From a virus, in IMG/VR virus record IMGVR_UViG_3300031772_000222, positions 1-27,758 of that record: a stretch of DNA of 27,758 nucleotides, one strand, 5' to 3'. The notes beneath the pieces are model-generated. The model was not told where the DNA came from. It searched no databases and saw only the letters and a program-made list of their open reading frames with translations. Both the position numbers and the translations under genes were made by a program. How positions within the stretch are numbered: position 1 is the stretch's first letter; every line of letters begins with the position of its first letter. Of the stretch, positions 1-27,758 are shown piece after piece.

Positions 1-52
1 GTTTCCTGCGCATAGAGTACACAGCGTAAAAAGCCTTGTATTCAACGCACAT
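1..52 (-). CDS. Possible leftward gene, N-terminal fragment cut by window edge
   Basis: On the minus strand an ATG at 52-50 follows a GAGGG ribosome-binding-like site with four bases between them, and the frame stays open to the window edge. It encodes 17 residues beginning MCVEYKAFYAV. A sigma-70-like -10 (TATAAT, minus strand 81-76) lies a sensible distance upstream. If real, it is a gene diverging from the rightward module. The fragment is too short to give any family or function, and it could be a chance frame. Confidence 0.3.
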   Translation of the reverse strand, partial: MCVEYKAFYAVYSMRRK

Positions 53-75
53 AAGCCCTCAACTTTGGTTAAATA

Positions 76-105
76 ATTATACCAAAAACATAAGAAAGCA
101 AGCAA
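76..105 (-). promoter_or_regulatory. Candidate sigma-70-type promoter for the leftward gene
   Basis: On the minus strand TTGCTT (105-100) and a perfect TATAAT (81-76) are separated by 18 bases. Transcription would start near base 69, leaving a leader of about 17 bases before the ATG at 52. The -35 matches the consensus only in part. The site overlaps a 6-base inverted repeat, TTTGGT (64-69) and ACCAAA (81-86), that could be an operator in this divergent region. Confidence 0.35.
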
Positions 106-109
106 TAAA

Positions 110-424
110 ATGGCATTAAAGAGTAAGAGAAACGTTCGTAGAAATACTATGATAAATGATGTAGAAAGTGTTGTTTTTCGTGGAATTAATTCGATAGTAG
201 GAAGACACACGATGAGCACTTGGATTGGCACGATGAGTGAATTGACGACCGCTTTGAACAGAGTTCTAAGCAAGAAGCAAAGAACGATTCTACCGCGATC
301 CCCAGGGGCCCTTAGAGTGGTAATAAATAGAGTGGCAAATCGTATCCGTAGCCGAGGAATTGGCGTAAGATTCGGTCGTACCACAGATCACGCGCGCACT
401 CGTTTCGTTAAGTTTGTACAATAA
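110..424 (+). CDS. Small basic protein resembling a winged-helix domain of replication enzymes
   Basis: This is a 104-residue, strongly basic protein. Its C-terminal half (about residues 55-104) has the pattern LPRSPGALRVVINRVANRIR, then GIGVRFGRTTDHARTRFV. It looks like the winged-helix DNA-binding domain that often ends phage helicase or primase-polymerase proteins. Here the domain stands alone, with about 50 residues in front and no helicase or primase motif. The ATG at 110 follows a purine-rich AAGAAAG stretch; M14 is an alternative start. The ssDNA-binding protein gene lies 80 bases downstream, which fits a replication role. The family call comes from pattern memory and is uncertain; a plain DNA-binding regulator is also possible. 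Confidence 0.45.
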   Translation: MALKSKRNVRRNTMINDVESVVFRGINSIVGRHTMSTWIGTMSELTTALNRVLSKKQRTILPRSPGALRVVINRVANRIRSRGIGVRFGRTTDHARTRFVKFVQ

Positions 425-490
425 CGTACAAAGTGAATAACGGTCGATTTGTTAATAAGAAACGTACTTTATGTACAATAGATGAATAAC
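416..490 (+). repeat. GTACAA direct and inverted repeats in the leader of the ssDNA-binding protein gene
   Basis: GTACAAAGTGAATAAC (426-441) and GTACAATAGATGAATAAC (473-490) are imperfect direct copies, and a shorter GTACAATAAC (416-425) overlaps the end of the previous gene. GTACAAAGT can also pair with ACTTTATGTAC (466-476), giving a long-range hairpin with one bulge. The repeats lie directly before the ribosome-binding site of the next gene. They could bind a regulator or form an mRNA structure. T4 gp32 controls its own translation through its leader, so self-regulation is conceivable here, but nothing in the sequence proves it. Confidence 0.45.
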
Positions 491-504
491 AGTAGGAGAT
501 TACG

Positions 505-1212
505 ATGACTACATTTGGTGAAGTATCCTGGAATGATGATGTTTTTAGTGGTTCAGAGAAGAAAGTTAACAACAAGGATCTATTCTTAAGATTAGATGAA
601 GGCGACAACGAGTTAAGACTTGTTACGCAACCTTTCCAATACCTTGTACACAAGTACAAGAAAGAGGGAGACGCTGGTTTCGGCCAGAAGGTATCTTGCT
701 CTATGATTCATGGAAGCTGCCCGCTTTGTGCAGCTGAAGATAAAGCCAAGCCACGTTGGCTACTTGGAGTAATCAGCCGCAAGACTGGAACTTACAAGAT
801 TCTAGACATTTCTTTTGCAGTGTTCTCTAACATTAGAAAGCTTGCAAGAAACACTAAGCATTTCGGAGATCCAACGAAATATGATATCAACGTTATCGTT
901 GATAAGAATGGTGGAGCAACTGGCTATTATACCGTTCAGGGCCTTCCTAAGGAGCCATTATCAGCCGCTGATCAACAGATCAAGGATGATGCAGATTTGG
1001 ACGATTTGAAGCGCAGAGTTACTCCTCCAGCAGCTGAGTTCGTTCAAAAGAGAATTGACAAGATTAACGGTGTCGAAGGCACTGTTGTCGCCCCAGCAGC
1101 AGCTAAACCAGCAAAGGCTGCTAAGGCCCCAGCTGCAACAGTTAGCATGACTGATGACGAAGAGATGAATGATGCTTTCACAGCATATGGTGCGGAAACT
1201 CCAGCAGTCTAA
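505..1212 (+). CDS. gp32-like single-stranded DNA-binding protein
   Basis: This 235-residue protein likely coats single-stranded DNA during phage replication and recombination. Residues 1-170 look like a gp32-type OB-fold core. Residues 65-75 (CSMIHGSCPLC), together with His49, make a zinc site, probably His49, Cys65, Cys72 and Cys75, spaced much like the His-Cys-Cys-Cys site of T4 gp32. After an Ala/Pro/Lys linker (195-213) comes an acidic tail, MTDDEEMNDAF, as in gp32 and bacterial SSB, where it recruits partner proteins. TAGGAG sits well before the ATG. The gene ends at a strong terminator, so it is probably an independent transcript with the repeats at 416-490 as its leader. Fold and role are likely; the T4 comparison rests on motif layout, not alignment. 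Confidence 0.82.
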   Translation: MTTFGEVSWNDDVFSGSEKKVNNKDLFLRLDEGDNELRLVTQPFQYLVHKYKKEGDAGFGQKVSCSMIHGSCPLCAAEDKAKPRWLLGVISRKTGTYKILDISFAVFSNIRKLARNTKHFGDPTKYDINVIVDKNGGATGYYTVQGLPKEPLSAADQQIKDDADLDDLKRRVTPPAAEFVQKRIDKINGVEGTVVAPAAAKPAKAAKAPAATVSMTDDEEMNDAFTAYGAETPAV

Positions 1213-1232
1213 TTGCCTCTAGATTAGGTGTA

Positions 1233-1270
1233 AAAAGGAGACAGGGTAATACTTGTCTCCTTTTCTATTT
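1233..1270 (+). terminator. Rho-independent terminator after the ssDNA-binding protein gene
   Basis: AAAAGGAGACA (1233-1243) pairs perfectly with TGTCTCCTTTT (1254-1264) around a 10-base loop, followed by a T-rich run. It separates the ssDNA-binding protein gene from the resolvase operon. Confidence 0.88.
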
Positions 1271-1271
1271 T

Positions 1272-1283
1272 ATTCGATATATT
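1272..1283 (+). promoter_or_regulatory. Candidate phage promoter motif GATATATT before the resolvase gene
   Basis: ATTCGATATATT lies directly after the terminator and ends six bases before the ATG at 1290. It has no -35 box. The same core occurs before four other genes in this window. If it acts as a -10-like element here, the mRNA would be leaderless or nearly so, since there is no room for a normal leader and no clear ribosome-binding site. Confidence 0.5.
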
Positions 1284-1289
1284 ACAAGT

Positions 1290-1859
1290 ATGACTAAAAG
1301 AGTACTTGGCTTCGATATTTCTTCGGCAACTATTGGATATAGCATTCTAGATATAGAAGATGATGGTAAGATATATCTAATTACAGCAGCTTATCTTAAA
1401 CCACTTAAAACTGGAACTATTATTGAAAGAATGGTAGATACGAGAGATAAGATACAAGATATCATAAATAAGGCAAAGCCAGATTATATTGGCATTGAAG
1501 ATATCATTCAATTTATGCAAGGCAAGAGTACGGCTAAGACAATTATAATGCTTACAACTTTTAATAGAATGATTAGTTTATGTGCTTATGATTATCTAAA
1601 GAAGTCTCCCGAGTTATTCAGTGTAATGACTATTCGCCACGGTCTGAAATTTGATAAAGTTTTTCCAAAAAAAGAAGATATGCCAGAGCTTGTCGCAAAA
1701 CATTTAGAAATTACATTCCCTTATGAGCGTTCGACCAAAGGTAAGAAAAAGGGCGCGATAAAAGTCGAAAGTTATGATATGGCCGATGGCGTTGCTGTTG
1801 CTTTATATTATGCTTTTGTTCTGACAGATAAAGTGAAGCGTAAGGGTAAGAAAAAATGA
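1290..1859 (+). CDS. RuvC-like Holliday junction resolvase
   Basis: This 189-residue RNase-H-fold nuclease probably resolves branched DNA (Holliday junctions) made by phage replication and recombination, before packaging. The usual acidic residues are present: Asp9 in LGFDISSATIGYS, Glu70 in YIGIEDI, and Asp163/Asp166 in YDMADGVAVAL. The C-terminus is Lys-rich. Length and motif order fit phage RuvC-family resolvases. It lacks a clear ribosome-binding site and begins only six bases after the GATATATT motif. Its last bases overlap the next gene as ATGA, so translation is probably coupled. Another RNase-H-fold nuclease role is possible, but the three-part motif pattern is good. Confidence 0.8.
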   Translation: MTKRVLGFDISSATIGYSILDIEDDGKIYLITAAYLKPLKTGTIIERMVDTRDKIQDIINKAKPDYIGIEDIIQFMQGKSTAKTIIMLTTFNRMISLCAYDYLKKSPELFSVMTIRHGLKFDKVFPKKEDMPELVAKHLEITFPYERSTKGKKKGAIKVESYDMADGVAVALYYAFVLTDKVKRKGKKK

Positions 1860-2812
1860 ATCTTAAGGAAGCCTATTCAATCTTAGAAATTCCGCAGACT
1901 GCCACCCCAGAGGAGGCCAAGAAAAAGTACCGCGACCTAACTAAGAAATTCCATCCTGACATAAACAAGGAAGCTGACGCTGAAGCCAAGTTCAAGAAAA
2001 TAAATGAGGCTTATCAAATCGTTTCAACTGGAAAAGATACCGAGCCAGGATTTTCTGGCCCGCAACATTGGGCTGGTGATGTTGGTCAGGCAGGATTCAA
2101 TCCATTTGGAAATCAACAAGCATATCATAGTGCAGACAATATAGAGTTAAAAACTACTATTTCATTTAAGGCATCAGTGTTTGGATGTAAACAGGATTTA
2201 AAGTTTAATCGTCAAACAAAATGTAAAGATTGTAATGGCAATGGTGAGACTACATTAAATAATGGCTGTGTCAAATGTGGTGGCCGCGGGCAGATTACTA
2301 ATCGTAATGGGAATATGATTTTCGTTCAAACATGTGATAAATGTTATGGTCGATCTAAGGCAGAACCATGTAAAACATGTAACTCTCGTGGAATATTAGA
2401 TGCAGAGGCTGCAATTAATGTATCTATTCCTGGCGGTATTCAAGATAGTAATGTTTTGAGATTGGGCGGTATGGGTAATTTCGTTACAAGCTTTGGTAAT
2501 CTTGATCAGCACACAGACGTACATCTGCATGTGCGCGTGATTGCGGAAGAAGGTCTTAGATTAGAAGGCCCTAATGTTGTATGTGATTTAGAAGTATCTC
2601 TATTAGATGCCTTAAAGGGCTGTAAGAAAACTGTTAAAACAGTATCTGGAGATAAAGAGATAGAGATTAAGCAAAATTCTAAAAATAAAGATGAAGTAAT
2701 TATTCCACATTTAGGTGTCAATCATGTGGGAAGTCAGAAAGTTATATTGAATATAATATACCCCAAAGAAATTGATAAATTAGTTGATTTCTTAACTAAC
2801 AATATAGGATGA
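1856..2812 (+). CDS. dnaJ: DnaJ-type co-chaperone (Hsp40)
   Basis: DnaJ proteins bring unfolded clients to Hsp70/DnaK and stimulate its ATPase. This 318-residue protein has a J domain (residues 1-58) with the key HPD at 33-35, a short Gly/Phe-containing linker, and a zinc region with four cysteine pairs (Cys123/126, 138/141, 160/163, 172/175). The beta-sandwich client-binding region follows, including IPGGIQDSNVLRLGGMG and SLLDALKG. It is shorter than the usual bacterial length of about 375. The second part of each zinc repeat is partly degenerate (YGRS, NSRG). No DnaK is visible, so it presumably acts through host DnaK. It overlaps the resolvase gene by four bases. Confidence 0.93.
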   Translation: MNLKEAYSILEIPQTATPEEAKKKYRDLTKKFHPDINKEADAEAKFKKINEAYQIVSTGKDTEPGFSGPQHWAGDVGQAGFNPFGNQQAYHSADNIELKTTISFKASVFGCKQDLKFNRQTKCKDCNGNGETTLNNGCVKCGGRGQITNRNGNMIFVQTCDKCYGRSKAEPCKTCNSRGILDAEAAINVSIPGGIQDSNVLRLGGMGNFVTSFGNLDQHTDVHLHVRVIAEEGLRLEGPNVVCDLEVSLLDALKGCKKTVKTVSGDKEIEIKQNSKNKDEVIIPHLGVNHVGSQKVILNIIYPKEIDKLVDFLTNNIG

Positions 2813-2816
2813 TATA

Positions 2817-3155
2817 ATGGCGTTTTCTACATTTTGCACTAATAAAGGTTGCGGTAAGATTCAAGAACCATATCTTGATCCACAGGATAATAAGGTTTAT
2901 TGCTCTCTTTGCGATGGAGAAATTACTAACCTTACTCATTTCGTAAAATCTCAAATGAGAAGCATGAAGCAATATAGGCAAAAACAAGCCAAACCGTTTT
3001 CTGTAAAATGCGCAAAATGTAACAGAGAAGAGCGCCCCCAACAGGTAGCCAACGATATAGTATGTGGTGCGTGCGGTAAGCCACTCGACAACCTTAGCCC
3101 TATTTTTAAGAATATGCTAAAGGAAAAGCTAAAGAACTTAGATAAAGACGTTTGA
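2817..3155 (+). CDS. Double zinc-ribbon protein upstream of the primase
   Basis: This 112-residue basic protein has two four-cysteine sites: Cys7/12 with Cys29/32, and Cys65/68 with Cys83/86. Each has the look of a zinc ribbon, with a helical lysine-rich linker (40-60) between them and a helical tail. It starts five bases after the DnaJ stop, with GGAT upstream, and ends 25 bases before a primase core that lacks its own zinc domain. It may therefore supply the DNA-binding zinc module in trans, but this is inference. Zinc ribbons of this kind also occur in transcription factors, so a transcriptional role is a real alternative. Confidence 0.6.
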   Translation: MAFSTFCTNKGCGKIQEPYLDPQDNKVYCSLCDGEITNLTHFVKSQMRSMKQYRQKQAKPFSVKCAKCNREERPQQVANDIVCGACGKPLDNLSPIFKNMLKEKLKNLDKDV

Positions 3156-3180
3156 AATATACCACGTAAGGAAGTGTGGC

Positions 3181-3948
3181 ATGCTGAATAAGATTGTAGA
3201 AGCTTGTAGGTTTCTGTTGAAAAACTTTCCAGAAGCCCAAGATACAAGGGATTATCTTGACTCCCGAATTAGCAAAGAAAGCCAGGAGAAATTCCAATTT
3301 GGATATTTTCCGAGAACGAATGATTTAAAGGTTCTAACCGATATGATTGGTGAGAGCGCTTTGCGTGAGTCAGAATTATTCTATTCTAGGGACATAGAAG
3401 ATTGTATGGGTCCCCGCAAACTTAGCTTTTCATATTTTGAGGATTATCCATTAATCCTTCCATATAAGAACAATTATGGCGATTCAGTGGCTTTAGTAGG
3501 TAGAACGCTATTGGGCTCAACTGAAATGAAAGAGAAAAGAATATCTAAATATAAAAATACTAAAGAGACTAAGCAATTTAAGAAGGGTAATCTATTATTT
3601 GGACTATATGAAAATAAACAATCTATTTTAGATAAAAACTGCGTTTATATTGTAGAGGGACAGTTTGATGTAATTAAGGCATCAGAACGAGGGTTTACAA
3701 ATATTATTGCTTTAGGGTCGAATAATATGTCTTCCTATCAATTTTCTGTCATTAGCAGATACACCGATAACATATTTTTGTTATTAGACAATGACGAAGC
3801 TGGTAACAAGGGGAGGAAATTAGCTGTCGGCAAATTCGGCAAACTTGCGAATATTCAGAATTTTTATTTACCAGAAAGCTATAAAGACATAGATGAGTAC
3901 TTAACTAAGTGCAATGACGACTCTATGTCGTTTGAAGTTAGAGTTTGA
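3181..3948 (+). CDS. DnaG-type primase catalytic core without zinc domain
   Basis: This 255-residue protein likely makes RNA primers for DNA replication. Residues 20-45 (YLDSRISKESQEKFQFGYFP) match the start of the DnaG RNA-polymerase-like domain. The TOPRIM domain follows, with Glu159 in IVEGQFDVI, the Asp203/Asp205 pair in LLLDNDEAG, and a later KDIDEYL motif. Complete DnaG primases have an N-terminal CHC2 zinc finger and a C-terminal helicase-binding domain; both are absent. The start is clear, with GGAAG nine bases upstream of the ATG. The upstream double zinc-ribbon gene may replace the missing domain. No helicase is visible in the window. Confidence 0.82.
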   Translation: MLNKIVEACRFLLKNFPEAQDTRDYLDSRISKESQEKFQFGYFPRTNDLKVLTDMIGESALRESELFYSRDIEDCMGPRKLSFSYFEDYPLILPYKNNYGDSVALVGRTLLGSTEMKEKRISKYKNTKETKQFKKGNLLFGLYENKQSILDKNCVYIVEGQFDVIKASERGFTNIIALGSNNMSSYQFSVISRYTDNIFLLLDNDEAGNKGRKLAVGKFGKLANIQNFYLPESYKDIDEYLTKCNDDSMSFEVRV

Positions 3949-3975
3949 TATTTTTCTAAAATTGTCAAAGTCTTA

Positions 3976-3988
3976 TCATTGATATATT
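3976..3988 (+). promoter_or_regulatory. Candidate phage promoter motif GATATATT before the sigma-like gene
   Basis: TCATTGATATATT sits 35 bases upstream of the ATG at 4024. A possible -35 (TTGTCA, 3962-3967) is 15 bases before TATATT, which is too close for a normal sigma-70 promoter. The core matches the motifs before four other genes. Confidence 0.5.
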
Positions 3989-4023
3989 CTGATTCAGTCT
4001 CTAATCTTTACTGTGGAGTTAAT

Positions 4024-4470
4024 ATGGTTGCAAATAAAAGGCAGAATCGTTCGGATCGTTATCAGTACATCTTATTGGAAACGGCGTGTTCGAACGAAAT
4101 GTTGGAGTCATTCTGTAATGAAGATAGTATCTCGGCAAGACTTAACCCCTTTGAGTATAATGAGGACTTAATGGAACTTGAAGAAGAATTAAAGAAAGAA
4201 TTCTGGAGAGTTGTTGATACTCTATTAACACCAAGACAAAAGGAAGTAATTAGACTTTATGCAGATGGATATACTCAAATGGAGATTGCCAAAATGCTTA
4301 ATGTTAATCAAAGTTCAATTACTAAGTCATTAAACGGAAATGTTGATTATAAGAATGGTAAGAAGATCTATGGTGGCGCGCGCAAGAAGATTCGTAAGAT
4401 AATTGAAAACGATGAAGCTATTAAGAGTATTCTTGTTAGAATGGCGGAATGCCGTGACGAAAAATGGTAA
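4024..4470 (+). CDS. Sigma region-4-like helix-turn-helix protein
   Basis: This 148-residue protein carries a helix-turn-helix at about residues 66-103 (LTPRQKEVIRLYADGYTQME, then IAKMLNVNQSSITKSLNG). That pattern is typical of sigma-70 region 4 and related regulators. An acidic helical segment (41-65) precedes it and a basic one (105-130) follows. I chose the ATG at 4024, preceded by GTGGAG, over an upstream TTG at 3979 that lies inside the GATATATT promoter motif and has no ribosome-binding site. It may direct RNA polymerase to phage promoters, as the smaller T4 sigma gp55 does for late genes. Region 2 is not recognisable, so a plain DNA-binding regulator is also possible. Confidence 0.65.
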   Translation: MVANKRQNRSDRYQYILLETACSNEMLESFCNEDSISARLNPFEYNEDLMELEEELKKEFWRVVDTLLTPRQKEVIRLYADGYTQMEIAKMLNVNQSSITKSLNGNVDYKNGKKIYGGARKKIRKIIENDEAIKSILVRMAECRDEKW

Positions 4471-4471
4471 T

Positions 4472-4484
4472 TCGCTGATATATA
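4472..4484 (+). promoter_or_regulatory. Candidate phage promoter motif GATATATA before the first GIY-YIG gene
   Basis: TCGCTGATATATA lies in the 33-base gap after the sigma-like gene, 19 bases before the next ATG, which is preceded by a strong TTGGAGG site. It differs by one base from the GATATATT seen elsewhere. T4 homing endonuclease genes often carry their own late promoters, and this arrangement looks similar. Confidence 0.42.
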
Positions 4485-4503
4485 CTATATTGGAGGTTCT
4501 TAA

Positions 4504-5187
4504 ATGGAACAGAAAATATGGTCACTTTATAGAATTACAAATAAAATTAATCAAAAAGTTTACATCGGTCAAGCCGAAAACTATGAACATCGTTGGGCGG
4601 ATCATAGGCGAGCTGTGAGAAATAATAGGCCGACTCAGACAATTCATTATGCTCTAATTAAATATGGATTAGAGCATTTTGATTTTGAAATCATTGCTTC
4701 TTGTAAAACTCAAGATGACGCTAACTGTATTGAAACACAATTGGTTACACAGTATGATAGTTTTATTAAAAATGGCAAAGGATATAATGCAACTTTAGGT
4801 GGCATGAACGCCCCTAAGACTGAGGAATGGAAACGTAAAGTTTCAGAAAAGTTGATGGGACATGAAGTATCGCAAGAAACTCGTGATAAGGTTTCCAAAG
4901 GTAATACTGGCAAAATACGTTCCGAAGATTTTAAGAATGATGTAAGTAATTTTCATAAAGGAAAATTGGTTTCCGAAGAGACTAGGCAAAAACTATCAGA
5001 TATAAATAAAGGTAATACTAATTTCAAGGGCAAGTATCATTCTGAGGAATCTAAGCAAAAAACATCTAAAGCTAATAAGGGCAGAAAACCATCTAAGTTA
5101 GCTATACAAAAGGCCCAAGAAGCTTTTACTGGTAAAACTTGGAAAGTTATAGATGGCAAGCGTGTTTGGATAGAAAAACCTAATTAA
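4504..5187 (+). CDS. GIY-YIG homing endonuclease with NUMOD3 repeats
   Basis: This 227-residue protein is a selfish DNA-cutting enzyme that would copy its own gene into related phages lacking it. The N-terminal GIY-YIG domain (1-90) has LYRITN (8-13), VYIG (19-22), the likely catalytic Arg30 in EHRWADH and Glu77 in CIETQL. After it come at least three NUMOD3-type DNA-binding repeats of the form S-x-E-x-(R/K)-x-K-(L/V/T)-S (about 118-195). The ribosome-binding site is TTGGAGG. The gene sits between the replication and virion modules, next to a terminator, a typical site for free-standing homing endonucleases. It is not inside an intron as far as can be seen. Confidence 0.9.
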   Translation: MEQKIWSLYRITNKINQKVYIGQAENYEHRWADHRRAVRNNRPTQTIHYALIKYGLEHFDFEIIASCKTQDDANCIETQLVTQYDSFIKNGKGYNATLGGMNAPKTEEWKRKVSEKLMGHEVSQETRDKVSKGNTGKIRSEDFKNDVSNFHKGKLVSEETRQKLSDINKGNTNFKGKYHSEESKQKTSKANKGRKPSKLAIQKAQEAFTGKTWKVIDGKRVWIEKPN

Positions 5188-5191
5188 TATA

Positions 5192-5230
5192 GGGCCTGTC
5201 TCACTAATAATGAGGCGGGCCTTATTTTTT
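5192..5230 (+). terminator. Rho-independent terminator closing the replication module
   Basis: GGCCTGTCTCA (5193-5203) pairs with TGAGGCGGGCC (5211-5221), 11 pairs including two G-U, around a 7-base loop. A T-rich run (5222-5230) follows. It ends transcripts of the GIY-YIG gene and isolates the virion module. Confidence 0.9.
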
Positions 5231-5250
5231 GGGAATAAAATAGTATTTTA

Positions 5251-5278
5251 GGGACACTTACTTAAAGTAGGCTAAAAT
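5251..5278 (+). promoter_or_regulatory. Candidate promoter with a dyad operator at the head of the virion module
   Basis: GGGACA (5251-5256) and TAAAAT (5273-5278) are 16 bases apart and resemble a sigma-70 promoter (4 of 6 and 5 of 6 consensus matches). Inside the spacer is a perfect dyad, TACTTAAAGTA (5259-5269), a plausible operator. A second AT-rich symmetrical stretch, AATATTGCTAATATT (5276-5290), overlaps the -10. This is the only sizeable gap (5231-5334) before the long virion gene run, so a promoter is expected here; the exact boxes are a guess. Confidence 0.35.
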
Positions 5279-5334
5279 ATTGCTAATATTCTCATATCAT
5301 TAAAGTGGTATTGTCAGCGTCCCGCAGGAGCTTT

Positions 5335-5787
5335 ATGAAAAACTCGATAGATTACTCAGGTTTGGCTAATAAGATATACAAAAAGGCTTATAAGCTTAGT
5401 GATGTAAAAGACCAGCTTGAAACTGTTGCTTTTGATGTTGTTAGATTTAAGGACAGTGATAAGTCCGCAGATTTATGGCAAGTACAGAGCGCTGATGATG
5501 GAGATTACATCGTAGCATTATACCAGACAGAAGAAGAGGTTAAGACTGCCCTATGGGAAGTTTCTCTTAATAAAACTGCTGGTGATTTACAAATTTCATA
5601 TAAAGGCGATCCGCTAGTCAGAATGTCCGCTGGCAAGCTTGGCATTCCTTACTCAGAATTTTATAAAGTGGAAGAATATCTACCCTCTAAGCTGGCATCT
5701 AACAAGAGACTAGTCAAAGCTCTTCTTAATGAATTACCAGAATCAGCTAAAAAAGAGGTATTAAGTAAATACCCAGAGTTGGTCTAA
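5335..5787 (+). CDS. Unrecognised protein opening the virion module
   Basis: I do not recognise a family. The 150-residue protein has a hydrophilic N-terminus, a central mixed region with DLWQVQSADDGDYIVALYQ and LWEVSLNKTAGDL (probably beta strands, about 48-90), and a helical Lys/Glu-rich C-terminus with no transmembrane segment or cysteine site. I chose the ATG at 5335, preceded by GCAGGAG, over a GTG at 5305 without a site. It comes first after the terminator and probable promoter and just before other virion-module genes, so a structural or head-assembly role is likely but unproven. Confidence 0.6.
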   Translation: MKNSIDYSGLANKIYKKAYKLSDVKDQLETVAFDVVRFKDSDKSADLWQVQSADDGDYIVALYQTEEEVKTALWEVSLNKTAGDLQISYKGDPLVRMSAGKLGIPYSEFYKVEEYLPSKLASNKRLVKALLNELPESAKKEVLSKYPELV

Positions 5788-5809
5788 CATTGCAGAATAG
5801 GTACTAAAA

Positions 5810-7414
5810 ATGAGCCTCGACAAAATACAAAAATTAGTAAACTCTCTAGCCAAGTCTGTAGATGATAATGGTAGAATTGCTACTCCAATATTAGCTGCAA
5901 AATTAGCTAAAGCAACGGTTGCTTATCCAGGCGATCAAACTATTGGGGCCATGTCTCGCGTAATTAGCAAGATGGCATCTAATAATACTCTTTTTATTCG
6001 TAAGGCGGATCTTAAGGGGCTTTATCAAAAACTTCACACTCGTAACACTAAGTTTGCTGAATTATTTCAAGATGAACTTGGATTAGTTGAATCTCTTCCA
6101 ACACCAACGTTGATGCCAAGAGATGAAACTGTTCAAGTTAATACTTATGAAGTTGGCGATCAAGTTTTGGCAAATGCATTAGCAAGCGTATTTGATAAAC
6201 ATGCTCCACTTAAGATGTATTCGCAGCTATTAGCCGATAAGGCTTTATCTTCAGTTGCATCAACATTAGATGCTTGGAACTTAAGACCATCCACTTTAAC
6301 AGTAGATGATGGTAATGATAAGTTTTTAGTTATTAAAGCTGATTATGAAACTCCAAGAGGAATAACTAGCTTATTTGTTCCAGTTGAAACTAGAAACAAC
6401 AAGGTTTCAGAAGCTGCCGTATTTATGGGAAATACTGGTCCACAAGAATTAAACCACACTGCCATCAAAACTTATCTTAATACTCAAGCTGGCTCTAAGT
6501 TACAACTTAGCGCCACTGGCATTTTATCAGTATTAACTGCGGCCGTTTCTGAAAACAGAGAAGTTAGCGACACTGAAATTGCATTAACAAAACTTACTGC
6601 GTCACGCCAAGGTAAATCAGAGTTCTTCCAAAACTCAATCGTTGGACAGAAAGTTGCAGAAGCATCTAAGAAAGATGTTCAACTTCCAAAATATGATGAG
6701 TTCTCTTCTTTTGAAGATCAATTTACTTCAGCAAGCGGACAGGCTGTTTGGCAATTTGGCGTCAATATGGTTAAGACTGCTGCCGAACATATTTCAAGAG
6801 AATTAACTGGTTTTGGTCACAAAAATCCACAAGTAACTGTTGCTAAGAGTGATACAACAACCATTCTATATAATGTATCTTTAGATGCAGGTAGAGTTGG
6901 TTTCTTCGTTCCAGTTAAAATAGCTAATGATAAATTAGTTAAGCCTAGCTTAATGTTATGTAACGGTTCAGTTTCTCAATTCGATCAAGAAGGAATTGAT
7001 AAATTGTATGTTAGTAACTCAAGTGATTTTAAGGCCGCAGCAGCAGCCTCGCCTCAATCTGGTCTAAGAGCCAGTGAAGTTCTACAAAACTTAAGGGCTG
7101 CATTAGCTGAAGGCAACTATGCTACAGCAGAAGATGCACTTAATGTATTAGCTAATTGTGGAGACACTAAGGCTCATGCAACTGGCTTCGCTGTTTATAT
7201 GGCAGGATTAGCTCAGAAGGATGCAACTCCAGTTACTAAGTGTGCGCACCAAATAAAAAACAATACTAGTGAACACCCAATCTGCGCTCACACAGGATTA
7301 CCAGCTCACAAGGTTTATCAAGACAAAGAAGGTAATTGCCGCCCTCTATACAGAAGAGGAATGGATGAGACTTACGAAGGTGCAGTTTTCAACAATTCCA
7401 AGATTTTCGGGTAA
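5810..7414 (+). CDS. Unrecognised 534-residue protein with a duplicated domain and a Cys/His tail
   Basis: No family is recognised. Two regions resemble each other: residues about 130-226 and 315-405. Each runs from a helix into a beta-rich core containing a (L/F)FVPV motif (SLFVPVE; GFFVPVK), then N-(N/D)-K-(V/L), a hydrophobic strand (AAVFMGN; SLMLCNG), and a helix of the form I-x-x-Y. This is an internal duplication. The N-terminal 100 residues are helical. An alanine-rich linker (407-445) leads to a C-terminal cluster of Cys478, His480, His489, Cys492, His494, His500 and Cys510 that could bind zinc. There is no signal peptide. It probably belongs to the virion, judging by size and position. 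Confidence 0.6.
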   Translation: MSLDKIQKLVNSLAKSVDDNGRIATPILAAKLAKATVAYPGDQTIGAMSRVISKMASNNTLFIRKADLKGLYQKLHTRNTKFAELFQDELGLVESLPTPTLMPRDETVQVNTYEVGDQVLANALASVFDKHAPLKMYSQLLADKALSSVASTLDAWNLRPSTLTVDDGNDKFLVIKADYETPRGITSLFVPVETRNNKVSEAAVFMGNTGPQELNHTAIKTYLNTQAGSKLQLSATGILSVLTAAVSENREVSDTEIALTKLTASRQGKSEFFQNSIVGQKVAEASKKDVQLPKYDEFSSFEDQFTSASGQAVWQFGVNMVKTAAEHISRELTGFGHKNPQVTVAKSDTTTILYNVSLDAGRVGFFVPVKIANDKLVKPSLMLCNGSVSQFDQEGIDKLYVSNSSDFKAAAAASPQSGLRASEVLQNLRAALAEGNYATAEDALNVLANCGDTKAHATGFAVYMAGLAQKDATPVTKCAHQIKNNTSEHPICAHTGLPAHKVYQDKEGNCRPLYRRGMDETYEGAVFNNSKIFG

Positions 7415-7417
7415 TCT

Positions 7418-8500
7418 ATGAGAATAGATAGGCTAGCTAGATATTTAGACTTTAAGCATAAGCTTAATTCTTTTGCGGCAGAGCCACTTTCTGCTGAAGA
7501 GAAAATACTTAGTGATGCTCGCAGAAATCTAAAAGCATTTAGAAATGCTTGGCTAGATGGCCGTGACGTTAAAGATCAGTCTATTCTTGCTTGGACTAAT
7601 GATAAAAGCAATAAAGGTTTTGAATTTGAATTAATGCGCGAGCTAATTCACATAATAAAAAATCTTTCAGTTCAACCAGCTATGACCGCGAGTGAAATGT
7701 ATGAAGCAGTTCAAAAAGGCTTCACAATTACTAAGCATTTAAAAGATAGCGTAATTGAAGATGTTAAAAATGCAATGATTTTAGCTGATAGATCTCTTAC
7801 AAAGCCGGCTAAAAACATTATTCTTCATCAGGCAGTAAAAGTTAGAACTTTTATTCGTATGTCTGAAGCCGCTTTCGATAATGTAAAAAGAACCTTAAAT
7901 AAAATTGTTCCAAAAGAATTTAAGGCAGAAATTGATGCCAAATCAGTTGGTGGTTACAGCAAGCAAACTCCAGGAGAAATGACAGAAGCTGAGCTAATAA
8001 GATTTCCTTGGCATCCAAAGGCAGCTCTATTTGGTCTAGATAATAAAGAATTTTACTCTGAATTATTAGGGCAAATGAAGCTAAGACCACTAATAGAAAG
8101 ATTGATTAGGGCAGTTAAAAGAGGACATACGCCACGAGCAGGTGCCCAAGTTTTAAGAGCAACTGACTCACTAAAAGAGCTTGAGAGAAAATTAATAACT
8201 AATTCAGTTTTATTTGAGACTGAAGAAGACAAGTTCCAAAAAGCTATGAATATTACTCCTCCAGCTGAAGAATGGCATCGTGAAATGCAAGAGGCTCAGA
8301 AACAGAAAGCTTTAGAAAATGAAGATAGGCTTCCAGAAGATGAAGAGGCTCAGCGTTTAGAGTTACTCCAAAAAGAGAGAGACGACAAACATCTACAGCG
8401 TGAACAAGAGCTACAACAGATAGAAAAAGATAGAGATCGTCATCTTGGTAAGAATGGAAGTATTGTTCTTAGAAAAAAATTATTAAAGAGGTACCTATGA
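7418..8500 (+). CDS. Unrecognised helical protein with a charged coiled-coil tail
   Basis: The 360-residue protein is almost wholly helical in appearance. Residues 1-265 are Lys/Arg/Glu-rich, with a short non-helical stretch near 180-200 (GGYSKQTPGEMTEAELIRFP). Residues about 283-345 are a highly charged Glu/Gln/Lys/Arg segment (QEAQKQKALENEDRLPEDEE onward) that should form a coiled coil. It starts four bases after the previous stop and overlaps the next gene as ATGA, so translation is coupled. A scaffold-like or head-neck structural role is possible, but no motif decides it. Confidence 0.58.
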   Translation: MRIDRLARYLDFKHKLNSFAAEPLSAEEKILSDARRNLKAFRNAWLDGRDVKDQSILAWTNDKSNKGFEFELMRELIHIIKNLSVQPAMTASEMYEAVQKGFTITKHLKDSVIEDVKNAMILADRSLTKPAKNIILHQAVKVRTFIRMSEAAFDNVKRTLNKIVPKEFKAEIDAKSVGGYSKQTPGEMTEAELIRFPWHPKAALFGLDNKEFYSELLGQMKLRPLIERLIRAVKRGHTPRAGAQVLRATDSLKELERKLITNSVLFETEEDKFQKAMNITPPAEEWHREMQEAQKQKALENEDRLPEDEEAQRLELLQKERDDKHLQREQELQQIEKDRDRHLGKNGSIVLRKKLLKRYL

Positions 8501-9210
8501 GAATTGCAGAAATGTTACAAGCTATTGCATCTTGGCTTGAAAGCCCAGACAATGAAGCACTATTACTTGCTGAATATCATGATGACAGCATGAAAGTAGT
8601 AGCAGAGAATTGCATTCTTGCGGCTGCTCTTCTAAAGAATGCTGCTGATCAAGTCAGCGATATCGAACCTCCTGAAGAGTCTCTTATTACTCCAGAATCA
8701 ATTGACAGTATAGCTAATTTAGCTGCCGCTTTCGATTCATCTGGCGATCCAGGATTAAAGAAGCAGGCATCTGTTCTTGATGAACTTCTTATGTCAATCG
8801 CTGCCCCACCAAATGCTTATGCTGAGAGAAAAGACTTACAAGATCAAAGACTTATCGAGTTAAAGAAAAAGTACGAAGCTCCTCGTGAAGAGCTTAGAGA
8901 TTATAATAAGATTGCTGACTCTGAGAAGGCAATTGAAAAAAGCAAGATGACTGAAGTCTATAAGATTTTAGAGGCTCCATTAAGCAGCAGATATTGTCCA
9001 GATCATCCAGGCGTTCAGATTGCTCGTGTTGGAGAGCACATGTGGCAGTGCGAATTAGATAAGAAATCATATAATTATGAAACTGGTTTTGAGTTAAATA
9101 ATGGCGTCAAAGTTCCTGGTGGCGATGTTGCGCAACAGACTCAAGCTCTAAATATACCTTTTCATAATATATTCGATACGCGTGAAGGAAGACTTGGATA
9201 TAATAAATGA
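8497..9210 (+). CDS. Unrecognised protein with a C-x2-H / C-x2-D zinc-knuckle-like element
   Basis: This 237-residue protein has a helical N-terminal half (1-155) and a compact element at residues 165-195: YCPDHPGVQIARVGEHMWQC, then ELDKKSYNY. Cys167, His170, Cys185 and possibly Asp188 could hold a zinc ion in a small ribbon. The CPDHPG pattern is one I associate with large-phage proteins, but I cannot give a family name. AGAGG before the ATG supports the start, which overlaps the previous gene by four bases, and its stop overlaps the next start. It probably acts with its coupled neighbours in the virion module. Confidence 0.58.
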   Translation: MRIAEMLQAIASWLESPDNEALLLAEYHDDSMKVVAENCILAAALLKNAADQVSDIEPPEESLITPESIDSIANLAAAFDSSGDPGLKKQASVLDELLMSIAAPPNAYAERKDLQDQRLIELKKKYEAPREELRDYNKIADSEKAIEKSKMTEVYKILEAPLSSRYCPDHPGVQIARVGEHMWQCELDKKSYNYETGFELNNGVKVPGGDVAQQTQALNIPFHNIFDTREGRLGYNK

Positions 9211-9458
9211 GTGTCCTTAAGCTCTTAAATAAATTTTCTAATAAGTATGCTGAATCTAATGAAGATACAATGCATACGATTATTCCTTCAGATGAAAAAA
9301 ATATTCATAATTTAAGATCAAAAAGAGAACAATTAAAAGTAAAACTTATTAAAGATATTTATGAGCCATTAGAATATTATGGTTTGGATAGAGATGGCAC
9401 AAATGATGTAGCTATTGATGCCCGCGTCCAAAATGCTATAAAAGCTTTAGGTATATAA
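9207..9458 (+). CDS. Small unrecognised protein
   Basis: This is an 83-residue charged protein with helical character (KNIHNLRSKREQLKVKLIKD, 31-50) and no cysteines or membrane segment. It overlaps the previous stop (ATGA) and is followed after 16 bases by the next start, so it is certainly embedded in the operon. I see no family signal. Coding is supported by operon packing and by base composition like its neighbours. Confidence 0.55.
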   Translation: MSVLKLLNKFSNKYAESNEDTMHTIIPSDEKNIHNLRSKREQLKVKLIKDIYEPLEYYGLDRDGTNDVAIDARVQNAIKALGI

Positions 9459-9474
9459 TAAATGAAGGAACTTA

Positions 9475-10233
9475 ATGAACAAGCCAATGTACAAAAAAAT
9501 TCTGGAGCATCCAGATAAAGATGAAATTATATCAAAGTTGGTAATTGGAATATCACCAACTGATGTACATGATTGGCTTAAAGCAAAATATACTAATGTA
9601 AGTGAAGTTAAGTTTGTTTTAACTGAAAAAAATGTTAAGTCATTCCAAGATAATTATTTAGATTTCTATAATGATATGATGGTAGATTTATCTAAAGTAA
9701 AAACTTCTATAGCGCTTAGTACACAAGATCAATTAGCATTAGATGTTAAGAGTAATCCTACATATAAAGATGCTTTACTTAAAGTGGCTAATAAAGAATT
9801 AGATATTGAAACTATTATGGGCACTATGGCCGTAAATGTAGAGATGCGTATGGCCCAGGTATTCGATACCATGATGGCCGACCCTAACAATATTAATACT
9901 AAAATAGATAGATTATTCGGAGAATATGCTGATATTCTTGGCAATCTTCTTGACAAGTATCATAAATGGAAAGAGAAATCTACCCCAGATCAGATCATCC
10001 AACACAATGTAACTTTGCAAGTTGTAGATCAGCATATTTCGGTATTTCATGATGTAATCAAGGAAGTTTTGTCACAAATGGATTTAGAGACATCTATGTA
10101 TTTCTTAGAGGTTTTTAATGAAAAAATGTCAAAACTAAAGGCTCCAACTCAGGATGCTGGCCCTACCCAAGATATGAAAATGGCAGAAGCTAAATTACTT
10201 AATGAAACAATTAACCAAAAAGTCAATCAATGA
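9475..10233 (+). CDS. Helical protein with HTH-like N-terminus; possible terminase small-subunit-like protein
   Basis: The 252-residue protein begins with a segment (about 5-65) containing ILEHPDKDEIISKLVIGISP then TDVHDWLKAKYTN. This resembles N-terminal DNA-binding regions in which one helix is followed by (G)-x-S-P-x-x-(V)-x-x-W-L-K. I associate that with phage small-terminase-like proteins, but I have not aligned it. The rest is helical: residues 95-215 include NKELDIETIMGTMAVNVEMR and are rich in Met and Asp, and the tail is Gln/Lys-rich. GAAGGAAC before the ATG is a good ribosome-binding site. The large terminase is about 5.6 kb downstream, so the pairing is plausible but unproven. Confidence 0.5.
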   Translation: MNKPMYKKILEHPDKDEIISKLVIGISPTDVHDWLKAKYTNVSEVKFVLTEKNVKSFQDNYLDFYNDMMVDLSKVKTSIALSTQDQLALDVKSNPTYKDALLKVANKELDIETIMGTMAVNVEMRMAQVFDTMMADPNNINTKIDRLFGEYADILGNLLDKYHKWKEKSTPDQIIQHNVTLQVVDQHISVFHDVIKEVLSQMDLETSMYFLEVFNEKMSKLKAPTQDAGPTQDMKMAEAKLLNETINQKVNQ

Positions 10234-12089
10234 AATCTCTGAAACCATCTCATGATCCATTAATAGATTTTCGTTCATATAAGGACGAAGATTTGGAAAT
10301 TACAGATGATAAACGAGAAGATGTTGAAAGACTAATGAAGTTTTTTGATGATCATGGAATTGATTATAGTAAGTTTGATCCATCTAAAATTACTAAATTA
10401 GATTTAGGTAAAGCCGCTTATCCTAATAATGATTCATATATGCATATCCCAGGACAGCATAATACTCAAAAATGGCTACAAGCAATTAGTGAAATCTATG
10501 GCAAAGAAAGCGAAGGCTCTGACAGAGTAAAAGCTATTCGCCAAGTAACTTCTGGCTGGAATATAATGGAGACTTTTGATTTCTTAAATTGGGTCAAGTT
10601 TCATGAAGCGGGAGATCATATGAAATATAAGTTCGCACAACTATGGTATGAAAACCCTACAATGGGCCCAGGTTATTTTTTGCAAGTAAAAAAGGATCCA
10701 GAGCCAACTGAGGATACACATGCCGCTACTGGTCAAGATATCGATTTTGCCAAAGAGCGTGCTGGAGCCGATGCAGAAAAAAGACAGACTATCGAGAAGC
10801 AAAGAAACAAAATTATTGGTCGATTAGATTCCGCCGAAAAATTGCTGCGCTCTCCAGACGGTCATACATTTTCTGGAAAAGAGTTCGAATCACTTCTTGA
10901 ATCTATTTACCAATTAAAGAAGAAAATCCATATGGTAAATAAGATTAGCTCTTCTACAAGATTATATGAAGATATGATTGTTCGTGAAGGAAATGTTCTT
11001 TATAAGCAAGGATTTGTTAAAGCTGCAAATGTATTATATTCAGCTGCACAAACTCCTGCTGCATCTGGCGAACAAGCCAAAGGTAAGCCAGGTGGCACTG
11101 AAGCATTAATCCCAGCATCTCCAGGTGATCCATCTGGAGCAGGAAATCCAGGAGCCCCAGGCGGATTACCATCTGTTGGCCCAGGAATGCCACAAGGTGC
11201 TCCATCTTCAGCAGCTCCAGAGAGCATTGCTAACGAAACATCTCCAACTCCACCAGGAATTGAAAAGTTCTTAGCTGGATTAAATGAAGGCCCAAACTCT
11301 CCAACTGACGGTTCAGATGCAGAAGATAATTTAGAAGTAGAAGATACTATTGATGTTTTAGATGTTGATACTGGTATTTTAGTAACTGAAGCTCAAATGC
11401 CTCCACCAATTGATGAGCCTATGACAACTTCACCCGCTCCAGCAGCTCTAGATCCATCTGCACCAGTCAAGGCACCTAAGCCCGCTACCCCTACAGCTAA
11501 GCCAAAGGCAAAGCCTTTAGATGAGCCATTAGAGGTTACAGAAGACGATATACCAAAACCAAAGGAACAGGCTAACACCAGCGATTTTGATGCCAAGGTA
11601 GATGCAGTATTTTCTAATATTACTGTTGCGGATGTTGTTGCTAAATTAGAAGATTTAGCCAAAGTATTCAAGACTCGCGAAATTCCAAGACAACTTGGTA
11701 TCGTTGATATGATGCTTGATAGCCTTGGACTTGCTTCATATTTCCCATCATTATCTGAAGCAACTAATAAGGCACTCGAATCAAACAACTATATTTCTAC
11801 TCGTGTAGAGGATATCATTTCTAAATTGCGTGGAGCTATTGATACCAAAGATATTGATCTTAAGGGTGGCGATATTGATCGACCAGAAGTAGCCGGACTT
11901 AAGGGCAAGCTTGAAGATGATGCTGCAAAAGAAAAGTCTAGAAAACAAATGAGAAAAGATCAAGAAAATATGGAATTAGCTGACAAGGGCAAAGAAACTC
12001 CAGAAGTTGAAATTGAAGATGATTTAGCTCCTCCAGTTACGCCAACTTCGAAGCCACCAGTTCCGAAAGCTCCACTTCCGCCAGCCTAA
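10230..12089 (+). CDS. Large virion-module protein with long Pro/Ala/Gly-rich linker
   Basis: I do not recognise a family for this 619-residue protein. Residues 1-270 are folded, helical and aromatic-rich (including GWNIMETFDFLNWVKFHEAG and FAQLWYENPTMGPGYF). Residues about 275-450 are low-complexity Pro/Ala/Gly/Ser with collagen-like stretches such as GDPSGAGNPGAPGG and an acidic patch (NLEVEDTIDVLDVDTG). Residues about 450-570 return to a helical domain, and the tail is again Pro-rich (PVTPTSKPPVPKAPLPPA). It overlaps the previous gene as ATGA. Two folded domains joined by a disordered tether suggest an assembly or connecting role. Confidence 0.6.
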   Translation: MKSLKPSHDPLIDFRSYKDEDLEITDDKREDVERLMKFFDDHGIDYSKFDPSKITKLDLGKAAYPNNDSYMHIPGQHNTQKWLQAISEIYGKESEGSDRVKAIRQVTSGWNIMETFDFLNWVKFHEAGDHMKYKFAQLWYENPTMGPGYFLQVKKDPEPTEDTHAATGQDIDFAKERAGADAEKRQTIEKQRNKIIGRLDSAEKLLRSPDGHTFSGKEFESLLESIYQLKKKIHMVNKISSSTRLYEDMIVREGNVLYKQGFVKAANVLYSAAQTPAASGEQAKGKPGGTEALIPASPGDPSGAGNPGAPGGLPSVGPGMPQGAPSSAAPESIANETSPTPPGIEKFLAGLNEGPNSPTDGSDAEDNLEVEDTIDVLDVDTGILVTEAQMPPPIDEPMTTSPAPAALDPSAPVKAPKPATPTAKPKAKPLDEPLEVTEDDIPKPKEQANTSDFDAKVDAVFSNITVADVVAKLEDLAKVFKTREIPRQLGIVDMMLDSLGLASYFPSLSEATNKALESNNYISTRVEDIISKLRGAIDTKDIDLKGGDIDRPEVAGLKGKLEDDAAKEKSRKQMRKDQENMELADKGKETPEVEIEDDLAPPVTPTSKPPVPKAPLPPA

Positions 12090-12097
12090 GAAAATGA

Positions 12098-13708
12098 ATG
12101 AAACTCAAAGAATTGCTTCAACAAATGCAGGGAATACAGGAGAAGTTAGGCACTTCTGCGCCTTATATTTGTGGAGGAACTCCAAGAGATAGGCTGATGA
12201 AACGCATAGATAATATCTCAGATTTAGATATTACCACTGGCGATAAAACTGTGCAATACCTGGCTCAGGAATTTGGCGGCGAGCTAGCTAAGAAATACAA
12301 TGTAACTCGTCGTAGCCACGAAGATGGTCATAGCTCTATTTATATTGGTAATTTTAAGATGGACTTTTCTTCCAATTTTAATGTTCCAAATATTGACAGC
12401 TTACTGAATGCAAAAGGAATTAAGACTCCAACTGAAATGCAAAAAGAAATGTTCAGTAGAGATTTCACTTGCAATGCATTGTTGTTATCTATAGACTTAA
12501 AGAACTTAGTTGATCCAACAGGAAATGGATTTAATGATATTAAAGATAAAGTAATTAGAACCTGCTTATCTCCTGAAATAACTCTTACAACAAATAAGAA
12601 TAGAGTTATTAGAGCAATATATTTGGCATCTAAATTAGATTTTGATATTGATCCTAAAATTATAGAGTTCGTACAAAAAAATCCACAATCAGTTAAAATT
12701 TCCAGTGAAAAAACATTGGCAGAAAAACTGAATGAAGCATTTAATAGAGATGCTGATAAGGCGGCTTATTATATTACCAAAATGGGATTATGGAAAGATA
12801 TTCCTATTACAGAGGTAGCAAGGCCATATTATATGAAGAGCCTTCAGCAATCAACTAAAGTAGGTTATTTTCAGGGTGGTGGTGGCGTTAACGAACCAAC
12901 TCCAAAGAAAAAAAAGTATAAGTCAGAGCCAGCGCTTGTGGTTCAGCCTCGCTTCAAGGAACCATTTTATCGCAACTACGATTTGTATGATGTTCCTGGA
13001 TTCGATCACATTGGCCCCGGTGCCGGTTATCACTCGATGCAAAAGTATAAAAGCGTCTCGGAATTTTTAGATGCTAAACGAAAAAAAATGAAGGATAAGT
13101 ATAAGGCCGATGACTCTTGGAAACAAGATGACGGCAAAATTACTAAAAAGAATCCATCTGTCAAAGCTCGTACCGTTATTTTAGAAAGAATTATCAAGAT
13201 GGCTGGCCCTAATTATGATTTAGGAAAAGGCCTATATGATAATATGGATAAATATGATAGTGTAAAAGATTTTAGAGAAAGCTCTCCGCACGGCCAAGCG
13301 GCCCTAATGCATAAAGATATCAATCATATTGATTTTCCATTAGATAAATATACTGATCCTGCTATAACTGCACCTGAACCTACTGATGAAGATGGTGGTA
13401 ATCCAGTAGGTGAGGCCAATTTGATGGGAGGATATTTAGATGAATATCTACCAAAGGATGATGCTGAAGATAAACCTCCAACAGCCCTTGATTTTGGAAG
13501 AGATTATACTGAAGGTGAGACAAGAGAGGCTCCAAAAAATATGGAGCATATTGAGAAACTTTTAGATAAGTACTTATCTCATGGCACTTTTGGCCTACCA
13601 GATGGTGTAGATTTGCCAGATGAAGAATTAAAAGATCCAAATCCTAATCCATTTTATGGTACTACTGATGTAGGAATCACTAGTTATGAAGATAAATGGA
13701 ACATATAA
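12098..13708 (+). CDS. CCA-adding/poly(A)-polymerase-like nucleotidyltransferase fused to a novel tail
   Basis: Residues 1-240 resemble a class II tRNA nucleotidyltransferase / poly(A) polymerase head. There is a GG motif with Arg-Asp (ICGGTPRDRLM, 24-34), the metal-binding pair Asp42/Asp44 in SDLDITT, a likely third carboxylate Asp89 in KMDFSS, RDFTCNALL (121-129), and a neck motif NKNRVIRAIYLASKLDFDI (167-184). Such enzymes add CCA or other nucleotides to RNA 3' ends. Residues 241-536 are not part of the family. They start with GYFQGGGGVNEPTP (256-269), shared with the protease/scaffold-like gene at the right edge, and hold short repeats such as MxKYxSVxxF and LDxY. The acidic tail is Pro/Asp-rich. 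The ribosome-binding site is weak. Location among virion genes is unusual for this enzyme. Confidence 0.78.
   Translation: MKLKELLQQMQGIQEKLGTSAPYICGGTPRDRLMKRIDNISDLDITTGDKTVQYLAQEFGGELAKKYNVTRRSHEDGHSSIYIGNFKMDFSSNFNVPNIDSLLNAKGIKTPTEMQKEMFSRDFTCNALLLSIDLKNLVDPTGNGFNDIKDKVIRTCLSPEITLTTNKNRVIRAIYLASKLDFDIDPKIIEFVQKNPQSVKISSEKTLAEKLNEAFNRDADKAAYYITKMGLWKDIPITEVARPYYMKSLQQSTKVGYFQGGGGVNEPTPKKKKYKSEPALVVQPRFKEPFYRNYDLYDVPGFDHIGPGAGYHSMQKYKSVSEFLDAKRKKMKDKYKADDSWKQDDGKITKKNPSVKARTVILERIIKMAGPNYDLGKGLYDNMDKYDSVKDFRESSPHGQAALMHKDINHIDFPLDKYTDPAITAPEPTDEDGGNPVGEANLMGGYLDEYLPKDDAEDKPPTALDFGRDYTEGETREAPKNMEHIEKLLDKYLSHGTFGLPDGVDLPDEELKDPNPNPFYGTTDVGITSYEDKWNI
12863..13033 (+). repeat. Third, diverged copy of the GGGVNEPTP module
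   Basis: This segment encodes residues 256-312 of the nucleotidyltransferase fusion. It begins GYFQGGGGVNEPTP, keeps a KY pair six residues later, and ends FDHIGPGAGYH. The two copies at 26857-27366 match in the same order: GGVNEPTP, KY, then F-x-x-V-G-P-V-D-G-x-H. The middle is diverged. The bases around VNEPTP are also nearly the same in all three copies. Confidence 0.7.
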
Positions 13709-13770
13709 AACAACGGATATTACTACATATATATGCATACAAGGTGTAAAAACACTCTAGAGGTACCTAA

Positions 13771-14706
13771 ATGTCATTACAGTCAACAGCACAAGAATTA
13801 ATAGTTGTCGATCCATCTATGGGTCAACCAATGGCAGGTGATGGGATGTCATTGATTCCATTGGAAGTTTCCGACTCTCCAGCAGAACTTGGATTCCCAG
13901 AACATGAAGAACATTCTCATGAAATGGTAGTACATGAGGATCCTCAAGATCTTGAAATTGTAATGGATTTGCCAGGAGCCCCACCAGGAACTAAAGATCC
14001 AGAGCCAGAGCCTGAACTTGAAGTTTCAGAGCATGACACTGATACCGCTAAAGCAGTTGATGAAGATCCTGCTAAGACTAAAGCAACTGAGAAATGGGAC
14101 TGGGCAAAACGCGGACCAAAGGGATTTATTGCTTGGGTCAAAGAGCGCTGTGATGATGTTCCAAAGCACTCCGGTTATGATACAGCAGGCCTAGAGCGTG
14201 CCGTCGCTTATCTTGAAAGATTAGACAACGAAGTTTCTAAAGCCATGAGATTAGATCTTGATGGTGAATTAGATGCAAACCAAATTGAAAAAGTTAGATC
14301 CATAATTGATAATGGTATTGAAAGACTACATGACCGTCTTGATAAAATTAAGACAAGCAAGAAAAAGAGCCGTAAGAAGAAGGCTGAGTTCTCTGCTGAT
14401 GGACTTGTAAAAGAAGCTCAGAAAATTACTGGCGTTCAAGGTGTTTATATTACTGTTCCACTATTGATTTCTAGAATTGCTAGAGTTTGTATTAATGGTA
14501 TGGTTTCAGCCGGACATGATATTGAAGATTTATATGAGAGGCAAGTTAAGTTCTATAAGTTAAATGATCGTGAGCAAGCAGAAGTAATGCAGTTAATGGC
14601 AGATATGGGATATGCAGTCCGTCAAGATCGAGGCTTCATGCCTGATCAAGATGTTGAAATTAGCAGCAGCGATAATATGGATTGGGCAGCTAACTACATA
14701 GGATAA
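13771..14706 (+). CDS. Unrecognised virion-module protein with acidic N-terminus and helical C-terminal domain
   Basis: In this 311-residue protein, residues 1-105 are disordered and acidic (His/Glu/Pro-rich, for example PEPEPELEVSEHD). Residues 108-190 are helical, with KWDWAKRGPKGFIAWVKERC and a helix pair. A Lys/Arg run (SKKKSRKKK) at about 196-204 separates this from a compact C-terminal domain (210-300), VYITVPLLISRIARVCINGM onward, that looks like a helical fold. No function is known to me. The ATG is preceded by TAGAGG, and a 62-base gap upstream may hold a promoter that I cannot define. The gene is followed two bases later by the next start. Confidence 0.6.
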   Translation: MSLQSTAQELIVVDPSMGQPMAGDGMSLIPLEVSDSPAELGFPEHEEHSHEMVVHEDPQDLEIVMDLPGAPPGTKDPEPEPELEVSEHDTDTAKAVDEDPAKTKATEKWDWAKRGPKGFIAWVKERCDDVPKHSGYDTAGLERAVAYLERLDNEVSKAMRLDLDGELDANQIEKVRSIIDNGIERLHDRLDKIKTSKKKSRKKKAEFSADGLVKEAQKITGVQGVYITVPLLISRIARVCINGMVSAGHDIEDLYERQVKFYKLNDREQAEVMQLMADMGYAVRQDRGFMPDQDVEISSSDNMDWAANYIG

Positions 14707-14708
14707 TT

Positions 14709-15350
14709 ATGAGTAGAAACAATAGAAACTTGCCCGTAATTTCGAGGCAATCTGACGAGTCAATTAGTGAAGATCACTGGCTAAAACAATTCCAAAAGAG
14801 CTTATTAAAGGACGCTGTGCAACCAAAAGCTCAAGAGTCTTTATTTGATCAGATCAATACCATTATGAATGGAAAGTCCAAATATACTTCCGTTGATTCT
14901 GCCGTTAAAGACATGCAGGAACGAAGCGGTTTGACTGCATATCTAAATAAAATTAGTGAAACTGCCGCAGAGAAGCCCTCGGCCAAAAAAGTAGTTGCTT
15001 CGGATAATCAAGAAGCTATTGATAAGAAAGTTCCAATGGTATTTAGGAAACATCCAGCAATTAAAACAACTTTAGAAAACTATATAAAAAGTACTAGAGG
15101 CAATTTACCTGTTCCTGCTATTATTGATAAGCTAAGATCCATTCATCAAAATGATGTATCTGATGCACAAGACTGGGAAGATCCAAAATTACTTATAGAA
15201 GTTAGCGGGCAAAACTTAAAAGAGAAAAGTAATAATCCAGATAACTTTACCAACTATAATCACTTGGGTAATCATGATAGTGATTCTGCAGGAGACATTG
15301 ACGCATCAAATACTGATGCCTTCTTATCATTAACTCCAGCTAAGATATAA
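14709..15350 (+). CDS. Unrecognised protein upstream of the large terminase
   Basis: This 213-residue protein has no family that I recognise. It is hydrophilic and mostly helical up to about residue 150 (DHWLKQFQKSLLKDAVQPKA; IDKLRSIHQNDVSDAQDWED). Its Asn/Asp/Ser-rich tail (165-213) looks disordered. It starts two bases after the previous stop. Its last 11 bases overlap the 3' end of the antisense HNH gene, which has inserted between it and the terminase. A role in head or packaging is suggested only by position. Confidence 0.55.
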   Translation: MSRNNRNLPVISRQSDESISEDHWLKQFQKSLLKDAVQPKAQESLFDQINTIMNGKSKYTSVDSAVKDMQERSGLTAYLNKISETAAEKPSAKKVVASDNQEAIDKKVPMVFRKHPAIKTTLENYIKSTRGNLPVPAIIDKLRSIHQNDVSDAQDWEDPKLLIEVSGQNLKEKSNNPDNFTNYNHLGNHDSDSAGDIDASNTDAFLSLTPAKI

Positions 15351-15834
15351 TCTTTTTTGGACGAGTAGGGTAAACTATAATTTCTGGCTTATTATGTGGA
15401 CAATATCCAAAAAATCCTTTTGAGCAATTACAGTTATAGCAAAGTAATTGATATTCCTCTTTAGGAAAATTATTTTTAATTAACCAGCGGTAAAGTTTGC
15501 CGCCCGTCTTTTTACCATTTTGTCTACGATCTTCAGCGCCATTATTATTAATATGATCTATTGTGAGAAATTCTAGAGCAACTTCGCCACAACAAGAGCA
15601 TTTGCCGCCATACCCCTCTATTACTTTTATTTTAACAGATAGATCATAAATACGCTGTTGCTCCCTAATGAGTTCTTTCCTATCAATATATTTTTTTTGA
15701 GAACGATGTTTTTCACATGATTTACATAGGTATTTTCCGTGTTCAAAACTGTATTTATTTGTATTATTGGCATCCAAATCAATTAAACAATCTTTACAAA
15801 TCTTATTTTCGGCTTTTTTATTTGTGTTTTTCAT
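15340..15834 (-). CDS. Antisense HNH homing endonuclease
   Basis: This 164-residue protein is the only complete gene on the minus strand. It has an N-terminal four-Cys site (Cys13, Cys16, Cys37, Cys40), then an HNH nuclease domain (75-145): Cys79/Cys82, the catalytic-type DHINNNG (93-99) and LLCYNCNCSKG (130-140) with Cys132/Cys135. This is the layout of small phage HNH endonucleases that often lie beside terminase genes. It would spread its own gene by cutting phage DNA that lacks it. Its own promoter-like GGATATATT lies 13 bases upstream. It converges on the preceding gene with an 11-base overlap, so it has squeezed in with no spare sequence. Confidence 0.88.
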   Translation of the reverse strand: MKNTNKKAENKICKDCLIDLDANNTNKYSFEHGKYLCKSCEKHRSQKKYIDRKELIREQQRIYDLSVKIKVIEGYGGKCSCCGEVALEFLTIDHINNNGAEDRRQNGKKTGGKLYRWLIKNNFPKEEYQLLCYNCNCSKGFFGYCPHNKPEIIVYPTRPKKIIS

Positions 15835-15847
15835 GGCAATATCTTAG

Positions 15848-15856
15848 AATATATCC
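15848..15856 (-). promoter_or_regulatory. Candidate phage promoter motif GGATATATT for the HNH gene
   Basis: Read on the minus strand this is GGATATATT, ending 13 bases before the HNH ATG (15834). It is the only minus-strand occurrence I found between genes, and it faces the only complete minus-strand gene, which supports the motif being a directional promoter. It ends at the base before the terminase ATG on the other strand. Confidence 0.5.
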
Positions 15857-17734
15857 ATGACTTACACTACTGAAAAAGATTTATTTTTAAAGCTCAAGAA
15901 AGATTTACTTAATATTGACCCAGTATTTTTTTGTGAAAATTACCTAATATTGGATGGAAAGCCCTTTCGTATTCGCGGAAATGGATATCGCCCCTTTAGT
16001 GAAATTTACAGATATATTGGAATTAAGGCATTAGAGCCGACTGCCAAGCCAGTTATTATCGTTAAAGGTCGTCAGGTTGGAGCCACTACGATGGCGAGCG
16101 CCCTAGAGATGTATTTCATGGGTTCCGGCATTTTCGGAGTAGGTGATAAGCCACCTATCCGTATTATTCATGCATTCCCCCAACTTGAATTAGCAGCGGC
16201 CTACTCTAAAACAAAATTGAATCAGATGATTTTATCTTCTATGCCAATGCCAACGGATGAAAATAATAAGTCAGCAAAAACAAAATCTTATATGCAGTCA
16301 TTATTAGATCAGTCCGCTGCAACTAATGATTCTTTACATTTTAAGCAATTTACTGGTGGAAACCATTTATGGGTAGAGTCAACTGGACTTGACGCTGACC
16401 GTATCATGGGTCGTACAGCTGATATTATTTTTTTTGATGAGGTTCAGAAGACTACTGGCCAGGCAATCGGAAACGCTCTTAAGATTTTAACAACCGCCAA
16501 ATATGGTGAAAAATCTAAGGGCGTTCGTATTTTCTTTGGAACTCCAAGACGCAAGGGATCAGATTTTCATAAAATGTGGCAGACATCTTCTCAGCAATAT
16601 TATTATTTAGGCTGTGAGTCATGTCTAAAACATTTCCCACTTTATACTCCAGACTCTGATGATTGGAAGAAGATTTGGATTCATGGTATGATTGTTAAAT
16701 GCACTCATTGCGGCAAAGAGCAAAATAAATTAGATGCAGCGGAGCGCGGCAAGTGGGTAGCATTTAAGGAGCCAGAAGAATCTGATATGATTGGATTTCA
16801 TATTAATCAGCTTTATATGCCTATGTTTACACGAGAAGCAATCGATAACGAGTTGCCAGGAAAACATCCAATTAATACTGAACGCGTATTTATGAATGAA
16901 GTTCTTGGAGAGTTTTTCCAAGGCGATTCAAGTCCAATTACTCCAGAAGAAATAAAAGCGGCTTGTGCTGATGATAGAAGATTTAGCGCTCGTATCGGAC
17001 CTAATAGAGATAATAACTCTGAGATTGTGGTACTAGGAATCGACTATGGTGCCCGTGCTGACTTAGAGCAACTTGCAAATCCAGATAAAATAAAAACTGC
17101 TGGCCAATCTTTTAGTACGGCAGTAGTTCTATCATGTAAGGGCCCCGGCTTATTGCATATTGAATATGCTACAAAGTTTAAGCGAAATGATATGGAAGCT
17201 AAAAAAGGAATTATTGATCAGTTAATGAGACAATATAGTATTCAATTAGCTGTTGGAGATATTGGTTATTCTAATGACTTTTCTGGATTATTACATCAAG
17301 TATATGGAGATAAGTATTTAGTATCTAGAGCCCATAATAAAATAAATGGCCATGTAAAATTCACGGCCGATGCATTTCCAAAAGAAATTATTTTTGAGAG
17401 AGATTATTATATCGGCGAATTATATGAACAAATGAAAAAGGGTATGATTAAGTTTCCTTGGAAGAGTTTTGAGAAGATGGCGTGGTTAATTGATCACTGC
17501 TGTAGTATGGAGATTAAGCCATCTATTTCTAAAATGGGTGGCGATCCATCTATTCATTATGTAAAAGGAAGTACCCCAAACGATGGTTTTATGGCATTAT
17601 TGAATGCATACATAGCCTATAAGTTTATAGTTACTAAGGGATTTACCAATAATAACCCTATGCTTCAGCAGGCAACATTTGCCAGCCGCAATAAACCACT
17701 TGTTATTACTGGGTTTATTCCGCGCAAGTTTTAA
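15857..17734 (+). CDS. terL: Large terminase subunit (packaging ATPase/nuclease)
   Basis: This 625-residue motor pumps DNA into the prohead and cuts it. The ATPase half has Walker A KGRQVGATT (70-78) and Walker B IIFFDE (190-195, catalytic Glu195), with a FGTP motif at 227-230 as coupling segment. A four-Cys zinc ribbon (Cys253, Cys256, Cys282, Cys285) sits between the ATPase and nuclease, as in the GpA-type terminase branch. The RNase-H-like nuclease has Asp396 (GIDYG), Asp468 (GDIG) and Asp576 (NDGFMALLNA). There is no visible ribosome-binding site before the ATG, perhaps because the HNH gene inserted directly upstream. Family assignment is strong; the subfamily is an inference from the zinc ribbon. 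Confidence 0.93.
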   Translation: MTYTTEKDLFLKLKKDLLNIDPVFFCENYLILDGKPFRIRGNGYRPFSEIYRYIGIKALEPTAKPVIIVKGRQVGATTMASALEMYFMGSGIFGVGDKPPIRIIHAFPQLELAAAYSKTKLNQMILSSMPMPTDENNKSAKTKSYMQSLLDQSAATNDSLHFKQFTGGNHLWVESTGLDADRIMGRTADIIFFDEVQKTTGQAIGNALKILTTAKYGEKSKGVRIFFGTPRRKGSDFHKMWQTSSQQYYYLGCESCLKHFPLYTPDSDDWKKIWIHGMIVKCTHCGKEQNKLDAAERGKWVAFKEPEESDMIGFHINQLYMPMFTREAIDNELPGKHPINTERVFMNEVLGEFFQGDSSPITPEEIKAACADDRRFSARIGPNRDNNSEIVVLGIDYGARADLEQLANPDKIKTAGQSFSTAVVLSCKGPGLLHIEYATKFKRNDMEAKKGIIDQLMRQYSIQLAVGDIGYSNDFSGLLHQVYGDKYLVSRAHNKINGHVKFTADAFPKEIIFERDYYIGELYEQMKKGMIKFPWKSFEKMAWLIDHCCSMEIKPSISKMGGDPSIHYVKGSTPNDGFMALLNAYIAYKFIVTKGFTNNNPMLQQATFASRNKPLVITGFIPRKF

Positions 17735-17745
17735 TAATACTTATA

Positions 17746-17758
17746 TTACTGATATATT
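17746..17758 (+). promoter_or_regulatory. Candidate phage promoter motif GATATATT before the portal gene
   Basis: TTACTGATATATT lies in the 68-base gap between the terminase and portal genes, 44 bases before the portal ATG. It shares CTGATATAT with the site before the first GIY-YIG gene. No -35 box is evident. A portal promoter would fit late expression. Confidence 0.5.
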
Positions 17759-17802
17759 ATTACTTGAGTATAGTAGAGGGCGTGGAAACAAATTGAGGAT
17801 AC

Positions 17803-19665
17803 ATGGTTGTTAATAAAGCTCAAAAAACATGGGTAGGACCTTCTAACTCTGATCAATACTTAGGATCAAGGTCTAATTTGCCACAAGTTAGTTCATTAAT
17901 GTCTAAAACAGTCTCTGACATTAGACGCCAAGGAATTGCCACTGAAGTTGAACAAGGCCTATTTAGAGATGGTTCAGGGCCATCAACTAAAGATGAGGGT
18001 TCAACGCTAAATGGTCGCGTAGTTTCATCTGTTGGTGTTAATAAATACGCCCAAGTAGTTAGTAGTTCTGGCGGCAGTTATAGAGGCGGCTCCGGAGATA
18101 CTGTAAAGCAAACTCCAGAAGTTTATTCGCCACTTTGGTTAAACTCAAATCTTAATTTACCTCGTGATAGGGCCACCATTAATGCTTGGTGTCGCAGCTT
18201 TTATGCACTAAATCCATTTGTTCATAATGCTATTAATCTTCATAGCACATATCCAATTAGTAAATTAAATATCAAATGTCCTAATAAAGATATTGAAAAG
18301 TTTTTCAATGATATGATTGAAGAAATTGATTTAATGAATATATGTGTGCAAATTGCACAAGAATATTGGCTATTAGGTGAGTCATTTGTTTATGCAGAGC
18401 TTGATGAAAGCCGTGGCAAATGGAGCAGATTACTTATTCAGAACCCAGATTATATGATCGTTAAGCGCACTGTAGTTGCAAATGAGCCAATAATCATGTT
18501 GCGTCCAGATGAAAATCTAAAGAAAATTGTTTTCTCTAATCGTCCAACCGACATTGAGCAGCGCAAACAATTAAATAATCATATTATCGATTCCGTTAAG
18601 CGCGGTGAAAATATTCCACTTGATAATTTCCATGTATCTCATTTAGCCCGCAGAATTAGCCCTTATGAGATTCGTGGTACAGGCTTACCAGTCTGTATTT
18701 TTCGTCAATTAATGTTATTTGATAAGCTTAGAGAGTCTAAATATGCTCAAGCCGATAACATGATTAACCCATTAACATTGGTTAAAATTGGAACTGATGG
18801 CCCAGAAGGCTTGCATCCAACTTTTGCAGACTTAGATGCTTGGAGAAATGTTTTTGAGGAAGCTCAATACGATAAGGATTTTAAGATATTTACTCACGCA
18901 GGCATTGCAGTTGAGCGCGTAGGATATGGTCAAGGTATCTATGATATCTCTGGAGATATTACTCAAATTATTAAAGAAATATATGTTGGTTTACAAGTTC
19001 CACCAGTATTAATGGATGGTGGAGCTGATACTACTTATGCAAATGGCGGTGTTGCTCTTGATGTTTTGAGACAACGATACATGCAATTCCGCAATATGAT
19101 GTCAACATGGTTAAAGAGAAAGATCTTTGCTCCAATTTCTAAAATCCAAGGATTTTATGATTACTCGGGTGGCGAGAAGCAGCTTATTGTTCCAGAGGTA
19201 GATTGGAACCATATGTCTCTGTTTGATGCAGGCGATTATATTAATACTTTAGTTACTTTAACTCAAGGTGAAGGCGAAGCAAAGAGAGCATCTGTTCATA
19301 CTTTATATCGTTCATTAGGTCTTGAATTTGAGGATGAGATTCGTAAGATGAGAAAAGAATCTATTCAAGCAGCTATTAATGTAAAAGAAAAGGCAGCCTT
19401 AGCAGCTATGGACTTGAATGCTCTTAGAGCATTGGATGAAGAAGATGAAATTCCAGAAGTAGAAGTGGCTCCAGGAGCAGCTCCAGGTGGTGAATCACCA
19501 CTTCCAGGTGAATCTGCTGGTGGTCCAGGCGCTGGCCCTCCAGGAGGCGGATTACCAGGATTAGATATGGGTGGACCTCCAATGCCTCCAAGTGGCGGTC
19601 CTCCACCTCCACCCCCACCACCTCCAAGTGGTGGCCCTCCTCCAGCGCCAGCAAAACCGGCATAA
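17803..19665 (+). CDS. Portal protein with polyproline tail
   Basis: The portal forms the dodecameric ring at one head vertex through which DNA enters and leaves. In this 620-residue protein, residues about 105-520 show portal-like features: NAWCRSFYALNPFVHNAINL, IAQEYWLLGESFVYAELDE, ISPYEIRGTGLPVCIFRQLM, and YVGLQVPPVLMDGGADTTYA in the region that precedes the crown. The first 100 residues are Ser/Gly-rich and probably disordered. After about residue 550 the tail is Pro/Gly-rich, ending with nine prolines in a row and then SGGPPPAPAKPA; this is not usual for portals. TTGAGGA precedes the ATG. The gene directly follows the large terminase, the normal order in tailed phages. Confidence 0.85.
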   Translation: MVVNKAQKTWVGPSNSDQYLGSRSNLPQVSSLMSKTVSDIRRQGIATEVEQGLFRDGSGPSTKDEGSTLNGRVVSSVGVNKYAQVVSSSGGSYRGGSGDTVKQTPEVYSPLWLNSNLNLPRDRATINAWCRSFYALNPFVHNAINLHSTYPISKLNIKCPNKDIEKFFNDMIEEIDLMNICVQIAQEYWLLGESFVYAELDESRGKWSRLLIQNPDYMIVKRTVVANEPIIMLRPDENLKKIVFSNRPTDIEQRKQLNNHIIDSVKRGENIPLDNFHVSHLARRISPYEIRGTGLPVCIFRQLMLFDKLRESKYAQADNMINPLTLVKIGTDGPEGLHPTFADLDAWRNVFEEAQYDKDFKIFTHAGIAVERVGYGQGIYDISGDITQIIKEIYVGLQVPPVLMDGGADTTYANGGVALDVLRQRYMQFRNMMSTWLKRKIFAPISKIQGFYDYSGGEKQLIVPEVDWNHMSLFDAGDYINTLVTLTQGEGEAKRASVHTLYRSLGLEFEDEIRKMRKESIQAAINVKEKAALAAMDLNALRALDEEDEIPEVEVAPGAAPGGESPLPGESAGGPGAGPPGGGLPGLDMGGPPMPPSGGPPPPPPPPPSGGPPPAPAKPA

Positions 19666-19738
19666 TTCGATAAGTATCTAGTGCTTATGTATAATTTAGT
19701 ATTTATCTGCGGACTATTATACAAATGAAGGGTTTACT

Positions 19739-20998
19739 ATGGAAAAAACTGCCAAAAAAGGCGAACAAGGCATCCTCAATAAATTAAGAGAAATGACTAA
19801 TATCAGTGGCATTGCTGCTGAGAAGTTTTTTAATCCTGAATTTAAGAAGGTCATGGAAAGCTTGCGAGCTAAAGACGATCAAATTAGATCTCTTGTAGTT
19901 GGATCTCCTATTGGAGCTGGCGACCCAGGAGAAGAGGCGATTTCATTAAAGCAACTTCTTAAAGAGTCAAAATCCAATCTTAATAGACGCGAATATATGT
20001 CGGCTATAGCTGATCTAAGTTTATTTCATAAAAAATTGTTAGATGTTACTCAGCAAATAGGAAAATTAGAGCAAGATGTTGATGCTGTTCATCACGAATT
20101 TCTATTTAAAGATTTGGGTGATAAGCAAAAACAAAGACTTCATTCTCTTAAAACTAGATTTGCTCGTCGTCAACAACTGGAACTTATTAAAGAAGGCGGA
20201 ATTGTAGATTTCTTAAAAAATATTGGCACCCCACGAGGCCGCGCTCTTGCAGCCTGGGAAAAGCGATATCCAAAACAAGTTGGAAAATTAAGAGATGATG
20301 CAAATAGGCTACAAACAAAGTCTGAGGGAATACTCGCTCAAGTAATTTCTTCTCTTAAAGAAATGGCAACTGCTCGTGCCACAAGAAATATAGATGATTA
20401 TGTTAAATCAGCTGATAAAATAACTAAAGTATATCAAGCTTATGATAAATCCTTTAAAGAGTTTTATGCAACAAATGTTAAGGGATTTTTAGATAAAATT
20501 GATTTAGTAATTCCAGTTCCAGCACCAGATGCTGCTCAACTTGGGAAACAAGATGTACCTGTTGAAGGATTACCTAAGACAGATCAAGTCGGACCATTAC
20601 CACAAGTTTTTGATGGTGCTCCAGCTGGAGTAAAGCCATCAGTTGTTTCGCCAGTTTCTCCAACAGTATTTTCTCCTGGAATGGGGCCTATCCCTCCTAG
20701 AGGATCACCATTTCCTATTTTAAATCAGCCACCATTGGCTGGCCCGCCATTTGCACCAGTTGATAACTTTCCACCTACTGTTGTAACAGGTCCACCTGAT
20801 ATGCCAGAAGATACGATACCTGAAACTAAAAGAAGTGTAATGGCTCATAAAAAGTTTCTAGCATCATTGGAATCATTATCTTCTGAAAATCCAATTCTTT
20901 TAGCAGCGTATATTGCTAAATATGCAAGATCTATTCAGGCAACAGATCCATCTACTTCTATTCAGCTATTTAAAATCGCTAACAAAATTAGAGGTTAA
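19739..20998 (+). CDS. Helical virion-module protein with Pro-rich linker
   Basis: No family is recognised for this 419-residue protein. Residues 1-255 are helical, Lys/Glu-rich and coiled-coil-like (for example KKLLDVTQQIGKLEQDVDAV). Residues about 257-350 are Pro-rich and disordered (SPTVFSPGMGPIPPRGSPF; GPPFAPVDNFPPTVVTGPPD). Residues 360-419 form a short helical domain (KKFLASLESLSSENPILLAA). GAAGGG precedes the ATG, with a 73-base gap holding a small ATAAGTA/TGCTTAT hairpin (19670-19688) that lacks a T-tract. The next gene starts two bases after the stop. It is probably a head-tail or internal structural protein, judged by location only. Confidence 0.58.
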   Translation: MEKTAKKGEQGILNKLREMTNISGIAAEKFFNPEFKKVMESLRAKDDQIRSLVVGSPIGAGDPGEEAISLKQLLKESKSNLNRREYMSAIADLSLFHKKLLDVTQQIGKLEQDVDAVHHEFLFKDLGDKQKQRLHSLKTRFARRQQLELIKEGGIVDFLKNIGTPRGRALAAWEKRYPKQVGKLRDDANRLQTKSEGILAQVISSLKEMATARATRNIDDYVKSADKITKVYQAYDKSFKEFYATNVKGFLDKIDLVIPVPAPDAAQLGKQDVPVEGLPKTDQVGPLPQVFDGAPAGVKPSVVSPVSPTVFSPGMGPIPPRGSPFPILNQPPLAGPPFAPVDNFPPTVVTGPPDMPEDTIPETKRSVMAHKKFLASLESLSSENPILLAAYIAKYARSIQATDPSTSIQLFKIANKIRG

Positions 20999-21000
20999 TC

Positions 21001-22212
21001 ATGGCTAATCTTGGCCCTAATTTTTATCCTAAACTGGTGCAGATGGCATCTGAAGTTGGCATGAAACCAGAAGATTTGATCGCTGTAATGATCTCAGAAT
21101 CTGGAATGAATCCACAAGCTGTTGAGCAAAAATTCAAGGGCTCTGGATTAGTTGGATTTATGCCAGATACCTTAACTGGACTTGGATTTCATGGTACTTG
21201 GGAAGATTTTACCAAACTAAATGGCGAGCAGCAATTAGATTATGTAAAAAAACTTGTACAGAATTTTACCAAATTAAGTGGCAAACCAATCAGTTCAGCT
21301 GCCCAATATTATTGTGCAAATTTTTGGCCAGTATCTCTAAAGCTTCCTGGTGTTCAAGCCGGTAATCCCAGCACAGCTTTTATTGAGGCAAGGCCGGCAA
21401 TAGTTACTGATCCTAAAACTGGTCAAAAATGGAGTAAGAAATATTACGATATTGGAATGCATATTTCTGCTGCCCAAGAAAGTAATGCCTATAAATATAA
21501 CCCATTATTCGATAAAGATAAAAAGGGAGCAATTACTTATGGCGATATGATGAAACAAGTTGATAAGATTAAACAAAGTTTACCATATAAGAAGGCGCTT
21601 ATAGAAATACAAAAGGCTACTAATTATAAGCCGGGTAAAGAGAGCCGAACAATGACTACTGATAAAGATGATATAATTACAAGATATCTAAAACAACATC
21701 GTGAAACTGTTGATCCATATAAAGCATTGCAAGATAAAAGTGTGCCTCTAAAGCCAGTTGCACCTACCGTGCCCGGACTTGAATCTACGATTACGCAATA
21801 TTTAGATAAAATTAAAGCCTCAGAAAAGCTTAATAAGTATCTATACAAGCAATATTTGCCACTTAATCATTTAGTTATTAGTGTTAAAGCTGCTAATTTT
21901 GTTGATGCGGTAGAATTTTCTCATATTTTATGCGCGGCCTTAGATGAAGAGTTAATGGCTACTGGTTCAATTCATACTGATGATAATACTGTAGAGGTAG
22001 AGTGCGCTATTCATGGCCCTGCTAATGATTGTTTTGAGACAGTAAAGCAATTAACATCTGCATTAGCTGCGGCATTTAAGTCAGCTACAATAAAAATTGG
22101 CGGAATTGAAGTTAAAACTCAATTCAGTATGAATAAAAAGTCATCTTATCAGCAAATAGATATAATATCTGCGAACACTCAACACAGGAAATTCCTGCTT
22201 AAATTTGTCTAA
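21001..22212 (+). CDS. Virion-associated lytic transglycosylase-like protein
   Basis: Residues about 5-110 resemble the lysozyme/transglycosylase fold. AVMISESGMNPQAV (28-41) carries the likely catalytic Glu33, and GLVGFMPDTLTGLGF (49-63) matches the Gly-Leu-(hydrophobic)-Gly-(Phe)-Met-Pro pattern near the active site. It would cleave peptidoglycan, probably for DNA entry rather than lysis, since there is no signal peptide and the gene is in the virion module. Residues 110-200 extend the domain; 200-285 are a helical linker. Residues 285-403 form another domain (HLVISVKAANFVDAVEFSHI) that I do not recognise. GAGG lies just before the ATG. The 403-residue length is long for a simple lysozyme, fitting a tail-associated protein. 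Confidence 0.65.
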   Translation: MANLGPNFYPKLVQMASEVGMKPEDLIAVMISESGMNPQAVEQKFKGSGLVGFMPDTLTGLGFHGTWEDFTKLNGEQQLDYVKKLVQNFTKLSGKPISSAAQYYCANFWPVSLKLPGVQAGNPSTAFIEARPAIVTDPKTGQKWSKKYYDIGMHISAAQESNAYKYNPLFDKDKKGAITYGDMMKQVDKIKQSLPYKKALIEIQKATNYKPGKESRTMTTDKDDIITRYLKQHRETVDPYKALQDKSVPLKPVAPTVPGLESTITQYLDKIKASEKLNKYLYKQYLPLNHLVISVKAANFVDAVEFSHILCAALDEELMATGSIHTDDNTVEVECAIHGPANDCFETVKQLTSALAAAFKSATIKIGGIEVKTQFSMNKKSSYQQIDIISANTQHRKFLLKFV

Positions 22213-22220
22213 GGAAAAAG

Positions 22221-22646
22221 ATGGTTAGCGAAGAACTTATTGCAGATACAATTCAGGAATGCAACAAAGATAGGGTTAAAACTTTTGCAGAGTTTATAGC
22301 TACAATCTTTACTGGCAAATTTATTGAACTTTATCTTGGCGATACATACGAAGATGTTAGTACTGAGCAAGTTTCTACGGCTTATCCAGCAGTTTTTTGT
22401 GGAAAAGTAGTTGGAGCTTATAGAGAATGCCTAATATTAAATTCTGTTTTTCTTAGTCCAACAACTAAGAAGATGCAATTAGGAAATATGGTCTTTATTA
22501 GCGAAAGAGCTATTAGGGGGCTTAATGAAATCGATGGAAATGGAATGATTGGAGATATGTTCCTACGAAGTTCAGATTCTCTAGACATTAAGGCCCAATT
22601 TATTGATGGTCAAATGCCAAAAACTAAAATTAAAACCAAAAAATAA
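22221..22646 (+). CDS. Unrecognised 141-residue virion-module protein
   Basis: This protein has a helical N-terminus (VKTFAEFIATIFTGKFIELY) and a beta-rich centre (VSTAYPAVFCGKVVGAYREC; KKMQLGNMVFISERAIRGL). Its Lys-rich end, KTKIKTKK, is probably disordered. AAGGA is well placed before the ATG, eight bases after the previous stop. I see no catalytic motif and no family. A structural role is likely from context only. Confidence 0.55.
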   Translation: MVSEELIADTIQECNKDRVKTFAEFIATIFTGKFIELYLGDTYEDVSTEQVSTAYPAVFCGKVVGAYRECLILNSVFLSPTTKKMQLGNMVFISERAIRGLNEIDGNGMIGDMFLRSSDSLDIKAQFIDGQMPKTKIKTKK

Positions 22647-22652
22647 TGAACC

Positions 22653-23399
22653 ATGCTGGATATCAATAAACTACTAAAATTAGCGAGCGTCTATGAACAA
22701 GATTGTTTAGAAGACTTAAATAAGCTTGCCAAAATTAGGAAGTTACCAGGTGGTAAATATCGTGTATTGTCTGAAAAAGGCAAAAATTTGGGAACCTCTG
22801 ACTCAAAACAAGATGCTGTCAAAAGATTGCGTCAAGTTGAATTTTTTAAGCACCAAGATGCCGATGATTCAGATGATGAAGAAGAGAAAGTTATTGACTT
22901 AACTGGCGCAGTAGATTTTGCTTATTCTGCAATTATGCGCGAGATGAGACAAAAAGCACCTAAAGAACAAGTTAGAATATTTCTTATTTTATTTAAGAAA
23001 GAATTTGATAAGGCAGTCAAGGCAAAACTTCAGAAGCCAGAAAAAGTTGCATTACAGAACTCTTTAGTTAAGTTTGATAAGAAACATAAGGTTAAAATGA
23101 AGAAGAAGCTTGTTAAAAGCGCAGCTGTTAGTGAATTAGGGGATCCTGTTCAAGTTGGAAAGTATTTAGCTGACATTGTTAGATTTACTCTTAATAAAAT
23201 ACCTTTAGAAAGAAGACAATCAGCAATTAATAGTTTAAGACAGAAGTTTTATACTTTTAATGCGGATGAGATTTCTCAAAAGAAGATGCCTCCAACTGCT
23301 GGTATAGGCCAATCTATTACATTCGTAAAGCATGTTTTATTTAATCATGATCCTCATTATGTACGTGAAGTGCTTAACAACTTAGTGAGTAATTTATAA
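22653..23399 (+). CDS. Unrecognised protein with a phage-type KYRVLSEKGKNLG element
   Basis: Residues 27-67 of this 248-residue protein hold RKLPGGKYRVLSEKGKNLGT, then SKQDAVKRLRQVEFFKH. This short beta-helix unit is one I associate with large-phage structural proteins and possibly short DNA- or ligand-binding modules; its function is not known to me. An acidic run (DADDSDDEEE) follows. The remaining two thirds are helical and Lys-rich, including DKKHKVKMKKKLVKSAA. The ribosome-binding site is weak, and the next gene starts after a single base, so translation is probably coupled. Position suggests a virion or assembly role. Confidence 0.55.
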   Translation: MLDINKLLKLASVYEQDCLEDLNKLAKIRKLPGGKYRVLSEKGKNLGTSDSKQDAVKRLRQVEFFKHQDADDSDDEEEKVIDLTGAVDFAYSAIMREMRQKAPKEQVRIFLILFKKEFDKAVKAKLQKPEKVALQNSLVKFDKKHKVKMKKKLVKSAAVSELGDPVQVGKYLADIVRFTLNKIPLERRQSAINSLRQKFYTFNADEISQKKMPPTAGIGQSITFVKHVLFNHDPHYVREVLNNLVSNL

Positions 23400-23400
23400 A

Positions 23401-24168
23401 ATGATACAGCGCTTTAGAAAAGTAACCGATAATCTTTATCGAGGAAGCGCCCCTTCTATTCAAGATGTCGCTTGGTTAAAAGACAATCTTGGTATTAAAA
23501 AAATTGTAAGTCTAGATAAAATGACTGGCGATAAAATTGATCGTGCCACTAAGCTTTTACATATTAAACATATTATGCTGCCTATTGAGATGGAGCACTT
23601 TCTTCCATCTTTATTACATTTTGTTAAGCAAAATCTAAAAGAATTATTTTTAGAAGGCGGCCCTGTTTATGTTCATTGTGCCGCTGGCAAAGATAGAACT
23701 GGATTAGCAGTAGCTTTAGTCGAATGCAAGTATCTTGGTAAAAAACCAGAAGATGCTATCGAAGAGGCTAAGGTATTAGGATTTGGTTTAGATGTAGATC
23801 CAAGACCAATCGCAGTTTTTGAGAAACTTATTAGATGCTGTAAGCCAGGTAAGGATAATAATAGTACTGATATAGTTTCCAATGAACGAGAGTATGTTGG
23901 AGATAATCGAGACTCATTTTTAGATGAGGGACATCAGGGATCATTTGCTCCATTTCTTAATGTAACTAGACAGAATCCTATGGATGCAGTATATAATTTT
24001 ATAGTAGATCAGCCTCAAACTCGCGAAAATTATAATCCAGGTAAGCCAATAACGGAACATGATCATAAAGAAGAAGATGTCGTTCCAATGGTTGGAGTCT
24101 ATAACAATGATGCTGGAGGCCGAGGATTTGGCCCAACAGAAAATAATGGTGGATTTTTTTATGATTAA
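23401..24168 (+). CDS. Dual-specificity / tyrosine-type protein phosphatase
   Basis: Residues 1-140 look like a cysteine-dependent phosphatase of the dual-specificity group. The P-loop HCAAGKDRTG (92-101) has nucleophile Cys93 and phosphate-binding Arg99, and an N-terminal strand runs YRGSAPSIQDVAWLKDNLGI. Such enzymes remove phosphate from proteins, RNA 5' ends or phosphoinositides. A C-terminal region of about 115 residues (FAPFLNVTRQNPMDAVYNF; NYNPGKPITEHDHKEEDV) is low-complexity and does not belong to the family. The gene sits among virion genes and overlaps the next start, so the enzyme might be packaged or act during assembly. The substrate cannot be told from the sequence. Confidence 0.8.
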   Translation: MIQRFRKVTDNLYRGSAPSIQDVAWLKDNLGIKKIVSLDKMTGDKIDRATKLLHIKHIMLPIEMEHFLPSLLHFVKQNLKELFLEGGPVYVHCAAGKDRTGLAVALVECKYLGKKPEDAIEEAKVLGFGLDVDPRPIAVFEKLIRCCKPGKDNNSTDIVSNEREYVGDNRDSFLDEGHQGSFAPFLNVTRQNPMDAVYNFIVDQPQTRENYNPGKPITEHDHKEEDVVPMVGVYNNDAGGRGFGPTENNGGFFYD

Positions 24169-24814
24169 GAGAGCATATGCCGTACAAATGAGCTATGAAG
24201 TATCTGATGAGGAGAAAAATCAGTCTGAAAAGGCTCTTTTATTCTTTAATCATACTTCTAAAGTTTTAGATATGGCATTGGATCATCTTAATATTATGAA
24301 GACTCCATTTAAGGATAGTCCAGATATGCAACCTAAAGACGTTATGAATGCTAGGGCCGCATTACGCCGCTTTAGAGATAAATCCGTCGAAAATTTCAAT
24401 GATTTTAAGAAGGCCGCCTTTAAATGCGTCAATGTAATGCAGCCATTTCATTCTGATACTCAAATACTTAAACTAATGAAATCTTTTATATCATCTATTG
24501 ATGAATTAGAAGGTAAAGTAAATGAATTTGTTGAGATGTTTGATACTTTAGAGTCTAAAACATTTGCGCAAGATGCCGTAAAGAGTATTGAAGATATTCA
24601 ACAGCAAGGCGATGAAATTAAAAAGATTATTGATGAGAGAATTAAGACTCATATACAAACTAATATACTAGCAACAAGTTGGGTAGATAATGTTAGTTCT
24701 GATTTACAAATGCAGATTGAAGAGAAGACTCCATTGATTATGGATCTATTCAATAAGCGTCAAGATCAATTAAATGATGTAATAAAGGAGAGAACTTCAC
24801 AGCCCGGCGACTAA
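24161..24814 (+). CDS. Unrecognised helical virion-module protein
   Basis: This is a 217-residue all-helical protein with long amphipathic stretches (FFNHTSKVLDMALDHLNIM; KSFISSIDELEGKVNEFVEM; SIEDIQQQGDEIKKIIDERI) likely to form coiled coils. I chose the ATG at 24161, preceded by GGTGGA and overlapping the previous stop, rather than an in-frame ATG 102 bases upstream inside the phosphatase gene. There is no catalytic motif. The second GIY-YIG gene follows after 63 bases. Role unknown, perhaps structural. Confidence 0.57.
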   Translation: MIKRAYAVQMSYEVSDEEKNQSEKALLFFNHTSKVLDMALDHLNIMKTPFKDSPDMQPKDVMNARAALRRFRDKSVENFNDFKKAAFKCVNVMQPFHSDTQILKLMKSFISSIDELEGKVNEFVEMFDTLESKTFAQDAVKSIEDIQQQGDEIKKIIDERIKTHIQTNILATSWVDNVSSDLQMQIEEKTPLIMDLFNKRQDQLNDVIKERTSQPGD

Positions 24815-24824
24815 AATACCGGAC

Positions 24825-24830
24825 TATAAT
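24825..24830 (+). promoter_or_regulatory. Possible -10 box before the second GIY-YIG gene
   Basis: A perfect TATAAT lies in the 63-base gap before the homing endonuclease, 47 bases upstream of its ATG. No -35 box at normal spacing is visible, and the GATATATT motif is absent here. A weak candidate only; the gene may instead be read from upstream. Confidence 0.2.
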
Positions 24831-24877
24831 GGGAATATTAACATATATGATTGAAGTTAATGCCGTAAGATAAATTA

Positions 24878-25471
24878 ATGCGTAATTGTACCATATATAA
24901 AATAACCAATTTTGCTAATGAAAAAGTATATGTTGGACAAACTTGGTGCTCAATTACTAAAAGATTTAATGAGCATAAGAAGAGTGATAGTAATAAAAAA
25001 TTATTTTATGCTATGAATAAGTATGGTAGAGATAATTTTTTAATTCAGATGTTATCAACTACTATTACGCAAGAAGATGCTGATTATTGGGAAATTTTTT
25101 ATATTACTGAATATAATAGTATAAATAATGGTTATAATATTCGAGAAGGCGGCTCTCGCGGAAAGCAATCTGAAGAGACTAAAATAAAAATATCAGTGGC
25201 GCATATTGGAAAAATGCACTCAATACATACTAAAGAAAAAATGTCCAAATCACGAATAGGATTAAATCCATCTATTGAAACTCGTATAAAAATGTCTAAA
25301 TCAAAATTAGGTGAAAATCATCCGAAATCTAAATTAACTTGGGATATAGTTGGACATATAAGAGAAGATTATAATACTGGGTTAGTTTCATATAGAGAAT
25401 TAGCCGCAAAATATGATACGGATTATGGAACAGTTGGCAAAATTATCAATAATAAGATATGGAAATTATAA
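24878..25471 (+). CDS. GIY-YIG homing endonuclease with NUMOD3 and HTH-like tail
   Basis: This 197-residue selfish endonuclease has a GIY-YIG domain (1-90) with IYKITN (6-11), VYVG (17-20), the likely catalytic Arg29 (TKRFNEH) and Glu72 (WEIFYI). NUMOD3-type repeats follow (98-145: SEETKIKISVAHIGK; TKEKMSKSRIGL; IETRIKMSKSKLG). A helix-turn-helix-like end (154-195) has ELAAKYDTDYGTVGKIINNK. It differs from the first GIY-YIG protein in its tail, so they are not recent copies. The ribosome-binding site is poor. Its stop overlaps the next ATG (TAATG), so the element inserted exactly at that gene's start. Confidence 0.9.
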   Translation: MRNCTIYKITNFANEKVYVGQTWCSITKRFNEHKKSDSNKKLFYAMNKYGRDNFLIQMLSTTITQEDADYWEIFYITEYNSINNGYNIREGGSRGKQSEETKIKISVAHIGKMHSIHTKEKMSKSRIGLNPSIETRIKMSKSKLGENHPKSKLTWDIVGHIREDYNTGLVSYRELAAKYDTDYGTVGKIINNKIWKL

Positions 25472-25629
25472 TGGCTTTTATTAAGCACGGTGATGGAAAA
25501 ATATTGTCAGTTGTTGAGACTGAAGAGATGACTGAAGAGCAGAAAAAGTCTGCTAAGAAGTTATCTAAGAAAACAGTTAAAACATCAGACCAATCTGATG
25601 ATTCAGAAATGAATAAATCAGGGGGATAA
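25471..25629 (+). CDS. 52-residue charged protein
   Basis: This short gene begins at the A of the preceding stop (TAATG) and ends three bases before the next ATG. The protein starts MAFIKHGDGKILSVVETEEM and is then Glu/Lys/Ser-rich (TEEQKKSAKKLSKKTVKTSD), ending in an acidic Ser/Asp patch. Its N-terminus resembles that of the next gene (MSFVKLGELIEINRVENTES). Coding is supported by the tight packing. Its original ribosome-binding site may have been lost to the GIY-YIG insertion; GGAAAT about ten bases upstream is weak. Function unknown. Confidence 0.6.
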   Translation: MAFIKHGDGKILSVVETEEMTEEQKKSAKKLSKKTVKTSDQSDDSEMNKSGG

Positions 25630-25632
25630 TGC

Positions 25633-27758
25633 ATGTCATTTGTTAAACTAGGTGAACTAATTGAAATTAACAGAGTGGAGAATACGGAATCGTGTCTTCC
25701 AGCTGTTAGTGCTGAGATTTTAGAGAACTTTAGAAAATTTGCAACTAACCTGAAGAAGGTCGCTCCAAAAGCTGAAGATTTTTTGTATTTTTCCGCCGTA
25801 ATGATGCACGCAGCAGAAGCTGCTGGCCTTAACGATGACGGAACAACAAAATTAACTATTAAAGGTGAACCACTTCAAGTGGGTTGGGATAAACGTGGCG
25901 GAACATGGCGTTGGACCAGCAATGATTCGAGCGTTAAGCCTTATAAGAATTCTAATGGCGATATCTTCCCCGAAGAAGAACTAGTCAAAGCATATAGAAA
26001 ATGGGTAGGAAAGCCTCTTTGCATCGATCATAAGTCAAGCTCGGTAGATCATGTAAGAGGCTTTATTGTTGATACTCATTATGATCGTGTTCATAGAAGA
26101 GTTATTGCATTATGCGCTTTAGATAAAGCTGGCTATCCTCAATTAGCGCGTCAAGTATCAACTGGAGTTTCTAACTGCGTATCAATGGGTACGGCAGTAG
26201 GAAAAGCAATTTGTACTGATTGTGCAACTGTCGCTCGCACGGAACAAGATTTCTGCGACCACATGAGACGCAAGAGTGGCTACGGTGAAATTAACGTTGA
26301 TCTAAATCCATTAGAGTTATCTATTGTTGTTAATGGTGCCGATCCAAAAGCTAATATTAAACATATTATTGCAGCAGCTAATACATTAAATGCTTATGTT
26401 GAAACTAAACAAAATGAATTAAGCAAATTCGCAGAAAGTTTTACTGCTAATATTAATTTTACTCAGGGCGCCTCATCTGATAGCTCCGCTGTAACTAATG
26501 TTACTGTAAATTCCAAAGATTTAGAGACATTCCGCAAGGATGTTGATAAAGCAATTGCAGATTTCCAGAACCTGCAATCTTCATTAGCAAATGAAGAAAA
26601 TATGCCAGAACATGGTAATGATATGGCATCTGATCAATTGACGGAAACTCCGTCTGCTGATTCTGGATTGGCTCCACCACATGCAAGATATGCTTCTGCT
26701 GAGGTAGGAGTGGACCTTATCGCTGAACTTCAAGAGGTCACAAAGACCATCGAAACCAAGTTGAGCCAAATGAAACAAAGCTTGGATAAGTTAGCAAACA
26801 CTTCTACTATAAACACACAAGAGGAAAATATGTCAGGTACAAATAATATCAAACAAGGTTACTACCAAGGTGCAGGCGGCGTCAATGAACCAACCCCAGG
26901 CCAAGTAAAGTATCCAAAAGATCCTCTAAATGAGCAACTTCGTGAAAAAGAAGATAGACAAATGCAAGGTCAATCTCCATTCCCAAGTGTAGGGCCAGTT
27001 GATGGCATGCACCCAAGCCCAGATTCTGCGGAGCAATCCAATGAACTTGAGCGCAAGAAAATGCTTGCCCGTGCAGAGTCAGAAGAGCGCGCGACTCGCC
27101 GTCAAGCGATCGTTAACCTTGCAAAGTCAGCTCTTGAAAATAGAACTGCATACTTCCTAGGTGGCGGGGGCGTTAATGAGCCAACCCCAGGTAAAGTAAA
27201 GTACCCAGCAGACAAGCTTAATGAACAACTTCGTGATCGTGAAGATAAGCATATGACCGGACAAAAGCCTTTCCCAGGCGTTGGTCCAGTTGATGGCCTT
27301 CATCCATCTCCAAGCTCCGCAGATGTTTCCGACGAATTAAAGCGTAAGGAAATGCTACGTAGAGCTGGCCTTAGAGCAAAGTTTGTTAGAGTATCTAATG
27401 ATAATGGCACTGCTGATTTGGGAAACAGTGCATGGGAAGTTTATAATGGCGACAAGCTTATCTTAACTGCATCAGTAAATGAATTATCTGGTGGTCGTTC
27501 TGAAGTATTACATGATAGTATCGCAACTAAAGAGTTTGGAACCAAATTACTTGAAAAAGTAAAAGCACAAGGTGCTGATAAAATTCGTGCTCTTGTAAAG
27601 GGTGCTCAAGCAGCCCCTCCACCTCCTCCAGTAGATTCTTCTGCTCCTCCAGCTATGGAAGCACCTCCAGTAGATGCTCCTCCAGCTGAAGATGCGGGTA
27701 AATCTGGTGATCAGAAGGAATCAGCAGTTGAATTAGCCGAGAAGGCAAGAGACATTGG
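25633..27758 (+). CDS. Prohead-protease-like gene with repeat/scaffold region (3' end outside window)
   Basis: The frame is open for 708 residues to the window edge. Residues about 105-240 resemble a prohead maturation protease of the herpesvirus-assemblin-like fold: WVGKPLCIDHKSS with likely catalytic His133, a strand pair (GFIVDTHYDRVHRRVIALCA), and GVSNCVSMG with likely catalytic Ser184. Directly after is a zinc-like insert, Cys194, Cys197, Cys208, His210. Residues 240-400 are helical. Two tandem GGGVNEPTP repeats lie at 409-578, then a domain (580-660) with WEVYNGDKLILTASVNEL, and a polyproline stretch (661-685). The ribosome-binding site is a run of Gs before ATG 25633. The protease would mature head proteins; the rest could be scaffold. 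A second start is at 26830. Confidence 0.7.
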   Translation, partial: MSFVKLGELIEINRVENTESCLPAVSAEILENFRKFATNLKKVAPKAEDFLYFSAVMMHAAEAAGLNDDGTTKLTIKGEPLQVGWDKRGGTWRWTSNDSSVKPYKNSNGDIFPEEELVKAYRKWVGKPLCIDHKSSSVDHVRGFIVDTHYDRVHRRVIALCALDKAGYPQLARQVSTGVSNCVSMGTAVGKAICTDCATVARTEQDFCDHMRRKSGYGEINVDLNPLELSIVVNGADPKANIKHIIAAANTLNAYVETKQNELSKFAESFTANINFTQGASSDSSAVTNVTVNSKDLETFRKDVDKAIADFQNLQSSLANEENMPEHGNDMASDQLTETPSADSGLAPPHARYASAEVGVDLIAELQEVTKTIETKLSQMKQSLDKLANTSTINTQEENMSGTNNIKQGYYQGAGGVNEPTPGQVKYPKDPLNEQLREKEDRQMQGQSPFPSVGPVDGMHPSPDSAEQSNELERKKMLARAESEERATRRQAIVNLAKSALENRTAYFLGGGGVNEPTPGKVKYPADKLNEQLRDREDKHMTGQKPFPGVGPVDGLHPSPSSADVSDELKRKEMLRRAGLRAKFVRVSNDNGTADLGNSAWEVYNGDKLILTASVNELSGGRSEVLHDSIATKEFGTKLLEKVKAQGADKIRALVKGAQAAPPPPPVDSSAPPAMEAPPVDAPPAEDAGKSGDQKESAVELAEKARDI
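26821..27758 (+). CDS. Possible nested scaffold product from an internal start at 26830 (3' end outside window)
   Basis: Within the protease-like gene, GAGG (26821-26824) stands five bases before an in-frame ATG at 26830. This codon is residue 400 of the long product, and the protein from there begins MSGTNNIKQGYYQGAGGVNE. It would contain only the tandem repeats, the following domain and the Pro-rich tail, without the protease. The same arrangement is established in lambda, where scaffold Nu3 starts inside protease gene C. Whether this site is used is unknown. Confidence 0.5.
26857..27366 (+). repeat. Two tandem copies of the GGGVNEPTP module
   Basis: Copy 1 covers residues 409-481 (26857-27075) and copy 2 residues 507-578 (27151-27366), a period of 98 residues. 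Both keep GGVNEPTPG, KVKYP/QVKYP, then N-E-Q-L-R, E-D-(R/K), M-x-G-Q-x-P-F-P, V-G-P-V-D-G-x-H-P-S-P, and end K-(K/E)-M-L-x-R-A. The 25 residues between them are helical. A third, diverged copy lies in the nucleotidyltransferase gene. Confidence 0.85.

Follow-up and report, generated by a model that had tools for sequence, protein, structure and literature searches.

Phage lambda produces a scaffold isoform, Nu3, from an in-frame internal start with a ribosome-binding site that lies within the head protease gene, C. The T4 capsid-targeting sequence (CTS) is the precedent for a short peptide tag of the kind considered here (PMC5694885, PMC9958956). According to the passages cited from PMC5694885, the N-terminal propeptides of SPN3US and phiKZ are thought to target inner head proteins and are removed by a protease.

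The window, by which we mean the whole stretch of 27,758 nucleotides analysed (27.8 kb), is part of a phage head and packaging cluster with terminase, portal and head protease genes (PHROGs, Pfam). Its relatives lie on contigs of up to ~480 kb, and its source group is uncultured giant (jumbo) phages. The order of the head-cluster genes (terminase, portal, other head genes) is constant across the close relatives examined. By eye, GIY-YIG-like and HNH-like ORFs occur in or near the head genes of the window (4504-5187, 24878-25471 and, on the minus strand, 15340-15834); these are likely homing endonucleases. One relative, L196 (JAIXLO010000160.1), lies on a contig of 383 kb that was binned with a Chitinophagales MAG, which hints weakly at the host.

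The shared motif and its carriers

The repeat reported in the preliminary description is real. The window encodes GYFQGGGGVNEPTP at 12863-12904 (+), residues 256-269 of a 536-aa ORF (12098-13708), and carries two further copies in the protease-scaffold ORF open from 25633, namely GYYQGAGGVNEPTPG at 26857-26901 and AYFLGGGGVNEPTPG at 27148-27192. An 86-aa query from the enzyme ORF matches both scaffold-ORF copies (E 7e-9 and 2e-8). The features discussed below are the following, where NTase is nucleotidyltransferase and SD is Shine-Dalgarno.

12098..12847 (+): short NTase domain, class II PolyA_pol/CCA-type head and neck, ~250 aa; separate gene in relatives
12848..12862 (+): fusion junction, the site of the NTase stop and the overlapping tail start in 23 split loci
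12863..12919 (+): third copy of the tag motif, GYFQGGGGVNEPTPKKKKY; mean pairwise identity of 95% across nine fused rows; disordered in the model
12920..13708 (+): remaining part of the tail protein, for the most part disordered by prediction; encoded separately in relatives
13013..13066 (+): tail element GPGAGYHSMQKYKSVSEF, which outgroup tails without the tag also conserve
13214..13273 (+): second tail element, YDLGKGLYDNMDKYDSVKDF
25633..27756 (+), open at the window end: head maturation protease-scaffold ORF (phrog_18299 head maturation protease, 1.2e-14)
26821..26832 (+): internal start predicted for the nested scaffold, ribosome-binding site plus ATG (GAGGAAAATATG), in an SD-like context
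26857..26901 (+): copy 1 of the tag motif, GYYQGAGGVNEPTPG, starting at residue 10 of the predicted nested scaffold
27148..27192 (+): copy 2 of the tag motif, AYFLGGGGVNEPTPG, at an internal position 97 residues C-terminal to copy 1

The 171-base span first given to the module (12863-13033) was overstated. The part common to the two protein families comprises ~19 residues, [AG]Y[FYW]QGGGGVNEPTPGxxKY; in short form the tag reads about AYFQGGGGVNEPTPG. In the sequence 3' of the motif, the two families match no better than shuffled columns, and a longer shared domain was rejected for this reason. The variant GTEEPTP replaces GGGGVNEPTP in some scaffold copies and in two tails, and the residue preceding the first conserved Gly varies among Q, L, N, M and H. 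AlphaFold predicts the motif to be disordered in both proteins, with a poor model in the case of the scaffold. The motif region gave no significant match to solved structures, and no literature on VNEPTP was found.

A pattern scan of viral contigs returned more than 100 stretches with the motif. In the stretches read, it belongs either to the protease-scaffold ORF (one or two copies) or to the tail protein, the exception being one chance-like repeat family (L068, L089, L147). When eleven genomes or large contigs (127-481 kb) were searched with a profile, the picture was the same: two scaffold copies in each of the eleven, one tail-protein copy in most, and no other protein above noise. The tail-protein copy is confined to the tagged branch. 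The search across proteins of related phages that had been suggested at the outset therefore returns only the protease-scaffold and the tail protein, in genomes and contigs of up to ~480 kb. Among 50,697 cultured phage records, the motif occurs in none.

The earlier statement that the copies are near-identical in bases holds for the peptide and not for the third codon positions, which match at 3.0 of 8 shared codons within genomes and at 2.98 of 8 between genomes (permutation p 0.58). Since the peptide is conserved although sharing a genome brings the third positions no closer, selection acts on the peptide. Mean pairwise identity in the nine fused rows is 95% for the motif, 36% for the preceding linker (12848..12862), 71% for the NTase and 49% for the far tail; in split rows the motif reaches 94%. 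The tail surrounding the motif lies at 49-68%. The motif peptide is thus conserved in its own right, even when it is internal. It is very improbable that the similarity arose without function through recombination or gene conversion between the two genes, or that it reflects an RNA element at the start codon. The motif probably did spread from the scaffold to the tail gene, but it is the most conserved stretch of the tail whether fused or split, and the third positions led us to reject recent recombination or an RNA element as the source. The preliminary description had allowed for local recombination, with the similarity vanishing in relatives; the motif is instead kept there.

The predicted nested scaffold

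In most relatives the protease-scaffold ORF is 1120-1280 aa long. A Met is found within 25 residues upstream of copy 1 in 66 of 66 distinct contexts, and the usual codons up to it are CAA GAG GAA AAT ATG. An SD-like sequence accompanies 70 of 76 copy-1 contexts, compared with 99 of 2106 (4.7%) other in-frame ATGs of these ORFs, and the first Glu codon is GAG in 65 of 66 contexts, compared with 77 of 583 (13%) other Glu-Glu pairs; the contexts are related sequences whose counts are not independent, but each ORF supplies its own control. Copy 2 lacks this start pattern (9/54). Copy 1 begins ~10 residues past the internal ATG, at the predicted N-terminus of the nested scaffold. There is strong sequence evidence that a nested scaffold starts inside the protease gene in the manner of lambda C/Nu3. 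One peptide would then open two proteins, the predicted nested scaffold and the tail, and it recurs once inside the scaffold.

The structure model of the scaffold has a mean pLDDT of 53 (low confidence), too poor to tell whether the motif docks on the protease. We also considered a generic [LIVMF]xKxA cleavage motif but dropped it, since its enrichment is clear in the protease-scaffold alone and weak in other proteins. By eye, the protease-scaffold ORF of L055 (3-3008, minus strand) is interrupted in frame after KPYKN by an intein-like insert that starts with Cys and ends in HNC.

The tail protein and the short nucleotidyltransferase

In 23 loci the NTase is only ~250-259 aa long, and the tail gene, in the +1 frame, begins inside it or at its end; most of these loci have an SD-like sequence, with the motif 4-7 residues past the tail start codon. 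The motif lies at residues ~5-20 of the separate tail proteins in about 20 related jumbo-phage loci. Three split-locus tails (L014, L015, L018) do not have it, and neither do the outgroup tails (L201-L203). The motif is therefore not essential to the tail protein. The tails that do not carry it start just downstream of the motif position.

In the window and its nearest relatives, the NTase and the tail form one reading frame. The NTase tree places the window's fused clade as nine rows (support 99/95), with two further fusions (L146, L077) elsewhere, which makes at least three changes; fusion and separation have switched more than once. The start codon beside the motif is lost in the window, L007 and L009, and an in-frame ATG is retained beside it in L005, L006, L008 and L010. 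Relatives have the tail as a separate tagged gene, which the window's clade has fused to the NTase; the tag is therefore the tail protein's and not the enzyme's, and only the fusion makes it look otherwise. In the outgroups G012, G013 and G017 the NTase is accompanied by untagged tail sequence, to which it is fused in G012, partly fused in G013 and unjoined in G017, and so the tag on the tail was probably a later gain.

These results modify the first assignment of the module as a T4-like targeting tag of the NTase. Peptide-level selection, the restriction to the protease-scaffold and one other head-cluster protein, and the N-terminal position in the separate tail and, by prediction, in the nested scaffold are in keeping with a targeting tag. 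The assignment to the NTase, on the other hand, is not supported, as most relatives have a separate, untagged enzyme and carry the tag on the downstream gene.

The arrangement of the copies also bears on the main rival reading, that the motif is the recognition and cut site of the head maturation protease, cleaved for example at YFQ/G. A cut there would free the scaffold from the protease, trim the N-terminus of the tail and, where the two are fused, split the enzyme from the tail. The motif is short, very conserved and disordered, and its copies lie at protein-protein junctions (protease/scaffold and NTase/tail). Repeated fusions exactly at the motif would be harmless if it were cleaved, which would explain their recurrence there, and the motif-less tails begin just downstream of it. 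However, the conserved stretch of ~19 residues exceeds the usual length of a cleavage site, the position ahead of the first conserved Gly is variable, and GTEEP replaces the middle in some copies. In addition, the internal start would already part the scaffold from the protease. We regard cleavage at the motif, and these consequences of it, as possible but rather unlikely, although sequence cannot separate a protease site from an assembly tag.

The gene directly after the scaffold starts with M-x2-3-SVSDFVA (L088:8667-9452, L145:5556-6473 and others), an N-terminus that resembles the tail element YKSVSDF (13049-13066 of the window). The common KSVSDF spans six residues and may be a helix start. 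In L062 (8688-11063, plus strand), a DnaJ-domain protein, just under the Pfam cut-off, is in frame between the NTase and the tail.

Residues 1-250 of the window's fusion form a head domain of the poly A polymerase/CCA type (Pfam PF01743, 2.4e-13), modelled by AlphaFold with a pLDDT of ~93 and matched by Foldseek to class II CCA-adding enzymes (4e-12). The catalytic GG-x2-RD and DxD and the sequence RDFTCN are invariant in 18 NTase rows. Motif D reads [TS]NxNR in most of the 18 rows and not EDxxR, with Asn168 and Arg169 invariant. The separate NTase genes are 250-259 aa long, without the body and tail domains for tRNA binding of the ~370-420 aa type. The initial label "CCA-adding-like enzyme" is thus apt for the head domain with its GG-x2-RD and DxD, but does not extend to EDxxR or the tRNA-binding half. 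Since five genomes (G003, G011, G014, G015, G016) also encode a canonical 416-466-aa CCA enzyme, with EDGLR in motif D as read in four of the five, the short, divergent NTase probably does not serve as the usual CCA enzyme of the phage. It holds the same position among the head genes in all close relatives examined and adjoins the untagged tail in the outgroups. Why it is retained among the head genes is puzzling in itself.

In a distant relative, a 1407-aa ORF (L046:1168-5388, plus strand) joins an NTase+HD enzyme, a weakly Acb1-like 2'-5' RNA ligase-like domain and others. The linker [LI]SKRA occurs seven times in it, once at the extreme C-terminus, and twice more in the preceding ORF; the 1407-aa ORF looks like a polyprotein with processing or sorting sites.

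Proposed function and comparison with known systems

We propose, with evenly balanced confidence, that the motif is a linear head-assembly or targeting tag that works like the T4 capsid-targeting sequence. A disordered, conserved and mostly N-terminal peptide common to the scaffold and one head-cluster protein fits such a tag. As part of the scaffold system, it would open the nested scaffold made from the internal start in the protease gene and occur a second time inside it. In one branch of these jumbo phages, it also stands at the N-terminus of the tail, a second head-cluster protein, translated right after the short NTase and overlapping with it. The tag may let the tail bind the scaffold's own partner, whether the scaffold itself, the shell or the portal, and the tail would in this way become part of the prohead core, like the internal proteins of T4. 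With the in-frame fusion of the window's clade, the enzyme would be carried along into the head or cut off later. It is doubtful, though conceivable, that the RNA NTase is loaded into the head through the scaffold-shared tag and injected into the host, the window's clade having fixed this loading by fusion.

It is also conceivable, but improbable, that the tail is an assembly helper, which binds the scaffold via the tag and leaves with it, so that tail and enzyme would be absent from the finished virion and the enzyme would act on RNA in the cell late in infection. A tag in common with a transient scaffold, the head-cluster location and the overlapping genes, rather than a fusion, in most relatives are all consistent with this role. 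Nothing specific speaks against it, and sequence does not part it from the head-assembly tag that we prefer.

For a wide range of uncultured giant phages, the motif is a candidate head-assembly tag that is defined by its sequence and can be tested. It also draws attention to a second RNA nucleotidyltransferase, an unusual one that these phages retain among their head genes. Should the proposed role hold, the tag would identify the proteins that go into the capsid, and it could serve to load foreign proteins into very large heads.

Like the T4 CTS of the internal proteins IPII and IPIII, the motif is a short segment, and its carriers would go into the prohead core together with the scaffold. 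Its position is N-terminal in some cases only: it lies at residues ~5-20 in separate tails and ~10 past the predicted nested start, and is internal in the window's fusion and in copy 2. Unlike the T4 CTS, it is longer, is also found in the scaffold itself and persists internally. We claim no sequence relation between the two and do not file the motif as a member of the T4 CTS family. The SPN3US and phiKZ propeptides are likewise N-terminal segments with presumed head targeting; most of them, however, are 79-161 residues or longer (one is of 20), they belong to a different phage group, and the cited passages report no shared motif of this kind (PMC5694885).

The short NTase resembles bacterial class II CCA-adding enzymes and poly(A) polymerases in its head and neck fold, GG-x2-RD, DxD and RDFTxN, and differs from the class II CCA-adding enzyme in its length of ~250 aa without body and tail, in having [TS]NxNR for EDxxR and in its place in a head gene cluster. 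As in lambda C/Nu3, an in-frame internal start with a ribosome-binding site is predicted in the protease gene; unlike in lambda, the nested part would be much larger (about 750-850 aa) and would carry two copies of the tag.

Follow-up and report, generated by a model that had tools for sequence, protein, structure and literature searches.

A putative altered CCA-enzyme relative among the head-building genes of a group of giant phages

Introduction

Class II CCA-adding enzymes select C and A through the Asp and the Arg of an EDxxR motif, as described in the available part of PMC11784652, and this pair, of which the Asp is one member, lets them recognise C and A with no nucleic-acid template to copy. 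Jumbo-phage CCA-adding enzymes are presented as tRNA repair and translation genes in the available portions of PMC7824862 and PMC7162821. What, then, would a relative of these enzymes do when its gene lies among those that build the phage head? The question is raised by the window analysed here, i.e., the whole 27,758-base stretch of virus record IMGVR_UViG_3300031772_000222 (positions 1 to 27,758), a virus fragment carrying a terminase, a portal and a head-maturation-protease-like ORF. A preliminary description of this DNA had placed a CCA/poly(A)-polymerase-like nucleotidyltransferase among virion genes, which the three genes just named bear out, and had suspected something other than an ordinary tRNA-repair enzyme. 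The gene encodes a shortened and altered, though intact-looking, relative of the enzyme that completes tRNA ends, and it is carried by a group of giant phages among their head-building genes.

A class II nucleotidyltransferase reduced to head and neck

The ORF and its conserved elements are as follows.

12098-13708, + strand: CCA/poly(A)-polymerase-like nucleotidyltransferase ORF, ATG start, 536 aa
12098..12868, + strand: nucleotidyltransferase domain, residues 1-257, class II CCA/poly(A) polymerase head and neck (Pfam PF01743, PHROGs, AlphaFold2 model, fold matches)
12173..12229, + strand: motif A region with GG (26-27), RD (30-31) and the catalytic carboxylates of DLD (42-44), invariant in a 14-row alignment
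12362..12364, + strand: Asp89, presumed third carboxylate (D in 64 of 72 rows)
12458..12481, + strand: motif B, RDFTCNAL (121-128), with R121 and D122 in 72 of 72 rows

The coordinates first given for this gene are exact, and its assignment is upheld by several kinds of comparison. PF01743 covers residues 23-154 (E 2.4e-13, 51 bits against a cut-off of 23), PHROG tRNA-nucleotidyltransferase families match with E 7.9e-16 and 2.6e-11, and the PDB sequence matches are headed by 9ns4 (E 1.5e-14). In two sets of records, 11 of 11 and 16 of 16 contain a relative above the curated PF01743 cut-off; these records were picked for the presence of the gene, so that finding it in all of them is no result. 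The structural comparison with class II enzymes that had been proposed as a check gave the same answer: the AlphaFold2 model of residues 1-257 (mean pLDDT 78, pTM 0.71) is closest to class II CCA enzymes (Foldseek E 6e-10), with a VIA Z of 17.3 and rmsd 4.8 over 229 aligned residues for the predicted model, and the BFVD matches are again mostly CCA/PAP-type proteins.

The residues G26-G27, R30-D31, D42-L-D44, D89 and R121-D122-F-T-C-N126 are all present in the window ORF and invariant in the 14-row alignment. A larger alignment of 72 rows, freed of repeated copies of a contig and of exact duplicates among the sequences, contains 64 family rows, two of them partial (L112 and L121). There, GG, DxD and the RD at 121-122 are invariant wherever covered (67 of 67 covering rows for DxD, the remaining 5 of 72 being without coverage), Asp31 is replaced by Ala in one row, and every covering family row has D at position 89. 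The gene is under purifying selection, with dN/dS of 0.05-0.21 across 9 pairs.

The body and tail domains, with which such enzymes grip the tRNA, are missing, as had been claimed: Pfam searches of the window ORF up to E 0.1 match the head domain alone, and complete stand-alone relatives measure 241-316 aa. Nor does the ORF resemble a bacterial PcnB-type poly(A) polymerase, since Pfam and the alignment find in it neither the RNA-binding C-terminal domains nor the EDxxR of such enzymes. Judged by sequence and predicted structure, the window ORF is a member of the class II CCA/poly(A)-polymerase superfamily, made of head and neck with the catalytic residues kept.

An altered base template

The early statement that all visible catalytic residues are kept holds for the positions above; it missed a change in the motif that selects the nucleotide.

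12590..12604, + strand: altered motif D, T165 N166 K167 N168 R169, where class II enzymes have EDxxR (alignments; EDxxR in 80 of 80 controls)

Among 64 distinct family sequences, position 166 is N in 57, S in 4, H in 2 and D in 1, i.e., the template Asp is lost in 63 of 64, while R169 is kept in all 72 aligned rows. Bacterial class II controls show ED..R in 80 of 80 cases (75 by script, 5 by eye); these are the best 80 of 587 confirmed sequences, gathered with patterns outside motif D, and as a set they are near a single class II branch. The Asp is likewise kept in 19 of 19 phage CCA enzymes, comprising 8 of 8 distant or canonical rows and 11 of 11 further second copies (EDGLR). The sole family members with the template Asp are L117 and L118, which share one distinct sequence, RDAKR. 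Because L118 keeps the Asp and belongs to a 435-kb record (G025) in which 27 tRNA hits but not a second CCA enzyme were found, it may be the member nearest to the ancestral function.

Asn, Ser or His, together with the kept Arg, would be unable to form the contacts of the CTP/ATP-selecting Asp, so base choice is expected to be changed or relaxed. As the altered part is the one that chooses the nucleotide, a job other than ordinary tRNA repair is probable. Cho, Verlinde and Weiner reportedly reengineered CCA enzymes toward UTP/GTP in 2007. In a selection on the human enzyme with a randomised EDxxR, D165 and R168 were unchanged in everything recovered, even though the library included Asn, according to the available part of PMC11784652. 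A natural family in which this Asp is replaced, the catalytic centre is strongly selected and the same genome often encodes a normal copy as well would be a ready-made system for studying class II base choice and the other uses to which class II enzymes are put.

The C-terminal half is a fused neighbouring gene

The remainder of the ORF had been seen as about 290 unrelated residues replacing body and tail. Comparison with relatives gives it another origin, as a neighbouring gene that is separate in most of them.

12863..13705, + strand: C-terminal half (residues 256-536), a downstream gene joined by fusion; disorder is predicted for most of it (pLDDT mostly below 50), and most relatives have it as a separate, overlapping ORF

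Fifteen close relatives were found, and 91 were confirmed by a profile scan, 80 of them being listed. In most, the C-half is the next ORF after a separate nucleotidyltransferase gene, with its own start and a usual overlap of about 14 nt. The two form one ORF in the clade of the window and, separately, in the L085-L090 group, so that 14 of 66 tree rows are fused (the tree holds 66 of the 72 rows, partial rows and four distant rows being left out). Parsimony requires a minimum of 3 changes, and a single fused clade is rejected with p-AU 0.0074, for a group that was named after the tree had been seen. The nucleotidyltransferase and the C-half have been fused at least twice.

In the AlphaFold2 model of the full-length protein, the C-half is without confident structure, residues 251-536 being mostly below pLDDT 50. 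It is present at 66 of 80 loci; in divergent members other genes follow the nucleotidyltransferase, so the tie between the enzyme and the C-half protein is not universal. Programmed frameshifting between the split genes was set aside, because the second gene starts independently, with a Shine-Dalgarno-like stretch of its own inside the end of the nucleotidyltransferase gene.

Two observations concern the junction. In L058, L059, L081, L064 and L067, extra sequence or an ORF, possibly a mobile gene, lies between the nucleotidyltransferase and the C-half. In the divergent L113, L115 and L116, the ORF that takes the place of the C-half appears J-domain-like by eye.

A conserved place in the head and packaging block

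The surroundings of the gene in the window are listed below.

10230..12089, + strand: 619-aa upstream neighbour, conserved (76 of 80 loci have it; the other 4 are cut short upstream)
13771..14706, + strand: 311-aa downstream neighbour, conserved (76 of 80 loci have it)
15857..17734, + strand: terminase large subunit, TerL (phrog_675, E 5.6e-60)
17803..19665, + strand: portal protein (phrog_16240, E 1.8e-51)

Across 80 distinct loci, counted after removal of repeats of one contig, TerL was found at 71 and the portal at 57, and at every locus with enough flank the nucleotidyltransferase gene lies within the head/packaging block. The 619-aa and 311-aa neighbours had no match in the named phage collection. 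The major head protein relates the phages bearing the gene to Bacillus phage G (53%), and Tunturi 5 is also a relative by this protein; the nucleotidyltransferase family was not found in the covered parts of the head regions of phage G (about 57 kb) and Tunturi 5 (42 kb). An alignment-based search of genome contigs for bacterial homes of the family returned 30 pattern matches, 0 of which were confirmed.

A short peptide shared with the protease ORF

The C-half opens with a peptide of about 19 residues (GYFQGGGGVNEPTP...), which recurs in the protease-like ORF further downstream.

12863..12904, + strand: shared peptide GYFQGGGGVNEPTP, at the start of the C-half and near the N-terminus in split relatives
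25633..27756, + strand: head-maturation-protease-like protein with a long extension, open at the window end (phrog_18299, E 1.2e-14)
26830..26832, + strand: candidate internal start in the protease ORF, with AAGAGGAAAAT before it and the shared peptide after it (start context, synonymous conservation)
26857..26898, + strand: copy 1 of the shared peptide in the protease ORF, GYYQGAGGVNEPTP (sequence match)
27148..27189, + strand: copy 2 of the shared peptide in the protease ORF, AYFLGGGGVNEPTP (sequence match)

Relatives of the protease-like ORF occur in 19 of 19 large records, as open frames of about 1144-1263 aa, and in one relative the MCP gene lies downstream. They carry one or two copies of the peptide, against two in the window. 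Many C-halves of split relatives start with M(S)xNKx(A/G)YFQGGGGVNEPTP or a variant, while the peptide is missing from several of them and from the second fusion (L085-L090). Profiles of the C-half and the protease ORF align with an hhalign E of 5.3e-15, and none of 100 column shuffles scored as well. The signal comes from the peptide alone: with columns from 15 on, 14 of 100 shuffles were as good. An 80-residue domain common to both proteins was accordingly rejected, the shuffle control leaving the peptide of about 19 residues.

In nearly all the protease rows listed, copy 1 is preceded by an ATG with AAGAGGAAAAT or a near variant upstream. Synonymous conservation in the compared part of the protease ORF peaks at, or immediately beside, the internal ATGs at window positions 26602 and 26830: of 669 seven-codon windows, the 12 highest have an observed-minus-expected value of 0.44-0.52, against a mean of 0.12 (sd 0.10), in a set of 19 distinct sequences that are partly close kin. 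These patterns suggest that a scaffold-like gene, perhaps two, is probably nested inside the protease ORF. The C/Nu3 genes of phage lambda, with their nested scaffold gene, offer a comparison.

The peptide is N-terminal in the split partner proteins and at the likely internal start of the protease ORF, and internal in the fused window protein. This internal position makes it uncertain whether the peptide could act in targeting when fused. Two C-halves (L012 and L070) and their protease ORFs (L155 and L156) show a joint change of the peptide from GGGGVNEPTP to GTEEPTP, a change not seen in the other phages. Such co-variation hints at a common binding partner or at gene conversion.

tRNA genes and second CCA enzymes

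No tRNA gene lies within the 27.8-kb window, as had been noted early on, but this reflects the shortness of the contig. The absence is uninformative, as the window is a short virus fragment and as many as 58 tRNA hits occur in large relatives. When tRNA genes were sought elsewhere, as the preliminary description had advised, six of the nine large records had between 34 and 58 hits (G006 41, G007 58, G009 34, G016 42, G019 55, G020 56) and one had 27 (G025). The variant nucleotidyltransferase is also kept in two nearly tRNA-free large records, with 1 hit in 394 kb (G010) and 2 in 406 kb (G024).

A separate canonical CCA enzyme is encoded in 13 of 27 records (2 of 11 and 11 of 16), and six of those examined are fragments of less than 45 kb. 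In the one relative tested, this canonical copy is matched over almost its whole length by phrog_2244, and its gene is close to that of the major head protein. No second CCA enzyme was found in the tRNA-rich records G006, G007, G016 and G025. With these four records, and with the Asp kept by the L118 variant, a tRNA role is possible in some members.

Comparison with known enzymes and head proteins

Solved class II CCA- and A-adding enzymes (4wby, 1vfg, 3h39, 1miv and others) have in common with the window family the head and neck fold, GG, DxD, RD and the Arg of motif D. The window family differs from them in having (T/S)N(K/R)NR in place of EDxxR, in the missing body and tail, in its head-gene context and in its fusion to another protein. 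CC-adding class II enzymes may likewise vary in the template, at its first position, as reported in the available part of PMC11784652, whereas the window family replaces the Asp itself too. Phage CCA-adding enzymes (phrog_2244, phrog_24229 and the second copies) belong to the same superfamily; unlike the window family, they are longer and keep (E/D)DxxR. Ordinary tRNA repair would have gained support from a close homologue with that function on record; in the collections searched, the named-phage matches to the window head domain are 25-30% identical and include no close relative.

A comparison with head targeting can also be drawn, in that a short N-terminal peptide would carry a protein into the prohead, beside protease and scaffold. 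T4 internal proteins and Alt have a capsid targeting sequence of this kind. Giant-phage ejection proteins, and giant-phage head proteins with short or long targeting propeptides, are described in the available part of PMC5694885. The window peptide is a different one and is internal in the fused protein. In a search of open-licence papers, where absence is weak evidence, none was found describing a template-altered class II member or a packaged or head-linked tRNA nucleotidyltransferase.

What the enzyme may do

The best explanation appears to be a derived terminal nucleotidyltransferase of head and neck, adding something other than CCA, tied to head assembly and possibly packaged; we lean slightly towards it. 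It would derive from class II tRNA nucleotidyltransferases by reduction to the catalytic head and neck; in the window phage it is fused to the gene that follows it in the head block. The enzyme would transfer an NMP from an NTP onto an acceptor end, probably of RNA, with changed or relaxed base choice. It would be produced together with the head proteins, and the shared peptide would bring it, or the partner protein in the split forms, to the assembling prohead. It may then be packaged and become active early after delivery to the next cell, in the manner of the packaged T4 enzyme Alt; this is the least certain step. A bolder version, in which a head-associated enzyme with a rewritten template, probably packaged and injected, would tag RNA or protein ends with non-CCA nucleotides (U, G or relaxed) at the start of infection, is tentative, and we consider it possible rather than probable. 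If true, the tagging activity would be new to the natural class II family and to phage virions. Given the head-gene context and the peptide shared with a head protein, packaging of an end-modifying enzyme can be tested directly.

An enzyme of changed specificity could instead work only in the host cytoplasm, late in infection, for example as a tailing enzyme for mRNA or tRNA fragments, in which case neither the fusion nor the peptide would have a targeting role. Stop loss in genes that overlap by about 14 nt could give a fusion, members without the C-half exist and one fusion lacks the peptide; set against this are the at least two fusions, the near-fixed position beside terminase and portal and the peptide common to the protease/scaffold ORF, and we find such a purely cytoplasmic role unlikely, if worth serious attention. 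Less plausible still is an ordinary CCA-repair enzyme that serves the phage's many tRNAs and sits in the head block by chance. Repair would fit the Pfam and PHROG family match, the 27-58 tRNA hits in seven of nine large relatives counted, the four tRNA-rich records in which no second CCA enzyme was found and the repair role given to jumbo-phage CCA-adding enzymes in the available part of PMC7824862. It sits badly with a template Asp lost in 63 of 64 sequences, at a position where the selection on the human enzyme allowed no change (available part of PMC11784652), with the missing body and tail, with a canonical enzyme elsewhere in 13 of 27 records and with the variant kept in nearly tRNA-free large records. 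The early suspicion of a function beyond ordinary tRNA repair thus becomes probable on the template, the domain content and the canonical copies. A catalytically dead fold, retained as a structural head protein, would explain the head-block position and the loss of template, body and tail; since lost catalysis would be expected to let catalytic residues drift, the invariance of GG, DxD and the RD at 121-122 where covered, the Asp89 of all covered family rows and the low dN/dS make it very improbable.

Other genes in the window

Further ORFs of the window were annotated in passing. Two GIY-YIG homing-endonuclease-like ORFs (phrog_314) lie at 4504-5187 and 24878-25471, the second just upstream of the protease ORF. 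Positions 23401-24168, among the head genes, encode a dual-specificity/tyrosine-phosphatase-like protein (Pfam E 3e-9). On the - strand, a 164-aa ORF at 15340-15834, between a 213-aa ORF and the terminase gene, has a weak zinc-finger-like match. A DnaJ-type co-chaperone, with a J domain, a C-terminal domain and a weak central domain, is encoded at 1856-2812.
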